From assembly GCF_022026155.1 (NCBI RefSeq), contig NZ_CP085041.1, positions 590,306 through 654,305 on the forward strand: a DNA stretch of 64,000 nt. Direction: 5' to 3'. The notes under the pieces were generated by a model. The model did no database searches. It was not told the DNA's origin and was given only the letters and a program-made list of their open reading frames with translations. Source of the DNA: Dissulfurimicrobium hydrothermale. Lineage in GTDB: Bacteria > Desulfobacterota > Dissulfuribacteria > Dissulfuribacterales > Sh68. A program made the position numbers and the translations under genes. Every line of letters begins with the position of its first letter. Within the stretch, counting starts at the first letter, position 1. Positions 1 to 64,000 of the stretch are shown here, piece by piece.

Positions 1-1030
1 CAAGGCCGGCCAGGAAGAGGGCGGAGAGCAGGTCTATTATGCCTGAGCCACAGATCCCGATGGGCGGTTTGCCTGCTATGGTCTTATACGACGGTCTAAG
101 GGTCTCCCTGTCGATAAAGACACGCTCTATGGCCCCAGGTCCTGCCATCATGCCGCATGAGAGGACGCCGCCTTCCAGGGCCGGGCCTGCTGCGCCTGAG
201 CAGGCTATAAGCCAGTCCTTGTTTCCCAGCACCACCTCCGCATTGGTGCCGACATCTATGAGCATGGATATCTCATCATGTGTATGCATCCCGGCCGCAG
301 CGATTCCGGCCAGCAGGTCCCCACCGAAATAGCTTCCGATATTTGGAAAGACATAGACCTTCGCACGGTCATGGACCTTTATGCCCAGCTCATCTGCTGA
401 AAATATATCAAAGCCATTTGCCAAGGGCAGATAAGGCGCCTTGCAGATATGACCTGGCTCCAGCCCAAGGAGGAGGTGACACATGGTTGTGTTGCCGGCT
501 ATTGCAATGAAGTAGATATGTGCGGCGCAGCCCATTTCGCTGATCGTTGAGTTGAAAAGGCCGATGATTTCTTTTCTGAGGACGGCGAGTCCGTCACCCA
601 TGCCTGCAAATATGATGCGGTCAAGGATGTCTTCGCCGTGGCTGCGCTGGGGGTTGGCCATAGACAGTGTCTGGAGCACAATCCCTGAGATCATGTTTAC
701 GAGATAGAAGACTACTGTGGTGCTTCCAAGGTCTATAGCCAGGCCCAAAGGAGGACCCACGCCTTCGCCCTTGGGCAGGGTCCGACAGATCTCCCAGCCG
801 CATGGTCCATCTACAGCCACCGCCTCGACATGATACCGGCGCTCCATGAGTAGTCGTCCCAGTCTTTGGAGGGTGAGGAGCGGGATGTGCGGCCTTGCCC
901 CCAAGGTCTGTTCTGCAGCAGACCTGAGTCTGGCTTCATATGATCTGTTATCGCCAGGTGCCGGTTCAGGAAGGTAGAGATCTAGCAACCGCACAGGCGG
1001 GTCAAGACCTTTAACCGAGGTTTTTGCCAT
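1..1030 (-). CDS. RACo-like ASKHA-domain protein (DUF4445), partial at left edge
   Basis: Reading leftward from an ATG at 1030, an open frame runs off the window after about 343 codons. After a roughly 100-residue N-terminal part it shows GLAIDLGSTTVVFYL, a phosphate-1 motif of the ASKHA fold, then IAGNTTMCHLLLG, FPNIGSYFGGDLLAG, LIDVGTNAEVVLG and GICGSGIIDLLSALF. These are typical of the C-terminal domain of RACo, the ATP-dependent reductive activator of corrinoid proteins in methyl-transfer pathways such as Wood-Ljungdahl. RACo proteins normally begin with a [2Fe-2S] ferredoxin domain; no such cysteine cluster is visible before the ASKHA domain. It starts 3 bp after the argG stop, so it is probably the last gene of the arginine transcript. 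Family is fairly sure; the corrinoid partner is unknown. Confidence 0.8.
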   Translation of the reverse strand, partial: MAKTSVKGLDPPVRLLDLYLPEPAPGDNRSYEARLRSAAEQTLGARPHIPLLTLQRLGRLLMERRYHVEAVAVDGPCGWEICRTLPKGEGVGPPLGLAIDLGSTTVVFYLVNMISGIVLQTLSMANPQRSHGEDILDRIIFAGMGDGLAVLRKEIIGLFNSTISEMGCAAHIYFIAIAGNTTMCHLLLGLEPGHICKAPYLPLANGFDIFSADELGIKVHDRAKVYVFPNIGSYFGGDLLAGIAAAGMHTHDEISMLIDVGTNAEVVLGNKDWLIACSGAAGPALEGGVLSCGMMAGPGAIERVFIDRETLRPSYKTIAGKPPIGICGSGIIDLLSALFLAGL

Positions 1031-1033
1031 TTT

Positions 1034-2266
1034 CTATGTCGATCTGGTCTTTTCCACAAGGGCCCTGATTTTGAGCCTCAGACCTTGGAGTCTTATAAAG
1101 CCCTCAGCATCAGCCTGTTTGTAGACATCATCTGCCTCAAATGTGGCGAATTCAGGTAGGTAGAGGCCTTTTTCAGCCTTTCTGCCCGCTACTATACAAT
1201 TTCCTTTGTAAATCTTAAGCCGCACCGTCCCGGTGACATTCGCTTGAGATTCATCCATTAATTTTTGCATGAGCTCGCGTTCCGGTGAAAACCAGAAACC
1301 GTAATATATCAGTTCAGAGTAGCGAGGCACGAGGCTGTCTCGAAGGTGCATGACCTCTCTGTCCATCGTGATCGATTCAATGGCCATATGGGCCGTTCTT
1401 AAGATGGCCCCGCCCGGGGTTTCATACACACCCCTTGATTTCATGCCGACGAAGCGGTTTTCGACCAGATCCACCCTGCCGACCCCATTTTGCGCCCCTA
1501 TTTGATTCAATTTGGAAAATATGGCAAATGGCCCCAATCTCTCCCCATCTATTGCAACGGGTATACCTTTTTCAAAATCGATCTCGATGTATTGCGGTCT
1601 ATCAGGCGCGTCTTCAGGGGCCTTCGTCCAGACGAACATGTCCTTCGGCGGCTCGGCCCAGGGGTCCTCTAGTATTCCGCCTTCATAGCTTATGTGCAAG
1701 AGATTCGCATCCATGCTGTAAGGTCTGGACCTTGTGGCCTGTACCGGGATGCCGTGTCTTTTTGCAAAGTCCATGAGTTTTTGCCTGGAATTGAGGTCCC
1801 AGATACGCCATGGGGCGATAATCTTGAGGGCTGGATTCAGCGCCATATAGGTGAGTTCAAAACGCACCTGGTCGTTTCCCTTGCCTGTAGCGCCATGGCT
1901 TACCGCGTCTGCCCCGAATTCTTCTGCCACCTTCACCTGCTCCTTGGCTATAAGAGGCCTTGCGATGGATGTGCCAAGCAAATAGCCGCCTTCATAAATG
2001 GCGTTCGCTCTGAACATCGGGAACAAGAAGTCCCGGACGAATTCCTCTCTGAGGTCCTTTATGACCACGTCGGAGGCGCCGGTATCGGTCGCCTTTTGGC
2101 GCACTAGACCCCAATCTTCTTTCTGGCCGATGTCCGCCGAATAGGCGACCACCGGGCATTCATAGGTTTCCTGGAGCCATTTCAGTATAACCGAGGTGTC
2201 AAGGCCGCCTGAGTATGCGAGCACGATCTTTTCCGTCTTTCGATTTTTTTTAGTATCTCTAGCCAT
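1034..2266 (-). CDS. argG: Argininosuccinate synthase
   Basis: Cytoplasmic enzyme joining citrulline and aspartate with ATP to give argininosuccinate, the seventh step of arginine synthesis. The 410-residue product has the usual length of type I ArgG. The N-type ATP pyrophosphatase P-loop AYSGGLDTS lies at residues 17-25, followed by the conserved [17 protein letters not shown] segment that binds substrate, and [18 protein letters not shown] further on. It is fourth in a run of arg genes (argB, argD, argF, argG), 54 bp after argF, so the cell can go from N-acetylglutamate phosphorylation to argininosuccinate with this cluster. argH is not in the window. Confidence 0.97.
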
Positions 2267-2320
2267 TTCATATTCCTTTTCAATCGCCTCTTATCCATTT
2301 CAAGCCGGCGATCCCTGTTT

Positions 2321-3286
2321 TCAATGAGAGGGGATGGGATGCAGCCCTATCGCCCATTCAAGTATAGCCATATGTATATGCATTTTGTTTTCGGCCTGAT
2401 CCCACACGACAGACTGTGGCCCTTCCAGTACATCTTCTGTTATCTCCTCCCCTCTGTGGGCGGGGAGGCAGTGAAGTACTATTGCATCTTTTTTTGCCAG
2501 ACCTAGAAGCCCTGCATTGATCTGATAAGGGGCGAAGGCGCCTCTCCTCCTCTCCGCCTCTCCTTCTTGCCCCATACTGGCCCAGACGTCCGTGTTTATC
2601 ACATCGGCGTCTTTTACCGCCTCTTCCGGGTCGTGTGTCAGCTTGATGGTTGATTTGGCGTCTTTCAACGCCTCATTAAGTATGCCTTGATCAGGCCAGT
2701 AATCGGTTGGACAGGCCAGGATGAGCTCAAAGCCAAGGCGGGATGCGGCTTCGATCCAGGAGTTGGCCATGTTGTTGCCGTCTCCGACCCAGGCGATCTT
2801 GAGTCCTTTGAGGCCTACACCCTTTTTCTCTATTATTGTCATTAAGTCGGACAGTATTTGGCATGGGTGATGCTGGTCGGTTAGGCCGTTTATTACTGGT
2901 ATGCCAGACCACTCGGCCAGCTCGTTTACTATCTCCTGTCCGAAGGTCCGCACCACAAGGCAGTCGAGGTATCTGGAGAGGACCCTTGCGGTATCTTTAA
3001 GCGGTTCGCCTCGCCTCAGCTGGAGGTCGCGCGCCGGCATGAAGCTCACGTTACCACCCAGGTTGAACATGGCGACCTCAAAGGATATCCTGGTTCTTGT
3101 GGAAGGTTTTTCAAACAGGAGCCCCAAGGTCTTGCCTATGGCTGGCCTATGGTCAGATGCAAGCCCTGCCTTTTTGCGCCGTTTCAATTCCGTAGCACGG
3201 TTTATGATGCCCAAGAGTTCATCTGACCCTAAGTCAAATACCCTGAGATAGTGTCTGGCCTTTTTGAATTCGTTTGTTTTTTTCAT
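2321..3286 (-). CDS. argF: Ornithine carbamoyltransferase
   Basis: Transfers the carbamoyl group of carbamoyl phosphate to ornithine, forming citrulline. The 321-residue protein shows the carbamoyl-phosphate loop STRTR at residues 62-66, the ornithine-binding HPCQILSDL segment in the middle and HCLPAHRGEE at about 272-281, whose Cys is the conserved ornithine-site residue. This combination marks an anabolic OTCase rather than an aspartate or acetylornithine carbamoyltransferase. It lies 31 bp downstream of argD and 54 bp upstream of argG on the same strand, consistent with one transcript. Confidence 0.97.
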   Translation of the reverse strand: MKKTNEFKKARHYLRVFDLGSDELLGIINRATELKRRKKAGLASDHRPAIGKTLGLLFEKPSTRTRISFEVAMFNLGGNVSFMPARDLQLRRGEPLKDTARVLSRYLDCLVVRTFGQEIVNELAEWSGIPVINGLTDQHHPCQILSDLMTIIEKKGVGLKGLKIAWVGDGNNMANSWIEAASRLGFELILACPTDYWPDQGILNEALKDAKSTIKLTHDPEEAVKDADVINTDVWASMGQEGEAERRRGAFAPYQINAGLLGLAKKDAIVLHCLPAHRGEEITEDVLEGPQSVVWDQAENKMHIHMAILEWAIGLHPIPSH

Positions 3287-3317
3287 GATATCAATCCTGA
3301 TTGTTTATTCTGATCGT

Positions 3318-4490
3318 TTATAATGCGGCGATCCGTCCCTTGAGGCAATCCAAGAGGGCGTCCACCTCGGTTGTTTCAACTATAAGGGGGGGCACAAGCC
3401 TGAGGGTATCGCCGTGGCTGAGGATGGTCAGGAATCCATCTTCAAGGAGTTTAAGGCTTAAATCCGGGGCAGGTGCTGCGAATTCAACGGCCTGTATGAG
3501 GCCCCTTCCCCTTGTCTCCCTGATTTTATCCGGATAGGCCACCTTGAGCCTGTTCAGTCCATCCGCCATGTACGCCCCGGTCTTTCGTACCTTTTCAAGG
3601 AATCCAGTTTCGGTCATTACATCGAGCACGGCGGCGGCAGCCGCACACGAAACTGGATTTCCGCCAAAGGTCGATGCATGGCTGCCCGGCGGCAGATGAG
3701 TCATCACCTCTTTTTTGGCAAGCATAGCCCCGATCGGGAGCCCACCTCCAAGCGCCTTTGCGAGACACAGCACATCTGGCGTGACATCTGTCTGTTCATA
3801 GGCGAAGAGGGTTCCGGTGCGCCCGAGTCCGACTTGTACCTCATCGAATATCAAAAGTGCCTGGTGTTCGTCGCAGAGTCTCCTGGCCTCTTTCAAAAAT
3901 TCATCACTGATCGGTCTTACACCAGCCTCGCCCTGAATGGGCTCGATAAGGATGGCGGCGGTCCTCGTGCCTGCCGCAAGCCTCAGCGCCTTGATATTGT
4001 CAGGCGGAACGTGCAGGAAACCGTTCGGTAATGGCTCGAAGCCCCTCTGATAAACGGGCTGGCCCGTGGCTGCAACGGCGGCAAGGGTGCGGCCGTGAAA
4101 GGCCCCTTCGAGACAGATGATCTCATAACAATCCGACCCTTTGATGTCATGACCCCTGTGGCGGGCAAGCTTTATCGCGGCCTCGATCGCCTCCGCTCCA
4201 GAATTGCAGAAAAACACCTGTTCAGCAAACGAGCGGCTGGTTAAGCGTTTGGCAAGTTCTATCTGAGGTCTGGTCCAGTAGAGGTTTGAGACATGCATCA
4301 ACGCCTCAAGTTGGGCCTTTGCGGCCTCTACCACCCTTGGATGGCAGTGGCCAAGGCTTGATACCGCGATGCCTGCGGCAAAGTCCAGATATTCGCGCCC
4401 GGCATCGTCCCAGACCCTGCACCCAAGGCCCTTTACCAGTGTCACCGGGAAGCGGTTGTATGTGTTGGCGATAGCTGTCTCGCAGGTCAT
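3318..4490 (-). CDS. argD: Acetylornithine aminotransferase
   Basis: PLP-dependent class III aminotransferase converting N-acetylglutamate semialdehyde to N-acetylornithine. The 390-residue product has the family features in order: GIAVSSLGHCHPRV near the start, FFCNSGAEAIEAAIKLAR (phosphate binding), GAFHGRT, LLIFDEVQVGLGRTG (cofactor aspartate) and CLAKALGGGLPIGAM with the Schiff-base lysine near residue 245. Its start overlaps the argB stop by 4 bp, which points to translational coupling. Members of the family may also act as succinyldiaminopimelate aminotransferase; the arg context favours the arginine role. Confidence 0.96.
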   Translation of the reverse strand: MTCETAIANTYNRFPVTLVKGLGCRVWDDAGREYLDFAAGIAVSSLGHCHPRVVEAAKAQLEALMHVSNLYWTRPQIELAKRLTSRSFAEQVFFCNSGAEAIEAAIKLARHRGHDIKGSDCYEIICLEGAFHGRTLAAVAATGQPVYQRGFEPLPNGFLHVPPDNIKALRLAAGTRTAAILIEPIQGEAGVRPISDEFLKEARRLCDEHQALLIFDEVQVGLGRTGTLFAYEQTDVTPDVLCLAKALGGGLPIGAMLAKKEVMTHLPPGSHASTFGGNPVSCAAAAAVLDVMTETGFLEKVRKTGAYMADGLNRLKVAYPDKIRETRGRGLIQAVEFAAPAPDLSLKLLEDGFLTILSHGDTLRLVPPLIVETTEVDALLDCLKGRIAAL

Positions 4491-5392
4491 TTTGGTATTA
4501 TCTCCGTTCCCACGCCATGGTCTGTAAAGAGTTCTAAAAGTGTTGTATGGGCGATCCGTCCGTCGACGATATGGGCCTTTTCCACACCCCTCTCAAGCGC
4601 CTTGAGGCATGCCTTGAGTTTTGGGATCATCCCGCCTGTTGCAGTACCGTTGAGGATGGCATTTTCGACATCGGCCGCTGTCATGGAGGTAACGAGCTCC
4701 TTTGTTTCAATCCCGTTTCCGCCTTTTTTGGTCTCCATAAAACCGGGTACGTCCGTAAGGAGGATAAGCCTTTTTGCACCAAGTTCACCTGCTATGGCCC
4801 CGGCTACGAGATCTGCATTTATGTTGTATGCCTCGCCGTCAGGTCCTACACCCACAGGGGCGACGACCGGGATAAAGCCGGCGTCCTCGAGGGTCTTCAA
4901 GACCGTTGCGTCCACCCTGGCGACCTTGCCGACCCGTCCGATATCAATGATTTCAGGGGGTCTTTCATCGCCGGTGTATTTGTATATCTTCATTTGTTCG
5001 GCCTGGATAAGGTCACCGTCCCTGCCTGATAGTCCGACGGCCCTGCCGCCGTGACGGTTTATTAGGCCCACGATTTCCTTGTTGACTGTGCCCACGAGCA
5101 CCATCTCCACTACGCTCATGGTCTCCGCATCCGTTACCCGCTGTCCTTCTACGAATGCTGGCCTAATCCCCATGCGTTCCATGGTGCGGCTTATCTGGGG
5201 ACCGCCGCCATGCACTATTACTGGCCTTATACCAACATATTTCATGAGGATTACATCAAGAACGAATTTCTCTTTTAGGGTCTTGTCCGCCATCGCATGG
5301 CCGCCGTATTTTATGACCACACTCTTTCCTGCGAACCGTCTGATATATGGCAGGGCCTCTGTAAGGACCTCGGCCTTCAGTTGGGCATCCAA
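4487..5392 (-). CDS. argB: Acetylglutamate kinase
   Basis: Phosphorylates N-acetylglutamate with ATP and is usually the arginine-feedback step when the linear or cyclic acetyl pathway is used. The 301-residue protein has the amino-acid kinase nucleotide loop KYGGHAM at 28-34, VHGGGPQI for substrate binding, and a late AYNINADLVAGAIAGELGA segment. A long N-terminal helix (about 25 residues before the first strand) is present, which in arginine-sensitive hexameric enzymes carries the interlacing helix; sensitivity here is an inference. It overlaps argD by 4 bp and follows hslU by 17 bp. Confidence 0.97.
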   Translation of the reverse strand: MDAQLKAEVLTEALPYIRRFAGKSVVIKYGGHAMADKTLKEKFVLDVILMKYVGIRPVIVHGGGPQISRTMERMGIRPAFVEGQRVTDAETMSVVEMVLVGTVNKEIVGLINRHGGRAVGLSGRDGDLIQAEQMKIYKYTGDERPPEIIDIGRVGKVARVDATVLKTLEDAGFIPVVAPVGVGPDGEAYNINADLVAGAIAGELGAKRLILLTDVPGFMETKKGGNGIETKELVTSMTAADVENAILNGTATGGMIPKLKACLKALERGVEKAHIVDGRIAHTTLLELFTDHGVGTEIIPK

Positions 5393-5409
5393 TTGTCATC
5401 CACCCCCTT

Positions 5410-6750
5410 TTACAGGATGAATCTGCTCAGATCTTCATCTTTTACTATGTCTTTGAGCCTTTCCTGTACATATGAAGCAGTGATCCTGATCTCTTGTGGT
5501 GCGACATCAGGGGCCTCAAAAGAGATCTCCTCCACCAGCTTCTCCATCACTGTATGCAACCTTCTGGCACCGATGTTTTCCGTGCGTTCATTTACAACAA
5601 ATGCTATGTGCGCTATCTCCTCTATAGCATCCGGCTCAAATACAAGCTTTACGCCCTCTGTGGCGAGCAAGGCCTCGTACTGCGTTACAAGGGCGTTTTC
5701 AGGCTCTGTGAGTATGCGCCTGAAGTCTTCCTGGGTAAGCGGGTTCAGTTCGACCCGAATCGGGAACCTGCCCTGGAGCTCGGGCAACAGGTCAGATGGT
5801 TTTGCTAGATGAAATGCCCCGCTTGCTATAAAAAGGATATGGTCAGTGCGGACTATGCCGTATTTGGTGTGGACGGACGTACCTTCTACTATCGGCAGGA
5901 GATCGCGTTGCACCCCTTCCCTCGAGACGTCAGGGCCGCTTCCCCCACCCTTTGATGCGACCTTGTCTATCTCGTCCAAAAATATTATGCCTGCACTTTC
6001 GACCCTAGCTATAGCCATCTCCGTTACCTTGTCCATGTCTATCAGTTTTGCCGCTGACTCCTGTGCCAGTATCTTCTTGGCCTCTGAAACCTTCACCTGT
6101 CGGCGTTTCCGTTTACCTGGAAAGATGTTGGAGAGCATATCCTGGAGGCCACCCTGGAGCTCTTCCATGCCAGTTGCGGCCAAGACCTCGATCATGGGTG
6201 GTTGGGGGTGTGCAGTTATTTCGAGCTCCACGAACCTGTCATCCAGTTTGCCTTCACGGAGCATTTGCCTGAAACGTTCCCTGGTGGCGTTTTGGGAGGC
6301 CTCGTCTTCCACTTGGTGTCTTGTAGGAAGTAGTAGATCCAAAAGCCTTTCTTCTGCCAGGCCCTGGGCCTTTTCTTCCACCTTTTCACGTTCTTCAGAC
6401 TTGACCATGTCAACCGCAAGATGCGTCAGGTCCCTGATCATGGACTCGACATCGCGTCCCACATAGCCCACTTCCGTAAACTTAGTGGCCTCCACCTTCA
6501 AGAAAGGGGAATTGGCAAGACGTGCAAGCCTTCTGGCTATCTCGGTCTTTCCGACGCCAGTTGGACCTATCATGATGATATTCTTAGGTGCGATCTCATC
6601 CCTCAATTCTGGTGCGACCTGTTGTCTCCTCCAGCGGTTCCTGAGCGCTATAGCCACAGAACGCTTGGCCTGGTCCTGCCCTACTATGTATTTGTCAAGT
6701 TCAGCCACTATCTCTTTGGGCGTCAATGGTCTTATATCTTTAAACGGCAC
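5410..6750 (-). CDS. hslU: ATP-dependent protease ATPase subunit HslU
   Basis: AAA+ unfoldase that feeds substrates to the HslV peptidase ring. The 446-residue protein shows Walker A GPTGVGKT at 62-69, Walker [13 protein letters not shown], a charged I-domain between them, [12 protein letters not shown] and the sensor-2 region with [12 protein letters not shown]. It ends in LSRFIL, the C-terminal tail that HslU inserts into HslV to activate it. It is 15 bp downstream of hslV, as expected for the two-component complex. Confidence 0.97.
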
Positions 6751-6765
6751 AGCTATTCTCCATGT

Positions 6766-7332
6766 CTATAGATTTTCGACCGTTATTTGGTCGTTTGTGT
6801 AGATACAAATAGACGAGGCTATTTTAAGCGCCTGCTCAGCGATTTCCCTTGAAGCAAGGCCGCTGTGCAGGACAAGTGCCCGTGCGGCTGCAAGGGCGTA
6901 AGGTCCGCCGGAGCCTATGGCTATTATGCCATCGTCAGGTTCTATCACGTCGCCCGATCCGGAGATGAGAAACGAGTGTCCACTGTCCGCGGCGATAAGC
7001 ATGGCCTCAAGGCGCCTGAGCAGTTTGTCTGTGCGCCAATCCTTTGCGAGCTCGACCGCCGAACGTACCAGATTTCCTTTATATTGTTCAAGTTTTTGTT
7101 CAAGCCTTGAAAAAAGCGTGAATGCATCGGCGGTCGCCCCTGCAAAACCTGTTATCACACTGTCATGATAGAGCCTCCTTATCTTTTTTGCACTGTGTTT
7201 TATGACGGTCGCACCGAGCGTAACCTGCCCATCTCCGGCCATTACGACCTCGCCTTTATGTCTGACACAGATCACAGTGGTGCCCCTGATAAGTCGATCC
7301 TTCAAATCCGGCTTCATGTCATGCATCTTCAT
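6766..7332 (-). CDS. hslV: ATP-dependent protease peptidase subunit HslV
   Basis: Threonine peptidase of the HslUV proteasome-like complex. The 188-residue reading has [11 protein letters not shown] near the start, AGDGQVTLG, and [13 protein letters not shown]. The catalytic Thr should be Thr18, just after Gly17, so a short propeptide would be removed. Alternative in-frame starts at Met3 or Met6 would shorten the propeptide and cannot be excluded. The start lies inside the end of xerC (14-bp overlap), suggesting translational coupling; the order xerC-hslV-hslU is common in proteobacteria. Confidence 0.96.
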
Positions 7333-8257
7333 TATTTCTCCCTTGGCTTTCAGGCTTATGGAGCATCTTAAGGACGGCCCTGGGGTGGGCTTTTTGATAG
7401 AGCTCAGTAAGTCTTGCTATGTCAAGATGTGTATAGCGTTCGGTTGTGGCAAGGCTTGCATGGCCCAGCATCTCCTGTATGGCGCGGAGGTCCGCTCCTT
7501 GTTCCAGGAGATGGGTGGCCATGGAGTGGCGGAAAGTGTGTGGTGTAGCCTTGGTGTCGATCCCTGACTCGAGACGCCTTTGTTCAACAAGCCTTTCGAT
7601 GCTCCTTGGTGTAAGGCGGGTGCCTCTTTGGCTTATGAAAAGGGCCTCGTTGTCCAGCTTGAGCCTTTGAAGGACGGAAAGCCGTGCAGGGAGGTACGCC
7701 CTCAAGGCCTCGGCCGCCTTTTCTCCGAACGGCACGATGCGTTCTTTGTTCCCTTTGCCCCTGACGCGGACCATTTCCGGAGAAAGAGATATATGTCCCA
7801 TATCAAGGCTACACAACTCGCCCACCCTCAAACCAGCACTGTAGAGGAGTTCAAGGATGGCCTGATCCCTTAAGGCCTTGAATCCGTCCCTCTTTCCTGT
7901 TTCAATCAATCTGAAGGCCTCTTCTATGGAAAGATACGCTGGAAGCGCTCCGTCCGGTTTTATAGAGCGAAGGGCGCTCATCGGATTCCTTGCAACAAGC
8001 CCTTCACGCACAAGGAATCTGAAGAGGCTCCTCAGGGCCGCAAGTTTCCTTGCAACGGTGGACCTGCCGGCCCCTTTTTTGATGAGTGCACCGAGCCATG
8101 CCCTTGCCTCTCGGCTTGTCGCCGTACGGATGTCTCTGTCCTGGCCGAGCATGCCGACAAATTCAGAAAGGTCTCTTGAATAGGCCTTTATGGTGTTTGC
8201 GGATGCATTCCGCTCCGCGCTCAAAAAGTCAAGAAATGCCTGGATACAAGGCTGCAT
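7319..8257 (-). CDS. xerC: Tyrosine recombinase XerC
   Basis: Site-specific recombinase that resolves chromosome dimers at dif. The 312-residue protein has an N-terminal SAM-like core-binding domain (residues about 1-90) and a C-terminal catalytic domain with Arg in [12 protein letters not shown], Lys in [35 protein letters not shown] with the nucleophilic Tyr. Its position just ahead of hslVU, the usual place for xerC, supports XerC over XerD; a second Xer recombinase lies at 12142-13062. It is the first gene of the minus-strand operon, and a perfect inverted repeat lies 22 bp upstream of its start. Confidence 0.93.
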
Positions 8258-8279
8258 AGGTCGATTCCAAGTTTGGACG

Positions 8280-8308
8280 GTTATACAAAGTGAAGTATTT
8301 TGTATAAC
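8280..8308. promoter_or_regulatory. Perfect inverted repeat upstream of xerC
   Basis: Arms GTTATACAAA (8280-8289) and TTTGTATAAC (8299-8308) are exact reverse complements separated by 9 bases. The site is 22 bp upstream of the xerC start in the gap between xerC and the plus-strand gene at 8448. The arms are A/T-rich and no T-run follows, so an operator is more likely than a terminator. The binding protein is unknown. Confidence 0.5.
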
Positions 8309-8447
8309 ACAACATGTCCGGAATTCAAGAAGAAACAGGGTGCCCTAATTGGCCGACGGCGGTTGCCAATAATCACCTTCTCCCTTGATGTAAGATGGCC
8401 GAAGGAGGACATTATGACAAAATACAACTTTTTTAGGCTGTTTCGGT

Positions 8448-8975
8448 ATGTATGGGCGGCATAGGGTTGCGTCTGCGTCGGTGATGCCAGGTGGTCCTGC
8501 GGTTGACACCGATTCCCTTTCTGATATCTTGATGCCAGAGATCTGGGCAGGGTTAAGGTCTTTGAAGCAACGTCTTGCAGCAAAAAAGGGGGTGTTTCTG
8601 GGCTATCTTATTTGTGCGGACGTGCTGGTGTTTTTTCACCTGGCGTTTGTCGCCTTTGTGGTGGCTGGCGGTTTTTTGGCCCTAAGGTGGCGCTGGATCA
8701 TGTGCCTGCATATACCTGCTGCTGTATGGGGCGCACTGGTTGAGTTTAACGGGTGGCTATGTCCACTTACCCCTTTGGAACAAAAGCTCAGATTGGCCGG
8801 CGGACAGGTTGGATACACCGGCGATTTTGTCGGGCACTACATCCTGCCATTACTATATCCGGCAGGTCTTACGCGCAGGACCCAGACAGACCTCGGCTTG
8901 CTGGTTGTAGCGATAAACATCCTGATATATGGTTGGATGGCAGTCCGATCTGTATCTGGGAGACGGAGGTCATGA
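8448..8975 (+). CDS. DUF2784-type membrane protein
   Basis: Small inner-membrane protein of the DUF2784 family, function unknown. After about 45 residues there are four hydrophobic segments (GYLICADVLVFFHLAFVAFV, the WIMCLHIPAAVWGALVEF region, a GHYILPLLYP segment and LGLLVVAINILIYGW). Conserved features visible are the HxxFV-type first helix, the ...FNGWLCPLTPLEQ... segment and the AGGQVGYTGDFVGHY motif. The first 28 residues look poorly conserved and the start is uncertain; Met29 (8532) would place the start closer to the conserved part. A separate 16-codon frame with a strong Shine-Dalgarno begins at 8414 and ends at 8464, and could be a leader. Confidence 0.7.
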   Translation: MYGRHRVASASVMPGGPAVDTDSLSDILMPEIWAGLRSLKQRLAAKKGVFLGYLICADVLVFFHLAFVAFVVAGGFLALRWRWIMCLHIPAAVWGALVEFNGWLCPLTPLEQKLRLAGGQVGYTGDFVGHYILPLLYPAGLTRRTQTDLGLLVVAINILIYGWMAVRSVSGRRRS

Positions 8976-9045
8976 GAGACCCTTTTTGGTGTTTCAGGGT
9001 CGGTCTGAAGTGAGATACTTCCAAAGACTAAATAAGAGGGGCGTT

Positions 9046-10728
9046 ATGTCGTTTGATGAATTCAATATCCTCATTGGGGGAGAGGCTGGGCAGGGGCTCG
9101 TAACTATCGGTGAGCTCTTAAGCAGGGCGATGGTAAGGAGCGGCTGCTATATCCTTGTAACCCAGGGCTATCAATCGAGGATCAGGGGTGGACATAATAC
9201 GTTTTCCATCAGGGCGGGGGCTGATTTGCCGCTTGCTCCGCAAGATGAACTTGATGTACTCGTTGCCCTAGACCCCGAGACCTTGGATCTCCACAGGAAG
9301 GATTTAAAGAAAGACGGGCTGATCATCGCGAGCGGATCCGTCGGCGTTGATGCAGATGGTGCGGTCTTGGTCCCACGCGATATGGTGCTGTCGGGATTTG
9401 AAAATACAGCAGTCCTAGGGGTCTTAGCTTTCTTGATCGGCATTGAAAGTGCCCTGTTCGAGGGGCTTATCCGCGATACCCTGGGCAAGAAACATCCAGA
9501 GGCCCTGGATGAAAACCTTGCGGCATTCAAAAAGGCATATGAATGGGCCAAGACCAACACCTCTAGGCGGATGGATGTTTCAAAGACGTGCAAAACGGAC
9601 CGCTCAGGCCGCAGCGTCATGCTGAACGGCAATCAGGCCATAGCCCTAGGGGCTATGAGCGCTGGGGCGAAGTTCTGCGCCTTCTATCCCATGACACCGT
9701 CCACATCCGTCCCTCTTACACTCATAGCCAATGCAGATGCTATGGACCTTGTTGTGGAGCAGGCCGAAGACGAGATAGCTGCAATCAACATGGCCATAGG
9801 GGCCTCCTTTTGTGGCGCGCCCAGCATGGTTGCGACCTCGGGAGGGGGCTTTGCCCTGATGACAGAGGGTATAAGCCTTGCAGGCATGACAGAGACCCCT
9901 GTTGTGATAGTGGTTGCCCAGCGTCCAGGGCCGGCTACAGGCCTTCCGACCAGGACGGAACAGGCCGACCTCGAGTTTGTACTCCATGCCGGCCACGGCG
10001 AGTTTGCAAGGGCGATCTTTGCCCCAGGGTCTATAGAGGCATGTTTTCACCTGACTCACAGGGCATTTCACCTTGCAGAGGCGTCGCAGGGGCCGGTGTT
10101 CATCTTGACCGACCAGTTTCTTGCCGATTCCTATAGGGCGGTTGAACCATTTAATCTGGAGGGGCTTGCGCCGGTAAGGGCCGGCGCAAGGGTATCCGAC
10201 ATAGAGGCGCCTTATAGGAGATATCTCATTACAGAGAGCGGCGTTTCGCCTAGGCTGCTTCCAGGGTTCAGCCGGCATCTTGTCGTCGCCGACAGCGACG
10301 AACACACTGAAGATGGGCATCTTACTGAGGACCTTTCAGTTAGGGAGGCAATGGTGAAAAAGAGGTTTAGGAAATGGACCGTCGTCTTGAAAGAGGTCGA
10401 ACCGCCTGAATATCATGGTCCAGAGGCGCCCGAGACGATCCTTTTAACATGGGGTTCCTCAAGGGGCGCTGGTCTTGAGGCAGGCAAGAGACTGAGACAA
10501 GGTGGCGAATCCGTTGGGAACCTCCACTTCGACCAGGTTTGGCCTTTGGCGCAGGACCAGTTCCTCGGACGATTGAGTTCGGCCAAGAGGGTAGTCTCCA
10601 TCGAGGGCAATGCCACAGGTCAGTTCGCCCGACTCATCAGGCGCGAGACAGGCTTTGATATCAAAGACCGTGTGCTTCGCTACGACGGATTGCCGTTTAC
10701 GGCGGATTACATACTTGAACGCCTTTAA
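9046..10728 (+). CDS. korA: 2-oxoacid:ferredoxin oxidoreductase, alpha (gamma-alpha fused) subunit
   Basis: Catalyses the ferredoxin-linked oxidation of a 2-oxoacid (2-oxoglutarate is the usual substrate of this two-subunit layout) to the acyl-CoA, or the reverse in carbon fixation. From the ATG at 9046 (preceded by AAGAGGGG) the protein has 560 residues. The N-terminal gamma domain (about 1-180) has GGEAGQGLVTIGELL and GYQSRIRGGHNTFSIR; the alpha domain begins with NGNQAIALGAMSAGAKFCAFYPMTPSTS, contains EDEIAAINMAIGASFCGAPS and GLPTRTEQADLEF. It is followed 13 bp later by korB. Substrate is inferred from family layout. Confidence 0.92.
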   Translation: MSFDEFNILIGGEAGQGLVTIGELLSRAMVRSGCYILVTQGYQSRIRGGHNTFSIRAGADLPLAPQDELDVLVALDPETLDLHRKDLKKDGLIIASGSVGVDADGAVLVPRDMVLSGFENTAVLGVLAFLIGIESALFEGLIRDTLGKKHPEALDENLAAFKKAYEWAKTNTSRRMDVSKTCKTDRSGRSVMLNGNQAIALGAMSAGAKFCAFYPMTPSTSVPLTLIANADAMDLVVEQAEDEIAAINMAIGASFCGAPSMVATSGGGFALMTEGISLAGMTETPVVIVVAQRPGPATGLPTRTEQADLEFVLHAGHGEFARAIFAPGSIEACFHLTHRAFHLAEASQGPVFILTDQFLADSYRAVEPFNLEGLAPVRAGARVSDIEAPYRRYLITESGVSPRLLPGFSRHLVVADSDEHTEDGHLTEDLSVREAMVKKRFRKWTVVLKEVEPPEYHGPEAPETILLTWGSSRGAGLEAGKRLRQGGESVGNLHFDQVWPLAQDQFLGRLSSAKRVVSIEGNATGQFARLIRRETGFDIKDRVLRYDGLPFTADYILERL

Positions 10729-10741
10729 TGGGGGCATTTCC

Positions 10742-11596
10742 ATGGTTGATATAAAGGATTTCGGGGAATATGAGACCGCCTGGTGTCCAGGATGCGGAAA
10801 TTTCGGCATACTCGATGCGCTCAAAAAGGCCCTTGTTGCCTGTGGACTCGGCCCCCACGAGGTCTTAATAGTCTCAGGCATAGGGCAGGCGGCGAAGATA
10901 CCTCACTATCTGAACGTGAATGTGTTTAACGGCCTTCACGGCAGGGCTGTCCCCGTTGCAACAGGGGCCAAGCTTGCACACCCTGGGCTTACCGTGATAG
11001 CGGAGAGCGGAGACGGTTGCATGTACGGCGAGGGCGGCAATCACTTCATCTCCGCCATCCGTAGAAATATTGATATAACGATGATAGTCCATAATAATCA
11101 GGTCTATGGGCTTACCAAGGGCCAGGCAAGCCCCACCTCTGACGAGGGTTTTGTGACCAAGGCCCAGCCGCACGGCGTGTATTCATCGCCGTTCAATCCA
11201 CTAGCGGTTGCAGTCGCCCTTGATGCAGGCTTTGTGGCGAGGGGCTATGCGGGCATGAAGGAACATCTTACCGATCTCATTGTCAGGGCCATAAGGCACA
11301 GGGGATTTTCGTTGGTGGATATCCTCCAGCCTTGTGTGTCGTTTAATAAGGTAAACACCTATGCATGGTATAAGGAGCGCTGTCGGGAACTGCCTATTGG
11401 CTACGACCCAACGGACAGGGAGCTTGCATTTAGGACTGCACTCCTTTTCGGGGGGCGTATCCCGCTTGGCGTCATCTACGAAAAGACCGGGAGGCCCGTG
11501 TTTGAAGACCGTTTTACGGCGCTTAAAAACGGGCCTCTTGCCGTTCAAAAGACCGATTTTGATGCGTTAAGGGCCATAATCGCAGACCTTGCCTGA
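10742..11596 (+). CDS. korB: 2-oxoacid:ferredoxin oxidoreductase, beta subunit
   Basis: Thiamine-diphosphate-binding subunit that pairs with the preceding korA product. From ATG 10742 it has 284 residues. WCPGCGNFGILDAL near residue 14 carries two of the [4Fe-4S] ligands, and GDGCMYGEGGNHF with the following HNNQVYGLTKGQASPTS is the TPP/Mg motif. The conserved Cys in ILQPCVSFN is the likely further cluster ligand. The pair has no separate delta ferredoxin subunit in the window, as in other KorAB systems. Confidence 0.93.
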   Translation: MVDIKDFGEYETAWCPGCGNFGILDALKKALVACGLGPHEVLIVSGIGQAAKIPHYLNVNVFNGLHGRAVPVATGAKLAHPGLTVIAESGDGCMYGEGGNHFISAIRRNIDITMIVHNNQVYGLTKGQASPTSDEGFVTKAQPHGVYSSPFNPLAVAVALDAGFVARGYAGMKEHLTDLIVRAIRHRGFSLVDILQPCVSFNKVNTYAWYKERCRELPIGYDPTDRELAFRTALLFGGRIPLGVIYEKTGRPVFEDRFTALKNGPLAVQKTDFDALRAIIADLA

Positions 11597-11659
11597 AATT
11601 AGACAAGGAATGCCAGGGCGGCCGATTTTTCTTTGAGGGTTGAGGGGCAAGATCAAGAG

Positions 11660-12136
11660 ATGTCTGAGAGAAAAAGGAGTTGGAGAGAGATAGACCGAAT
11701 AAAAGACAGAGGGGACGTATCAGACAAAAGGGACGAGCGAAGTAGCCTTGAAAGGGCGCTGGAAGATCCCAGGCTTAAGGAGAGATATCTCAAAGAGGCC
11801 AATAGGCTTTTTATGGGGGCTAAAGGTGGTGCTGGACATTCAAAGGACTTAAGGGCTATACATGAGACATATGGGACCGCAAAGTTTGAGGCTGCGGTAA
11901 GGCGTTATCTGGAACGTTACGGCCTACCCGATGATTGGGCGACCTTAATGCTTTTTCTGGACTTTAAGAGTGAGCCGCGTGTGGTCATTGAGGCGATCGA
12001 TGCGCTTGTCAGGCTTTCTCGTGGGAAGGGGCTTCTTGAGAGGCAGGGTTTGAAAAGCAAGCTCAAGGTCTTAAGTCTGAACGCAAGGGACCTTGAGATA
12101 AGGGATGCCGCGTGGGCCGGGGTGGGCGAATTGTGA
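11660..12136 (+). CDS. Conserved small protein of unknown function
   Basis: I do not recognise the family. From ATG 11660 it has 158 residues. The N-terminal third is very charged (MSERKRSWREIDRIKDRG and on) and probably flexible; the rest is predicted helical, with LERYGLPDDWATLMLFLDFKSEPRVVIEAIDAL as the most structured part. No signal peptide, cysteine cluster or catalytic motif is visible. Codons and start context are consistent with a real gene: it follows korB by about 60 bp, and its end lies next to xerD, suggesting one transcript. An upstream TTG start at 11633 would add nine residues and is less likely. Confidence 0.65.
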   Translation: MSERKRSWREIDRIKDRGDVSDKRDERSSLERALEDPRLKERYLKEANRLFMGAKGGAGHSKDLRAIHETYGTAKFEAAVRRYLERYGLPDDWATLMLFLDFKSEPRVVIEAIDALVRLSRGKGLLERQGLKSKLKVLSLNARDLEIRDAAWAGVGEL

Positions 12137-12141
12137 TATCC

Positions 12142-13062
12142 ATGTCAGGCACTGGATCGGCTCATCTTTTGTCGTGGACCACCCTGTTAGACGATTTTTT
12201 GGCACACCTTACAGTGGAGCGTGGGGCCTCGGTCAAGACGCTTGAGGCATATAGCAGGGATATCCTCGATTTTATTGACGGACTAGGCGGAGATAAGGCC
12301 TGTGGTCCAGGCGCTGTCTCGTCTTCCGACGTCTTGGTCTGGCTGAAGACCCAGAGAAACAGAGGTTTTTCGCCAAGGACCCTGGCCAGAAGGCTGTCGG
12401 CCCTCCGCTCTTTTTTTAGATTCTTGTCCGAGGGGTATGGCGTTGACCCGACGCCGCTTACGGTCATTAACAATCCAAGGATCGGGTTGAGCCTGCCGGA
12501 TCAGCTGTCGATCCCGGAGGTGAATGCGCTTTTGGAGGCCCCTGATTGCCTTAAACCCATCGGTCTTCGGGACAAGGCCTTGCTCGAGGTCTCATATGCC
12601 TGTGGCCTTCGGGCCTCCGAGGCCGTGACGCTGAGACTGGATCAGATAGACCGTAAGCTTAGTTATATAAGGGTCTCTGGCAAGGGTGAAAAGGAGAGGG
12701 TCGTACCCATTGGCGAGACGGCTGTTTACTGGCTGGATCGTTATTTGAAGGAGGCGAGGCCGTGCATGCTCGGCAAGGCGGCGAGCTTCTATGTCTTCAC
12801 CGGCAGGGATGGAAGACCCCTCACAAGACAGAGATTTTGGCAGATATTGAAGACCTATGCGGCCATGAAAGGGATCAGGCATAGAATCTCCCCGCATACC
12901 CTCCGTCATTCCTTCGCCACCCATCTTCTGGAGCGCGGGGCAGATCTTAGGGCTGTCCAGATGCTTTTGGGGCATTCGAGCATAACCACCACGCAGATTT
13001 ACACCCATCTTGATCTCAAGCGCCTGAGAGAGGTGCATCGGAAGTTCCATCCTAGAGGCTGA
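12142..13062 (+). CDS. xerD: Tyrosine recombinase XerD
   Basis: Second Xer-type recombinase in the window, 306 residues from the ATG at 12142, 5 bp after the preceding stop. The N-terminal domain contains DDFLAHLTVERGASVKTLEAYSRDIL; the catalytic domain has Arg in SYACGLRASEAVTLRL, Lys in VSGKGEKERVVPIG, HTLRHSFATHLLERGADL and LGHSSITTTQIYTHLDLKRL with the Tyr nucleophile. The ending RLREVHRKFHPRG matches XerD proteins. Together with XerC it would resolve chromosome dimers at dif under FtsK control. An integrase role is less likely: no phage genes or att repeats are nearby. Confidence 0.9.
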   Translation: MSGTGSAHLLSWTTLLDDFLAHLTVERGASVKTLEAYSRDILDFIDGLGGDKACGPGAVSSSDVLVWLKTQRNRGFSPRTLARRLSALRSFFRFLSEGYGVDPTPLTVINNPRIGLSLPDQLSIPEVNALLEAPDCLKPIGLRDKALLEVSYACGLRASEAVTLRLDQIDRKLSYIRVSGKGEKERVVPIGETAVYWLDRYLKEARPCMLGKAASFYVFTGRDGRPLTRQRFWQILKTYAAMKGIRHRISPHTLRHSFATHLLERGADLRAVQMLLGHSSITTTQIYTHLDLKRLREVHRKFHPRG

Positions 13063-13072
13063 TTACAGGTGG

Positions 13073-15991
13073 ATGAAGACGAGGATGATTTCTGAAAAGA
13101 TCAAGAAAGAGATACCGATGACAAGGCAGGGGGTGGAGACCCCTGCCGGAATAGGTGATTTCCTTCTGGTTGAGCTCTGGCATAACGATGACGCCGCAAC
13201 GCCATGGAACCCTGCACTTGGGGGTTTTGTGCTGTGTTATGAGCTTGAACTCGGGGGTAAACATGTAAGGCTTTCCGCCGTTGAGAGGTATTTGCGTAGA
13301 GATGGGGCACTGGGAAGGGCCAGAGACGTCAGTCCTGCATCTGTTGAGCATCGGGATTTTCCGCCGGAAGACAGACTTATCATGGCCGTTTTGTGGGATA
13401 TCGCAGCTGAAAGGCCATTAGGCAGCAGTACCTGTCGCAGCGGCGCGAGGTCGTTTTCGAATATCTTGCTTGGGCCCAGGGATGTCAGGGCATTGCTGCC
13501 GCTCCTGGCCAGGACGGGCCGCTGTTTTCTTGTCCACCATGAAAAAGGGCGTCTGACGGCGCCGCTCGTTGCAGCCGAGCCCCTTGAGGCCGAATTAATA
13601 ATTGATGCGATGGAGGTAGACACGGACGACACTTACATCCTTTCACCGTCCATCAAGGTCGATGGACTGTCTGTGGACATTAGGTCTCTTTTCTATATTT
13701 TTAATACAAAGCCGATTTATTTTATCTGGCAGGGGCGCCTTTATTCGCTCAAGGGCCCGTCCTTTCAGGCGCTGAAGGCCATGCTAGGTGCGAAAGATGT
13801 GGTTGTTGTGACAAGGGGGGAGCTGAGAAGGCTTGTCGCAAAGGCGTCATCGCTTGCATGTGGGCCGCGCATAGTCGCACCTGAAGGGTTCGGACCTGAG
13901 CCGGTTGCGCTCAAGCCGGTTCCGCACCTGATACTGGAATTCAGGGATGGCATGCTTTTGGCAAAGCCTTTTATGGATTATGGGGGCATACTAATAGGGC
14001 TGGATAGTCGAGGCCATGAGATCTTGGATGCCGCCGATTGGCGGATTGTCCGGCGGAGCTCTGAAGACGAGGCGTTGTATCGCAAGGAGCTTGAAGATCA
14101 TGGGTTTGAGGAGGGGGCGCATGGGCGTTTTGTCAGGTCTATCTACGGTGTATCAGAGGCGATCAGGGGTCTTTCCTTGAAGGGCTGGTTTGTCTATGGC
14201 AATAACGGCAGACCTGTAAGGGTTGGAAAGGTCGGGAGGTTAAGGGTCTTCTCAGGTCTTGATTGGTTCGATCTGGAAGGTGAGATCTCTTTCGGACAAG
14301 GTATATCCGTGCCGCTGACAAGGGCGTTGAGGGCGGCCTCGAGGGGAGAGCATTTAATAAGGCTCGATGATGGAAGCGTGGGGCTTGTCCCTGATGAATG
14401 GGTCAAAAAGAACCTTGCCGTCCTTGGACTTTCTACAGGTGTGCAGGCCTCAGGGCGGCTGAGGATAAGGGCCTCCCAGGCCTTGATCCTTGAGGCCTTT
14501 CTTGAAGGCGAAGCCGTGGAGTTTACAGATGGGCGTTTCAGGGAATTTGTCATGTCGCTCAAGGCCGTCCATTCCTTTAAAGACGTACAGGTTCCGAAGT
14601 CATTCAAAGGCCGACTTCGCAACTACCAAAAGGAGGCCCTGGGGTGGCTTTTGTCTTTGAAATGGTTTGGTTTTGGCGGTGTGCTTGCGGATGATATGGG
14701 GCTTGGAAAGACCGTCGAGGTCATTGCCATGCTTGCAGGGGAAGGCAGAGACAACGGTCCCTCACTTATAATAGCGCCGACCTCACTCTTGTTCAATTGG
14801 CAAGGGGAGATCGCGCGTTTTGCGCCACGGCTGAAGGTTGTTTTGTATTGCGGCCGGGACCGTTTTCGTCTGATTGAGAATGGTTTTGACGATGCCGACA
14901 TAGTCCTTACCACCTATGCCGTTTTGAGGCTAGATATTGGCCTTTTGACAAGGTGGCGTTTCAATTACGCGGTCCTTGATGAGAGTCAGGCCATAAAAAA
15001 TGCGGCGTCCATCACGGCCAGGGCTGCCAGACGTCTCAGGTGTGTTCACAGGCTTTGCCTTACCGGGACGCCTATCGAAAATCATCTTGGTGAGCTGTGG
15101 TCGCAGATGGCCTTCCTGAACCCAGGCCTTCTCGGCCCTTACAGCGCCTTTGATGCGAGATTCATAAGGCCTGCAGCTGATGGCGACGATGAGGCCCTGA
15201 TGTTTTTAAAGAAGATTGTCCATCCGTTTATCCTGAGACGCACCAAAGGTGATGTGGCGTGCGATCTGCCGGAAAAGGTGGAGCATCTGGTTCGTTGTCC
15301 CATGACGGAAGGTCAGGCCAGGGTTTATGAAGATATAAAGGAACGCTATAGGGCCATAGTTGTGCGTGGGGCCGGAAGCGGCAAGGATACCGTTAGATTC
15401 AGGGTGCTTGAAGGGCTTCTGAGATTAAGACAGGTTGCAGTACACCCGGGGCTTGTAGGTATGCGGGGCATCGGTTCGGGTAAGCTCAAGGAGCTTGTGT
15501 CTCTTGTGGAGCGGGCTGTGGTGTTCCAAGGTCACAAGGCACTGGTCTTTTCTCAATTTACCGATATGCTTAATTTTGTCAGAGAGGCTGTGGCCAAGTT
15601 AGGCATCGAATATGAATACCTGGATGGCAAGACGCCGGCTGGAGAACGGGCAAGAAGGGTGAAGAGGTTTCAATCCTGCGAAGATGCAAGGCTCTTCTTG
15701 ATAAGCCTCAAGGCAGGCGGTGTAGGTCTTAATCTCACCGCTGCCGATTATGTGTTTTTGATCGATCCGTGGTGGAATCCAGCTGTGGAGCTCCAGGCAG
15801 TTGATAGGGCCCACAGGATAGGCCAGGATAAAAAGGTCTTTACATATCGTCTCATCTCGGAGGGCACCGTGGAGGAAAAGGTCTTGATGCTTCAAGAAAG
15901 AAAGCAGGAGCTGGTCGCTGATTTTTTTTCAGGGCGCAATGAGGCATTGCAGAGGCTCTCAGCGGAGGATATTGCCTTTCTCTTTTCTTGA
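13073..15991 (+). CDS. SNF2/SWI2-family DEAD-like helicase
   Basis: A 972-residue nucleic-acid-dependent ATPase of the bacterial SNF2 (HepA/RapA-like, DUF-type N-terminus) class. The first 500 residues form a poorly recognisable N-terminal region. The motor follows: LRNYQKEALGWLLSLK, Walker A VLADDMGLGKT, IAPTSLLFNW, the Walker B variant VLDESQAIKN, LTGTPIENHLGELWSQM, then the C-terminal lobe with LVFSQFTDML, LISLKAGGVGLNLT and AVDRAHRIGQDKKVFTYRL. No SWIM zinc finger is apparent. Likely role is remodelling protein-DNA complexes or RNA polymerase recycling; the exact target is unknown. It starts 11 bp after xerD. Confidence 0.88.
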   Translation: MKTRMISEKIKKEIPMTRQGVETPAGIGDFLLVELWHNDDAATPWNPALGGFVLCYELELGGKHVRLSAVERYLRRDGALGRARDVSPASVEHRDFPPEDRLIMAVLWDIAAERPLGSSTCRSGARSFSNILLGPRDVRALLPLLARTGRCFLVHHEKGRLTAPLVAAEPLEAELIIDAMEVDTDDTYILSPSIKVDGLSVDIRSLFYIFNTKPIYFIWQGRLYSLKGPSFQALKAMLGAKDVVVVTRGELRRLVAKASSLACGPRIVAPEGFGPEPVALKPVPHLILEFRDGMLLAKPFMDYGGILIGLDSRGHEILDAADWRIVRRSSEDEALYRKELEDHGFEEGAHGRFVRSIYGVSEAIRGLSLKGWFVYGNNGRPVRVGKVGRLRVFSGLDWFDLEGEISFGQGISVPLTRALRAASRGEHLIRLDDGSVGLVPDEWVKKNLAVLGLSTGVQASGRLRIRASQALILEAFLEGEAVEFTDGRFREFVMSLKAVHSFKDVQVPKSFKGRLRNYQKEALGWLLSLKWFGFGGVLADDMGLGKTVEVIAMLAGEGRDNGPSLIIAPTSLLFNWQGEIARFAPRLKVVLYCGRDRFRLIENGFDDADIVLTTYAVLRLDIGLLTRWRFNYAVLDESQAIKNAASITARAARRLRCVHRLCLTGTPIENHLGELWSQMAFLNPGLLGPYSAFDARFIRPAADGDDEALMFLKKIVHPFILRRTKGDVACDLPEKVEHLVRCPMTEGQARVYEDIKERYRAIVVRGAGSGKDTVRFRVLEGLLRLRQVAVHPGLVGMRGIGSGKLKELVSLVERAVVFQGHKALVFSQFTDMLNFVREAVAKLGIEYEYLDGKTPAGERARRVKRFQSCEDARLFLISLKAGGVGLNLTAADYVFLIDPWWNPAVELQAVDRAHRIGQDKKVFTYRLISEGTVEEKVLMLQERKQELVADFFSGRNEALQRLSAEDIAFLFS

Positions 15992-16009
15992 GTGTTGTTT
16001 TGTGAACAC

Positions 16010-16024
16010 AGGCCTTTGAGGCCT
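16010..16024. terminator. Short hairpin between convergent genes
   Basis: AGGCCT at 16010-16015 and again at 16019-16024 can pair as a 6-bp stem with loop TTG. It lies between the convergent helicase and DUF3108 genes. Flanking T-runs are short, so the terminator call is tentative. Confidence 0.35.
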
Positions 16025-16028
16025 TTCA

Positions 16029-16760
16029 TCAACGGCTTATAAGCTCAGCGCTGAAATAGCCGACCACCACCTTGCTTTTGACCAGTACTGGGATTTTTCT
16101 TGCATCATCTGTCAGCCACACCATGATCTCTGCCCCTGGGCTCTTTTTGAAGACGCCTGAAAGTCCTTCCATCCGGGGATTGAGCAGGAAGGTGTCAAAT
16201 ATGCCGGCGGGCGTCTCTATCTCTTCCCGTTTTATCATATGGGCCGTGCCGGTGATGATCTTTTTGCCGTCCGTTATCCTGAGCCTGACGTCATGCTCGG
16301 GTTTTCCGTTCGTCCTGTACCAAAAAAGACAGGAAAGTGGGTCCTGCACGTCTTCGGATACTATGAGCCTCCCCCTGAACCTCCCGTTTTTCCATAGCTC
16401 CACGTAGCCTGACTTTGCATTGAACAGGACCTGCGTTACACCCTCCTTTCCCATAAGACCTTCCCTTGACCTTTTATAGAAACTGACAGGCCGGTGGGCG
16501 TCTGATGTGACTATGGATTCCTCATGTATCCTTACCGGATATATTGCATCTATATAGGGAAGGCTCCTGGCCGTGAGCCGGTAGGTGATGAACTGTCCGC
16601 TTTTGATGGTGTCCAATACAGCCTCACCGGCAGGTATGCCGCTCCATGTTATCCTGTATCTAAGTTCTTCCTGCGGCACTTCCTGTCTAGATTCTTTTTC
16701 CAATGATGATAATGATGATGTAGAGGCCTGCATCGGGGTGACAAAAAAGGCGAGGAGCAT
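16029..16760 (-). CDS. DUF3108 domain periplasmic protein
   Basis: A 243-residue exported protein of the DUF3108 family, function unknown. The start MLLAFFVTPMQASTSSL looks like a signal peptide lacking its basic n-region; codons upstream stay open, so translation may begin a little earlier at a non-ATG codon. The body has the family pattern RYRITWSGIPAGEAVLDT near residue 32, then DPLSCLFWYRT, GTAHMIKREEIETPAGIFDTFLLNP and VWLTDDARKIPVLVKSKVVVGYFSAEL at the end. It lies 80 bp downstream of the M16 protease gene on the same strand and may be co-transcribed. Confidence 0.8.
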   Translation of the reverse strand: MLLAFFVTPMQASTSSLSSLEKESRQEVPQEELRYRITWSGIPAGEAVLDTIKSGQFITYRLTARSLPYIDAIYPVRIHEESIVTSDAHRPVSFYKRSREGLMGKEGVTQVLFNAKSGYVELWKNGRFRGRLIVSEDVQDPLSCLFWYRTNGKPEHDVRLRITDGKKIITGTAHMIKREEIETPAGIFDTFLLNPRMEGLSGVFKKSPGAEIMVWLTDDARKIPVLVKSKVVVGYFSAELISR

Positions 16761-16840
16761 GCCTGCGATCCAGTATTTGGCGCGTGATACGCCGGCCCAG
16801 CGGCTGCATGGTGGCCTTTGTGTTTTCAGTGTTGTTGGTA

Positions 16841-19516
16841 TTATGGACCTACCTCCACGAGTACATATCTTTCAGGGTTGAGATAGTGCACGGCCGCCTG
16901 TCTGACATCGTAGATTGTCACCTTTTTTATTTCCTTTGGATATATCCTGGCGAATCCTGCGCCAAGGCCGTAGAGTTTGTTAAGGGCCATGTCCATTGCC
17001 TGCGCCCCGTTGGTTTGCAGGTCGTTTTCATAATTTCCTATAAGCCACATCTTGGCCCTTTCAAGCTCTTCAGGCGATACGGATCCGTTTCGCACCGCTT
17101 CTATCTCCTGCCAAAGTCCTTTTATAGCCTCTTCTTTCTTTTGCGGTGCGCAGGCTATGTAAAGGGCGAATGAGCCGTAGTCTATTCCGAGGCCTACAAA
17201 AGAGGTTACGGAGTATGCGAGCGCCTTCTTATCCCTCAGTTCAGTAAAAAGCCTCCCGCCCTGACCGGCCAGAACGGCGTTTAATACCTCTACGGCGTAT
17301 CTCTCGCTGGATTTAAATGTAACACCTGGGAAACCAAGCACGATGTGTAACTGTTGTTTGTCTTGTTTTTTAACCGTTACGGTCCTAGGAGAGTCAAGTG
17401 GTTGCGGGGTCGGCAAGGTGGGCGGGTCAAGGGTTTTGCCAGCGCCCCATTTTTCAAGATATGCCTTGAGCTTTTTTGTGACTTCATCAGGGTTCACGTC
17501 CCCGGCTATAGAGATTATCGCCCGGTCCGGCCTCGCGAAGTCGTTATAGGCGATGGCGAGCCTTTCGGATGTGATCCCCATTATGGATGTCTCTGTGCCA
17601 AGGGGATTCAGAGAATATGGGTGCGGTTTGAAGAGCTCGCGCCTGAATTCCCTTACGGCGACCGACGGCAGGGAATCTTCCTGGCGTTTGAGGCCTGCGA
17701 TGAGCAATGGTTGCAATTTTTTTATCTCTTCATCCGGGAATATTGGATTAAGGAGGATTTCGGCGAAAAGCGAGAGGCCATCTCCAAGATGATCGCTTAG
17801 AAAGCGGCCTTCGAGCCCGAACGAATTCTGGCCCGAAAATCCGTCTATCTCTCCGCCTATGCCCTCTATAAGCGCAGCGAGCTCTTGGGCGTTGTGCAGT
17901 CTTGTGCCCTTGGTCCATGCCCTTGCAAGAAAATTGAAGAGGCCAGCTGTATCTTCGGTCTCGTATCTCACCCCGCCTGGAAACACTGCCCGCACGGCAA
18001 ACGTAGGTGCATCCCGCACCTCCCGTACGAGTATGGTTACGCCGTTTGAGAGCGTGGTCTCTTTAATGTTGAAACCCATGGGTGCCTTATGTGTCTTGAT
18101 CGGCGATGCGGCAGCCACGGCTTCGGCGCATTTTATTATGGCCGTCAGGTCTTTTTTGGTGATCTTCGGCGCCTTCCAGTTCGGCATGACCATGGCGATG
18201 TTTATATTCTTAGTTTTGAATATGTCAGTAGCAACCCGCTGGATGTCTCGCGGCGTAATCGATTTTACGCGCTCCAGATATGTCGTCTGCGCTGAAGGAT
18301 CTCCAGCCATCGTCTCGAACAGACCCAATTTCTGAGCCTCGCCTTCCATCGTCTCTTGGGCATAGATGAAATCTGTTTCAACCTGGATCTTGGCCCTGTT
18401 GAGCTCTTCCTGGCCCACAGCCTCTGTGCGTAATCGGTAGATGTCTGTGAGTATGGCGGTAAGCGCGTCCCTGGTCTTCTCAGGGGCAAGGATGGCGGTC
18501 ACCTCGAACAGACCAGGTCCCAGAGGCGTAAAGGCAGATGAATCGATTTGATAGACGAGCTGTTTGTCTTCCTTGATGGATCTGTTCAGTCTTGAGCTGT
18601 TACCGCCTCCAAGGAGCGCCGCCAAGACGTCTAGGACGGGCGCGCGTGGGTCGTTGAAGCCGGGTGCGCCGGAGAATGCAATGGCTAAGTGGCCTTCATG
18701 TATATCCATCGTCTTGACTGCCGCCCTAGGGGCGTCCTGCAGTGGTTCGATTACATCCATATCCGCCTTTTCTCTGGACGTCTTGAGCGTCTTGAATGCA
18801 TTGCGGACATATCTTGCCGCCTCCCGTGTGTTTACATTACCGGCTATCACGACATGTATGTTTTCAGGTCTGTATCTCTTGGCCATATAATCCATGATGT
18901 CTTGTCTCGTGAAGGACTTGACTGTTTTGACAAAGCCTATAACGGGGCGTCTGTATGGATATTTTTCATATGATGTCTCCATGAGTAGATCAAAGAGTGC
19001 GGATGTCGGCATGTCTTTCCGCATCTTCATCTCTTCGAGCACCACATCCTTTTCCCTTGCAAGTTCATCTGGCTCAAAGTTCGAGTTGAGTACGGCGTCG
19101 GAGAGGACATCTATGGCCTCCCCAAGGAATCGGCTGGGCACCTCGCAGTGATAGACGGTGTAATCAAGGGACGTATAGGCATTGATCGACCCGCCTATGG
19201 ATTCTATGGCCCTTGCAAGCTCCCCTCGCCCCCTCTTCTTTGTGCCTTTAAATATCATGTGTTCGATGAGATGGGTGATGCCGGCCTCTCGGTCCGTCTC
19301 ATAGCTGCTGCCGGCCCTTACCCATACCTGGACGGCAGCCACCGGTGCACGGTCCGTCTCCTTGATGACTGCGGTCAGGCCGTTCGGTAGTTTGATTTTC
19401 GTTGCCCCAGGCAGGATGTCTTCAGCCCATGCAGCAAGGGGTCTGATACCTAGCTGGAATACGACCGAGACCAGGAAGGCCGCAAGGAGAATGATTGTTT
19501 CTTTGTACCCCGGCAT
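16841..19516 (-). CDS. M16-family zinc metalloprotease, two-unit (insulinase/pitrilysin type)
   Basis: An 891-residue exported peptidase with a hydrophobic N-terminal signal segment (about 8-31). The active unit has the inverted zinc motif HxxEH at His82-Glu85-His86 (THLIEHMIFKGT) and the distal Glu in KDVVLEEMKMRKD. A second M16 unit from about residue 460 (TLSNGVTILVREVRDAPTFAVRAVFPGG) lacks the HxxEH motif, as is normal for fused M16 proteins, and serves as the inactive partner. PQQL/YhjJ-type periplasmic proteases have this layout. It reads divergently from the sulfur cluster that starts at 19707. Confidence 0.92.
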   Translation of the reverse strand: MPGYKETIILLAAFLVSVVFQLGIRPLAAWAEDILPGATKIKLPNGLTAVIKETDRAPVAAVQVWVRAGSSYETDREAGITHLIEHMIFKGTKKRGRGELARAIESIGGSINAYTSLDYTVYHCEVPSRFLGEAIDVLSDAVLNSNFEPDELAREKDVVLEEMKMRKDMPTSALFDLLMETSYEKYPYRRPVIGFVKTVKSFTRQDIMDYMAKRYRPENIHVVIAGNVNTREAARYVRNAFKTLKTSREKADMDVIEPLQDAPRAAVKTMDIHEGHLAIAFSGAPGFNDPRAPVLDVLAALLGGGNSSRLNRSIKEDKQLVYQIDSSAFTPLGPGLFEVTAILAPEKTRDALTAILTDIYRLRTEAVGQEELNRAKIQVETDFIYAQETMEGEAQKLGLFETMAGDPSAQTTYLERVKSITPRDIQRVATDIFKTKNINIAMVMPNWKAPKITKKDLTAIIKCAEAVAAASPIKTHKAPMGFNIKETTLSNGVTILVREVRDAPTFAVRAVFPGGVRYETEDTAGLFNFLARAWTKGTRLHNAQELAALIEGIGGEIDGFSGQNSFGLEGRFLSDHLGDGLSLFAEILLNPIFPDEEIKKLQPLLIAGLKRQEDSLPSVAVREFRRELFKPHPYSLNPLGTETSIMGITSERLAIAYNDFARPDRAIISIAGDVNPDEVTKKLKAYLEKWGAGKTLDPPTLPTPQPLDSPRTVTVKKQDKQQLHIVLGFPGVTFKSSERYAVEVLNAVLAGQGGRLFTELRDKKALAYSVTSFVGLGIDYGSFALYIACAPQKKEEAIKGLWQEIEAVRNGSVSPEELERAKMWLIGNYENDLQTNGAQAMDMALNKLYGLGAGFARIYPKEIKKVTIYDVRQAAVHYLNPERYVLVEVGP

Positions 19517-19706
19517 GGAAGTTCGTCTCCTTTTTTTGATGAATGACTGTTCATTAAAGGTCTTGACACTGCGCGTGAATTTTGGTACGACCTAAGCCAT
19601 TAACCTTGTAAAGATACTCGATGTCCTTGCGGTACGATAGCCATGTTTTTTGTGGCATGCAAGACATCGGCCATACCTAATAATAATTTATGTCGGGGGG
19701 GGCAAG

Positions 19707-20867
19707 ATGAGTTCTTTTGGAGAGAAGATATCCGAGGTCTATGAGTCATTTTTCAAGCGGACGTGGTCTCCCATGACCGGAGGCGTGCTTCTTGCGGTAC
19801 TTGCCATTTACATGGAGGCATGGCAGCGTCCATGGGGTATCGTCGGCGGTCTTCGAAACTGGGGTGATTGGTTTTTTTATCTGATCGGCGTATTCGGAGA
19901 TAAGCCTGAACACCCCCTCTTTTTTTCATCGTCTGTCATGGACCTGGGGCTCCTTGCAGGCGCCTGGATATCGGCTGTCATAGCAAGGGAATTCGCCTTC
20001 AGGGTTCCTCCTGTCCTTGAGCTCTGGAAGGGGTTTTTCGCCGGGATCCTTATGGGCATAGGTTCGACCCTGGCCTATGGGTGCAATGTCGGCGGGTTCT
20101 ACAGCGCCATCCAGAACCTTGCGGCCAACGGTTTTGCCATGATGATCGGCCTTATAGCCGGTGTTATTGTAGGGCTTAAATACCTCTATTGGGAGATGGA
20201 GCACTTCACCCCGGGTCCCGCTGGGCCTACCTTTCTCGGCAACATCCCTCCAGCCATCGGGCTGCTCGGCATCATCGGTCTTGTAGTTGCGGCTTATGCC
20301 TATTCAAATTCAAGCGTGGAAAATGCCCCTCTCATGTCAGGTTATCTCCTGATAGGGGCGGGCATCGGTTTTGTCTTTCATAGGAGCAGGTTGTGCATGG
20401 TTAACGGCTTCCGTGAGCCGTTTATGACAGGTGAGGCGGCCATGGGCAAGGCTGTCGCGGTAAGCGTGATCCTCGGTACCATAGGCATAGCCATATTGAA
20501 ATATGCAGGTCTGAGGGATACAAGCCTTTTTGTTGTGACTTCCTTCTGGTGGGGTTCCCTTCTGGGTGGTTTTATCTTTGGAGCAGGGATGGTGGTGGCC
20601 GGTGGCTGCGGCAGCGGCTCTCTCTGGCGTGTGGCAGAGGGTCAGATAAAACTCTGGGTGGTGGTGGTCGCCTTTGCCCTTACCAACAGCCTCTTGCGCT
20701 ACTGGTTTGAGAAGAATGACTGGATGTCAAAGCTTGGCAAAGCGATCTATCTTCCGGATATTTTTGGATATGGCGGCTCTATCATCCTCGTGATAATCGC
20801 CATGTTGCTTTGGTATTTAGTGATCGATTGGAATGAGGACAGCAACAAGTTGGTCATAGAGATGTAA
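19707..20867 (+). CDS. yedE: YedE/YeeE-type sulfur-compound transporter (YTD cluster)
   Basis: Integral inner-membrane protein of 386 residues from ATG 19707, which has a long G-rich ribosome site just before it. About ten hydrophobic segments are visible. Two family cysteines stand out: in STLAYGCNVGGFYSAIQN and in VVAGGCGSGSLWRVAEGQ, matching the Cys residues lining the thiosulfate path of YeeE proteins. HRSRLCMVNGFREPF is another conserved segment. It heads a five-gene run with tusA, a dsrE-like gene and two small genes, the same content as the YTD cluster reported in sulfur-disproportionating bacteria. The transported species (thiosulfate or other reduced sulfur) is inferred. Confidence 0.9.
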   Translation: MSSFGEKISEVYESFFKRTWSPMTGGVLLAVLAIYMEAWQRPWGIVGGLRNWGDWFFYLIGVFGDKPEHPLFFSSSVMDLGLLAGAWISAVIAREFAFRVPPVLELWKGFFAGILMGIGSTLAYGCNVGGFYSAIQNLAANGFAMMIGLIAGVIVGLKYLYWEMEHFTPGPAGPTFLGNIPPAIGLLGIIGLVVAAYAYSNSSVENAPLMSGYLLIGAGIGFVFHRSRLCMVNGFREPFMTGEAAMGKAVAVSVILGTIGIAILKYAGLRDTSLFVVTSFWWGSLLGGFIFGAGMVVAGGCGSGSLWRVAEGQIKLWVVVVAFALTNSLLRYWFEKNDWMSKLGKAIYLPDIFGYGGSIILVIIAMLLWYLVIDWNEDSNKLVIEM

Positions 20868-20921
20868 TTTACAGAAATATAAGACTGTTTTGAAAAATAC
20901 TTAATAAATAAGGGAGGAGTT

Positions 20922-21179
20922 ATGAGCGACATCAAAAAGGCCCCTGACGGGATCACGGCTAATCGCACATTGGATGCAAAGGGACTCAGTTGCCCCATGC
21001 CTCTTTTGAGGACAAAGAAGGAGATCGAGAAGATCAAGAGTGGCGAGATCCTTGAGGTCTTGGGGACAGATCCTGGTTCCCGCAATGATATCCCGGGCTG
21101 GTGCGCCAGGGCTGGTCATGAATATCTGGGCGAAAAAGAAGACTCAGGCTTTATACGTTTTTACGTGCGTAAAAAATAA
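20922..21179 (+). CDS. tusA: TusA-family sulfurtransferase
   Basis: An 85-residue cytoplasmic sulfur carrier. The conserved persulfide site CPMP is at Cys24 (GLSCPMPLLRTKKEI), and the C-terminal strand pattern GFIRFYVRKK is typical. An AGGGAGGAG ribosome site precedes the ATG. In sulfur-metabolising organisms TusA passes sulfane sulfur between carriers such as DsrE and the membrane transporter; here it lies directly between the YedE-type transporter and a DsrE-like gene, supporting a dissimilatory relay and not only tRNA thiolation. A second Cys in GWCARAGHEY is also present. Confidence 0.93.
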   Translation: MSDIKKAPDGITANRTLDAKGLSCPMPLLRTKKEIEKIKSGEILEVLGTDPGSRNDIPGWCARAGHEYLGEKEDSGFIRFYVRKK

Positions 21180-21305
21180 GCCGAGGGGCAGAGCGGGTGT
21201 TTTTTATTTTATTTTCGGGCTGGGGTGGGTTGTGTGCAGGTTCCCCGGCACGGAAGAGAGTGAAATCTTTGATTAATTAATGTCAATTTTTGGAGGATAA
21301 TCAAG

Positions 21306-21638
21306 ATGTCTGCCGATCCAAACAAGCTGGGAATATTTGTAACATCTCCACAAAACATGCGCCATATCCTTGGCGTCGCCCAGGCGGCTGTAAGGGCAGG
21401 GAAAAAGGTCATGATCTTTTTTACATACAAGTCCGTCCATCTGACCAAGACCCCTGAGTTTGCAACCCTTGCCAATCTCTGCGACGTGGAAGATCTTGCA
21501 ATCTGCGCCGACAGTTATACCTGTGAAGGATACGACGTCGAGAAGGATGTCCCGCGCGGGCTTACCCCACGCCAGATGCGTACCCAGGCCTATCATGGGG
21601 CGGTACTGGAAGAGTGTGGTAAATATCTAGTGCTTTAA
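21306..21638 (+). CDS. DsrE-like sulfur-relay protein
   Basis: A 110-residue protein of the DsrE/DsrF-like superfamily: LGIFVTSPQNMRHILGVAQAAVRAGKKVMIFFTYKSV is the first beta-alpha-beta of the fold. Cysteines lie in NLCDVEDLAICADSYTCEGYD, any of which could carry a persulfide. GGAGG 10 bp upstream supports the start. It follows tusA by about 125 bp within the same run of genes. The role as persulfide carrier is inferred from fold and neighbours; it is not a standard DsrE of the DsrEFH complex, since no dsrF or dsrH-length partners are adjacent. Confidence 0.8.
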   Translation: MSADPNKLGIFVTSPQNMRHILGVAQAAVRAGKKVMIFFTYKSVHLTKTPEFATLANLCDVEDLAICADSYTCEGYDVEKDVPRGLTPRQMRTQAYHGAVLEECGKYLVL

Positions 21639-21656
21639 AAAAAGGAGAGATGAGAC

Positions 21657-21995
21657 ATGGAATCAAAAAAGATATATTTTTTATTGCCGAACCGCATGTA
21701 TGCCGGAGATGCCATACGCTCCGCACTTGGGCAGGCCGTTGAGAACCACTTTGCCTATCCAGTCCTTATGTATGGAGAGTATCCCAGGTTTTCAGATTAT
21801 GTAAAGGAGAATATCGACTGGATCAGGGATATGGAGGGCGATGTCTTTACCCTTGGCGGCGAGGCACCGGAAGGTGTCGAGCTTACCCCTATTACGCTTG
21901 AGGAGCTCGGTGAGCGTCTTCGGGAGGCGGATGTGATCATACCTTACGGACTGCCGAAGCAAAGCAAGACCCCGCCGCCTGCCTGTGCAGAGTAA
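21657..21995 (+). CDS. YTD-cluster hypothetical protein 1
   Basis: A 112-residue protein with IYFLLPNRMYAGDAIRSALGQAVENHFAYPVLMYG at the start, compatible with a DsrE-like alpha/beta fold but not clearly assignable. The middle is acidic (VKENIDWIRDMEGDVFTLGGEAPEG) and the end PPPACAE has a single Cys near the C-terminus. AAAGGAGAG lies before the ATG, and it follows the DsrE-like gene by 18 bp. In published YTD clusters two hypothetical genes follow yedE, tusA and dsrE; this is the first of that pair by position. Function unknown. Confidence 0.75.
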   Translation: MESKKIYFLLPNRMYAGDAIRSALGQAVENHFAYPVLMYGEYPRFSDYVKENIDWIRDMEGDVFTLGGEAPEGVELTPITLEELGERLREADVIIPYGLPKQSKTPPPACAE

Positions 21996-22024
21996 GGTAA
22001 GTATAAATAAAGGAGTTTATGATT

Positions 22025-22210
22025 ATGAGTGATGTAAAAAAGATACTTCATGTATATAGATCCGAGCCTTCGGATGACGTCAAAAAGCTGGTCGAGATAC
22101 TAAACCGTGATAGAGAGGCGAAAGAATTCAGGCTTTATATCGGCGAACCAAATTATGACATGCTTGTGCAGATGATATTCGAGGCCGATCAGACCGTAAG
22201 CTGGTGGTAG
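22025..22210 (+). CDS. YTD-cluster hypothetical protein 2 (61 aa)
   Basis: A small protein of 61 residues from ATG 22025, chosen over ATG 22019 because AGGAG at 22011-22015 is 9 bp from the former and only 3 bp from the latter. The sequence MSDVKKILHVYRSEPSDDVKKLVEILNR is followed by FRLYIGEPNYDMLVQMIFEADQTVSWW. It has no cysteine, so it cannot itself carry persulfide; length and the ending suggest a distant TusB/DsrH-like relation, which I cannot confirm. It ends the cluster, followed at once by terminators. Confidence 0.72.
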   Translation: MSDVKKILHVYRSEPSDDVKKLVEILNRDREAKEFRLYIGEPNYDMLVQMIFEADQTVSWW

Positions 22211-22218
22211 GATTAGGC

Positions 22219-22248
22219 CAAGAACAAGGCCGTTTCTTGTCTCTTTTT
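22219..22248 (+). terminator. Rho-independent terminator after the sulfur cluster
   Basis: CAAGAA at 22219-22224 pairs with TTCTTG at 22234-22239, extended by a C-G pair with one bulged base, followed by a TTTTT run at 22244-22248. It lies 9 bp after the last gene of the cluster. Confidence 0.6.
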
Positions 22249-22253
22249 GATTA

Positions 22254-22285
22254 AGGCCCCCAAGGCCCAGGCTTCGGGGGCTTTT
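22254..22285. terminator. Second, probably bidirectional terminator
   Basis: GCCCCC at 22256-22261 pairs with GGGGGC at 22276-22281; outward A-T and G-T pairs extend the stem and TTTT follows at 22282-22285. It sits between the convergent sulfur cluster and pilC and can serve both, touching the pilC stop codon. Confidence 0.65.
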
Positions 22286-23501
22286 AACTCCCGACTACAC
22301 TTGCCATCTTGAATATCGGCAGATACATGGCTATTATGATGGAGCCTATCGTGCCGCCCAGAAAGACTATCATAAACGGCTCTATCATGCTCGTCAGTGC
22401 GTCAACCGCAGCATCAACCTCTTCGTCATAAAAATCCGCCACCTTGCCCAGCATCTGTTCCAGGGCCCCGGTCGTCTCTCCTACCGATATCATCTGCACC
22501 ACCATATTGGGGAATATGCCGGCTTCTTGGAGGGGCTGGGCTATCGTGCGTCCTTCGCTTATACTCATCCTCACATTGTAAATGGCGTCTTCTATTAACC
22601 TATTCCCAGCCGTTCCCGCTGCGACGTTCAGTGCATCTATAATAGGGACCCCGCTGCTTATAAGCGTCCCAAGCGTACGCGTAAGTTTGGCTACGGCGAC
22701 CTTTTTTATGAGGGGACCGAATACGGGCATCCTCAACAGGGTCTTGTCGATTAAAAGACGTCCTTTGGATGTGGAATAAAATTTTTTAAAAAGAAATACA
22801 AAAAACGCCACCGCTGCTGCGATCACCAGAAAGTATGATTTTACAAAGTTGCTGAGCGCAATGACCATCTGGGTGGGCAAGGGCAGCGCCTGCCCGGATT
22901 CGGCAAACATCTTTTCGAATACAGGTATTACAAATATCAGTATGATGGCCAATACAACAACTGATATGCCAAGGACTATTATTGGGTAAGTAAGGGCGCT
23001 TTTTACCTTCCTCTTCAGGCGCTGGGACTTTTCCATATAAACGGCGAGCCGGTTCATGACCTCATCGAGTACTCCACCCACCTCTCCAGCGGCCACCATG
23101 TTAGTATAAAGGTTGTCGAAGTGCCTTGGATGTCTCTTTAGGGCGTCGGCAAATGTGGATCCGCCCTCTACATCGGTCTTGATCTGGCGGAGCATCGACT
23201 TAAAGGTCTTATTTTCCTGTTGTTCCGCCAGCACATCAATCCCCTGGACAAGCGGCAGGCCTGCGTCTATCATTGTTGATAATTGCCTTGTAAAGATTAC
23301 GATATCCTTGGTTTTGATCTTGGGTTTAAGGAGGTTTATGTCTTTAAAAAGGTCTTTGGGTTTGGTGTGTATCTTCGAAGGTTTGATGCGTTGCCTCCTT
23401 AAGGTTATCCGTACCGCCCTCTCATCAACCGCTTCTAATTCCCCCCTCTTCTTTTCGCCTGTTATCGATATCCCTTCCCAGATATATATCGGCATTTCCA
23501 C
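22284..23501 (-). CDS. pilC: Type IV pilus / type II secretion inner-membrane platform protein PilC/GspF
   Basis: A 405-residue polytopic inner-membrane platform protein that couples the assembly ATPase to pilin or pseudopilin polymerisation. Two GspF domains are visible: FTRQLSTMIDAGLPLVQGIDVL starting near residue 70 and LTRTLGTLISSGVPIIDAL near 273. Each is followed by hydrophobic segments (ALTYPIIVLGISVVVLAIILIFVIPVFEKMF; FLVIAAAVAFFVFLF; IEPFMIVFLGGTIGSIIIAMYLPIF). The N-terminal YIWEGISITGEKKRGELEA is typical of PilC. It stands alone in the window; the pilB and pilin genes must lie elsewhere. Confidence 0.93.
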   Translation of the reverse strand: MEMPIYIWEGISITGEKKRGELEAVDERAVRITLRRQRIKPSKIHTKPKDLFKDINLLKPKIKTKDIVIFTRQLSTMIDAGLPLVQGIDVLAEQQENKTFKSMLRQIKTDVEGGSTFADALKRHPRHFDNLYTNMVAAGEVGGVLDEVMNRLAVYMEKSQRLKRKVKSALTYPIIVLGISVVVLAIILIFVIPVFEKMFAESGQALPLPTQMVIALSNFVKSYFLVIAAAVAFFVFLFKKFYSTSKGRLLIDKTLLRMPVFGPLIKKVAVAKLTRTLGTLISSGVPIIDALNVAAGTAGNRLIEDAIYNVRMSISEGRTIAQPLQEAGIFPNMVVQMISVGETTGALEQMLGKVADFYDEEVDAAVDALTSMIEPFMIVFLGGTIGSIIIAMYLPIFKMASVVGS

Positions 23502-23972
23502 CCCCAGAAAACATAAAAAAGTTTAGATCATCAATAAATTTCTTAACCCTGTTTTTTGGAATTTTCCATAAGAAACCCTTTAAATTTATTCTCAACTGAT
23601 GAGGGGTAAAAATATAAGCCCCAAAGGCCCTTAACATATTTCCTGCCTTATTAAAATTCGGCATTTTCCCCCTTAGACTTTATTTACGCGCCCAGCTTTA
23701 TAGGAAGTCTCTGTATAAGCCTTGTTCCCTACGATATCATGATCGAATCAGATTTTGAGGGCGCCTATCCCAAACCCTTTGCCTTTGAGGACGAAAGATC
23801 AAGGTATTCCTCGACAGTAGGCTATCAAGCCCGTTGTTTATTTTTGTCTATGCAAGCAATCTTTAGTTAGATCGATTGCGGCGAATTTGTTCGTTATTTG
23901 TGAAAAAATTTCTTTGCACGTATAAAAAAGCAGATACCTTCCATAAGTGTTGATAATCGTTCATTTTAGAAA

Positions 23973-24002
23973 TTGACAGGCATTTTCACTTATAAATATT
24001 TA
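23973..24002 (+). promoter_or_regulatory. Candidate sigma-70 type promoter for the barrel-cytochrome operon
   Basis: A perfect -35 hexamer TTGACA at 23973-23978 is followed after 18 bases by TATTTA (23997-24002), a 4-of-6 match to the -10 hexamer; overlapping alternatives in the TATAAATATT stretch give 16-17 base spacing. Transcription would run through the dyads into the barrel gene at 24160. By eye only. Confidence 0.4.
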
Positions 24003-24003
24003 T

Positions 24004-24053
24004 TGAATACTAATTCATTTTTAATATTATTAAAATTGAATAGATATTCAATT
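24004..24053. promoter_or_regulatory. Two tandem operator-like dyads TGAAT-N4-ATTCA
   Basis: The first site is TGAAT at 24004-24008 and ATTCA at 24013-24017. The second is the longer AATTGAAT (24034-24041) and ATTCAATT (24046-24053), which contains the same TGAAT-N4-ATTCA core. Their centres are 33 bp apart, close to three helical turns, so one dimeric regulator could bind both on the same face. They overlap or follow the expected start of transcription. Confidence 0.5.
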
Positions 24054-24159
24054 GTTAGATCATTGATAATATCTAGCTGTATTATTGGGGCAATTTTAAT
24101 TTGGATGCTATAAATTTGCTGCTGTTTATTTTTCTTGTAAGGAGAAGGGGGTCAGGGAT

Positions 24160-25575
24160 ATGGAGAGGGAAAAGACACGATATGGAAGGTGAATAGCCAC
24201 TTGGGCCAGGGGCCCTATTCTTGTCTTGTTTCTTGCATTTTCGTTTTTGGTCCAGCCTGCCTGGGCAATGGATACGTCTATCGGCGAAATAGACATCCGC
24301 AGTACCACCAGGTATCAACTCCAATGGTCAGATCCTCCTAACGGCAAGCTTGTTTCAAGCAATTCAAGCGATCAAGACATCTCTGAGATACTCGGCGTTG
24401 ACTGGAATTCGTCCAAAATCAATGGACTTTCCTTTTCCTTTCTGGGGAAATATGCAAAAGACCTCGATGGTACGCCGTCTGGCTCCATATTCCAGGATTA
24501 CCTGGATGCAAGCGGAGGTCAAAGGCAGAGGTTTGATGCATACTATGCCTTTGCCGAAAATAAAGATGTCATACCGGGTGTTGATCTTAGGCTAGGGCGC
24601 CAATATGCCTATGGAGCGGAAACAGTCCATTTTGATGGCTTATGGGTCAGGGCGGACAGGTCCCTGGATGAGCGTTTCAGCATAGAGGCCTTCGGCGGCC
24701 AGATAGTCCAGATGTATTCTAACCTTACCCAGGACGGTGTGGGCGGCGTCAATCTGGGCTTTTATCCATCGAAAGAACTTGCCTTGTATCTTAACAGCGT
24801 GTTTTATCGCGAAAATTCTTACGAGGCGTCAGCTTATTGGCGTCCGGTCGAATACATTAAGGCCAATGTCAGATGGGCGTTGATCGACGACAAGAGTCGT
24901 GAGGCATCCGTTGACGTGGTGGGTGATGTCGAGTCTACAGGTACTACCATAGGTTTCAATGTATATCATAGGTTCAGGGTAACCCTGCCTGACGATTTCA
25001 TCTACGATTATACATATTCAATGAGCGACAGTCTGAACAATATAAGGCGTCTCTATCTCTCCAGGGAGGAGGCGTATACCCAGTATACATTGTCGGTCAG
25101 CCAACCGATCCCTACACAGAAAGGTCTTGCTGTCTTCGTGCGCGGTACGAAGAGGGATCTAGCCCATGATAATCAGGAAGACCTGTATAATACCAGCTTT
25201 TATAGCCTTACATGCGGTCTTTCGCTTGATGAATGGCTCGAGTTGCATGGTTTTCATATGTCGGTCGGTGTGACTTCATGGTGGGAGAAGAGGGATTATC
25301 TTTATGAAGGTAAATCCAGATCGGTCTTCCTGGATTTTCATCAGGAACTCCCCTACAGGTTCGAGGTCAGTGGCGGTTTTTATTACAAGGATGAAGATGT
25401 CAATTCCCTCATCGAGGGTGAGGCCGCTGCACACTATTATGGTTCTCTGAGATATGGTTTTGCCAAGGACAAGTGGGCCGAGCTTAAGTATGAATATGAG
25501 CACGATGACTATTACAGGGAATTCGGTGTAGGAGATATAAATTCCATAACCGCTACGGTTTCCGCCCGTTTCTAG
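24160..25575 (+). CDS. Outer-membrane beta-barrel protein (porin-like) with in-frame TGA at codon 11
   Basis: A probable porin of an electron conduit. From TTG 24226 onward 449 codons are open: a hydrophobic stretch ending QPAWA, then amphipathic beta-strands rich in Tyr/Phe (RSTTRYQLQWSD, VDLRLGRQYAYG, ANVRWALIDDKS, YGSLRYGFAKDKWAELKYEYEHDDYY) and a C-terminal ...TATVSARF ending in Phe, the barrel-assembly signal. The TTG gives a signal peptide with no basic n-region. A better start is ATG 24160, 8 bp after AAGGGGGT; it adds a normal n-region (MEREKTRYGR, then IATWARGP) but places a TGA at 24190-24192 in frame as codon 11. This could be read through (see findings), be a mutation, or force reinitiation. 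Next genes encode cytochromes. Geobacter ExtI-type porins are the closest analogy I recall; unverified. Confidence 0.75.
24203..24215 (+). other. Short hairpin after the codon-11 TGA (SECIS-like, weak)
   Basis: GGGCC at 24203-24207 pairs with GGCCC at 24211-24215, loop AGG, starting its loop 15 nt after the TGA at 24190-24192. The geometry is one base short of the usual bacterial SECIS distance and the stem is only 5 bp. Confidence 0.3.
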
Positions 25576-25633
25576 TTTTGGAAAGGCAGGCGTATTGGAG
25601 ATCAGCGGATAAAAAGGGATAGGGGAATAAGAT

Positions 25634-26548
25634 ATGAATGAGTCGAGATCGCTCAAGTTTTTACTCATAATTTTGGTGTTGATTGGTCTGCTATTGCTAT
25701 TGCCAGGCTGTAAAAAAGAAGAGACCAATCTCAAATTTAACCACAAGCTGCACGTAATTGACAACCAGATGGCGTGTGCAACCTGCCATGCGTCAGGCGA
25801 AAAGGGAAAGCTGCAGAACCCAGGCATGGACAAGTGTTCCGAATGCCATGAAATAGATACTGACCATCCGTCTGAAAAGTGCCTTTTGTGCCATTCCGTA
25901 AAGAGCGCGGCCCACGATTACGAGGTGTCTGAGTCTGTACCGGAGAAACCGAAGAGCTATAAAGACCTCAAATTCAGCCATGAATATCATGAAGGTGTTG
26001 AATGTAATACGTGCCACAAGGGGATAGATAAACAGGATTCTCTCTCGCAAATAGAGTGGCCTGATATGTTTGTTTGCAAGAGGTGCCACAACGGGAAAGA
26101 GGCCCCGATCACCTGTGAGGTCTGCCATGAGAAGATCAGAAAGGATATAGCACCAGAGAGCCATCATGGCGACTGGACCATGCACCACGGCCTCGAGAGC
26201 CGTTTCGACAGGTCATGCCAGTTCTGTCATGAAAATCAGGAGCGCTTCTGTCAGGATTGCCACAGGACACAGAAGCCGAAGGATCATATATTCAATTGGA
26301 AGACGACGCAGCACGGCGAGGAGGCGACACATGACCGTCGTCTGTGCACGACTTGTCATACAGCAAGTTACTGTTCTGATTGTCACAGGTCAGAGCAGCC
26401 CATCTCGCACAGGCGTGCAGACTGGATGGCGCTCAGCCGAGAAAACGGCCATGCCGAGGAGGCGCGCCGCAATTTCAGGAGCTGCAATGTGTGTCACGAA
26501 ACAAGCGAGTGCATGAAGTGTCATCAGTCGATCATCTTGAGGAGATAG
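25634..26548 (+). CDS. 12-heme c-type cytochrome lipoprotein
   Basis: A 304-residue exported cytochrome. The N-terminus has a basic start, a long hydrophobic helix and LLPGCKK, a lipobox whose Cys26 would be lipidated. Twelve CXXCH heme-binding motifs can be counted: CATCH, CSECH, CLLCH, CNTCH, CKRCH, CEVCH, CQFCH, CQDCH, CTTCH, CSDCH, CNVCH and CMKCH. Many spare histidines can serve as distal ligands. The barrel gene ends 58 bp upstream and the octaheme cytochrome starts 65 bp downstream, so the three genes probably make one transmembrane electron path from periplasm to cell surface. Electron acceptor unknown. Confidence 0.9.
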   Translation: MNESRSLKFLLIILVLIGLLLLLPGCKKEETNLKFNHKLHVIDNQMACATCHASGEKGKLQNPGMDKCSECHEIDTDHPSEKCLLCHSVKSAAHDYEVSESVPEKPKSYKDLKFSHEYHEGVECNTCHKGIDKQDSLSQIEWPDMFVCKRCHNGKEAPITCEVCHEKIRKDIAPESHHGDWTMHHGLESRFDRSCQFCHENQERFCQDCHRTQKPKDHIFNWKTTQHGEEATHDRRLCTTCHTASYCSDCHRSEQPISHRRADWMALSRENGHAEEARRNFRSCNVCHETSECMKCHQSIILRR

Positions 26549-26613
26549 CGCCGAGAGATCGGAGATATCTTGATATATCTTTTAGATTACTATCCAAAGG
26601 GAGGCTTTGAGGG

Positions 26614-29600
26614 ATGTCTAACAAAATTACAAGGATTTCAAGATCAATCTTGTGGGTGATAGCAGCAGGTCTCATTATCCCGGCCCTGGCGTTCGCTCAC
26701 CCGGCGGTCCGACTCCTGGACGCCAACGGGATGCCTATAAAAGATCAGTTGAATCCGTCGGATACGGTGGTTGCCGCAAATGGTTCAGTTTATATGAGGG
26801 GTCCTGCCTACAGCCCGAAGCAGACATGTGGCAAGTGCCATGACTATCAGGCGATTACAAGGGCCTATCACTTCCGTGAAGGCGCTGGCGCCTACGGTCA
26901 GGACCTTAGCGACCACTGGAGCGCGAAAAACAAAGATAACCCCCTTTACCGCTATCTAGCCAATGCCTATGGGCATCTGATAAGCCCTGGGCAATTCGGC
27001 GCGTGGTGACCGCCGTCTTACCGCCAGTTGGCGGCTAAGTCGGAGCGTGGTGGATTAAAAAGCCCATTTACCTCAGAGGGCAAGAGATACTTTTTTGATG
27101 TCGGGACCGCTGATGAGATGGGGGTCTGTTACTCATGCCATCCAGGCGGTGGGCCTGCAGAGGGCATCGTTCAGGCAAACGGAACGGTTATTCCCTATAC
27201 GGATTCGACTCTCAAGCCTGTTCATACCTATGATAGGGATTTCTACGATTACAGCCCGTATGCCACTACAGAGGCATTGAATAGCCAGGCGTCAATCAGC
27301 GATACCATAGCTGCAATTGGTGCGCCCAAGGCGCACGACTGGCATCAGTCAGGCGTCATGGAGGCGGACTGCCTCCTATGTCATATCGATCCTCAGAGTC
27401 CATATGCACTGAAGGCTGCGGATGGGCTAAAGGCCCAGCCGTTCAGGCCTAGGCTTATGATCTTTGCATCCAGACAAAACGGTCAGGTGCAGAGCATCTC
27501 GCTCGGCATGCCGTTAAATTATGGGCTTTTTAATGAATCGGCCTTTTCCTATACCAACGATCCCCAGAGGATGTCCAGGCCGACGAAGATGTTGGCCCTT
27601 GACATGTTGCCGCCAGATGTCGTTGGGCAGATGATGAAGATGTGGACAGACGGGCTCAAACAAATAGAAAAAAGCGGGATAAGCCTTCCTTACGCCCTTT
27701 ACGGCCCGAATGTCAACAAGATATGGACATCAACCGGTATAAAAGGCGCCTATTGTCCAAACCCGGCAGGGCCTGCGGATGAGGCTGCCAGGCTTGCAAA
27801 CGCCGCTGGCGCCATAAACCAGCTCTTTTCTCAACTCCTTGGATTCATGCAGTCCAAAGGTCTTATCTCGTCAAGTGCCACCATGAACGACATGATGGCC
27901 CTATTTTTTAACGATTTTATATATGGTTACAAGATAAAGGACCAGATGGGCAACCTCCTTCCCATACCTGTTCCTTTAAGGGCGTATGAGCCAGGGAAAT
28001 TCTATACCGACTGGGATGACTGTAATGCCTCTGTAAGGGATTATGTGAGGGCCCCGCTTATCGAAGGTGAAGGCATTCCTTACTCAGGCAAGGTCGGCAT
28101 GGGCTGGGGGGCGGCCATGTATGCCGTGCAGAGGGCTATGCAGGGGGATAGCCGCTATATCACCCCTGCCGGGACCCCGGATGTGGCTGCAGTTATGGCC
28201 GATGTGCAAAAGGGTGTTATAAGTCAAAGTGCGATCCAGCCGGCCCTTCATGAGTATTTGCCCAACTTTTTCTATATGATGCCTACAGCGGGTTTAATGG
28301 GGCTTGATCTCAATCAGGACGGCGCGCCCCTTACTTATGTGCGTATTGACAAGAGCGGCGGGAGCTGGCAGGCGAAGGCGTATTGGAACACAGCAGACCT
28401 TGGGGATGGATATCTCCGCATAGACATGTTTGGAGGTCCTAAAGATATAGGCTCATACAAGTGGGTCAATATATGCGGCCAGTGCCATGTGATGACCAAA
28501 GATCACGGTAACAGCGAATGGAATTACGCCCGTCCCTACAACCTCGGGATGCCTGCCGACTGGGTCAAAAATGGCCAGTATGTCAATTTCACCAACGATA
28601 TAGAGGCGTCCGGTTATGATGTTCATATGTCATCAAAGAAGATGGGTTGCGGATCGTGTCATCTTAGGGCGGTCGGTACGGTAGAGGATAAGCATAATTT
28701 CTTGAAGGGTACCGATACCGCTCACATGGTCAGCAACGAGCTTGACAATAATCCGAAACCGAAGACATGCGAGTATTGTCACCTTTCGGGCGGTGATCCG
28801 CAGGCGCCTAATCCTACCGCCGCCCATGAGGAGAAATTCGGCGAAAATACAGGCCGTCACATGGCTGAGATCGCCTGCGAGACATGCCATGTGCCGTATA
28901 GAAGGACGTGGCGTTTCAGGACATTTGACGACACCATGGGATATTTCAGCAATTTTGACAACCGCATGGGTTACAATATACTCCCCGGCGGTGACGGCAA
29001 GATGGCTGCCTATCCGCCCGAATATGCCCTGTCCCCTGTCTATGGGACGTCTCCAGGGTACGGCATAGCGCACTTCAATATGCTATCACAACATATAGAC
29101 GCAAATGGTGGTGGCGTGGTGCCCATGGACTATGTCTCACAGATGGTGGACTACTTCAACATGAGCGGCTCAGCCGATCCAGGTCAAATTGTGAACGGCA
29201 TGCCTACGAATCCTGGCTTTGATTTCTGGCGTTATTTCTATGAGGCAAGCCTGAATCAGTACAAGGCCATGGGTGTCCCGTTGAACTATGACCCGGCCCA
29301 CGACAATGAGGTATTTCCGCCTCTATACTATGCAAACTCAAGAAACGGTTATCCGCAGATAGTGATTGGCAATCCGATTACTATCATGACATGGGTTGAC
29401 GCCAACCCGCAGCCGGATCACGATATGAGTGATCTGCCATACGGCGGGGCCAAGGTGCTCTATCTAAGGGAGATAAATGCAGCTATACAGGCTTATATCC
29501 CGCCGCTCCAGGTCGGGGCTGTTGATCCAAGGACGCTTGCAGGCATCCCGCCGAATGATCCCAACTGGGCAAGGAACCCAAATGTGGGCAAGATCATTCT

Positions 29601-30594
29601 AAAAGACAGCGGCTATGTCATATTCGACCATACCGGAGACATGTATCCCGATCTGTGGTGGGACGAGGATGTGCGCGCCATGCAGCAGGCACTAGTGAAG
29701 GTCCTGAAGGCAGAGGGCGAAACAGATCCCAAGCCGATCATCTTTGTGGCCGCCCATTATTTCTCCGATTCGCACGGGGTTCAGCCAAAGGAGAAGGCAT
29801 TGGGCGCAAGATCCTGCTTCGACTGTCATGGGGATTATACAAAAGATCCAGGTGCGCACAGGATTACCGACAGGATTATCACTTATGTGTCGTGGGCCCC
29901 GCCTTGGTTCAGGGATGATAATCGTGTCATGAAGTATGACCCGGCAAAGGGCATGGTCCCGGCCAACCCGAATGGCCTCTTCATAGTTGACGGCGAGGTG
30001 GCCTACATTCAGCCGCAGCAAGCCGACAACTTGAGCGTACTCGGCGCTAAGGCCCAAGACGTCTTGGCCCTTAGTAAACATCATGCAGAGGAGCTCTTCT
30101 ATATAACGAGCGAAGGCAGCGTTCGCGGTTATGATATAACCGAGATCAACGATCCATCGAAATTTACCCCGGATGAGCTGGCCGCAGAATACGCCAAACA
30201 GGTGGTAAATGGCCCTTGGTCGGACAAGCTCTATTTCTATATACCCGAAGATCTGAAGCCCGAGCTTTCAGAGTGCGGTTTTCAGCCGCAGGCCGAGTCT
30301 GTCTACCTCGACGGCATCGGCCTTGCCGATGCCTATGTGCTGAGGTTGGGGCTTAATACCGCGGAGAAAAAGGCCATGATCGTTAAACTGCCTTTCACTG
30401 GGGCACAGCCGGAGATCTGGACCAAGGTTGCAGGCGATACCGTATTCAGGAAAGACGCAAGCGCAGCTATTGTAGGGTATTCGAGTGCCTATGTAGTAGC
30501 GAAGGTCAATCATCCTGGCGAATTTGTCTGTGTTGAACATGGCCTTGTCTCAGGCGCTAACTCCGATCTCTGGAAACCATTCATAAAGAAATAG
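26614..30594 (+). CDS. Octaheme c-type cytochrome, predicted selenoprotein (UGA codon 132 read as Sec)
   Basis: Predicted product 1326 residues. A signal peptide (SRSILWVIAAGLIIPALAFA) is followed by the first heme motif CGKCH, then a TGA at 27007-27009 directly after ...GQFGAW. The same frame stays open for 1194 further codons with seven more motifs: CYSCH, CLLCH, CGQCH, CGSCH, CEYCH, CETCH, CFDCH. The downstream part has no signal peptide and only a TTG within the hairpin as start, yet needs export for heme attachment, so one protein with selenocysteine at 132 fits best. A SECIS-like hairpin lies at 27017-27039. GGGAGG precedes the ATG. I recall that Geobacter ExtKL cytochromes are similarly split; alignment would settle it. 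A nonsense mutation is the alternative. Confidence 0.8.
27017..27039 (+). promoter_or_regulatory. Predicted bacterial SECIS element, octaheme cytochrome
   Basis: CTTA (27017-27020) pairs with TAAG (27036-27039), CCGCC (27021-27025) pairs with GGCGG (27030-27034), C27035 is bulged and the loop is AGTT (27026-27029). Nine base pairs in all, with G as the second loop base. Exactly 16 nt separate the TGA from the loop, within the 16-37 range known for bacterial SECIS elements. Confidence 0.75.
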
Positions 30595-30623
30595 CAGCTA
30601 CTGAATGGAGAGAGGGTGATTGT

Positions 30624-30659
30624 CTAAAGACAGGGCGGTTTCAATCGCCCTGTCTTTAG
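30624..30659 (+). terminator. Strong hairpin after the cytochrome operon
   Basis: CTAAAGACAGGGCG at 30624-30637 pairs perfectly over 14 bp with 30646-30659, with an 8-base loop. It begins 30 bp after the octaheme cytochrome stop. No T-run follows, so it may be a transcript-end stabiliser or weak terminator. Confidence 0.6.
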
Positions 30660-30781
30660 TGTGCGCACCCTGCTGCAGTTCTTGACACAGGGGTCGTTGG
30701 CTGGGTCTGGGGAGGCCGCATTGTGGTTGGTTTTATTTGGGGCCTTTGATTGCGTGCGTCATCTTATTTTTCGCAGCTGCA

Positions 30782-31189
30782 TCATGCAGTTTTATCTATA
30801 AGGGATCCAGATGATTCGGATCCTTTTCTGCCCTTCTCTGTAAGTTTTTTTTCTATCTCTTGTTGTGTGAATACCATTACCACTTTATCTGATGCCCTGT
30901 CGCTTATCTCCAATACAAGCTCCCCATTTTCTCTATTTATGCGCCATCGCGTCTTGTATTTCCTTGTGGATTTTAGGCCGTCAGGTAAGATGTTGGCGAT
31001 AAGCCCAAACCCTGCTTCATGCATGAAATCCTTGAAACCATTGTCTGGCCTTTTGTCCATAGGCGTCTGAAATGTCCCTCTTGCGCTTTCTTGGACAGGC
31101 TTGATGTCTCTAGGTTCTTTCTTTTCGGACCTTATTTGTATCAGAATGGCGGGATTTGCATTGGTTGGATCGATGCCTTTGTTATCCAT
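30782..31189 (-). CDS. FlaG-like / unknown small protein
   Basis: A 135-residue soluble protein with no signal peptide. The C-terminal half (YKTRWRINRENGELVLEISDRASDKVVMVFTQQEIEKKL) has the pattern of FlaG domains, in which a strand pair with a conserved Asp precedes a short helix. The N-terminal half is hydrophilic and low in complexity. AGAGGT lies shortly before the ATG. FlaG proteins influence flagellar filament length; no flagellar genes are near, so the assignment is weak. lepB lies downstream on the same strand only in the sense of ending beyond it, with 123 bp between. Confidence 0.45.
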   Translation of the reverse strand: MDNKGIDPTNANPAILIQIRSEKKEPRDIKPVQESARGTFQTPMDKRPDNGFKDFMHEAGFGLIANILPDGLKSTRKYKTRWRINRENGELVLEISDRASDKVVMVFTQQEIEKKLTEKGRKGSESSGSLIDKTA

Positions 31190-31311
31190 GGCGACCTCTT
31201 ACAAGGGTTTTTTATTATTATCGCCACAATCTGGATAGATGTTTAAAAAGTGGTTTTAGTGCCTTAAGATTTCAAGAATAGATATCTAAGCGATATTAAA
31301 GAGTTATGATG

Positions 31312-31965
31312 TCAGTTTATAATCTTGAAGATACGGTCAAGCCTGGGCCTAAAGTCATCGGAATCCCAAGACCAGTAGATGATCAAGGCCTTTCCCCTTA
31401 CATCTTTTAAAGGGACAAAACCCCAAAACCTGCTGTCGTAGCTCTGATCCCTGTTGTCTCCCATGACAAAAAGACTATCCTTCGGGACGATTATAGGCCC
31501 CATATTGTCCCTCGGGCTGACAGAAGCCGGGAGTATCCTTGGGTCTGTATGTTGCACCCCAGGTGGGTCGGGATATAACCGGCCGTTTACATAGACCTTT
31601 TTATTTATTATCTCTACAGTATCGCCTCCTATGCCGATCACCCGTTTTATAAAGTCCTTTGACGGATCAAGCGGATATATGAATACGATTACATCGCCCC
31701 GCTTCGGTTTTTCTCCTTTTATCCAGAGCGTTTGAGTAAAAGGGTTTCTGACACCATAGATAAATTTGTTGACCAGCAAATGATCGCCGACCAAGAGGGT
31801 CTGCATCATGGACCCGGATGGTATCTTGAAGGCCTGGATGACGAATGTCCTGATTGTCAGCGCAAGGATAAGGGCGATCAATATCGCCTGGATATATTCC
31901 CATACAGCCTTGCCCCAGTGTTCGCCCGACTGTTTTGTATCGATTGAATATCTTGTTGATTTCAT
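31312..31965 (-). CDS. lepB: Signal peptidase I
   Basis: Membrane serine protease that removes signal peptides after Sec or Tat export. The 217-residue protein has one transmembrane helix (about 24-46), the catalytic Ser52 in KIPSGSMMQ, the general base Lys107 in DFIKRVIGIGGD, and the box E segment VMGDNRDQSYDSRFWG. Length matches the short single- or double-pass SPase I type common in anaerobic bacteria. It stands alone between the FlaG-like gene and the small lipoprotein. Confidence 0.96.
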   Translation of the reverse strand: MKSTRYSIDTKQSGEHWGKAVWEYIQAILIALILALTIRTFVIQAFKIPSGSMMQTLLVGDHLLVNKFIYGVRNPFTQTLWIKGEKPKRGDVIVFIYPLDPSKDFIKRVIGIGGDTVEIINKKVYVNGRLYPDPPGVQHTDPRILPASVSPRDNMGPIIVPKDSLFVMGDNRDQSYDSRFWGFVPLKDVRGKALIIYWSWDSDDFRPRLDRIFKIIN

Positions 31966-32108
31966 GAATTTTTCATATTAACTTAATATTTGATGAATGC
32001 AAGCCGTCATGATTGATTGCTATCGGTCTCGCCATACCCTAGGTTGTAAGCAGGTGGTGAGTCGTTGCCGAAAACGGAATAATGTTTTGTTTTTAAGGAG
32101 GATCCCTG

Positions 32109-32240
32109 ATGTTTAAAAAAATTATATTTGTTCTGTTTCTTGCATCCTTTTGTTTGACTGCAGCTGGTTGTAATACCATACATGGGCTGGGCAAGGATAT
32201 AGAAAAAGGGGGCGAGGCTATTCAAAAATCTACGAGATAG
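32109..32240 (+). CDS. Entericidin-like small lipoprotein (43 aa)
   Basis: A 43-residue lipoprotein with AAGGAGG about 8 bp before the ATG. The sequence has a basic start MFKK, hydrophobic core IIFVLFLASFCLTAAGC with a clear lipobox AAGC, then NTIHGLGKDIEKGGEAIQKSTR. NTIxGxGKDIExxGxAI is the hallmark of the entericidin A/B family, small outer-membrane lipoproteins associated with stress and programmed lysis in enterics. It converges on the minus-strand cytochrome ending at 32254. Role here unknown. Confidence 0.88.
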   Translation: MFKKIIFVLFLASFCLTAAGCNTIHGLGKDIEKGGEAIQKSTR

Positions 32241-32253
32241 CTCGTGCATATCT

Positions 32254-34104
32254 TTATCTTTCAAGACCTTGCAAAAAGATCTTGCCTTTTTCGCAGACAG
32301 GCGGGGCATGCAGCGGGGTCCAATTTCGCATTACAGGGTCGCTGAAGTCTTTGTGGCAATTCAAGCACAGGCCTACATATAGTATTCTTGTAATCTCGTT
32401 TCTGTTAAAGGGTCGCAGATTCGGTCTTGATGTATGAACCAACGGCCTTCCGGCAAGGCCCACGAAGGCATCTAGGGGGTGACTGATACCGCCTGATGGT
32501 GCGGATGACAAGGCAGGGCGGAAGCCCCATGTGCCATTTCGGCGGATGAAAAGATTTCCCTCGCCGAGCCCTAGTGCCCTTGGGTCTTGGTGGCATTCCT
32601 TGCAGGTCCTTGCCTTTTTCTGTGTAGTATGCGGGTCCATCCACGAAATGGTGAGTCTTGTGAAGTCCTTTTTCCATTTCCCCCTTTCGTCCAGAAAGGA
32701 TGCGAAATCTTGTCATCCAGGCACCAGGATCACCACCTTGTCCTGGTCTGTACCATCCTTCTTTTCTTCCATTATGCCAAGAGACGGTGCGTCAAGGCGC
32801 ATGAAGCCCTTGAACTCCTGCCATAGACCAGGGGTATTTTTATTTACTACTTTGTCAAGCTGTGGTTTTGCCTTCTCATTTCTCACATGGCATCCAAAGC
32901 ACTGAGGCACCCATGTGCTGTGGCAGGCCTGACATGAAAGGCGCCGGTGAACCGGGTGGTTGCACGCCGTCTGGTCAGGATTTTTTAAAGGATGGAGCTT
33001 TTTGTCATTTTTGCCTAACAGGAAAAAACGGCCATCTTTGGACTCGATGTTCAGTCTGGGATACAGGGGGATCTTGTCACCCTTTGGGTATAGTTTTTCA
33101 TCATCGGATTTATTGATTTTGTACATATATTCCAGGGCCTTTTCGTCCCCGTGACACAGAGAGCAATTTATCTCAAGCTGGTACTCCATGTGCGGCCTCT
33201 GCACACCGTCTCCCATGGTCTCTCTCTGTGTGTGGCAGTCGATGCAGATAAGACCTGCCTTGTGATGGACGTCTTCAGGGAGATCTTGATAAAAACGGCC
33301 GTCTTCCAGGACTTTGTTGTTTGGATGTCCTGCCTCAAGAGGGGCGCCGTAGCCGTCGGTTTCATAAATGCCCTGATATGAAAGCCCGATCCGCCCGCTG
33401 CGGTTGTGGCAACGCACACAGTTTTCCATGGGGATGGACCTGGTTATATATGGGTGTTCCTGTCCCTTTTTTATATCTTTCGGCCCGGGCACAAGGTGAC
33501 AGGCCGTGCACCCTCCACCTTTGTGTTTCAGAAAATAGGGCAGGGTTCTTCTTTCAACCCAGAGATGGCAGCTCCCGCACAGCTTTCTGAAGTAATCGGT
33601 CGCAGGTGAGTCGAACCCGGTTTTTTTGAGATATTCTACGGTTATCGCCTCGTTGTGGTTTTTGGTCTCGCCCCAATAGTACCTAAGTGTGCTTATGATC
33701 CCGCGGTTTGTGGCCATCAATGAATTCTTGACCCAGGCGGCCTCCCGCGGGTGGCAGCCCTCTTGTCCGCAGGTCTCTCCGACGTATTTCAACTCGCCGG
33801 GGTTTAGGACCATGCCCCTATGGGCATCGAATACGTCGCCTGAAAGTGGATTACCCATATGGCATACGGAACAACCAAGAACCTCCCGACCATGCGCCTT
33901 ATCAGGTGTTTCCTTGTGGCAGCTGAGGCACATTTCCACCCTGCCGCCTGAAGTGCGGCTGACGGTCACCGCCTTCCTTGGGATATCTTTTCCACCCATT
34001 TTCTTTTCTGGGCGTGCAAGTGCTGCAAGGCCGAGGATGATCAAGACCACGGAAAGGGTGGTAATGCACACAAAGAATGTCTTTTGAGACAGGTTGCGGC
34101 ACAT
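32254..34104 (-). CDS. 12-heme c-type cytochrome, predicted selenoprotein (UGA codon 464 read as Sec)
   Basis: Predicted product 616 residues. An N-terminal membrane anchor or signal (TFFVCITTLSVVLIILGLAAL) precedes CLSCH, CSVCH, the variant CGQEGCH (CX4CH), CGSCH, CTACH, CVRCH, CIDCH, CSLCH, CQACH and CFGCH. After ...DKVVILVPG a TGA (32715-32713) interrupts, but the frame continues QDFASFLDERGKWKKDF and includes CKECH and CLNCH before a normal stop. The 3' part has no ribosome site or signal peptide, so a single protein with Sec464 is favoured. A SECIS-like hairpin starts 19 nt after the TGA. No Shine-Dalgarno is seen before ATG 34104, which lies just behind the pyrophosphatase terminator. 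Redox function inferred from hemes. Confidence 0.78.
32683..32699 (-). promoter_or_regulatory. Predicted bacterial SECIS element, 12-heme cytochrome
   Basis: On the minus strand CCTTTC (32699-32694) pairs with GAAAGG (32688-32683), loop TGGAC, with a further T-G pair at the base. G is the second loop base and the loop begins 19 nt after the in-frame TGA. These are the expected features of a bacterial SECIS. Confidence 0.68.
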
Positions 34105-34121
34105 GTCATTAAATAAAAAAA

Positions 34122-34146
34122 TAAAAAAGGCCGGGTAGACCCGGCC
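34122..34146 (-). terminator. ppaC: Rho-independent terminator after the pyrophosphatase gene
   Basis: GGCCGGG (34129-34135) and CCCGGCC (34140-34146) form a 7-bp G/C stem with loop TAGA. Read on the minus strand it is followed by TTTTTT (34128-34123) and further T-rich sequence. It lies 20 bp after the pyrophosphatase stop. Confidence 0.85.
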
Positions 34147-34165
34147 TCAGAGGAATTTTGAAAGA

Positions 34166-35098
34166 TTAAGCAGCGAATGCCTTCTCAAGGGGCGGAACCA
34201 TCTGTTTTTTACGGCTCATGACCCCCGGAAGCCACACAGAATTGCCTTCAAGCTTCTTGCCGAATGCCTTTTCGACTATTGAAGGGTCGTCGGTCACGGC
34301 CAAGAGCTCTGTCCCTTCTTTTTCCATGGTGTCGGTAAGCATCAAAAATACACTGTGACGATTGCCGTCCACCTTCATCTTCTTGAGGTTGTCCATGATG
34401 GCACATTTGAGGTCATTGCTGACCTGGCTCAAAGAGACCAGTTCGAGTTGACCTATACCCACGGTCTTGCCGCTCATATTGAAGTCTTTGTAGTCTCTGT
34501 GGATTAGATCCATTGGGGGTACGCCTTCCACTGAACTCTTGGCCTTGGCGAGCTCTAGACCTAATGCCTTGATGTCGGATATACCGGCGATCTTGGCAAG
34601 GGCCTCTGCGGCGGCCTTGTCGGCATCGGTGCAGGTTGGGGACTTGAAGAGCACCGTATCGCTAAGGATGGCCGATAGCATGAGCCCAGCCACCTTCGGA
34701 TCAATCGGCTTTTTGTAAAGATCGCTGTATAGACGATAGAGTACGGTACCAGTGCAGCCTACTGGCATGGCACAGAAAAAGATCGGGCTTGCTGTGGTGA
34801 TGTCGCCGATCTTGTGGTGATCCACTACTGCCATAAGTTCCCCCTTGTCCCAGTTGTCGGGCGCCTGTTTGATGTCGCTATGGTCCACCAACATGTACTG
34901 TTTGCCCGCTACGTCGGTCATAAGTTCTGGCATGGGCACGCCGAATTTTTTAAAGGCGAGTTCGGTCTCTGGATTGGGGTCGCCCTGGCGGCATGGAACC
35001 GCGTCTACGCCAAGCATCTTTTGCAACGCTGCAAATGCGACAGCTGAAGTTACGGAATCTGTATCCGGGCTCTTGTGTCCTAAAACATAAACTGGCAT
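34166..35098 (-). CDS. ppaC: Manganese-dependent inorganic pyrophosphatase (family II, DHH)
   Basis: Hydrolyses pyrophosphate to phosphate, driving biosynthesis and, in sulfate or sulfite metabolism, the ATP sulfurylase step. From ATG 35098, preceded by AAGGAGG, the protein has 310 residues. Family II features are GHKSPDTDS at 7-15, the DHH signature in VVDHHKIGD, SAILSDTVLFKSPT, and the C-terminal DHHA2 domain with SVFLMLTDTMEKEGTELLAV and the active-site SRKKQ motif near the end. A longer frame upstream (to 35218) lacks homology and is ignored. Confidence 0.95.
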   Translation of the reverse strand: MPVYVLGHKSPDTDSVTSAVAFAALQKMLGVDAVPCRQGDPNPETELAFKKFGVPMPELMTDVAGKQYMLVDHSDIKQAPDNWDKGELMAVVDHHKIGDITTASPIFFCAMPVGCTGTVLYRLYSDLYKKPIDPKVAGLMLSAILSDTVLFKSPTCTDADKAAAEALAKIAGISDIKALGLELAKAKSSVEGVPPMDLIHRDYKDFNMSGKTVGIGQLELVSLSQVSNDLKCAIMDNLKKMKVDGNRHSVFLMLTDTMEKEGTELLAVTDDPSIVEKAFGKKLEGNSVWLPGVMSRKKQMVPPLEKAFAA

Positions 35099-35517
35099 TT
35101 TAAAACCTCCTTGATTTTTTATTTCTTCACCGCCTCTTTGAATATCCAGAGCGGAGTTTATTAAAAGGATAAAAACATATTTCATTCTTTCTGTATCACA
35201 ACCATCCATCTTTGCCAAGCCTTTTGTCGTTATGATTTATGTCAAAATGAATTTCGCCTCAATAAAACAAACCGATTTACTACGTCTTTTTAGGTTGTTT
35301 GACATGACAAATCCGCGGTAGGCTGATATACTAATAAAAATTTTGTCCGATATCCGTTCATGGCCTGGCGGGTCCCATATCCCTGTTTGCGGCGATGGGC
35401 GTCCTGTCCGCAAGCCTGTCTGCCGACTGACAGACCAGACTTGATCGGATCAGTGGTGCAAGGAGATTTAAAAATCAAGTTTCTTTTGTGCGTTATAGAA
35501 TCAGGAGGTGGCTCTTT
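35099..35517. other. Intergenic region, ppaC to transaldolase
   Basis: About 420 bp between divergent genes. It should hold both promoters. A TTGACA lies at 35299-35304 and a TATACT at 35327-35332, but their 22-base spacing is too long for a standard promoter. A small CTGTC...GACAG hairpin lies near 35415-35432. No RNA gene was recognised; the long minus-strand frame here overlaps the aldolase and is not coding. Confidence 0.5.
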
Positions 35518-36165
35518 ATGAAATTTTTTATCGACACCGCAAACCTTGATGAGATAAGAGACGCGGTCGCGCTTGGCATGGCCGACGGAGTCACCACCAA
35601 TCCGTCGCTTATAGCCAAAGAGGGGTGTCCATTTGAAGAGAGGATAAGGGAGATATGCAGTTTGGTGAACGGGCCTGTCAGTGCAGAGGTCGTCAGCACT
35701 GAGGCGGGGGGTATGATAAAGGAGGCCCAAAGATTGGCTGTGATATCCCCCAATATCGTTGTCAAGATCCCAATGACCACGGAAGGGCTCAAGGCAACAC
35801 GGGAGCTTGCTGGTCAGGGCGTCAAGACAAACATGACATTGGTCTTTTCCCCGCTCCAGGCACTCCTTGCCGCCAAGGCCGGCGCCGCATATGTAAGCCC
35901 GTTTGTCGGGAGGCTCGACGATATTGCGCAGACGGGTATGGAGCTGGTGGCGGACATCATACGGATATTCGACAACTATTGTTTTGATGCCGAGATTATC
36001 GTAGCCAGCGTAAGAAATCCCGTTCATGTCCTTGAGGCGGCGAGGCTTGGGGCCGATATCGCAACGATACCGTATAAGGTGATAGCGCAGCTTGTTTGTC
36101 ACCCGCTGACAGACGCCGGCCTCAAGAAATTTTTATCCGATTGGGAAAAGGTTCCGAAAAATTAA
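35518..36165 (+). CDS. fsa: Fructose-6-phosphate aldolase / transaldolase-like protein
   Basis: A 215-residue TIM-barrel aldolase of the short transaldolase (TalC/Fsa) family; it links fructose 6-phosphate or sedoheptulose 7-phosphate with triose phosphates in the pentose phosphate pathway. The ATG at 35518 has AGGAGG 10 bp upstream. [29 protein letters not shown], the Schiff-base Lys83 in [29 protein letters not shown] and [11 protein letters not shown] follow the family order exactly. Whether it is a true transaldolase or an Fsa aldolase cannot be told from sequence alone. Confidence 0.92.
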
Positions 36166-36195
36166 ATAACAAACAAGAGGAGGATATTCGCCTTG

Positions 36196-36819
36196 ATGAG
36201 GTCTTGGCTAAGGATAGGTTGTCTTTCGATGATCCCTTTTCTGAGTGGTGTTTTTGCGGTTCTTTGCAGTGTTGGTGTCGGCCATGCGGACGGGCTGTAT
36301 TGCTTTAGAGACGAGCGCGGGGTGATGCATTTTACGAATGTGCCTACGGACAGCAGGTATAAACTTATCGCCAGATACAAAAACATTACAGTGAGGGGCG
36401 CAATGGTCAGCTCGGTATCTAGGTCGAGGATTAGTCTGGCTTCATTGAATGGGGTTATTTCCAGCGCAGCCAGGAGTCACAATCTTGATCCAGCCCTTAT
36501 AAAGGCCGTGATAAAGGCTGAGTCGGGTGGCCTTGCCGATGCGCGCTCCCAGAAAGGGGCTATAGGTCTCATGCAACTCATGCCTGATACCGCGGCAGAG
36601 CTGTATGTAGCAAATCCTTTTGACCCTGAGTTGAACATATGGGGGGGCGCCAAGTATTTGAGACAGATGATCGATAGATTTGGCGGCAATATCAGATTGG
36701 CTTTAGCTGCATATAATGCAGGCCCGGCCAGTGTAGAAAGGTTCGGGGGCGTCCCGCCGTTCCGCGAGACAAGGGAGTATGTGGACAAGGTCTTGGCGTT
36801 GTGGCGAGGCATGCAATAG
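36196..36819 (+). CDS. Lytic transglycosylase with DUF4124 and SLT domains
   Basis: A 207-residue periplasmic muramidase-type enzyme from ATG 36196 (a TTG directly before it is also possible); GAGGAGG lies upstream. After a signal peptide ending around VGHADG, an N-terminal DUF4124 domain (LYCFRDERGVMHFTNVPTDSRYK) precedes the SLT domain: ALIKAVIKAESGG with the catalytic Glu, ARSQKGAIGLMQLMPDTAAEL, and LALAAYNAGPASVERFGGVPP. It cuts the glycan chain of peptidoglycan, making 1,6-anhydro ends. It lies 30 bp after the aldolase and converges on rodA. Confidence 0.93.
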   Translation: MRSWLRIGCLSMIPFLSGVFAVLCSVGVGHADGLYCFRDERGVMHFTNVPTDSRYKLIARYKNITVRGAMVSSVSRSRISLASLNGVISSAARSHNLDPALIKAVIKAESGGLADARSQKGAIGLMQLMPDTAAELYVANPFDPELNIWGGAKYLRQMIDRFGGNIRLALAAYNAGPASVERFGGVPPFRETREYVDKVLALWRGMQ

Positions 36820-36841
36820 GGATTGAGCGGTTGTTTATTGG

Positions 36842-37933
36842 TTATTTAGAATCAAAAATAAAACGTCTAGATTTTATGTTGATGAGGAGACCGACGCCTA
36901 TCATGGTTGTTATCACAGATGAACCCCCATAGCTTATCATGGGGAGGGGTATGCCAACCACAGGCATGAGCCCGGTCACCATGCATATATTGATTACGGC
37001 CTGCCAGAACAGCATGGCCGTAATGCCGAAGGCCAGGAAAGATCCGAAGCGTTCCTTTGATTGAGAGGCTATCTGGAGCCCCCTTGCGATAATCAGGAAA
37101 TACACCGAGAGCAGTATAAACGCACCGATGAATCCCCATTCCTCGGCCCATATGGAAAATGCGAAGTCTGTATGGACTTCAGGCAGAAAGTCGAGATGGG
37201 CCTGCGTCCCGGCCATATAACCCTTGCCGAACAGCTGGCCTGAGCCAATAGCGATCTTGGATTGGATGATGTGATAACCCGATCCCAAGGGATCGGACTC
37301 GGGATTCAGAAATATCTTTATTCGTTCCCTTTGATAGGGTTTCATCAATTTCCACGCGAGCGGTGCAGCAGCAATGCACGCTGTAGCAATGGTCAATATG
37401 GACGTCCAGCGTAGTCCGGCTACAAGTATTATGGATGCCATTATAAGCAGCACCAACAAGGCGGTGCCGAGGTCGGGCTGGCGGAAGATCAGAAAAAACG
37501 GCACTGCCATCAGTAAGGTGGGTCTTATGAGGTCTTTTATGCCATAACTGGGTTTTTCGTTGTGATAGAAATAGCTGCTGACCACAATAACCGTGCTCAG
37601 CTTGGCAAACTCTGATGGTTGTAGATTGAAGAACCCAAGTGGGATCCATCTCTGTGAGCCGCTTACACTTTTCCCAACAAAGATGACCAAAAGCAGCAAC
37701 ACAACCGTCAATATATATATATGTACGGCGTGTGATGCAAGCACCCTGTAATCGAATATGATGCACAGGAGCATAAACACGGTGCCGGCTGCATACCATT
37801 GGGCCTGTTTCCATTGATAATAGGAGCCCGCGGTACTTGCACTGTTTAGGTTGATAACCCCGATGATCATGATGATGGCCATATATCCAAGGAGCCACCA
37901 GTCAAGATGCAGAAACACTTTGCGATCAAACAT
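36842..37933 (-). CDS. rodA: Rod-shape SEDS peptidoglycan polymerase RodA
   Basis: Inner-membrane glycosyltransferase of the elongasome that polymerises lipid II together with PBP2. The 363-residue protein has about ten transmembrane segments and SEDS motifs: RWIPLGFFNLQPSEFAKL, FRQPDLGTALLVLLI with the catalytic-type Asp, FAFSIWAEEWGFIGAF, and GIPLPMISYGGSSVITTMIGVGLL near the end. It is last of the minus-strand operon mreB-mreC-mreD-mrdA-rodA, 12 bp after mrdA. Confidence 0.96.
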   Translation of the reverse strand: MFDRKVFLHLDWWLLGYMAIIMIIGVINLNSASTAGSYYQWKQAQWYAAGTVFMLLCIIFDYRVLASHAVHIYILTVVLLLLVIFVGKSVSGSQRWIPLGFFNLQPSEFAKLSTVIVVSSYFYHNEKPSYGIKDLIRPTLLMAVPFFLIFRQPDLGTALLVLLIMASIILVAGLRWTSILTIATACIAAAPLAWKLMKPYQRERIKIFLNPESDPLGSGYHIIQSKIAIGSGQLFGKGYMAGTQAHLDFLPEVHTDFAFSIWAEEWGFIGAFILLSVYFLIIARGLQIASQSKERFGSFLAFGITAMLFWQAVINICMVTGLMPVVGIPLPMISYGGSSVITTMIGVGLLINIKSRRFIFDSK

Positions 37934-37945
37934 GTTTGACCTCTA

Positions 37946-39850
37946 TTATCCTTGATGGGCTGGAGCAGGATCGAGCCCGGCTGTTCGTTCGGGGCTATCT
38001 TGCGGCCTTGGACCCTGCATCTGAAGCCAGCGTTCGATTATTGCACGGGCTACTGGGGCGGCGGCCGACCCGCCGTGACCGCCGTGTTCTATGAGGACGG
38101 CTATGGCTAGCTTAGGTGCTTCGGCAGGGGCATAGGCTACAAACCAGGCGTGATCCCTGTATTTCCAATTCATCTTTTCGTCCTCCTTGCGTTTGGCTTG
38201 TCTGATCACCTGCGCTGTACCCGTTTTCCCTGCGATCGTTATGCCTTTTATCCTACATACCTTTGCAGTCCCCCTGTCGTCCTCCACCACACCTATGAGT
38301 CCGTTTTGGATAAGCCGAAGGTTTGATTCAGAAACAGGGATGATACCCTGTTGATCCTTTTTAAAGCGGGCTTCGATAGTTCCGTCCGGCCCCGTTATCT
38401 TTTCTATATAGTTCGGCCTGTAAAGGATGCCGCCGTTCGCCACCGCAGCAATCAGGCGGGCCATCTGAATAGGGGTCACAGTGTTGTAGCCCTGGCCTAT
38501 GGAGATGCTCAGGGTCTCGCCCTCATACCATTTGCTCTTGAACCTCTTTTTTTTCCATTCGGACGAGGCGATCGTGCCCGCGGCCTCATTGGGGAGATCG
38601 ATCCCCGTCTTTTCGCCCAATCCGAATAGTTTGGCATATTTTGCTATCTTATCGATACCCAATTTCAGACCGACATTATAAAAGTACACATCGCACGATT
38701 CGGCAAGCGCCCTATAAAGGTTTGTGGAACCGTGCCCCTCTTTTTTCCAGCATCTGTAATCCCTGTTGCCGAACTTAAAGAATCCGGGACAAAAAAAGGT
38801 TTTGTTTTCATTTATAACATTTTCTTCCAGGGCGGCGGCCGCCATGACTATCTTGAAGGTCGATCCCGGTGCGTAAGTCCCCTGGATGGCCTTGTTGAAG
38901 AGCGGCCTATAGAGAGGGTCGTTCAGCGCCTTCCACTCCTCGGTCGTCAGGCCTTTTGCGAATATCCCTGGGTCAAAGCCCGGGCTGCTCACCATGGCGA
39001 GGATCTCCCCTGAGTTCGGATCGAGAACTACTGCAGCGCCTATTTTGTCTTTCATCGCCTCTTCAGCAGCCATCTGGAGGTCGAGATCGATGGTGAGATA
39101 GATATCATCCCCTGCTTCAGGCGGCGTCTCCTCCAATTCTTTTACAAGGCCGCCCTTTACATCTACTTCGACGATGCGTTTGCCGGGTACTCCAGCCAGT
39201 TCGCTGTTGTATCTACCCTCAACTCCGCTTTTGCCGACCATATCTCCTGGTCTGGCACCTGGATAGAGGTTGTTTTTTATATCGTCTTCGCTGATTTCTC
39301 CGAGATAGCCTATGAGATGAGGCGCTACCGGGCCATATGGATACTCCCTGCCAGGCGCTACATCTATAACAACCCCGGGCAGATATATGAGCCGTGCGCT
39401 TATCTTGGACAGGGTCTCCCAATCTATGTCCCTTTTTATTGCTATCGGCATATAAAGGGGCTGTTTTGACCCTTGATAAAGACTTGCCCGTATATCGGCT
39501 TCGTCTTCACCGAGGAGCCCGGCGAGCCTTGTAATCAGTCCTTCCATGTCCCTTACGTCTTCGCGCACGATGCAAACGTTGAAATAAGGTTTTACGCCCG
39601 TCAAGATACGACCGTTTCTGTCGAACACCCTGCCCCTCGGCGCCTGGATGCGCAGTACCCTCAGGCGGTTGCTTTCAGATTTTGCCCGCAGCTCATCGCC
39701 TTTATATATCTGTAGGTACCAAAGGCGCGAGATCAGAATCATAAAGACTAATAGAAGCAATAAGGTGCACCTTTTGTACCTGCCCTCGAAGGCATTCATG
39801 TCTTTGTCGAATTGCTTGATGTCGAAGATGGTACGAGGAGGTAATCTCAT
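37946..39850 (-). CDS. mrdA: Penicillin-binding protein 2 (elongation transpeptidase)
   Basis: A 634-residue class B PBP that crosslinks peptidoglycan during elongation. One transmembrane helix (about 29-46) is followed by the pedestal domain (RIQAPRGRVFDRNG) and the transpeptidase domain with the acyl-enzyme Ser in PGSTFKIVMAAA, the second motif in AESCDVYFYNVG and AGKTGTAQV. A 30-residue proline-rich tail follows the last motif. Its start overlaps the mreD stop by 4 bp. Confidence 0.95.
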   Translation of the reverse strand: MRLPPRTIFDIKQFDKDMNAFEGRYKRCTLLLLLVFMILISRLWYLQIYKGDELRAKSESNRLRVLRIQAPRGRVFDRNGRILTGVKPYFNVCIVREDVRDMEGLITRLAGLLGEDEADIRASLYQGSKQPLYMPIAIKRDIDWETLSKISARLIYLPGVVIDVAPGREYPYGPVAPHLIGYLGEISEDDIKNNLYPGARPGDMVGKSGVEGRYNSELAGVPGKRIVEVDVKGGLVKELEETPPEAGDDIYLTIDLDLQMAAEEAMKDKIGAAVVLDPNSGEILAMVSSPGFDPGIFAKGLTTEEWKALNDPLYRPLFNKAIQGTYAPGSTFKIVMAAAALEENVINENKTFFCPGFFKFGNRDYRCWKKEGHGSTNLYRALAESCDVYFYNVGLKLGIDKIAKYAKLFGLGEKTGIDLPNEAAGTIASSEWKKKRFKSKWYEGETLSISIGQGYNTVTPIQMARLIAAVANGGILYRPNYIEKITGPDGTIEARFKKDQQGIIPVSESNLRLIQNGLIGVVEDDRGTAKVCRIKGITIAGKTGTAQVIRQAKRKEDEKMNWKYRDHAWFVAYAPAEAPKLAIAVLIEHGGHGGSAAAPVARAIIERWLQMQGPRPQDSPERTAGLDPAPAHQG

Positions 39851-40344
39851 TGTTGTTGGTCTTTCGTTTTCCTCGTCGGGGCAAGGTGATTAAGCGCGGA
39901 TATCTTCTCAAAAAGAAAGAAGTATGCAGGGCTTAAGACGCCGTTTAATATGGACTGCAGGATCCCCCAGGGCCAAAAGAGGCCTGCATTGCCGCTGCCC
40001 GTCAATAACACGGTCAGGCATATGGCGCTTATGAATGCCACAAGCACCCCCCGTTCCCAGAGATGCGGAGCGATTATATGTTTCAAGATATAGCGAATTA
40101 TTATATACCCTATGGTGAAAGAGATCAAATAGAGGCCTTTTGACATTATTGTAAAGGCTTCGGCTGTAAGGCCGAGACCAAACATTGCGATAAGGCCTCT
40201 TGATGGTGGGATTTCGATCCCGCACCAGACCACAAGGGCAAAGAGCCCGTCAGGGCGTATTATGCCTGTAAATAAGGAAGGCCAGACAACAGTTTCCGTC
40301 AGGATAAGGATATAACCGGTCGCCAGTGTCAAAAATATGTTCAA
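39847..40344 (-). CDS. mreD: Rod shape-determining protein MreD
   Basis: A 165-residue inner-membrane protein with about five hydrophobic segments (ATGYILILTETVVWPSLF, FALVVWCGI, RGLIAMFGLGLTAEAF, FTIGYIIIRYILKHII, ISAICLTVLLTG). MreD is poorly conserved; the assignment rests on size, membrane pattern and its place between mreC and mrdA. It overlaps both neighbours by 4 bp, a sign of translational coupling. Confidence 0.88.
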   Translation of the reverse strand: MNIFLTLATGYILILTETVVWPSLFTGIIRPDGLFALVVWCGIEIPPSRGLIAMFGLGLTAEAFTIMSKGLYLISFTIGYIIIRYILKHIIAPHLWERGVLVAFISAICLTVLLTGSGNAGLFWPWGILQSILNGVLSPAYFFLFEKISALNHLAPTRKTKDQQQ

Positions 40345-41204
40345 TGAAGACCCTCCACCAGCGGCTTCCCTCTGATCTGCACCAGCACATCTTCGGCCTT
40401 CTTTAGCCCGGCTGCCGGTTTGACGGTCACGGTTTGAAAGAGATCGGAGCCAGATCCCTTATCAACGGCAATTATCTTTCCGAGGGGGAGTCCCTTGGGG
40501 AATATTTGGTCGGTACCTGAGGTTATGACCTCGTCTCCAACCGCTACATCTTCCTCCTTCCCAACATAGGCAAGCCTGCATAGGCCGTCCCCATTGCCTT
40601 TTAAGATCCCTGGTGTGCGGCTTCGCTGATCTATGGCCGCTACTGCACTGTTCTGGTCGGCGATCAACAACACCTTACTGAATCGGTCCGATGATTCGAC
40701 CACCTGGCCTATTATGCCATCGTCGGCCAAGACCGGCATCTCAGGGCCTACGCCGTCCCTGATCCCCTTGTCGATGGTCAGCGACCACACCCATGGTGCA
40801 AGATCCTCGCCGATTACGGATGCTGCTACGACTGGGATCTTTTCTTGGTTTTTTATGTCCAAGAGCCTTTTATACCTTGCATTTGCCATGACTGCCTCTT
40901 TATAGCTGGCTATCTCCCGCTGAAGCCTTTCTATCTCATGCTTGAGGGATTCGTTTTCGGTTTTTATATCTCGGAGGGCTATATATGAGCTCCAGATATC
41001 TTTCGTCCAGGCGAAGGGGATCTCGAGCCATTTTTGGGCCGATCCTGAGATGTCGAGAAATGTCTGTTTGATAGGTTGCAATATGCCGAATACGCCCAGC
41101 CAGAGGCCTGCCGATATGAGGAATATAAAGGCTGCCAGTACAAAAGGGGCTGACAATGAAGGGTGTCTTTGTTTCTTTTTCTTTTGGAGGCGGGACACTA
41201 CCAA
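40341..41204 (-). CDS. mreC: Rod shape-determining protein MreC
   Basis: A 287-residue periplasmic scaffold anchored by one N-terminal helix (FVLAAFIFLISAGLWLGVFG). A coiled coil follows at about residues 72-100 (ALRDIKTENESLKHEIERLQREIASY), then the double beta-barrel domain with VVAASVIGEDLAPWVWSLTIDKG, DDGIIGQVVESSDRFSKVLLIADQNSAVAA and GDEVITSGTDQIFPKGLPLGKI. It links MreB to the PBP2-RodA synthase. Confidence 0.95.
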   Translation of the reverse strand: MVVSRLQKKKKQRHPSLSAPFVLAAFIFLISAGLWLGVFGILQPIKQTFLDISGSAQKWLEIPFAWTKDIWSSYIALRDIKTENESLKHEIERLQREIASYKEAVMANARYKRLLDIKNQEKIPVVAASVIGEDLAPWVWSLTIDKGIRDGVGPEMPVLADDGIIGQVVESSDRFSKVLLIADQNSAVAAIDQRSRTPGILKGNGDGLCRLAYVGKEEDVAVGDEVITSGTDQIFPKGLPLGKIIAVDKGSGSDLFQTVTVKPAAGLKKAEDVLVQIRGKPLVEGLH

Positions 41205-41289
41205 TACACCCGATAGTTATTTGGATTAGAAGGGGCTTACAGGCCGTTCAGGATTAAAAAGTTTGCAGGTCATCAAGTGCAGGAAACGA

Positions 41290-42378
<1,089 letters not shown>

Positions 42379-42461
42379 TTAACCTACCAAAGAGCTGTAT
42401 GTTTGACAAGTGTGACTTATCGGATTGCAAAGACATGTTTTTTTAACTATGATGGTCATCC

Positions 42462-43400
42462 ATGAAAGGCATCAAGAAAAAATTGACCATCATAGGTGCT
42501 GGCGCGGTCGGTACGGCAGCCGCTCAATGGGCTGTGAGTCGGCATGCAGCCGATGAGATTGTAATTGTTGATGTGGTGGAAGGGCTGCCGCAGGGCAAGG
42601 CCCTTGACCTTGCACAATCAGCCGCGCTTTGTGGGTTCAACGGCAAGGTGACAGGGTCGAATGACTATGAAGAGACCGGGAACTCTGACGTGATAATCAT
42701 AACCGCTGGTCTTGCCCGAAGACCTGGCATGAGCCGTGAAGACCTGCTTTCCAAAAATGTGGGGATAATAAAGGCTGTCGTTACCGAGGCCGCTGGCCGG
42801 TCTCCAGGGGCGTGTATAGTGGTGGTAACGAATCCCATAGACGCCATGGTCTATGTCACATTCAAGGTGTCAGGATTCCCGCGTGAGCGGGTGGTCGGCA
42901 TGGCCGGTGTACTCGATACTGCCAGATACCGGTTTTTTATAGCCCAGGCCCTTGGGGTTTCGCCACAGGATGTGAGCGCCGTCGTAATGGGGATCCACGG
43001 GGATCATATGCTTCCGCTCGTGAGGCTTGCAACTGTTGGAGGCGTGCCGCTCGAGGTGCTTCTTCCAAGAGACGAGATCGACAGGATCATCCACAGGACC
43101 AGGCATGGAGGTGCAGAGATCGTGGGTCATTTGAAGACTGGAAGTGCCTTTGCAACACCCGGGCTTGCCGCTGTTGAGATGGCCGAATCCATACTCAAAG
43201 ACCAGCACAGGGTGCTGCCGTGTGCCGTATATCTTGAGGGAGAGTTTGGGATAAACGGTGTGTTTCTGGGGGCGCCGGTCGTTCTCGGGGCCGGGGGCGT
43301 AGAGCGCATATTGGAGTTTCCACTTACCCCTGAGGAACATGGTGCACTGCAGGAGTCCATTTCCGCGGTCAAGAGACAGGTGGCGTCAACCGGTCTTTGA
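42462..43400 (+). CDS. mdh: Malate dehydrogenase (LDH-like type)
   Basis: NAD-dependent interconversion of malate and oxaloacetate. The 312-residue protein starts with the Rossmann loop GAGAVGTAAAQWA, then IVDVVEGLPQGKALDLAQS, the substrate arginine loop LARRPGMSREDLL, VVTNPIDAMVYV, and the catalytic His in VVMGIHGDHMLPLVR. The Arg-Arg-Pro-Gly-Met pattern in the mobile loop marks malate rather than lactate specificity. The following gene mltA starts 2 bp after the stop. Confidence 0.95.
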   Translation: MKGIKKKLTIIGAGAVGTAAAQWAVSRHAADEIVIVDVVEGLPQGKALDLAQSAALCGFNGKVTGSNDYEETGNSDVIIITAGLARRPGMSREDLLSKNVGIIKAVVTEAAGRSPGACIVVVTNPIDAMVYVTFKVSGFPRERVVGMAGVLDTARYRFFIAQALGVSPQDVSAVVMGIHGDHMLPLVRLATVGGVPLEVLLPRDEIDRIIHRTRHGGAEIVGHLKTGSAFATPGLAAVEMAESILKDQHRVLPCAVYLEGEFGINGVFLGAPVVLGAGGVERILEFPLTPEEHGALQESISAVKRQVASTGL

Positions 43401-43401
43401 T

Positions 43402-44610
43402 ATGGTGTTTTCAAGAAAGACCGTCTTGGCCTTGTTGGTCTTGATCTGTTTCCTGCCTCCTTCATGCAGCTATCCGCCTCGGGTGAGGCAATCTGTCTCG
43501 GCACCTTATGTGGTTCGTGTCAGCCCGCTGGACATCCCGGTTTTTATAGACACCGGTGATAGGGAGTCGCTTAGGGATGCGGCGGAAAAGGATATCTCGG
43601 CCCTTTCTAGGTTTGATCCGGATCAATCCTTTTTATTAGGTGGCATGGTCGTCAAGGCCTTACGGCTCAAGGCGACCGTGCAGGTCTTTCTGCACCTTCT
43701 CGATGAAGGTCTTTCCCGACAGGCCTTCCAGGAGGAGCTTGCAAGGCGATTTGATTTCTATAAGATCGAGCGCACCATAGAAGCGGTCGACAAGGACCCC
43801 CTGCTTATTACAGGATACTTTCAGCCTGAGCTTTCGGCATCGCTTACGCCTAACGACCGGTTTACATATCCATTATACGGCGTCCCTGCCGATCTTGTAA
43901 GGGTGGATATCAGGCAGTTCAACCCAGCTCTCCCTGCCGTAACGATCTGGGGACGCGTATCGGGACAGAGGCTGGTCCCTTATTATCCGAGGAAAGAGAT
44001 AGACTCTGGCAGATGGCCTGCAAATGCCCCGGTCCTGGCCTGGCTGGCCTCACCTGTGGATGGCCTTATGCTCCATATCCAGGGGTCAGGGATATTGAGG
44101 TTCGAAGACGGCAGCAGGCGGTTCATCCACTATGCCGCAAGCAACGGGCTGCCTTACGAGAGTGTTGGAGGATGGTTGATAGGGCAGGGTCTGATCAAGA
44201 GAGATCAGGCTGATTGGTCGCATATCCGTGCCTGGGTTGAGGCGAATCCTGATCGCCTCGAAGACGCCCTTGCAAGCAATCCGAGATATATCTTTTTCAA
44301 ATGGGGCAAGGACGGTCCGGTAGGCAGTCTCGGCGAGGTGCTCACGCCCCTGAGATCGGTTGCGCTCGACCCTTCTGTTTATCCGCCGGGGGCCCTTTGT
44401 TTTCTTGAGTTTGACGCTAGACAGGCCTTGGGGTCTTGCGTGGACAGAGATTTTAAAGGTTTTGTCTTTAATCAGGATACAGGCGCCGCCATCAAGGGGC
44501 CGTACAGACTTGATCTGTATTGCGGGACCGGAGGGCGGGCCGGGGAAGTCGCCGGAAGGCTTAAGGCGAAGGGGGCGCTCTATCTCATGTTGCTCAAGAC
44601 GCAGGAATAA
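43402..44610 (+). CDS. mltA: Membrane-bound lytic murein transglycosylase A
   Basis: From ATG 43402 the protein has 402 residues and begins with MVFSRKTVLALLVLICFLPPSC, a signal peptide with a probable lipobox Cys. The MltA double-psi barrel follows: LLITGYFQPELSASL, LVPYYPRKEIDSG, LMLHIQGSGILRFEDGSRRFIHYAASNGLPYESVGGWLI, and the 3D domain ALDPSVYPPGALCFLEF with FNQDTGAAIKGPYRLDLYCGTG containing the catalytic Asp. It cleaves peptidoglycan glycan chains at the outer membrane. The longer frame from 43339 overlaps mdh and is not used. Confidence 0.94.
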   Translation: MVFSRKTVLALLVLICFLPPSCSYPPRVRQSVSAPYVVRVSPLDIPVFIDTGDRESLRDAAEKDISALSRFDPDQSFLLGGMVVKALRLKATVQVFLHLLDEGLSRQAFQEELARRFDFYKIERTIEAVDKDPLLITGYFQPELSASLTPNDRFTYPLYGVPADLVRVDIRQFNPALPAVTIWGRVSGQRLVPYYPRKEIDSGRWPANAPVLAWLASPVDGLMLHIQGSGILRFEDGSRRFIHYAASNGLPYESVGGWLIGQGLIKRDQADWSHIRAWVEANPDRLEDALASNPRYIFFKWGKDGPVGSLGEVLTPLRSVALDPSVYPPGALCFLEFDARQALGSCVDRDFKGFVFNQDTGAAIKGPYRLDLYCGTGGRAGEVAGRLKAKGALYLMLLKTQE

Positions 44611-44814
44611 ACGGCGCAATACAATATCCGTGTGCGATCGGTTTTGTCGGGCCTGCTGTATCTAAATACCCACCTGCTATTTTGAGTGGCGGCCTGCCCT
44701 TTGTCCAGCGCCGGGACTTCGGTTATATTACAATGTCCGTACATGCTGGCTGTTGTGCTGCCGTAACATGGCCAGACCGCAGGCCGACCAAGAAAAAACA
44801 GAGAATGTATTTTT

Positions 44815-45765
44815 ATGCCGCATGAAATTGTCGATCCGCGCATTCGACTAGCCCCTGTTGTGGAAATAAAAGGGCTTGCCAAGTCCTTCGGTCAGAGGGT
44901 TGCGGTGCAGCATATCGACCTCGTCATATATCCGGGTGAATGTCTCGGCCTGCTCGGCCCCAACGGAGCGGGCAAGACCACCACAATCTCCATGATGCTG
45001 GGCCTTGTGAGTCCGGCGGCAGGCCGTATAATGGTTTTCGGTGAGCCTGTAGAGGCCCGTCTTGCAGAAATAAAGAGGCGCATAGGGGTCGCTCCCCAGA
45101 TGGACAATCTTGACCCTGATTTGAGTGTGATGGAAAATCTTCTGACCTATGCCTCCTATTTCGGCATCAGGCGCAGCAAGGCGAGGGATGTCGCCAGAAG
45201 CCTTCTCGAGTTCTTCGCCATGGGGAATAGGTCGGATGATATAATAGAGCACCTGTCTGGCGGGCTTAGGAGAAGACTTCTTATTGCAAGGGCGCTTATA
45301 AACTCACCTGAGCTTTTGATCCTTGATGAACCGACGATAGGCCTTGATCCGCAGGCAAGACATCTTATCTGGGAGCGTCTTGAGGGCCTGAGGGTCAAAG
45401 GAACGACCATGCTTCTTACCAGCCACTATATGGAGGAGGTCTCCCGTCTTGCAACAAGAGTGATGGTCATGAACAACGGCAGGGTCGTTGCGGACGGAGA
45501 TCCCGAAGAAATGGTGCAGAAGATGGTCGGCATGGATGTCTTTGAGGTAAGCGGGGATGCCGGAGAGTTGGCGCAAATCGAGGTGATGCTCCGTTCATGT
45601 CGTGCTGAATATGAGCGGAAGGCCGAACGCCTTTATATCTTTACGAAGGCCCCGTGTCCTGAACTCGAGGCCATGGCTCTCAGGCATCGTCATGTCACGA
45701 GGCGTCCCGCAAACCTTGAAGACCTTTTTCTTAAGCTTACGGGTAGCGCCCTCAAAGAGGATTGA
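44815..45765 (+). CDS. ABC-2 type transporter, ATP-binding protein (NodI-like)
   Basis: A 316-residue ABC ATPase. Walker A LLGPNGAGKTTTISMM, Q-loop VAPQMDNLDPDL, signature LSGGLRRRLLIARAL, Walker B LLILDEPTIGLDP and the switch His in LLTSHYMEEV are all present. Residues after about 220 form an extra C-terminal domain common in the NodI/CcmA-like DRA family. It is coupled to the permease that starts 1 bp later. Substrate unknown; family members export lipids, drugs or polysaccharide precursors. Confidence 0.93.
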   Translation: MPHEIVDPRIRLAPVVEIKGLAKSFGQRVAVQHIDLVIYPGECLGLLGPNGAGKTTTISMMLGLVSPAAGRIMVFGEPVEARLAEIKRRIGVAPQMDNLDPDLSVMENLLTYASYFGIRRSKARDVARSLLEFFAMGNRSDDIIEHLSGGLRRRLLIARALINSPELLILDEPTIGLDPQARHLIWERLEGLRVKGTTMLLTSHYMEEVSRLATRVMVMNNGRVVADGDPEEMVQKMVGMDVFEVSGDAGELAQIEVMLRSCRAEYERKAERLYIFTKAPCPELEAMALRHRHVTRRPANLEDLFLKLTGSALKED

Positions 45766-46524
45766 ATGATGTGCCTCCTTTTTTCAAAGATATGGTTGAG
45801 AAACGCCAGGGTCTGGATGAGGCATATCAGGGCGAGCCTCATAGGGAACCTCGGCCAACCCTTCATGTTCCTGCTCGCCATGGGCTATGGCCTCGGGAGG
45901 GAGATACCGGCCATACATGGCCTGAGTTATCTCCAATTCATCGCCCCTGGGCTTGTGACTACGGCGGTCATGTATAGTGCGGCCTTTGAAGCGACTTATG
46001 GGTCCTATACTAGGCTCACAACCCAGCATACTTTTGAGGCCATCCTTATGACGCCTGTGAGCGTAAGCGATCTTGCGGTGGGCGAGGTTATCTGGGGGGC
46101 CACAAAAGGGCTCGTCTCAGGCATTATTATGCTCATTTCGCTGCCACTTTTCGGCGTCTGGCCCTCTCCGTTGGTGTTGGCCCTTATCCCGATTCTGTTT
46201 CTTGAAGGCGTATTCTTCTCCGCCCTTGGGCTCATCACCACCGCCGTGGCTGATAATTATGAATTTTTCAATTACTTCACATCACTTTTGATCACCCCGC
46301 TTTTTCTCTTTTCAGGGGTGTTCTTTCCCATTGATTCCTTGAATCCTGTAGCAAAGGCGGTTTTATTGGCTTTGCCGCTTACACATACTGTAACGTTGGC
46401 AAGGCGGTTTTGTTATGGTGATCTAAGCGGCGGCTGGGCATTAAACCTGTCCGTGATTGCGGCAGCCGCCCTGACGGCCGCCTGGATATCGATTATGCTC
46501 CTGAGGCGCAGGCTTATAAGATGA
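45766..46524 (+). CDS. ABC-2 type transporter, permease (NodJ-like)
   Basis: A 252-residue membrane subunit with six hydrophobic segments. NTFEA-like family wording is replaced by LTTQHTFEAILMTPVSVSDLAVGEVIWGATKG, the characteristic ABC-2 cytoplasmic loop, and the ending segment FLFSGVFFPIDSLNPVAKAVLLALPLTHTV is the conserved signature of the NodJ class. It pairs with the ATPase before it and overlaps tsaE by 4 bp. Confidence 0.92.
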   Translation: MMCLLFSKIWLRNARVWMRHIRASLIGNLGQPFMFLLAMGYGLGREIPAIHGLSYLQFIAPGLVTTAVMYSAAFEATYGSYTRLTTQHTFEAILMTPVSVSDLAVGEVIWGATKGLVSGIIMLISLPLFGVWPSPLVLALIPILFLEGVFFSALGLITTAVADNYEFFNYFTSLLITPLFLFSGVFFPIDSLNPVAKAVLLALPLTHTVTLARRFCYGDLSGGWALNLSVIAAAALTAAWISIMLLRRRLIR

Positions 46525-47033
46525 TATATTTGAGATCAAGTTCCCTGAAAGAGACAAGGCTGCTTGGGCGCTGCCTGGCTAAACTGCTTTTTCCGGGCGA
46601 TGTCGTTCTTCTTTCGGGGGATCTCGGCGCAGGCAAGACTACCCTTGTCAAGGCTGTCTGTTCGGGGCTTGGCATGGATGAACGTCAAGTCACCAGCCCT
46701 ACATTCGCCATAATACACGAATACCGCGCTGCCATGCCGCCAGTTTGCCATGCCGATCTTTACCGACTTGGGCCGGACGTGGATGCCGGGAAGATAGGTC
46801 TTTTGGAATATTTGGGCGGGGAATGGGTGGTGATGATAGAATGGGGCGAATTTTTGGATGATGCGGCCAGAGGAAATGTGCTCAAGATAGACATGAGGTG
46901 GCGCAATGAAACGGCGCGGGATGTGGCGATCGATGGGTTTGGCACTGGCTGGCTGGAGAGGCTCTCAACCCTTGATGCATGTCTGAAAGAGACCAATGTA
47001 ATGGATGCCTTGGAGACTAGAGAGAAAGGATAA
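46521..47033 (+). CDS. tsaE: tRNA threonylcarbamoyladenosine biosynthesis protein TsaE
   Basis: A P-loop ATPase of 170 residues required with TsaB, TsaC and TsaD for the t6A37 modification of ANN-decoding tRNAs. Walker A LSGDLGAGKTTLVKAV, SPTFAIIHEY, CHADLYRL and VVMIEWGEFL follow the family order. Overlap of the ABC permease stop by 4 bp suggests one transcript. TsaB and TsaD are not in the window. Confidence 0.93.
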   Translation: MIYLRSSSLKETRLLGRCLAKLLFPGDVVLLSGDLGAGKTTLVKAVCSGLGMDERQVTSPTFAIIHEYRAAMPPVCHADLYRLGPDVDAGKIGLLEYLGGEWVVMIEWGEFLDDAARGNVLKIDMRWRNETARDVAIDGFGTGWLERLSTLDACLKETNVMDALETREKG

Positions 47034-47038
47034 TCAAT

Positions 47039-48610
47039 ATGACAAAGGAACCTGTTTGGCTTGGGGCTATGCTTGATCCGACGACCTATCCGCACCCAGT
47101 GGATGAGGTGAGGCTCGTCCAGACCCATATTTCATGGGTTTTTTTGGCCGGAGAAAGGGTTTATAAGGTCAAAAAACCAGTGGATTTCGGTTTTTTGGAC
47201 TTCACGACGATTGAAAAACGGCATCATTTCTGCCTTGAAGAACTTCGGCTGAACCGGCGTCTTGCCCCTCAAATCTATCTCGACGTCTGGCCGATCACAT
47301 CTGAAAATGGGTCGATTCATCTGAACGGTCCAGGTCTTCCTGTGGAATGGGCGGTTGTCATGGCCCGTATGCCGGAATCGGGTATGATGCCCCACCTGAT
47401 CGAGGAAGATGCCCTTGAGAAAGAAGATGTGGACGAGATAGCCGAAAGGCTTGCGCCGTTTTATCTCCAGGCAGAAGGGGGCGAATATGTCAGACACTTC
47501 GGCGGCATCGAGACTATAATCCAAAATACGGAGGAGAATTTTGAACAGACGATGCCTTTTGTGGGAGATATCATAGACAAGGACGCCTATGAACATATTA
47601 CTAGATACACAAGATTGTTTATAAACAAAGGGTTGTATATCTTTAAAAAAAGGGTGGACGGCGGTTGGATCAGGGAGGGACATGGGGACCTTTATTCGAC
47701 CAATATCTGTTTTGATAAGCAAAAAAACGAAATCTATATCTTCGACTGTATTGAATTCAATGAGCGCTTCAGGTGCGGCGATGTGGCATCAGACGCCGCA
47801 TTTTTGGCCATGGACTTGGATTATCACGGCCTTCCACATCTTGGGAACCGCTTTGCCCGGGTCTTTTCAGAAGAGATGGGCGACAAGGATCTTTTCAGCG
47901 TGCTTGACTTCTATAAGTGTTACCGCGCCTATGTTAGGGGTAAAATTGGTTGTTTTACATGGGCCTCTAAAGGGGTGGACGAGACGGCTAGGGAAAGGGC
48001 CAGGCTGGAGGCCGAGCACTATTTTAAGCTTGCCTTGAGGTACGCCGGCGGCTTGGCAAGGCCCATTTTATATATCTTTTTCGGACCGCCGGGCAGTGGT
48101 AAAAGTACGGTCTCAACGGCCTGGGCCAGGGCGTTGGATATCCCCGTCTATAATTCCGACAGAGTGAGAAAAGAGGTGGTTTTGAAGATACCCGCCACTG
48201 AAAAGCGTATCGAGCCTGTGGGTGAAGGAATCTACGACCAGCGGACGACCGAAAGGACCTACAGGGCACTGGCTAGGCTTGGAGCAATGCATCTTATGCA
48301 GGGCGGATCCGTAGTGCTTGACGCAACTTACAAAGACGAAAAGGAGCGCCGCCGCATCTTTGAGGTCGCCAAAGAGGCTGGTGCGGATGTCAAATTTATA
48401 CTCTGCACATGTCCTGAGGACGAGATAAGGCGCAGGCTCTTTGAGAGGGCAGGAGACAAAGGACAGGTATCAGATGGCAGGTGGGAGATATATCTCGCAC
48501 AGAGGGGTTTGTTTATGCCAGAAGCCCTTAAAGACGTGGACGCCTATGAGTTGAATACCATAAGGCCTGTCGATGCAGCGGTTGCCGAACTTTACGACAG
48601 ATTGAAGTGA
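47039..48610 (+). CDS. Aminoglycoside-phosphotransferase-like / AAA_33 P-loop kinase fusion
   Basis: A 523-residue protein of two parts. The N-terminal half (about 20-330) resembles APH-type kinases: VYKVKKPVDFGFLDF, GHGDLYSTNICF (Brenner-like motif with the catalytic Asp) and IFDCIEFNERFRCGDVASDAAFLAMDL. The C-terminal part has Walker A FFGPPGSGKST, VYNSDRVRKEVV and VVLDATYKDEKERRRIF. Such fusions are widespread and annotated as AAA-family ATPases of unknown substrate; antibiotic resistance is not implied. It follows tsaE by 5 bp. Confidence 0.85.
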   Translation: MTKEPVWLGAMLDPTTYPHPVDEVRLVQTHISWVFLAGERVYKVKKPVDFGFLDFTTIEKRHHFCLEELRLNRRLAPQIYLDVWPITSENGSIHLNGPGLPVEWAVVMARMPESGMMPHLIEEDALEKEDVDEIAERLAPFYLQAEGGEYVRHFGGIETIIQNTEENFEQTMPFVGDIIDKDAYEHITRYTRLFINKGLYIFKKRVDGGWIREGHGDLYSTNICFDKQKNEIYIFDCIEFNERFRCGDVASDAAFLAMDLDYHGLPHLGNRFARVFSEEMGDKDLFSVLDFYKCYRAYVRGKIGCFTWASKGVDETARERARLEAEHYFKLALRYAGGLARPILYIFFGPPGSGKSTVSTAWARALDIPVYNSDRVRKEVVLKIPATEKRIEPVGEGIYDQRTTERTYRALARLGAMHLMQGGSVVLDATYKDEKERRRIFEVAKEAGADVKFILCTCPEDEIRRRLFERAGDKGQVSDGRWEIYLAQRGLFMPEALKDVDAYELNTIRPVDAAVAELYDRLK

Positions 48611-48646
48611 TTCTCGCCGGCTCTCTTGTTTGTTTCAGTGAGCCCG

Positions 48647-49285
48647 TCAAGGTCTGACCACGGCTGATGGACAGAGTTCCTTTACAGGGCATTTGGCGCA
48701 CAACGGTTTTCTTGCGTTGCATATGTTTCTGCCGTGTTCGATCAGTACATATGAGATCACGCCCCATTGGTCTTTGGGTATGATCCGCATTAGGTCTCGT
48801 TCTATCTTGATCGGGTCCTTTTCCCTTGTAAGACCTAGCCTCATTGCAAGACGTTTTACGTGGGTATCCACCGCTATGCCCGCTATGACTCCGTAGACGT
48901 TATAAAGTATGATATTTGCGCTCTTGCGGGCCACGCCAGGAAGCCTCGTAATCCCTTCCATAGTATCTGGGATGTGGCCGTTGTATTCCTCCACAATGAG
49001 CCGTGCCGCTTCTTTTATATTCCTTGCCTTGTTTCTGAAGAAACCGGTCGGCCTTATGATTTTTTCTATATCCTCGACCGGCGCCTCGGCCATGGCCTTT
49101 GGATTGGGAAAGCGGGCGAACAGATGGGGCGTGACCTCGTTGACCCTTACATCGGTACACTGGGCTGAGAGGATAACTGCCACAAGGAGCTCAAAAGGAT
49201 CTTTGTATTTAAGTGCTATTCCGGCCCTTGGATAGACGCTGTTAAGGATGTTTATGACCTTTTTAATCCTTTCTTTTTCGACCAT
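48647..49285 (-). CDS. nth: Endonuclease III (DNA glycosylase/AP lyase)
   Basis: Base-excision repair enzyme that removes oxidised pyrimidines. The 212-residue protein has the helix-hairpin-helix LPGVARKSANIIL with the catalytic Lys, the catalytic Asp in IAVDTHVKRL, and the C-terminal [4Fe-4S] cluster CNARKPLCAKCPVKELC (C-X6-C-X2-C-X5-C). One departure from the norm is Ala in place of the second Gly of the hairpin (PGVA for PGVG). It converges on the preceding plus-strand gene. Confidence 0.95.
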   Translation of the reverse strand: MVEKERIKKVINILNSVYPRAGIALKYKDPFELLVAVILSAQCTDVRVNEVTPHLFARFPNPKAMAEAPVEDIEKIIRPTGFFRNKARNIKEAARLIVEEYNGHIPDTMEGITRLPGVARKSANIILYNVYGVIAGIAVDTHVKRLAMRLGLTREKDPIKIERDLMRIIPKDQWGVISYVLIEHGRNICNARKPLCAKCPVKELCPSAVVRP

Positions 49286-49300
49286 GACAACCGCCTTTAT

Positions 49301-50386
49301 TTATACATACGATTTTTTGAACACTACATACCCTGCTCCTGCAAATACAATGTGCGTCATAAGCGCGGCAAGTAGTGGCGGCATGACGGATGTCTTCGCT
49401 AGGGTTATAAAAAAGTCCCAGGAGACCAAGGCGGCAAAGCTGAGTGTCAGTCCCAGACCAAGCCCAACGGCCATCGAGCCTTTCCCCTGTCTGAAGAGGA
49501 TCGTCATCCCCAACCAGAGAAGGGTGACACCCAAAAATGGATAGAGAATCTGGGCCCAAAACGCCGTCTCCTGTTCGTCTGCAGGATAGCCTGAGGCCTT
49601 AAGTCTCAGGATGTTTTTAAAAAGGGAGAGTATATCCACCTTTGATGGAGGTGTTTGGATGGCCGTAAATTCCTCTGGTCCTTCTTCAAACTTCATCTCT
49701 TTTGAGCTGAAAATCTGTACGGAGATGTTACCATCAGACCGTCCTTGAGTCCTTGTCTTTATGAATCCGTTGGAAAAGGTCCATATCCCTTTGGAATACC
49801 TTGCCTTTTCGGCGCCGATGAGTCGGACGAGGCCATATTTGTCGTCAAAATTGATTATGTAGACATCCTTGAGTGTCTTGGCATTTGAATCCAGCAGCTC
49901 CGCTGTCCAGATGGTCCTTCCACTGCGGTAAAATAACCTGTTTTCCTTAAGCATCCCTTTCAGGGGTTCTTTTTTTACCTTCGTTTGCCACAGTACGTCG
50001 GCGCTGCGCGTCATTTTCGGGATGAATATAGTTTGGGCCACCAACATTGCAAATGAGACAACAGCGGCAAAGAATAAAAAACAGCGGATTATCTTCAAGA
50101 CGCTGATCCCGATGGATCTCATGGCGATTATTTCGTTGCGTCTTGCAAGGAGCATCACAGCGAGAAGGCCAGACATCATTGCTGCGACCGGGGCGAGTTC
50201 GAAGATCGTTTTGGGCGTGATGAGCAGAAAATACAGGGCGCCCGTTTTGAAGGGTACGCCGGCTTCAATAATATTGTTGAGCCGTTCTGCTATTTCAACT
50301 AGAAGATAGGTGCCGGTAAGGCCCGGCATGATCAAAACAAACATGTTAAAAAAGTGACGTAGCAGATAGCGGCTGAATATGCCCAT
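49301..50386 (-). CDS. lptG: LPS export ABC transporter permease LptG
   Basis: Inner-membrane permease of the LptB2FG complex that extracts LPS and drives it along the Lpt bridge. The 361-residue protein has three N-terminal helices (FNMFVLIMPGLTGTYLLV, ALYFLLITPKTIFELAPVAAMMSGLLAVMLL, CFLFFAAVVSFAMLV), a periplasmic jellyroll domain and three C-terminal helices. It starts 3 bp after lptF. Which of the two is F or G is based on order and on the N-terminal MGIFSRYLLRHFF pattern. Confidence 0.9.
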   Translation of the reverse strand: MGIFSRYLLRHFFNMFVLIMPGLTGTYLLVEIAERLNNIIEAGVPFKTGALYFLLITPKTIFELAPVAAMMSGLLAVMLLARRNEIIAMRSIGISVLKIIRCFLFFAAVVSFAMLVAQTIFIPKMTRSADVLWQTKVKKEPLKGMLKENRLFYRSGRTIWTAELLDSNAKTLKDVYIINFDDKYGLVRLIGAEKARYSKGIWTFSNGFIKTRTQGRSDGNISVQIFSSKEMKFEEGPEEFTAIQTPPSKVDILSLFKNILRLKASGYPADEQETAFWAQILYPFLGVTLLWLGMTILFRQGKGSMAVGLGLGLTLSFAALVSWDFFITLAKTSVMPPLLAALMTHIVFAGAGYVVFKKSYV

Positions 50387-50389
50387 TCG

Positions 50390-51490
50390 TTAATCCTTTA
50401 TGGCGCCTTTTCTGTCAAACAGCCAGAGCGTGGCAGCTGTGATACATAAAAAAACGGCATTCGGCAGAAACAGACTCAAGAAGGGCGGTGTTAGCCCTGT
50501 TTCGGCAAGATTGGCCATGGAGATCATGAGCGTATAGTAGGTAAGAAACGCGGTCAAGCTCAGAGCTATGCCTCCTGAAAGTCCGGAGCGGCCGAAGAAT
50601 ACCCCGAGCGGCGCGGCCATGATGCCCAATATCAACGTCCCAAAAGGCAGGGCCAGCCGCTCATAGAATTCCGTCAGATATGATAAGTTGTCATCTTTTG
50701 TATTTTTGGGGTTGTTTATCTCCTTCCATAGCTTGTCGATGCTCAGATCGCCGCGCGATGGCTCGTAAGCGCCTTCGGCGAGCCTAAGCCTTAATGTATA
50801 GTCCTTGAACTCCATAGTATCGGTATCTTTATAGTCGTGGCCGGTCATATTTAATATGCCGTTGGTCAATCGCAGCGCTGCTTCCTTGCCGCCGGGGGCC
50901 ACCAGTATCTCGCCGTGCCCGGCGAGTATCTGGCTCGTCGCCCCCTGTTTGCGCGAGTCCCATATGAATATCCCGTCAAGGCTTTTACCGCCGTTTGCAG
51001 TCTTGTCTGCATATATCGTAAGGCCTTTGATGGGCGTGAAAAAGGTCTTTTCGGGTACGCCCCTTGCGAGTGCAAGTTGGGTCAGCTCGATAAGGAAGAT
51101 CTTCGAGGCCATTTTCGACTTGGGGAGTACGTAGCTTGATATAAAAAGCCCTGCAACAAAGGCAGTAAGTACTACCAGGGATACGGGGATCAGCATCTTT
51201 CTTGGGGTGATACCGCAGGCAAAGAGGGCTAGTGCCTCACTATCCCTTGAGAGGCGTAGAAATCCTAGGAGCACACCAAGGACAGTGGCCATGGGTAGGA
51301 CAAACGCCCAAAATGTAGGCAGGATCAAGGCTACAAACCTGAGCATGTCTTTAAACCCTATGCCGGCCCTTAGGATTGGTTCGAACAGGGGAAGAAGGCG
51401 ACCCAGGAGCAGAAGCGCATTGAGGGCGCTGAAGGCGAGGACGAATGGTATGAGCATTTCTTTGAGAAGCATTCTTGTTAGGATTGACAC
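50390..51490 (-). CDS. lptF: LPS export ABC transporter permease LptF
   Basis: Partner permease to LptG. A GTG at 51490 gives the family-like beginning (V/M)SILTRMLLKEMLIPFVLAF and a 366-residue product; GGAGA lies about 12 bp before it. The much longer frame to 51745 overlaps the dehydrogenase gene and shows no homology. Helices ALNALLLLGRLLPLF, LRFVALILPTFWAFVLPMATVLGVLLGFL and VSLVVLTAFVAGLFISSYVL precede the jellyroll; FGTLILGIMAAPLGVFFG is the conserved C-terminal segment. Confidence 0.88.
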   Translation of the reverse strand: MSILTRMLLKEMLIPFVLAFSALNALLLLGRLLPLFEPILRAGIGFKDMLRFVALILPTFWAFVLPMATVLGVLLGFLRLSRDSEALALFACGITPRKMLIPVSLVVLTAFVAGLFISSYVLPKSKMASKIFLIELTQLALARGVPEKTFFTPIKGLTIYADKTANGGKSLDGIFIWDSRKQGATSQILAGHGEILVAPGGKEAALRLTNGILNMTGHDYKDTDTMEFKDYTLRLRLAEGAYEPSRGDLSIDKLWKEINNPKNTKDDNLSYLTEFYERLALPFGTLILGIMAAPLGVFFGRSGLSGGIALSLTAFLTYYTLMISMANLAETGLTPPFLSLFLPNAVFLCITAATLWLFDRKGAIKD

Positions 51491-51519
51491 GGTTAGGATC
51501 TGATCTCCAATCTGTTCTT

Positions 51520-53145
51520 TTATAAGATGAAATCGGTCGAGAGAAAACCGGACAGGCGTTTTCTGACTATCTCGCTTATGATGTTCTTGTTCAGTTCCTC
51601 CGCCTTTGCGGCCACAAGTGTACGGATGGAAAAGGTCCTCAGGGCGTCGGAGACCGAGAGTGTGCCGACAGCCGAGTCCTTTCGACCTGCAAATGGGAAT
51701 GTGTCTGGTCCGCGTTGGCACTGACTGTTTATGTTGACACGGCAAACTTGATTTGCCAACGGATCGATCAGCCCGGCCAGTTCTTCTGGGTTACTGCCAA
51801 ATATACTCACCTGCTGGCCGTATCTGGAGGCCTCCATATAGCCTATCGGTTCTGATATATCGTCAAATGGGACGACGGGCACAATCGGGCCGAATTGCTC
51901 TTCGGTATAGAGACGCATCTTTTTTGTGACCGGATAGACCACAGCCGGTTCAAAAAAGGTCTTTACAGTCTTTCCGCCGCCATGGTTCAGGACCCTTGCG
52001 CCAAATGCCTCAGCGTCGTCTATCAACTCTGTGAGGTACTCGATTTTTCCTTTTTCAGGAAGTGGGGTTATGAACACATCGTCTTCCCATGGCATGCCCC
52101 TTTTCATGCCGCCTAAGACGTTAAGGAACCGTCCCAGAAACTCGTCGACTATGTCTTTTTGCACGAAGATGATCTTCAGTGCCGTACAACGTTGGCCGTT
52201 GAAGGAAAGGCTACCAGAGATACACTCCCTCACCGCAAGATCCATATCTGCATCAGGCAACACTATTGCCGGATTTTTGGCCTCCAGACCCAGGGCCAGC
52301 CTGAGTCTGTGTGGCTTAGGATGTTCTTTGTAGAGGGCGTTCGCAGCCTTGCTTGTACCGATGAAGGCCAGGGCGTCTATCTTCCCTGTGTGGAGAAGCG
52401 GAGGGGCAATGGATCGGCCTTTGCCGTAGATGGTGTTTATGACACCAGGCGGGAAAGACTCCCTGAAGTCCTCCAGAAGAGGCGAAAACAGCAGGACCCC
52501 GTAACGTGGCGGCTTTAAGATAACGGTATTGCCCATGATTAAGGCGGGGATCAATGTTGCGAATGTCTCGTTCAGGGGGTAGTTGTAAGGGCCCATACAA
52601 AGGACGACGCCCAGCGGCGCCCTTCTTATCTGGGCGATTATGCCCTGTTCTATGACAAAGCGCGATGAGACCCTGTCCAAATCTTTCAATGCATCTATAG
52701 TATTGGTGATGTATTCAATGGTGCGGTCGAATTCCTGTTCGGATCCGGCCAGTGACTTTCCTGTTTCCCACATAAGGAGACGTGTCACCTCATCACGGCG
52801 TTTTTTAATCCGGCTGGCAAAGGTTTGTACATGGGAGATACGTTCCGCAACAGTCATGGTCGGCCAATGCCCCCTGCCGTTTTCATAGGCCCTAAGTGCC
52901 GCGTCAAGGGCCTGGAGCGCATCAGATTCTTCCATAAGGGGATAGCTTCCTAAGCGTACCTGTTGCATGTTCCATCCATTTTTTATACAGACAGGGGAAT
53001 AGACGTCTTCCACAGGGCCGTTCCACCGTCTCATCTCGCCGTATATTAGATAGGTTCGTTGTTCGATGGGGACGTCCAAGCGGTGGCGTTCCGGGATGTC
53101 CGCCTGGGTCGGAAAGATAGAATCAATGTCTGTTTGGGTTTTCAT
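51520..53145 (-). CDS. gapN: Aldehyde dehydrogenase, GapN-like (NADP-dependent glyceraldehyde-3-phosphate dehydrogenase type)
   Basis: A 541-residue NAD(P)-dependent dehydrogenase that would oxidise glyceraldehyde 3-phosphate directly to 3-phosphoglycerate without ATP. It shows GVVLCMGPYNYPLNETFATLIPALIMGNTVILKPP (coenzyme site), the catalytic Glu in LGLEAKNPAIVL and Cys in FNGQRCTALK, TEEQFGPIVPVVPF and the ending RVNINSQCQRGPDTFPFAGRKDSAVGT that is characteristic of GapN-type enzymes. About 70 N-terminal residues precede the usual start. It ends 29 bp ahead of lptF. Substrate specificity is inferred. Confidence 0.85.
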   Translation of the reverse strand: MKTQTDIDSIFPTQADIPERHRLDVPIEQRTYLIYGEMRRWNGPVEDVYSPVCIKNGWNMQQVRLGSYPLMEESDALQALDAALRAYENGRGHWPTMTVAERISHVQTFASRIKKRRDEVTRLLMWETGKSLAGSEQEFDRTIEYITNTIDALKDLDRVSSRFVIEQGIIAQIRRAPLGVVLCMGPYNYPLNETFATLIPALIMGNTVILKPPRYGVLLFSPLLEDFRESFPPGVINTIYGKGRSIAPPLLHTGKIDALAFIGTSKAANALYKEHPKPHRLRLALGLEAKNPAIVLPDADMDLAVRECISGSLSFNGQRCTALKIIFVQKDIVDEFLGRFLNVLGGMKRGMPWEDDVFITPLPEKGKIEYLTELIDDAEAFGARVLNHGGGKTVKTFFEPAVVYPVTKKMRLYTEEQFGPIVPVVPFDDISEPIGYMEASRYGQQVSIFGSNPEELAGLIDPLANQVCRVNINSQCQRGPDTFPFAGRKDSAVGTLSVSDALRTFSIRTLVAAKAEELNKNIISEIVRKRLSGFLSTDFIL

Positions 53146-53430
53146 GCTATCACTGTGTCCTTTCTCGTAGGCGACGTCGGATATTGTATACAGTTATATA
53201 GTTCGATTGGTGGTCTAGCTGTTCACCATCGTCTAGTACTTTTATCATTTCATCAAGGCAAATACAATCGGTCAAATCCGGACGATACCAGGGTTAGGGT
53301 AGCAAGATAGCTGTTTTTATCATTAAATATCTATACGGATAACTTGTGTAGTTTCAGTCTATGTTATTGAAGCAGGAGCGAAGGGTGCAGTTATCTTTGG
53401 ACCAGCGAATATTCTTGTTTCAATTCGTTC

Positions 53431-53801
53431 GTTTCAATCCACGCTCCCCGGACGGGGAGCGACAATATAAAGACCGACCGGTTGAGGAGATTGCAGGGGT
53501 TTCAATCCACGCTCCCCGGACGGGGAGCGACATTTCCAATACAGCATACGCCAGGGAAGAAGAGTCGTTTCAATCCACGCTCCCCGGACGGGGAGCGACC
53601 GGATATCGTTTGCCAGTATCGCCGACATGTTCAAGTTTCAATCCACGCTCCCCGGACGGGGAGCGACAGATGACTGCATACCAGGCCAGGCTCTTCGAGC
53701 GGTTTCAATCCACGCTCCCCGGACGGGGAGCGACCGGCGCGGTAGTCCGGGTCTGTGGGGTCAGAGGCGTTTCAATCCACGCTCCCCGGACGGGGAGCGA
53801 C
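53431..53801 (-). CRISPR. Type I-C CRISPR array, six repeats, five spacers
   Basis: Six identical 33-bp repeats at 53431, 53499, 53567, 53635, 53702 and 53769 (starts). On the plus strand each begins GTTTCAATCCACGC and ends CGGGGAGCGAC; on the minus strand it begins GTCGCTCCCCG and ends GGATTGAAAC, the usual I-C orientation with an internal CGCTCCCCG/CGGGGAGCG hairpin. Spacers are 35, 35, 35, 34 and 34 bp. The leader is on the high-coordinate side next to cas2, so transcription should run leftward and the newest spacer is 53735-53768. No repeat is degenerate, even at the trailer end. Confidence 0.97.
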
Positions 53802-53961
53802 CGCAACATCTGGTTGTTTACAGATATTGCACTACTATTATTAGATGTAATAGTTTTTTAAATTTACCATAAATTGCGATTTGTGTCGAATTATTTGATT
53901 GTCAAAGAGCAATTTTCCTGCGAACCCATTAGAGATTTTATGTTCGCTTGGGGTTCGCGGT
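53802..53961 (-). promoter_or_regulatory. CRISPR leader
   Basis: About 160 bp of A/T-rich sequence between the last repeat and cas2. It should contain the array promoter and the spacer-integration signals. A perfect 8-bp inverted repeat, GCGAACCC (53920-53927) and GGGTTCGC (53951-53958), lies at its cas2 end and could be a terminator-like hairpin for the cas transcript or a protein site. Confidence 0.7.
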
Positions 53962-54252
53962 TCAAGTAATCAGCGTCCCTTCCAGGTCTAGAGACGGTTT
54001 TGCTCCCACATGTTCCACTCGCCTGCGCCACTCATTACCCAGGTAGTAGTAGCGCAGGCTGTCTTTCTCCTTGTCAATCAATTTTTCCAGCCCGGCCTGC
54101 AGTAATTTCAGCCGTGCCGGGTCAATGATGCATTCAAAGACCGAGTTTTGCACGCGCTGACCATAATCCTGGCAGGCTTTAGCCACCTTGCGCAGGCGTT
54201 TTTTACCGGCCTCCGTTTCAGTATTGACATCATAGGTTATGAGCACCATCAT
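53962..54252 (-). CDS. cas2: CRISPR-associated endoribonuclease/adaptation protein Cas2
   Basis: A 96-residue Cas2 of the I-C type, scaffold of the Cas1-Cas2 integrase. The ferredoxin-like fold begins MMVLITYDVNTETEAGKKRLRKVAKACQDYG with the conserved Asp8, followed by QNSVFECIIDPARL and YYYLGNEWRRRVEHVG. It is the gene nearest the leader and array. A short Cmr1-like fragment lies just upstream, separating it from cas1. Confidence 0.96.
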   Translation of the reverse strand: MMVLITYDVNTETEAGKKRLRKVAKACQDYGQRVQNSVFECIIDPARLKLLQAGLEKLIDKEKDSLRYYYLGNEWRRRVEHVGAKPSLDLEGTLIT

Positions 54253-54266
54253 AGCTGCGCCGCCTT

Positions 54267-54626
<360 letters not shown>

Positions 54627-54672
54627 TCAATTATCGCATAATTTTCTGAAGGTGTCATGCAAGAACGGTGGT

Positions 54673-54795
54673 TTTTCGCTTGAAGCAATCTCCTGCTGTC
54701 ATCATGTCATTGCGAGACCTGCGGAGCAGGGCGAAGCAATCTTCAGTTTTTGGGAGATTGTTTTGTCGTCGCTTTGCTCTTTCTTGCAACGACAT
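54673..54795. repeat. REP/MITE-like palindromic element between cas1 and the Cmr1-like fragment
   Basis: A half copy (CGCTTGAAGCAATCTCCTG, from 54678) is followed by a fuller copy starting ATGTCATTGCGAGACCTGCGG at 54704 and ending GCAACGACAT at 54795, which can fold back on itself. It has diverged more than the other copies. Confidence 0.7.
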
Positions 54796-54853
54796 TTGTT
54801 CGACATGTCGTTGCAAGCATATAAATAAAATTAACAGCCTTATAATGACATGC

Positions 54854-55885
54854 TCACCCCCAAAAAAACGGCGGGTAGGCGTCCAAATCCCCCCGAAGAT
54901 GACGGGCGAGCAGGAGCGCCTGAATGTGCGGAATCAGACCAAAGGGGATCTTCTCCTTGAGAAAAGGATGTATGATCTCCTCCTTTTTCCTCTCCTGCCA
55001 GGCGGTGATGACCGTCTTGCGAGTCTCGTCGTCCATCAAAATCCCTCCGCTCTCTTTTGGAGTGAATCCTTTTTCTGTTACCTGATGCCGGTTGACCAGC
55101 GAGAGCGCCAGCCGGTCGGCAAAGACCGGGCGGAGTTCCTCCATCAGGTCCAGCGCCAGCGAGGGGCGGCCGGGCCGATTGGTGTGGAGAAAGCCTACAA
55201 ACGGGTCCAGACCTACGGTCTCCAGCGCTGAGACGCATTCGTTCGTGAGCAGGGCATATAGAAACGAGAGCAGGGCATTCATGTTGTCCAACGGCGGACG
55301 GCGGTTGCGTTCCTTGAAGTAAAACTCATTCTTTTGCTGCAAAATCAGGTGGTCAAAGACGTTGAAATAGGCCTTGGCGGCGCTGCCCTCAAATGCCATC
55401 AGGTCGGCGGTGGACTGGCAGGAAGGGATTACTTTGAGCGTTTCCTTCAAAAAAGCCGACGCGCTCGAAAGGGCTTCGACGTTTACGAGCATGGCGTGAT
55501 CGCGCAGGGCGCGTTCGATGACTTTACGGCAATTGGACAACTTGCCCAGCAGGAACGACGCCGCTATGGGGACGCTCTGCGCTTCATTTTCTGCGACCTG
55601 AAACTGTTTCCGCCGCAGCAGTACATTTCCCTTCACTTGACCTGTGACCCGTGCCAGAAAGCGCCCGCTGGGAGCGAGAAACGTCAGTCCGATGTTTTGT
55701 TCGACGCACGCGCCCATCAGCGCGGGGCTGGCTCCCTGCCAGTTGAAGCATACGATGTTTTCGATGTTGTGCAGCGGCAGGCGCGTGGAGGTGTGTTCGT
55801 CTTTTTGGATGACGACGTTTTCGCCATCCAGCGAGAGGTAGGTTTCGGGGGTGGTGATGTAGAGGACGTTGGCGAGGTGTTTCAT
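54854..55885 (-). CDS. cas1: CRISPR integrase Cas1 (type I-C)
   Basis: A 343-residue Cas1c, metal-dependent integrase for new spacers. The N-terminal beta domain (LYITTPETYLSLDGENVVI) precedes the catalytic helical domain with Glu in MAFEGSAAKAYF, His in FVGFLHTNRPGRPSLALDLMEELRP and Asp in the same segment. Length is typical of I-C. It follows cas4 in the minus-strand operon with a cluster of palindromic elements between them. Confidence 0.97.
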   Translation of the reverse strand: MKHLANVLYITTPETYLSLDGENVVIQKDEHTSTRLPLHNIENIVCFNWQGASPALMGACVEQNIGLTFLAPSGRFLARVTGQVKGNVLLRRKQFQVAENEAQSVPIAASFLLGKLSNCRKVIERALRDHAMLVNVEALSSASAFLKETLKVIPSCQSTADLMAFEGSAAKAYFNVFDHLILQQKNEFYFKERNRRPPLDNMNALLSFLYALLTNECVSALETVGLDPFVGFLHTNRPGRPSLALDLMEELRPVFADRLALSLVNRHQVTEKGFTPKESGGILMDDETRKTVITAWQERKKEEIIHPFLKEKIPFGLIPHIQALLLARHLRGDLDAYPPFFWG

Positions 55886-55894
55886 AGTATCTCT

Positions 55895-56069
55895 ATCATG
55901 TCATTGCGAGACCTGCGGAGCAGGTCGAAGCAATCTCCTGTTCTCATCATGTCGTTGCGAGCCCCAAAGGGGTGAAGCAATCTCTTGGTGCGACGTGTCA
56001 CTGTGAGGAACGAAGCAGTCTCCTGTAATTGGAGATTGCTTCGTTCCCTTCGGTCGCTCGCAATGACAT
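55895..56069. repeat. Cluster of REP/MITE-like copies between cas4 and cas1
   Basis: Three copies in a row: 55898-55940 (TGTCATTGCGAGACCTGCGG ... GAAGCAATCTCCTG), 55948-55984 (a GTCGTTGCGAGCC variant) and 55995-56069, a complete fold-back unit ending CTCGCAATGACAT. The last edge touches the cas4 stop codon. Confidence 0.8.
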
Positions 56070-56761
56070 CAGGCACTTTCAACCTGCTGCCGAATGTACT
56101 TCGATGCCATGATGACCTTTTTCTGCAACACGGGCAGACACACCTCCTCCAGCGAACAGGAACGGCAGGCCTTGGACGGTTTGACGCGCAGAGTGTGGCC
56201 ACGTTGAAAGTACTGGTGCATCTCAGCAGACATTTCCATCACCAGCGCCCGCAACTCGGACGTGAACTCGACTTTTTCGCGGTGGTGGGTCTGGCCATAG
56301 TATAGATAGCCGAGCGGGATGTGTGTTGAGAGCATTTCTTCCAGGCACATCGCCTGTGCGCATAGTTGGGCTTCATCCATAGGTTCGCGTTTGGGCTTGC
56401 CGCGTTTGTATTCCACGGGCGTGGGAAGGTAGAGTCCTGCGCGGTTGGGCAGTTTCACGTCCTCCTCTCCCTGTGAAAGTGGGGCTGGGGGTGAGGGCGT
56501 AAACTCCACTACATCGCACACGCCAGAAAGCCCCAGCCGATAGGAAGCGACAGGCACGGAGCGCGCGATAATGACTCCATTTCTTGTTTCGGTGAAGAAC
56601 GGGTCATCCACGCGCTGGTGCAGAATGCGCCCCTCGGCAGTGAGCACGTTTTCTTTCCACTGCATTTCGACATAAATCAGCGCCCACTGCCTGCGGCAGA
56701 ACAGGAAGTGCTGGATACCTGAGAGGGGCAGAAGGTCATCGGGAGTGTATTCAAGTTTCAT
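56069..56761 (-). CDS. cas4: CRISPR-associated exonuclease Cas4
   Basis: A 230-residue RecB-family nuclease with an iron-sulfur cluster that trims prespacers and helps choose the PAM. The N-terminal Cys is in HFLFCRRQWALIYVEMQW; the nuclease core has GVCDVVEFTP (Asp) and VEYKRGKPKR (Glu-x-Lys); the C-terminal cysteines are in KACRSCSLEEVC (C-X2-C-X5-C). It lies between cas7 and cas1, the normal I-C order. The stop codon abuts a palindromic element. Confidence 0.95.
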   Translation of the reverse strand: MKLEYTPDDLLPLSGIQHFLFCRRQWALIYVEMQWKENVLTAEGRILHQRVDDPFFTETRNGVIIARSVPVASYRLGLSGVCDVVEFTPSPPAPLSQGEEDVKLPNRAGLYLPTPVEYKRGKPKREPMDEAQLCAQAMCLEEMLSTHIPLGYLYYGQTHHREKVEFTSELRALVMEMSAEMHQYFQRGHTLRVKPSKACRSCSLEEVCLPVLQKKVIMASKYIRQQVESA

Positions 56762-56769
56762 GGTATTCC

Positions 56770-56910
56770 TATGTCATTGCGAGACCTGCGGAGCAGGTCG
56801 AAGCAATCTCCTCATTACAAGCATGTCATTGCGGGAGCCGCTTTGCGGCGGGGAAGCAATCCTCACGTAGCAGGAGATTGCTTCCCCGCTCCGTGGTTCG
56901 CAATGACATT
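56770..56910. repeat. REP/MITE-like copies between cas7 and cas4
   Basis: A single-arm copy at 56771-56813 (TGTCATTGCGAGACCTGCGG ... GAAGCAATCTCC) is followed by a fold-back unit at 56823-56910, which starts ATGTCATTGCGGGAGCC and ends TTCGCAATGACAT. The unit lies 7 bp beyond the cas7 stop codon. Confidence 0.8.
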
Positions 56911-56916
56911 TGCTTC

Positions 56917-57792
56917 CTATAGTTTCTCAGTCAACTCCACACCCTCCGGCAGGCCCGCCTTGTCCACCATCACTTCGTAATCATTAAAACTGCGCGGGGG
57001 ATTGGCTTCGGGTTTGCGCTGGACCTTGATCAACTCGAACAACTTATGCGCAGGGGCGTTGCCCAGCTCGCTTTTGTGTTTGAAAACGAACAGTTTGCGG
57101 GTTGCCATCTTGCCGCGCGCCGCCGAGCGGTCATGTTCGAACATGTTGATGAGCGCTTCCCAGAGCAGGTTCAGGTCTTCTTCTGAAAAATCCGTGCCTT
57201 TGGTTGGATCATTGGCAAGTTTGGCAGAGACGTAACCCTCAGCACGGTACAAGCCGTAGGGGACGATGTGCTTGCGACCTATCGTGCGTTCTTTGTCAGC
57301 CTCTTCCTCGCGAGTGACGGCGAGGCGAGTGATGGTCACTTCCTGCTGTACGATGGGGTCAATGCTGCGTGAGAAGTTGATCTGCACAGGTCCGCGCACC
57401 TGACCGCAGTTCAGTCCCGTGCTCATCACCGCGCCGAACGTGCGGACATCAAAGAAGTTTTTGCACATCCAGGCGCGGGCGCGCTGCACCTCATCGGGCT
57501 TGGCTTTGAAGTTTTTATCATCGGTGGACAGTTTGACCGCTTTGTAGGCTTCTACATGATTGGCATTCAACGGAATGCCTTCTTTGACGTAAATGCGGTA
57601 GCCCGCCGCGTCGCCCTTGACCATCTCCACGTAGTTACGGATTTTGCGCTTCAGGCAGACATCGGTGACGATGCCGTAGCCGGTTTCGGGGTCAATGCGC
57701 GGCATGTTGCCCGCGTCGGGGTCGCCGTTGGGGTTGCCGTTCTCCACATCGTAGAGCAGAACGAATTCATAGCGGTTCGAAAGAGTAGTCAT
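56917..57792 (-). CDS. cas7: Type I-C Cascade backbone protein Cas7 (Csd2)
   Basis: RAMP-fold subunit that lines the crRNA in the type I-C Cascade. From ATG 57792, preceded by AAAGGAGAT, the protein has 291 residues; the longer frame from 57894 runs through repeat sequence. The Csd2 hallmark LLYDVENGNPNGDPDAGNMPRID lies near the start, followed by ITRLAVTREEEADKERTIGRKHIVPYGLYRAEGYVSA. It is downstream of cas8c. Confidence 0.96.
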   Translation of the reverse strand: MTTLSNRYEFVLLYDVENGNPNGDPDAGNMPRIDPETGYGIVTDVCLKRKIRNYVEMVKGDAAGYRIYVKEGIPLNANHVEAYKAVKLSTDDKNFKAKPDEVQRARAWMCKNFFDVRTFGAVMSTGLNCGQVRGPVQINFSRSIDPIVQQEVTITRLAVTREEEADKERTIGRKHIVPYGLYRAEGYVSAKLANDPTKGTDFSEEDLNLLWEALINMFEHDRSAARGKMATRKLFVFKHKSELGNAPAHKLFELIKVQRKPEANPPRSFNDYEVMVDKAGLPEGVELTEKL

Positions 57793-57835
57793 GGTTTTAT
57801 CTCCTTTGTGAATTAAGCTTGTAAATTTGCAATTG

Positions 57836-58003
57836 TGTGTCAGTGCGAACGCTGGTCGAGTAGCCCCGTGTTCGTTGGGGCGTATCGAGACCAAGCGAAG
57901 CAGTCTCCTTTTACTGGCATATCATTGCGAGAGCGGTGCTCTTCCGCTCGAAGCAATCTCCATTTCGATAGGGTTGCTTCGCCGCTTCGCTCCTCGCGAT
58001 GAG
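57836..58003. repeat. REP-like elements between cas8c and cas7 (two families)
   Basis: 57918-58003 is a fold-back copy of the common element (ATCATTGCGAGAGCGG ... GCTCCTCGCGATGAGA), ending next to the cas8c stop. 57836-57910 has different arms, GCTGGTCGAGTAGCCCCG and GGGGCGTATCGAGACCAAGCG, resembling a second REP type, and finishes GAAGCAGTCTCC like the first. Confidence 0.7.
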
Positions 58004-58004
58004 A

Positions 58005-59870
58005 TTATTCGGCTGTTTCTTCGCCATTGCCCTTCTTGGGGTAGAACGCGGCGCGCTGGTGATAGTAGCCCAGCACAAACACGCCCTGTTCGTCCAGCGA
58101 GAGGCGGGACGGGAAAGGTTTGGCATCGAGCATATCCAGCAAGTCCTGAATTTTCCTGTCCGAGACGCCGCCGTATTCGGCTTTGGTCGTCCAGTGGTGC
58201 GCGAGCCGCAACAGGGTGGGAAACACGCTGGCGGGCGAAGCGCAGGCGGATGTGAAGTAACGGTCCTTGATGGTAGCATTGATGTTCTGCCCGATGGCTT
58301 TGCTCTGCGCCTTTTCCAGCACGGCGAACAGGCGTCCCAGCACATAGGCGGGATGAGAATAGGATTCATTGAGTGACATTTGTAAAGCCTCCTGATAGGG
58401 ATTTTGTCCTTGACGGCGGTACTTACGTATGAGATGCGCCTTAATATAGGCGGCGCGGATGTAATTGATTTTGACGCTGCGCTTTTCATCATCGCAATCG
58501 TGGCGGATGCGATTGAGCATGGCAGCGTACAGCCCTTCTGGGTAGGGCGCGCCCGTCAGAATGGCGCGCATGAACGCCCCGCCCAACAGCGACCAGGATT
58601 GTTTTACTTCGTCATCCCGCCGCGTTACTTTGGGCGAAACACATTCGACAAGGATGCGGTAGGGCGAGATGTAGGTGGGCTGATTGGCGTATTCCTTCTC
58701 GATTTGCAGGTCGTCGTAGTGCTGCATGATGCGCTTGGCGAACACGCCAAAGGGTTCGGTGAGAAAGAAGCGCACAGCGAGACGCGAGACATTGGAAGCC
58801 AGACCAAGCACATAGAAGCGCGTGCTGTCATCTAAACCTTCCTGTAGTTTGGCAAGGTCAATTGCTTTTCCCTGCCGTACCGATTCAGCCACTTCGCCCA
58901 TTTGTTTTTCCTTTTCTTTGGCGCGTTTCCTCTTGCCTTTGGTTTCTTCACCATCCTCTTCTTCCTGTTGGAACTCTGGGTTTAGGAAGATATAGAACGC
59001 GCTGGCGTAGCGTTTGTCTGCGGTATCTGCCCAATAGACTACAGTCGTGTCGCCAAGAAAAATTGGGCGGTTGGGGCTTTGTTCAGAAAGCATATAGTTG
59101 AGCGCCACGCCATACCCTGAAGCCACGCGCTGACTAACGGGGGAGTTTAACCCTTGTCCCTTCATGCGGTTGTAAGACTCATACGCCCGCTCATTGAAAC
59201 TGACCAGCGATGCGCCAGTTGGTTGAGCGCCGCGCACCCGCTTGATACTTGGATGAAGTCTGGCAATCGGTTCAATTTCGCCTGTGACCAGGCATTGCAT
59301 TTCGACGGCTTCCTGACCAAGTTTGTACTCTTCCCATGCGCGCTTGACTTTTGGGTCATCTGTCACATTTCGCCCTTGCACTTGAAAAATCAGGCTGCCG
59401 CCTTCCAGCAAGTCTTCCAGATGTCGCGCAATGACAGGATGCTCTTTTGCCTTTTGCGGGTTGTATTTTTTCAAGAAAGCGATGACAGCGCGAGCAGCTG
59501 GGCTGTCGGCTTTGGAAAGTATTTCGGTGTTGTACTGACGAAAGGCGTCGAAGCGCTTTTCTGCATATTTCGGGTCTTTGGCTTCTTTGCCCGACAGTCC
59601 TAAAACGTAAGCCGCAGTGTCGCACAGAAAATTTGAAACGATACCCGATGCTTTCTTGGCTTGTTCTGGAACAATCATGCGGCGGAAGTTGCGTTCCTTT
59701 TTGCCATCAGGTGATTTGGAAGTAAACGGGATGACGTCCAGCAACTCGCCTTCAGGCGAAAGATTGAGCGCGAAACTGACGTTTGCCGCGCTGTACCCAG
59801 GCTCGGCAATCTCCACGTCGGGGTCTTCGCGCAAAATCTGGTAGTAGTTGTAAAGCGCCTGCAAAATCAT
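58005..59870 (-). CDS. cas8c: Type I-C Cascade large subunit Cas8c (Csd1)
   Basis: A 621-residue Csd1 protein that recognises the PAM and positions the target for Cas3. In I-C an internal start inside cas8c also yields the small subunit Cas11c; a candidate would be in the last third but I did not fix its start. Typical segments are MILQALYNYYQILREDPDVEIAEPGYS, FLCDTAAYVLG, NYMLSEQSPNRPIFLGDTTVVYWAD and VLGRLFAVLEKAQ near the end. It overlaps cas5 by 4 bp, the only cas junction with no repeat element. Confidence 0.96.
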   Translation of the reverse strand: MILQALYNYYQILREDPDVEIAEPGYSAANVSFALNLSPEGELLDVIPFTSKSPDGKKERNFRRMIVPEQAKKASGIVSNFLCDTAAYVLGLSGKEAKDPKYAEKRFDAFRQYNTEILSKADSPAARAVIAFLKKYNPQKAKEHPVIARHLEDLLEGGSLIFQVQGRNVTDDPKVKRAWEEYKLGQEAVEMQCLVTGEIEPIARLHPSIKRVRGAQPTGASLVSFNERAYESYNRMKGQGLNSPVSQRVASGYGVALNYMLSEQSPNRPIFLGDTTVVYWADTADKRYASAFYIFLNPEFQQEEEDGEETKGKRKRAKEKEKQMGEVAESVRQGKAIDLAKLQEGLDDSTRFYVLGLASNVSRLAVRFFLTEPFGVFAKRIMQHYDDLQIEKEYANQPTYISPYRILVECVSPKVTRRDDEVKQSWSLLGGAFMRAILTGAPYPEGLYAAMLNRIRHDCDDEKRSVKINYIRAAYIKAHLIRKYRRQGQNPYQEALQMSLNESYSHPAYVLGRLFAVLEKAQSKAIGQNINATIKDRYFTSACASPASVFPTLLRLAHHWTTKAEYGGVSDRKIQDLLDMLDAKPFPSRLSLDEQGVFVLGYYHQRAAFYPKKGNGEETAE

Positions 59871-60535
59871 CGCCGCACCTCCTCAGGTTTCGGCACGACA
59901 ATCATCCCGTCCTCCATGATGGCGCGGAAGAACATCGGCTGAATATCGCGCGGGTTGGAGAAATCCAGGTCGTAGAGCATGTAGCCCAGGTCGCGCTTAC
60001 CCGTCAGCGGGCTTTTGGGGATTGCGCCTTTGTCCTCGATGAGCGTCACTTTGGCGGGGAACTCGCGCGTCCCCAGGCAGGGTTGATGGAAGTGCTGCCC
60101 GTTCCGCAGGCGGCGCAGGACAATGTTGTAATGCCCTTCCTCGGTGTCGCGCTCCCCCCATTCCTTTTCCACCTTCTCGAAGTGCGCTTCAATGACGTAA
60201 TCCACATCCTTCAAGACCATGGCGGCGCGCTGCTGGCGGGACTCGGTGGTAGCGATGTAGAGCGGCTTATTCGCGCCCTTCATCACCTGCAAGGCGTTAT
60301 CCACTGATACTTTATCGCTCACCTCGTTGCGGCGGATGTTGGTGAACTCGATTTCGCGCAGGACGTGGATTTTGTCTATCACCCAGCGGATGGCGGGCTT
60401 CCAATAAACCGCCTCGATGATGCCGCGCGCCGCCGACGGGGTGATGACGTCGTGACTGACGCGCTCTACCTTCATTTCGGGACGGGTGAACAGGGCGTAG
60501 CGCCCCTGAACTCGGATGGTGATACCGTATCCCAT
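59867..60535 (-). CDS. cas5c: Type I-C crRNA-processing protein Cas5 (Cas5d/Cas5c)
   Basis: A 222-residue RAMP protein. In I-C it replaces Cas6 and cuts the repeat RNA, then stays bound to the 5' handle. The start ITIRVQGRYALFTRPEMKVERVSHDVITPSAARGIIEAVYWKPAIRW is the family signature; a GTREFPAKV segment and a C-terminal DLDFSNPRDIQPMFFRA follow. It lies between cas3 and cas8c. No cas6 gene is seen, as expected. Confidence 0.95.
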   Translation of the reverse strand: MGYGITIRVQGRYALFTRPEMKVERVSHDVITPSAARGIIEAVYWKPAIRWVIDKIHVLREIEFTNIRRNEVSDKVSVDNALQVMKGANKPLYIATTESRQQRAAMVLKDVDYVIEAHFEKVEKEWGERDTEEGHYNIVLRRLRNGQHFHQPCLGTREFPAKVTLIEDKGAIPKSPLTGKRDLGYMLYDLDFSNPRDIQPMFFRAIMEDGMIVVPKPEEVRR

Positions 60536-60561
60536 GTGTCGAGCCTCCTTTCGTGTTATTG

Positions 60562-60647
60562 TGTCATTGCGAGACCTGCGGAGCAGGTCGAAGCAATCTC
60601 CTCGGAACAGGGGATTGCTTCGCCGCCTGCGGCGGCTCGCAATGACA
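60562..60647. repeat. Complete REP/MITE-like element between cas3 and cas5
   Basis: The cleanest copy, 86 bp, with 12-bp perfect ends TGTCATTGCGAG and CTCGCAATGACA. Inside, GAAGCAATCTCC pairs loosely with GGGGATTGCTTCG, so the whole unit can fold as one long hairpin. No open frame is inside. Confidence 0.85.
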
Positions 60648-60655
60648 TAGATAAA

Positions 60656-62902
60656 TTAGAACAACAACCCATCCCCGCCGCCGTTTTCGGGGACGAGCAG
60701 ACCTCTATCAAGGTCATAGTACGCTTTCATGCAGTCTGGATTGAGAACATGATAAGTGTCGTCAATGGTCAAAATCACTCCTTTTGAACTGAGTTTGTCG
60801 AACTCGCCCTCGTAAATCGAAACGGTGTAGGGCTGAAGTTTCCGCAGGGTGGAGAAGGGATACTCGGTGTATTTCAACTCCTCGATGAGACGTTCTGCCT
60901 CCTCGTTGTAAGGGATAATCACCGTCACGGTCGGGTCTTCGATGATTTGGAAGGCGCGCGCCGCCGTCTCAAACTTAAACCTGCCCTCGGCATCATCGAA
61001 GCAGTCCATAATACGCTTTACATCGAACGCCTGCGGGTCTTGCAGGTTATACAGTTGTCCGAAGAACGCTTGAATCGCGGGGATGGAAATCGGCGCTTCG
61101 GCGTGGTCGCGCAATACCATGCGGGCGACTTCAGCTGTTTGCTTGAGGAAAGATGATGTGCGCTTGATGTACTCTGATCTCGGCTCGAAGACGAACATCT
61201 CACTCACGCCGCGCTTCATCTCGCGATTGACGCGTCCCGCCGCCTGATTGATGGAATCCAGCCCGCTCAGGGCGCGGTAGCCGACAGGAAAGTCCAGGTC
61301 AATACCTGCTTCCATGACCGTAGTCGAAACCACGCGGCAAGGCTGTTCTCTCAATAGCCTTTCCTTGATTTCTGCCAGTTTGGCGCGGCGATGGGCGGGA
61401 CACATCAACGTCGAAAGGTGAAAATTCCCCTCGCCCTGCAAGCCGCCGAAAAGTCCGCTGGCGTGGCGGCGAGTGTTGACGATACACAGGGCTTGCTCGT
61501 GCGCGTTCAGGCGGGCGAGCAGGTCTTCATCGGTTAGCGTCCCCAAATGTTTCACTTCCACGCGCTTGTAGAAGTCAAACAATTCCTGCGGATTGGGCGC
61601 GAGTTCTTTGACTTCGGTCTTTTCAGGTAAAAAGCGCTCCAGCCCCGGCTGGGTGGCGGTGCAAAAGACCGTGCTCGCGCCATAGTTGACCACCAGTTCC
61701 CACACCGCCGCCATCGCCGGGCGCATATACTCGCGCGGCAACATTTGGGCTTCGTCGAAGATGATCACGCTCTTGGCTAGGTTGTGCAGTTTGCGGCAGC
61801 GCGATGACCTGTTGGCAAACAGCAACTCGAAAAACTGCACATTGGTCGTAACCACGATGGGAATGTCCCAGTTTTCCGCCGCCAGTTTGAGCTTGGCATA
61901 GACGCTGTTGGTACGGTTGTCCGCATCCGCGCCCTGCTTGCCCTCCCAATCGAAGTTGGAGTGATGTTCCAGTACGTTCTCTTCGCCCAAAAAGCCTTTG
62001 AAGACGCTAGCGTTCTGCTCGATGATGGTGGTGAATGGGATGACGTAGATGACGCGCTTCAAGCCGTGTTCGGCGGCGTGATGCAGGGCAAACGCCATCG
62101 AAGCCAGCGTCTTGCCTCCGCCTGTTGGCACTGTGAGCGAGAAGAAGCCAGGCTTTTCGCTTTTGCCCTTCTCGATGCAGGCATGCAGGATTTCGTTGCG
62201 CTTGCGGTTGATATCGCTGGTCGGGTTCTCGAACTGCTTCAGGTGCGCGTCCAGTTTATCGTGCAGGGTCAGGATGTCGTCGTATCCGCCGCGCGGCTTG
62301 GCGCCTTTCATGTAGGTTTCGGTTTCCTGAAAATCGGCGTCCACCAGAGCGGAGTAAATCATGCGCGTCAGAAAGGAGAGCGAAAAGCCCAAATAGTCTT
62401 TGGGTGGTTTTTCGGGCAGGATGGGCAGGCGCAACGGGCGGATTGGCAAACGCAGCGGAAATGACAACTTCGACAAATCCAACTCGCTCTTGTATTCGCT
62501 GTAATTGGGAATGTTATTTTTCAGCCGCCCGCAGAGAGTCCTGCCTTCCAGGTCGGTTTCGCTGCCGTAATCGGGCAAGCCCGCGTGATGCCCCATGATG
62601 GGATACGCCAGCAATTGGGCAAAGATCTCCTGCGGTTTGCCCGTTAGCAGCGCCCTGAGTTCCTTTGCTCCTGCCGTAGAGTGATTTACGCGTGGACCAC
62701 CCTCTAGCCGCTTTTGAAACTCGGCGGAGTATTTGCCCAGGTCGTGAATCAATCCCGCAATGTATGCCAGTTCTGCTACATTGGCGTCCGCGCCAAATTT
62801 ACACGCTAGTTTTGCGGTGTTCTGCAAATGCTCGATGAGCGGCTGCCACTCTTCGCGGTCTTCGTCCTCGCGGCGGTGGGCAAAAGCTTTTTTGCCACCC
62901 AT
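60656..62902 (-). CDS. cas3: CRISPR helicase-nuclease Cas3 (type I-C)
   Basis: Single-chain HD nuclease plus SF2 helicase that degrades DNA bound by Cascade. From ATG 62902, preceded by AGGAGGGAAGAGG, it has 748 residues. The HD domain contains HLQNTAKLACKFG and YIAGLIHDLGKYSAEF; the motor has LTVPTGGGKTLASM (Walker A), IIFDEAQMLPREY (Walker B), FCTATQPGLERFL and INQAAGRVNRE (motif VI). It is the first gene of the cas operon and diverges from the WYL regulator. An ATG ten codons earlier would bury the ribosome site in the gene. Confidence 0.96.
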   Translation of the reverse strand: MGGKKAFAHRREDEDREEWQPLIEHLQNTAKLACKFGADANVAELAYIAGLIHDLGKYSAEFQKRLEGGPRVNHSTAGAKELRALLTGKPQEIFAQLLAYPIMGHHAGLPDYGSETDLEGRTLCGRLKNNIPNYSEYKSELDLSKLSFPLRLPIRPLRLPILPEKPPKDYLGFSLSFLTRMIYSALVDADFQETETYMKGAKPRGGYDDILTLHDKLDAHLKQFENPTSDINRKRNEILHACIEKGKSEKPGFFSLTVPTGGGKTLASMAFALHHAAEHGLKRVIYVIPFTTIIEQNASVFKGFLGEENVLEHHSNFDWEGKQGADADNRTNSVYAKLKLAAENWDIPIVVTTNVQFFELLFANRSSRCRKLHNLAKSVIIFDEAQMLPREYMRPAMAAVWELVVNYGASTVFCTATQPGLERFLPEKTEVKELAPNPQELFDFYKRVEVKHLGTLTDEDLLARLNAHEQALCIVNTRRHASGLFGGLQGEGNFHLSTLMCPAHRRAKLAEIKERLLREQPCRVVSTTVMEAGIDLDFPVGYRALSGLDSINQAAGRVNREMKRGVSEMFVFEPRSEYIKRTSSFLKQTAEVARMVLRDHAEAPISIPAIQAFFGQLYNLQDPQAFDVKRIMDCFDDAEGRFKFETAARAFQIIEDPTVTVIIPYNEEAERLIEELKYTEYPFSTLRKLQPYTVSIYEGEFDKLSSKGVILTIDDTYHVLNPDCMKAYYDLDRGLLVPENGGGDGLLF

Positions 62903-63085
62903 ATCCTTACCTCTTCCCTCCTGATTCGGCAATCCATGGGCTTTGAAATACAGTTGTCTATTGTTGAACTTTAATGGCTGCAGAATGTGTTGGATAGTGT
63001 TATGCCCAAGGAGATGTTGCCTTTAAAGTTCATTTTATATATTGCAGATGGATTGCATAGCGCATAAGTTATTTTTTATAGTGAT

Positions 63086-63106
63086 TATATGTTATTTTAA
63101 CATATA
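63086..63106. promoter_or_regulatory. Perfect palindrome in the cas3-WYL intergenic region
   Basis: Arms TATATGTTA (63086-63094) and TAACATATA (63098-63106) with TTT between them. Two copies of TATAGTGA lie either side at 63077-63084 and 63117-63124, 40 bp apart. The position 55 bp before the WYL start suggests an operator for that regulator, possibly controlling both directions. Confidence 0.55.
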
Positions 63107-63160
63107 CACCCTTTCATATAGTGAGCGGGCAATGAAAATATTTTTTTGAAGGTGTTTTTT

Positions 63161-64000
63161 ATGAGTCAGATGGAGCGTATCTATTTTTTTCATAGAGAGG
63201 TTCTTAAGAAAAGATATCCTAACACCAGGACGATCAGGGATGAGTTCGGTGTCAGCGAATCCTCGGCAAGACGCGACATCGAATATCTGAGGGAGTTTCT
63301 CCTTGCCCCCATAGAGTTTGACAGGGCCAGAAACGGCTATTTCTATGCCTCATCAGGCTTTCGTCTGCCCTTTGAAAACGTCCCTGAGATCATAGCTATG
63401 CTTGGAGTGCTGCACAAGATGGCGGAGGAGGCGGGGTTATCGGCCCTGCCTGAGGTTACGGCATTGCAGGAAAGGCTTTCTGCGATCCTGTCACCTGAGA
63501 GCAAACGCCTGGTGAATGCGATTCGTTTCGAGAAGATAGAGGCTGAGCCTGTGGCCAGTGAAAGGATCAAGCTGATACTTGATGCCATACAACAAGGCGT
63601 AGCCATTTGCTTTGATTACCACAAGCCTAACGGCGAGAAAAGCCGACGCATGGTTGACCCGTTGAGACTTTTGAACTACCAGTGGCGGTGGTATCTGGTG
63701 GCCTTTTGTCATCTGAGAAACGCAATGCGGATATTTCATATACCCCGCATGAGTGCGATCGAATTAACAGGAGAGAGATGCCGTGTGTGCGAGATAATAA
63801 ATGAAAATCTCGATTCGCTGCTCAATAAATCCTTTGGGATATTCAAGGGTAACGATGTGAAAACCGTAAAGATTTTATTTGGCGGGGATGCGGCGGCAAT
63901 AGTCAGGGAACAGGTCTGGCACCCTGACCAACAGCTGGAGGATACGCAGGATGGGCTTGTGCTCACGCTGAGGGTCACGGATTTCACCGAGATCATAATG
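63161..64000 (+). CDS. WYL-domain transcriptional regulator, partial at right edge
   Basis: A frame of at least 280 codons running off the window. The N-terminal winged helix-turn-helix is visible in YPNTRTIRDEFGVSESSARRDIEYLREFL (residues about 19-48). The WYL domain lies around 145-200, with AICFDYHKPNGEKSRRMVDPLRLLNYQWRWYLVAFCHLRNAMRIFHIPRM. WYL proteins sense ligands or nucleic acids and often repress CRISPR-Cas or other defence genes. It diverges from cas3, 258 bp apart, so it is the natural candidate regulator of this cas operon. Its codon use looks like the rest of the window and unlike the cas genes. Confidence 0.9.
   Translation, partial: MSQMERIYFFHREVLKKRYPNTRTIRDEFGVSESSARRDIEYLREFLLAPIEFDRARNGYFYASSGFRLPFENVPEIIAMLGVLHKMAEEAGLSALPEVTALQERLSAILSPESKRLVNAIRFEKIEAEPVASERIKLILDAIQQGVAICFDYHKPNGEKSRRMVDPLRLLNYQWRWYLVAFCHLRNAMRIFHIPRMSAIELTGERCRVCEIINENLDSLLNKSFGIFKGNDVKTVKILFGGDAAAIVREQVWHPDQQLEDTQDGLVLTLRVTDFTEIIM

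Follow-up and report, generated by a model that had tools for sequence, protein, structure and literature searches.

Selenocytochromes have barely been studied. The part of a 2026 prokaryotic selenoproteome catalogue available to us lists ExtKL and selenocysteine (Sec)-containing cytochromes of the OTR family (PMC13188914), and none of the open-licence papers found on selenocysteine and octaheme describes, by title or abstract, the family that we report here. ExtKL of Geobacter (NF040886; PMC5877670, PMC6148476) is a predicted Sec-containing c-type cytochrome encoded in a porin-containing cluster; it is a pentaheme whose second part is Ig-like (PMC11976967), and its TGA parts the pentaheme from a small second protein (PMC6148476). 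Other systems with which our locus can be compared are the OTR octaheme family (TIGR04315; PDB 1SP3), the octaheme sulfite reductase MccA (PDB 4RKM/4RKN) and the MtrCAB-type conduits, in which a porin and multiheme cytochromes share one operon. The organism studied here, Dissulfurimicrobium hydrothermale Sh68T, is an obligate sulfur disproportionator in which a YTD sulfur cluster has been described; the word selenocysteine does not occur in the paper reporting it (PMC8780430).

The window that we analysed, a stretch of 64,000 nt of the D. hydrothermale genome, contains a gene for a predicted Sec-containing octaheme cytochrome, hereafter Sec-octaheme (Table 1). Like the OTR proteins, Sec-octaheme has eight c-hemes in the same order, with a significant profile match over hemes 4-8 and with Sec or Cys in the segment that separates hemes 1 and 2, but it is about 2.5 times longer, is linked to a porin-cytochrome operon and has the Sec motif GxWUPPSYRQ where OTR has NNFUI. 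It resembles ExtKL in being a predicted Sec c-type cytochrome from a porin-containing cluster and differs in that its TGA falls between hemes 1 and 2. With MccA it has in common that it is an octaheme, although there is no significant sequence or fold match between them. Finally, the operon is reminiscent of MtrCAB-type conduits, and Sec-octaheme has an MtrC/MtrF-like domain match at residues 614-763, but the large partner in our operon, a Sec octaheme, has a signal peptide and lacks a lipobox, and it is the 12-heme partner that is the lipoprotein.

Table 1. Positions of the features discussed in the text, numbered from the first nucleotide of the window
Feature	Position	Strand	Remarks
Outer-membrane porin-like beta-barrel candidate	24226..25575	+	signal-type N terminus; C-terminal ...TVSARF
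12-heme c-type cytochrome lipoprotein	25634..26548	+	lipobox LLLLPGC; cytochrome c7-type repeats
Sec-containing octaheme cytochrome (predicted)	26614..30594	+	1326 aa; Sec would be residue 132
UGA codon, predicted to be read as Sec	27007..27009	+	TGA at the same column in all covering orthologs; Cys (rarely Leu/Ser) in distant relatives
Bacterial SECIS hairpin	27017..27039	+	stem of 9 bp with one bulge; loop AGUU (27026-27029) at the apex
ExtM-like 12-heme cytochrome	32257-34104	-	in-frame TGA at 32713-32715; NF040943 277.6 bits, below cut-off

A conserved TGA within one octaheme frame

The two open reading frames that flank the TGA are predicted to be a single gene. Its frame of 1326 codons contains one internal stop, the TGA at codon 132, which the earlier note had correctly singled out as the sole interruption. 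That note had also assigned a signal peptide and one CXXCH to the upstream part and seven CXXCH to the downstream part. We find the same division: cleavage is expected at about the junction of AFA and HP, and the heme motifs begin at residues 72, 172, 253, 621, 679, 719, 755 and 1068, so that the TGA falls between the first and the remaining seven. Its description of the gene thus proved right in all details.

We searched 60 related genomes and 395 from across the phylum. All orthologs that span the site, about 30 distinct rows at 58-100% identity, have a single in-frame TGA; its column never varies, and the motif around it is G(A/G)WUPPSYRQ. Distant relatives have Sec or Cys at this column, rarely Leu or Ser, and the wider motif between hemes 1 and 2 can be written G-x-x-G-x-W-(U/C)-P. 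Alignment of homologues across the TGA, which the earlier note had proposed as a check, returned TGA or Cys with few instances of Leu or Ser. When 23 members of the superfamily were aligned, the eight CXXCH motifs were invariant or nearly so and the Sec/Cys column was near-invariant, and an alignment of 50 members agreed on both counts. A tree of 60 rows, of which 48 have Sec, 9 Cys, 2 Leu and 1 Ser, has several long branches and is unsure in its details; on it the Sec state requires at least six changes. A few relatives have Leu or Ser at the column, which implies that some paralogs can do without the residue. Among the paralogs are very long proteins without a TGA at the column, where Leu or Cys replaces Sec (L107/L047 and L108; 19 hemes in a 1913-aa frame and 8 hemes in 2354 aa, respectively).

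The SECIS element and the Sec machinery

We assessed the SECIS element by folding, covariation and codon-conservation tests. Its stem, CUUACCGCC/GGCGG(C)UAAG, of 9 bp and with a single bulged C, begins 7 nt after the TGA; the loop follows at 16 nt from the TGA, with G as its second base. The geometry given in the earlier note is confirmed in full. The hairpin exceeds what would be expected by chance: (i) 2 of 200 dinucleotide shuffles (z = -2.97) and 4 of 2000 synonymous recodings folded as well as the native sequence; (ii) in 18 sequences, namely that of the window and 17 orthologs, codons 134-142 had the lowest synonymous-codon entropy of 137 windows along the gene (0.13 versus a gene mean of 0.82), the codons for PSYRQ-AAK being nearly frozen synonymously and those of the rest of the gene not; (iii) stem sequences vary across subfamilies (CCGCC/GGCGG, TTTCGCC/GGCGAAA, CTCGAC/GTCGAG and GCGGCC/GGCCGC) with pairing kept, 98.2% of cells being paired and both sides having changed, in a compensatory manner, in 3 of 5 pairs; and (iv) none of 500 shuffles matched the observed percentage paired or the covariation score.

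All TGA members have a hairpin with an AGTT or AGGT loop, bar one unclear case (L058), and members with Cys, Leu or Ser are without it, except for L052-L054. In the paralog L047, which has Leu at the column, the hairpin has decayed, as would be expected once Sec had been lost. L052, L053 and L054 belong to the superfamily and have TGT in place of the Sec codon, yet their SECIS hairpin is intact; this could reflect either a recent change from Sec to Cys or recoding of a Cys codon. Searches of G018, G028, G034 and G036 for a tRNA-Sec with a GCA anticodon gave none at E <= 1e-8.

The earlier note had also advised looking for the Sec genes, all of which are present: the D. hydrothermale genome encodes selA, two copies of selB, selD and selC (tRNA-Sec, UCA anticodon), and selD has an in-frame TGA of its own (Sec-containing). 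Conservation of the TGA, exchange with Cys, constraint on the SECIS element and the sel genes all strongly support the Sec reading, and we consider it almost certain, on these genomic grounds, that Sec is inserted at codon 132.

Kinship with the OTR family

The earlier note had likened the gene to the ExtKL cytochromes of Geobacter. This likeness did not hold up as one of family: ExtKL is a pentaheme of other architecture (PMC5877670, PMC11976967), and an NCBIfam scan of Sec-octaheme gave no match to the ExtKL model (NF040886), so that membership was rejected. The nearer kin are the OTR octahemes. The same scan returned a trace match to NrfH and a match to the OTR family (TIGR04315) of 40.4 bits against a cut-off of 375, confined to residues 666-762. 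Membership of TIGR04315 was rejected on the cut-off and remote homology was kept; profile comparison with OTR (hhalign) gave a probability of 99.7% and E = 8e-27 over hemes 4-8, and a further profile comparison had a similar outcome. The halves containing hemes 1-3 align weakly, hemes 2 and 3 being weakly matchable. Sec-octaheme is thus a very large and remote relative of OTR, and we would place it in a large, mostly uncharacterised octaheme superfamily among the multiheme enzymes of the NrfA/OTR/MccA group. An AlphaFold2 model of residues 28-1200 (pLDDT 83.5) found no solved homolog in a structure search, and the model of a compact superfamily relative had MccA as its best structural match, at a non-significant E of 0.1. 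PHROGs and plasmid searches returned nothing.

OTR-family proteins of this phylum often have one TGA themselves; the residue concerned lies between hemes 1 and 2, in the motif NNF(U/C) (Sec at NNFU is found in L161, L165, L166, L171, L175 and others). This residue is about 11 residues before heme 2 and corresponds by alignment to Cys64 of PDB 1SP3. In OTR, Cys64 is presumably close to heme 2, the heme of the active site. Since the Sec or Cys of OTR is also found between hemes 1 and 2, the position of Sec132 can be called topologically analogous, in the same inter-heme segment. A residue-for-residue equivalence of Sec132 and Cys64 could not be demonstrated: 40 residues separate Sec132 from heme 2, against about 11 in OTR, and hhalign of the N-terminal halves pairs the OTR Cys with positions immediately preceding heme 2 and not with Sec132.

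The porin-cytochrome operon

The porin candidate, the 12-heme lipoprotein and Sec-octaheme are consecutive, with gaps within 70 nt, and the same order recurs in 18 other genomes, including those of distant relatives at about 30% identity. The porin-cytochrome context to which the earlier note had drawn attention is therefore real and conserved. The porin candidate has no Pfam or NCBIfam match, so its naming as a porin rests on sequence features and context and the barrel is putative.

About 2 kb upstream of the operon (19650-21995) are the YTD marker genes of sulfur disproportionation (yedE, tusA, a dsrE-like gene and a hypothetical). A YTD cluster was not found beside the Sec-octaheme orthologs that we examined, and was seen in the D. 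hydrothermale genome only. A link between the cluster and Sec-octaheme was dropped for this reason.

Possible functions of Sec132

We favor the possibility, and think it probable, that Sec-octaheme is a redox enzyme which depends on Sec and is supplied by way of a conduit in the outer membrane. According to this working model, UGA-132 would be decoded as Sec by SelB and tRNA-Sec through the SECIS element directly downstream, giving an exported octaheme c-type cytochrome of 1326 residues. Sec would belong to a substrate site near heme 2, as a residue that is either reactive or a metal/heme ligand. Electrons would pass between the hemes and the 12-heme lipoprotein and porin encoded alongside, which would allow the reduction or oxidation, across the outer membrane, of a substrate presumably located at the cell surface. 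The enzyme perhaps acts on sulfur compounds, the likeliest substrates being polysulfide/S0, tetrathionate/thiosulfate or sulfite.

A different role for an inserted Sec is conceivable but unlikely: the residue could be structural or a ligand (heme axial, Cu/Zn or redox-protective) in a cytochrome that is purely an electron-transfer conduit and not catalytic. The co-encoded porin and 12-heme lipoprotein, the MtrC/MtrF-like domain match and the Leu or Ser found at the column in some paralogs would all be in keeping with such a role. A reactive site is nevertheless the better fit to the interchange of Sec and Cys in an OTR-like superfamily, where the OTR proteins too have this residue between hemes 1 and 2. 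Most characterised bacterial selenoproteins have Sec in their redox active sites, which makes a structural or ligand role less fitting.

It is very improbable that the choice between Sec insertion and termination is itself the point, as a regulatory switch by which selenium-poor cells would make only a monoheme peptide of 131 residues. The UGA does come early, and the upstream product would have a signal peptide and one heme site, but the same is true of many selenoproteins and nothing that we saw hints at a function for the short product; such a switch would, moreover, be compatible with a Sec-dependent enzyme. We give practically no credence to the TGA being a sequencing error, a true stop between two genes or the mark of a pseudogene, for although standard annotation would split the gene at this point, the same TGA is present in many independently sequenced genomes, the SECIS element is conserved and the frame 3' of the TGA is open for 1188 codons and under strong constraint. 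Standard gene calling splits such genes, and their length, heme count and function are therefore easily misread.

Returning to the Sec-dependent enzyme that we favor, Sec or Cys stands between hemes 1 and 2 throughout a superfamily of larger octahemes to which, in this clade, an outer-membrane conduit is attached. Such proteins are predicted for D. hydrothermale and dozens of its relatives, and they point towards a class of selenium-dependent heme enzymes that has received little attention. A more specific proposal, which is speculative and which we think will rather turn out wrong than right, is that they form a new enzyme class, located at the cell surface, with a single active site made up of Sec and a c-heme; these heme enzymes would carry out a sulfur-compound step in D. 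hydrothermale and its relatives (for example, attack on S0 or polysulfide in disproportionation), with electrons crossing the outer membrane by way of the porin and the 12-heme lipoprotein.

A second predicted selenocytochrome and an unusual tRNA

The window is predicted to encode a second Sec cytochrome, the ExtM-like 12-heme protein of Table 1, which has the motif LVPGUQDF at its TGA. The TGA is kept in most orthologs of the order and replaced by Cys (TGT) in two. As the hairpin energy of the single sequence is not significant, the case for this gene is built on three observations: the conserved TGA, its replacement by Cys and a recurring CTGGA loop.

Elsewhere in the genome, directly upstream of the second selB, there is a second tRNA-Sec-like gene, with a GCA (Cys) anticodon (L002 1501-1589 and downstream; genome C1:1461214-1463225). 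The pair of GCA tRNA-Sec-like gene and selB recurs in G005, G006 and G031, and in G005 and G031 it adjoins a formate dehydrogenase-like gene with the Cys codon TGC at VCHAPSV. This arrangement suggests insertion of Sec at Cys codons, for which there is precedent in Aeromonas salmonicida (PMC10778597).

Follow-up and report, generated by a model that had tools for sequence, protein, structure and literature searches.

A conserved in-frame UGA, predicted to encode selenocysteine, in a twelve-heme ExtM-like cytochrome of Dissulfurimicrobium hydrothermale

A cytochrome gene divided by an in-frame UGA

The cytochrome gene lies on the minus strand of the window, by which we mean the whole 64-kb stretch of DNA analysed here, and extends from position 34104 to 32254. 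Open reading frame (ORF) analysis shows 463 codons (32716-34104), a TGA (32715-32713) and 152 further codons in the same frame that end in a TAA (32254-32712). This is the only in-frame TGA in the gene. It separates ten heme-binding motifs, nine of the CXXCH type and one CX4CH motif (CGQEGCH), from two more, CKECH (32604-32590) and CLNCH (32367-32353), an arrangement that had been described in an earlier note on this DNA. Read through the TGA, the gene encodes an ExtM-like c-type cytochrome of 616 residues with eleven CXXCH motifs and CGQEGCH, twelve in all. The predicted export signal or anchor is a hydrophobic N-terminal segment of about 30 residues, MCRNLSQKTFFVCITTLSVVLIILGLAALA (34015-34104). 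A fold model calculated from two sequences has a mean pLDDT of 32.4; its only fairly confident stretch contains a helix at residues 7-29, within this segment.

The 3′ part has no hydrophobic start of its own in the window sequence. Its first in-frame ATG, at 32640, is located 24 codons past the TGA within the conserved stretch SWMDPHTT, and no ribosome site is visible before it in the window. The earlier note's statement that the 3′ part lacks a signal peptide and a ribosome site thus agrees with the window sequence, in which a separate start with an export signal was not found.

A terminator-like site is present between the upstream gene and the cytochrome gene (34148-34127), and the same scan gave no more promoter-like sites than expected. 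The neighbouring genes in the window are presumably a DHH-type phosphatase and a signal-peptidase-like gene. No Rfam family matched the 64-kb window, and no plasmid or phage matched the cytochrome. A sequence search of the PDB returned a single weak local match, to cytochrome c-552 (E 0.0058).

Cysteine and selenocysteine exchange at codon 464

A search of 60 relatives identified orthologues in 40 genomes, including our own, with 52-100% identity. The orthologue of G007 ends at a contig edge 5′ of the site, leaving 39 that cover it. TGA is found at exactly codon 464 in 37 of these, and the remaining two (L036, L041) have the cysteine codon TGT. The residues at the site read VPG-U-QD, with PGUE in L047. 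L050, a further sequence from another collection, contains the TGA as well; near the site it does not differ from L023.

Beyond the order, 77 of the 395 genomes of the phylum were matched at E 1e-40, and for those outside the order 33 loci (one of them a duplicate) were read at the site. We also read 12 loci from the search of the 395 genomes with the ExtM cut-off, one additional locus and six ExtM-like paralogues from the 60 relatives; lower-scoring matches were otherwise left out. The TGA recurs in 13 genomes outside the order, all with PGUQ. The next-closest homologues contain TPGCQD (11 rows) and farther ones SPCQ, APCQ or TPCQ (7 rows). All six paralogues have PGCQ, and all eight bona fide ExtM proteins, which score above the family cut-off, have TPGCQ with TGC or TGT as the cysteine codon. 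The earlier note had asked whether homologues carry Cys, Sec or a stop at position 464. They exchange Cys and Sec, and neither TAA nor TAG occurs at the site in any homologue read. The one other stop, a TAA in G327, lies elsewhere in that gene, which has Cys at the site.

All 76 aligned homologues have either Cys or Sec at this residue, as does every row with a located site. A tree of these 76 sequences, built by a quick method, contains 49 Sec and 27 Cys tips and requires 3 changes, compared with an average of 22.3 when the labels are shuffled. Near copies or repeats (L044, L050, L180), a remote homologue with no recognisable site motif (L066) and a member of another cytochrome family (L067) were omitted from the tree. 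With Cys outgroups, the 3 changes in the inferred tree are one gain of Sec and two reversions. Sec would accordingly have replaced the family-invariant Cys once, in the ancestor of the clade, and reverted twice later.

A SECIS-type hairpin downstream of the UGA

A candidate SECIS-type hairpin, CCTTTC-TGGAC-GAAAGG, is found at 32699-32683 on the minus strand. Its 6-bp stem begins 14 nt past the TGA, a seventh pair (T16-G34) can be added, and the TGGAC loop follows after 19 nt, all as the earlier note had described. Across 35 distinct sequences, the 6-bp stem has standard pairs in 191 of its 210 base-pair cells. None of 2000 draws reached this count in either of two codon-based null models: the maximum was 189 when synonymous codons were permuted within columns and 165 when codons were redrawn from each gene's own usage. 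The same stem also ranked first, both by count and by z, when every 6-bp stem with a loop of 3-8 nt was scanned across the first 60 nt (202 of 222 cells in 37 sequences); the highest count for any stem in 400 null sets was 185. The pairing of positions 21 and 29 has changed on both sides, being T-A in 24 and C-G in 12 of 38 sequences; it couples the synonymous third base of a Phe codon (TTT/TTC) with a Glu or Gly, the next residue but two. Of the 38 loops, 35 read TGGAY, and the outermost pair is kept in just 26 of 38. Both Cys orthologues are left with three of the six stem pairs, and the paralogues with one to three.

The earlier note had proposed folding the RNA of this region. The hairpin sequence is present as described, but taken alone it is not unusually stable: single-sequence folding of the window's own hairpin gave z -0.77 (38 nt) and -1.81 (51 nt). 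The case for the hairpin is therefore comparative. In f39 and f72 relatives, the hairpin differs in both shape and position.

Selenocysteine machinery and a second tRNA/SelB pair

The genome of 2.03 Mb, assembled as one contig, encodes a tRNA-Sec with anticodon UCA (74.4 bits) and the selenocysteine genes selA (587 bits), selB (374.7 bits) and selD (360 bits). The selD gene (G000:C1:578294-579217, L182), about 11-12 kb before the window, itself contains an in-frame UGA, with the active site ASGUASK. The UGA-bearing SelD is an internal positive control for Sec decoding in this genome.

Among 12 further genomes, tRNA-Sec scored above the cut-off in 11. The exception is G014, a genome with 90% completeness that has the Cys form of the cytochrome (L041); tRNA-Sec was not found there, yet its other cytochrome (L082) keeps both the UGA and the hairpin sequence. 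This assembly is probably incomplete. G010, the other genome with a Cys form, has retained tRNA-Sec. A TGA noticed inside the selB gene of G014 was dismissed, as it is the ordinary stop of that gene. The closest relative contains two tRNA-Sec(UCA) genes on separate contigs (G001:C134:5994-6087 and G001:C128:686-779; L189, L196).

A second SelB (297 bits) is encoded in our genome directly after a tRNA-Sec-like gene with anticodon GCA. This tRNA-Cys(GCA) with tRNA-Sec-like architecture and the second SelB occupy G000:C1:1461214-1463288 (L002, L010, L018). We take the genes ahead of the pair to be 2-hydroxyacyl-CoA-dehydratase-like, and the pair itself to match the selC*/selB* tRNA-Cys pair that Mukai and co-workers reportedly described in 2017. 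A close selB* homologue together with a GCA tRNA is present in 4 of the 60 genomes (our own, G005, G006 and G031).

Readings of the in-frame UGA

The NF040943 (ExtM) profile runs across the TGA as a single uninterrupted alignment that covers residues 51-593 (E 1.8e-82). For six orthologue pairs, pN/pS was determined in three segments: the portion upstream of the UGA, the 24 codons that separate it from the next Met, and about 110 codons beyond. Comparing the window with its closest relative gave 0.23, 0.21 and 0.23, indicating the same purifying selection downstream as upstream; the decay of the 3′ region in relatives that the earlier note had envisaged as counter-evidence was not found. The ratios before and after the UGA are similar in five of the six pairs, and the pair L054/L055 is looser after it (0.38 vs 0.12). 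The 24 intervening codons are 79-96% identical at the protein level in the six pairs.

These observations bear on three other readings of the TGA. A nonsense mutation would leave a truncated 10-heme cytochrome with a decaying 3′ part; the codon is an ordinary stop, and the 463-residue part alone would make an exported multiheme protein. We nevertheless regard truncation as extremely improbable, in view of the same TGA in nearly all covering orthologues and in 13 genomes of other orders, the similar pN/pS on either side and the homologues read, none with TAA or TAG at the site. The earlier note had judged chance nonsense mutation unlikely, and both the retention of TGA at this codon and a stem above the codon-preserving nulls bear this out. 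Two separate proteins, one ending at the UGA and one restarting at ATG 32640, would be in keeping with the in-frame ATG 24 codons downstream. However, re-initiation would leave unexplained why these 24 codons show the same conservation as the rest, and the Cys homologues form one continuous frame. Heme attachment in c-type cytochrome maturation needs export, and the 3′ part contains two heme motifs while having no export signal in the window. We regard a restart at this ATG as extremely improbable as well.

The UGA might instead be decoded as Cys by a second tRNA-Sec-like tRNA with its own SelB, an idea that draws on the second SelB beside a tRNA-Sec-like gene in our genome. The accessible text of one study also views selC*-type tRNAs with UCA anticodon from other delta-proteobacteria as reading opal codons as Cys (PMC7609411). 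The selC*-like tRNA here has the anticodon GCA, so it should read UGC/UGU and not UGA. The selB*/GCA tRNA pair is moreover confined to four of the 60 genomes searched, against 37 with the UGA, and a UCA tRNA-Sec accompanies 11 of the 12 further genomes. We consider decoding as Cys very improbable. A code in which TGA specifies Trp was also tried and rejected, on two grounds. Homologues without UGA at the site always have Cys there, and TGA ends 19 of the 44 ATG-initiated ORFs of 200 aa or more in the window, which are mechanical ORFs and not all genes.

The reading of the in-frame TGA as Sec put forward in the earlier note is thus supported by conservation, Cys/Sec exchange, the comparative hairpin and the machinery genes. 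On these sequence comparisons, the product of the locus is very probably a single exported c-type cytochrome with 12 hemes, a member of the ExtM superfamily that has selenocysteine at residue 464. UGA 464 would be decoded by tRNA-Sec(UCA), delivered by the main SelB of the genome, and the hairpin 14 nt downstream would guide the insertion; both genes are present in the genome, and their part in decoding is suggested by the comparative evidence. The full chain is apparently one protein only if the internal UGA is read as Sec. Where UGA is taken as a stop, annotation splits the gene in two, and the protein has therefore probably been overlooked in this lineage.

Relationship to ExtM and to known selenocysteine cytochromes

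The best profile match of the read-through protein is to ExtM (NF040943), at 277.6 bits. This is below the family cut-off of 800 bits, which is exceeded in 8 of the 395 genomes of the phylum. By sequence, the protein is a remote relative of ExtM. In Geobacter, ExtM is a 12-heme cytochrome of the extHIJKLMNOPQS cluster, encoded alongside a Rieske protein (ExtO) and a cytochrome b (ExtP), according to the accessible text of the source (PMC5877670). Our protein shares with it the twelve hemes, an alignment over nearly the whole mature protein that includes the UGA site, the family-wide PG-Cys-Q context, and probable Rieske and cytochrome b partners. It differs in its lower score, in having Sec in place of Cys and in the lack of an ext cluster around the gene; relatives show just Rieske and cytochrome b genes beside it.

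Selenocysteine has been proposed in multiheme cytochromes before. ExtKL, a five-heme protein of the same ext cluster, is an earlier proposed Sec cytochrome in the accessible text of that source (PMC5877670). Like our protein, it is a multiheme c-type cytochrome with an in-frame UGA, but it has five hemes and belongs to a different family: the ExtKL profile (NF040886) did not match the read-through protein at E 0.01. Elsewhere in our genome, a sub-threshold ExtKL match (36.4 bits) has no internal stop. The accessible part of a 2026 review of prokaryotic selenoproteins lists 119 families, including ExtKL and the octaheme cytochrome of the tetrathionate reductase family, TIGR04315 (PMC13188914). 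The latter shares with our protein the occurrence of Sec in a multiheme cytochrome, whereas the 12-heme protein gave no match to it.

An ExtM-type selenoprotein is absent from the table of 119 families, as far as the accessible part of the review extends (PMC13188914). Nor did we find a report of an ExtM-type Sec cytochrome in the literature searched, including the accessible text of PMC5877670, PMC9312934, PMC7463578 and PMC8318568; unpublished annotation may exist. The earlier note knew of no selenoprotein with this domain layout. That claim holds in that the review table contains no ExtM-type entry, and requires correction in that ExtKL and TIGR04315 are precedents for Sec in a multiheme cytochrome and the ExtM family has this same layout. 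Codon 464 is, on comparative grounds, a real and conserved Sec codon, and the predicted protein extends a known cytochrome superfamily by a new branch that bears Sec. It apparently represents an unlisted, order-wide selenoprotein family with Sec on an otherwise invariant Cys.

Genomic association with Rieske and cytochrome b genes

In nine genomes of several families, the gene stands immediately after those for a Rieske protein and a cytochrome b; one genome belongs to the same order (G004) and eight to others (G305, G413, G343, G395, G243, G285, G196 and G073). A partial gene adjoins the pair in G007, and in G109 and G265 a cytochrome b is present, with the examined flank ending inside it. 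No such pair was found within the flanks of 4.5-6 kb on each side of L168. Our genome contains a Rieske/cytochrome b pair that is unlinked to the cytochrome (near C1:983.1-984.4 kb). Overall, a cytochrome b homologue was found in 44 of the 47 genomes searched, weakly in G046.

The adjacency in relatives, together with the occurrence of ExtM alongside ExtO and ExtP in Geobacter, leads us to infer a quinol-oxidising complex with a dodecaheme exit. The gene order of the relatives makes it fairly likely that the cytochrome serves a quinol-oxidising Rieske/cytochrome b complex as its dodecaheme arm, a high-capacity periplasmic electron wire. Alternatively, the Sec cytochrome could act outside such a complex, in a pathway of selenite, tellurite or extracellular electron transfer. 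The best profile, ExtM, is named after selenite/tellurite reduction, and the gene is unlinked to the pair in our own genome; contig numbers indicate the same for most genomes of the order. Against this stand the gene order in the nine relatives, the widespread cytochrome b homologue and the clustering of ExtM itself with ExtO and ExtP, as given in the accessible text of the source (PMC5877670). We consider such a separate pathway rather unlikely. As an arm of the quinol-oxidising complex, the 12-heme cytochrome would serve as its periplasmic electron wire. Sec, at a position where a large cytochrome family otherwise has an invariant Cys, would then be placed in a respiratory chain and probably in a respiratory complex.

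A possible role of residue 464 at a heme

Across the 76 homologues, eight conserved residues outside the heme motifs are candidate ligands for the twelve hemes, besides residue 464: H71, H95, M130, H217, H280, M297, H386 and H492. At M130, M297 and H386, Met and His are swapped in paralogues, as axial ligands would be. Residue 464, Cys or Sec throughout, is as invariant as the heme motifs. This conservation suggests, with about even confidence, that Sec464 is located at a heme, and a Cys/Sec-ligated or Sec-adjacent heme among the twelve is plausible. There, it could be an axial ligand, or it could act in redox chemistry or chalcogen binding, and so tune or gate the flow of electrons. The more specific proposal that Sec464 provides the selenolate axial ligand (or a catalytic selenol) of one c-type heme in the dodecaheme subunit of the quinol-oxidising complex is doubtful at present. 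If Sec464 is a selenolate ligand, an energy-conserving respiratory complex would have an electron exit tuned by selenium. The orthologues offer matched natural Sec/Cys pairs for asking what selenium does beside a heme.

Other cytochromes in the window

A second TGA cytochrome is found on the plus strand (26614-30594), with its TGA at 27007-27009 and 1326 residues when read through. The earlier note had counted two independent events of this kind in nearby cytochrome genes, and the second is indeed real; the genes are 1.7 kb and the TGAs 5.7 kb apart. The protein matches TIGR04315 weakly (40.4 bits, cut-off 375). Its site is conserved as GAW-U-PPSYRQ in the 23 loci read, and a Cys homologue (L096) has GSWCPVSFRQ. 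Past its UGA (around TCTTACCGCCAGTTGGCGGCTAAGA) the sequence hardly varies, and it appears capable of folding into a strong hairpin. Directly before this gene, at 25634-26548 (+), lies another cytochrome gene; a simple count gives it 12 CXXCH motifs, its start resembles that of a lipoprotein, and its best NCBIfam match is QrcA, below the cut-off.
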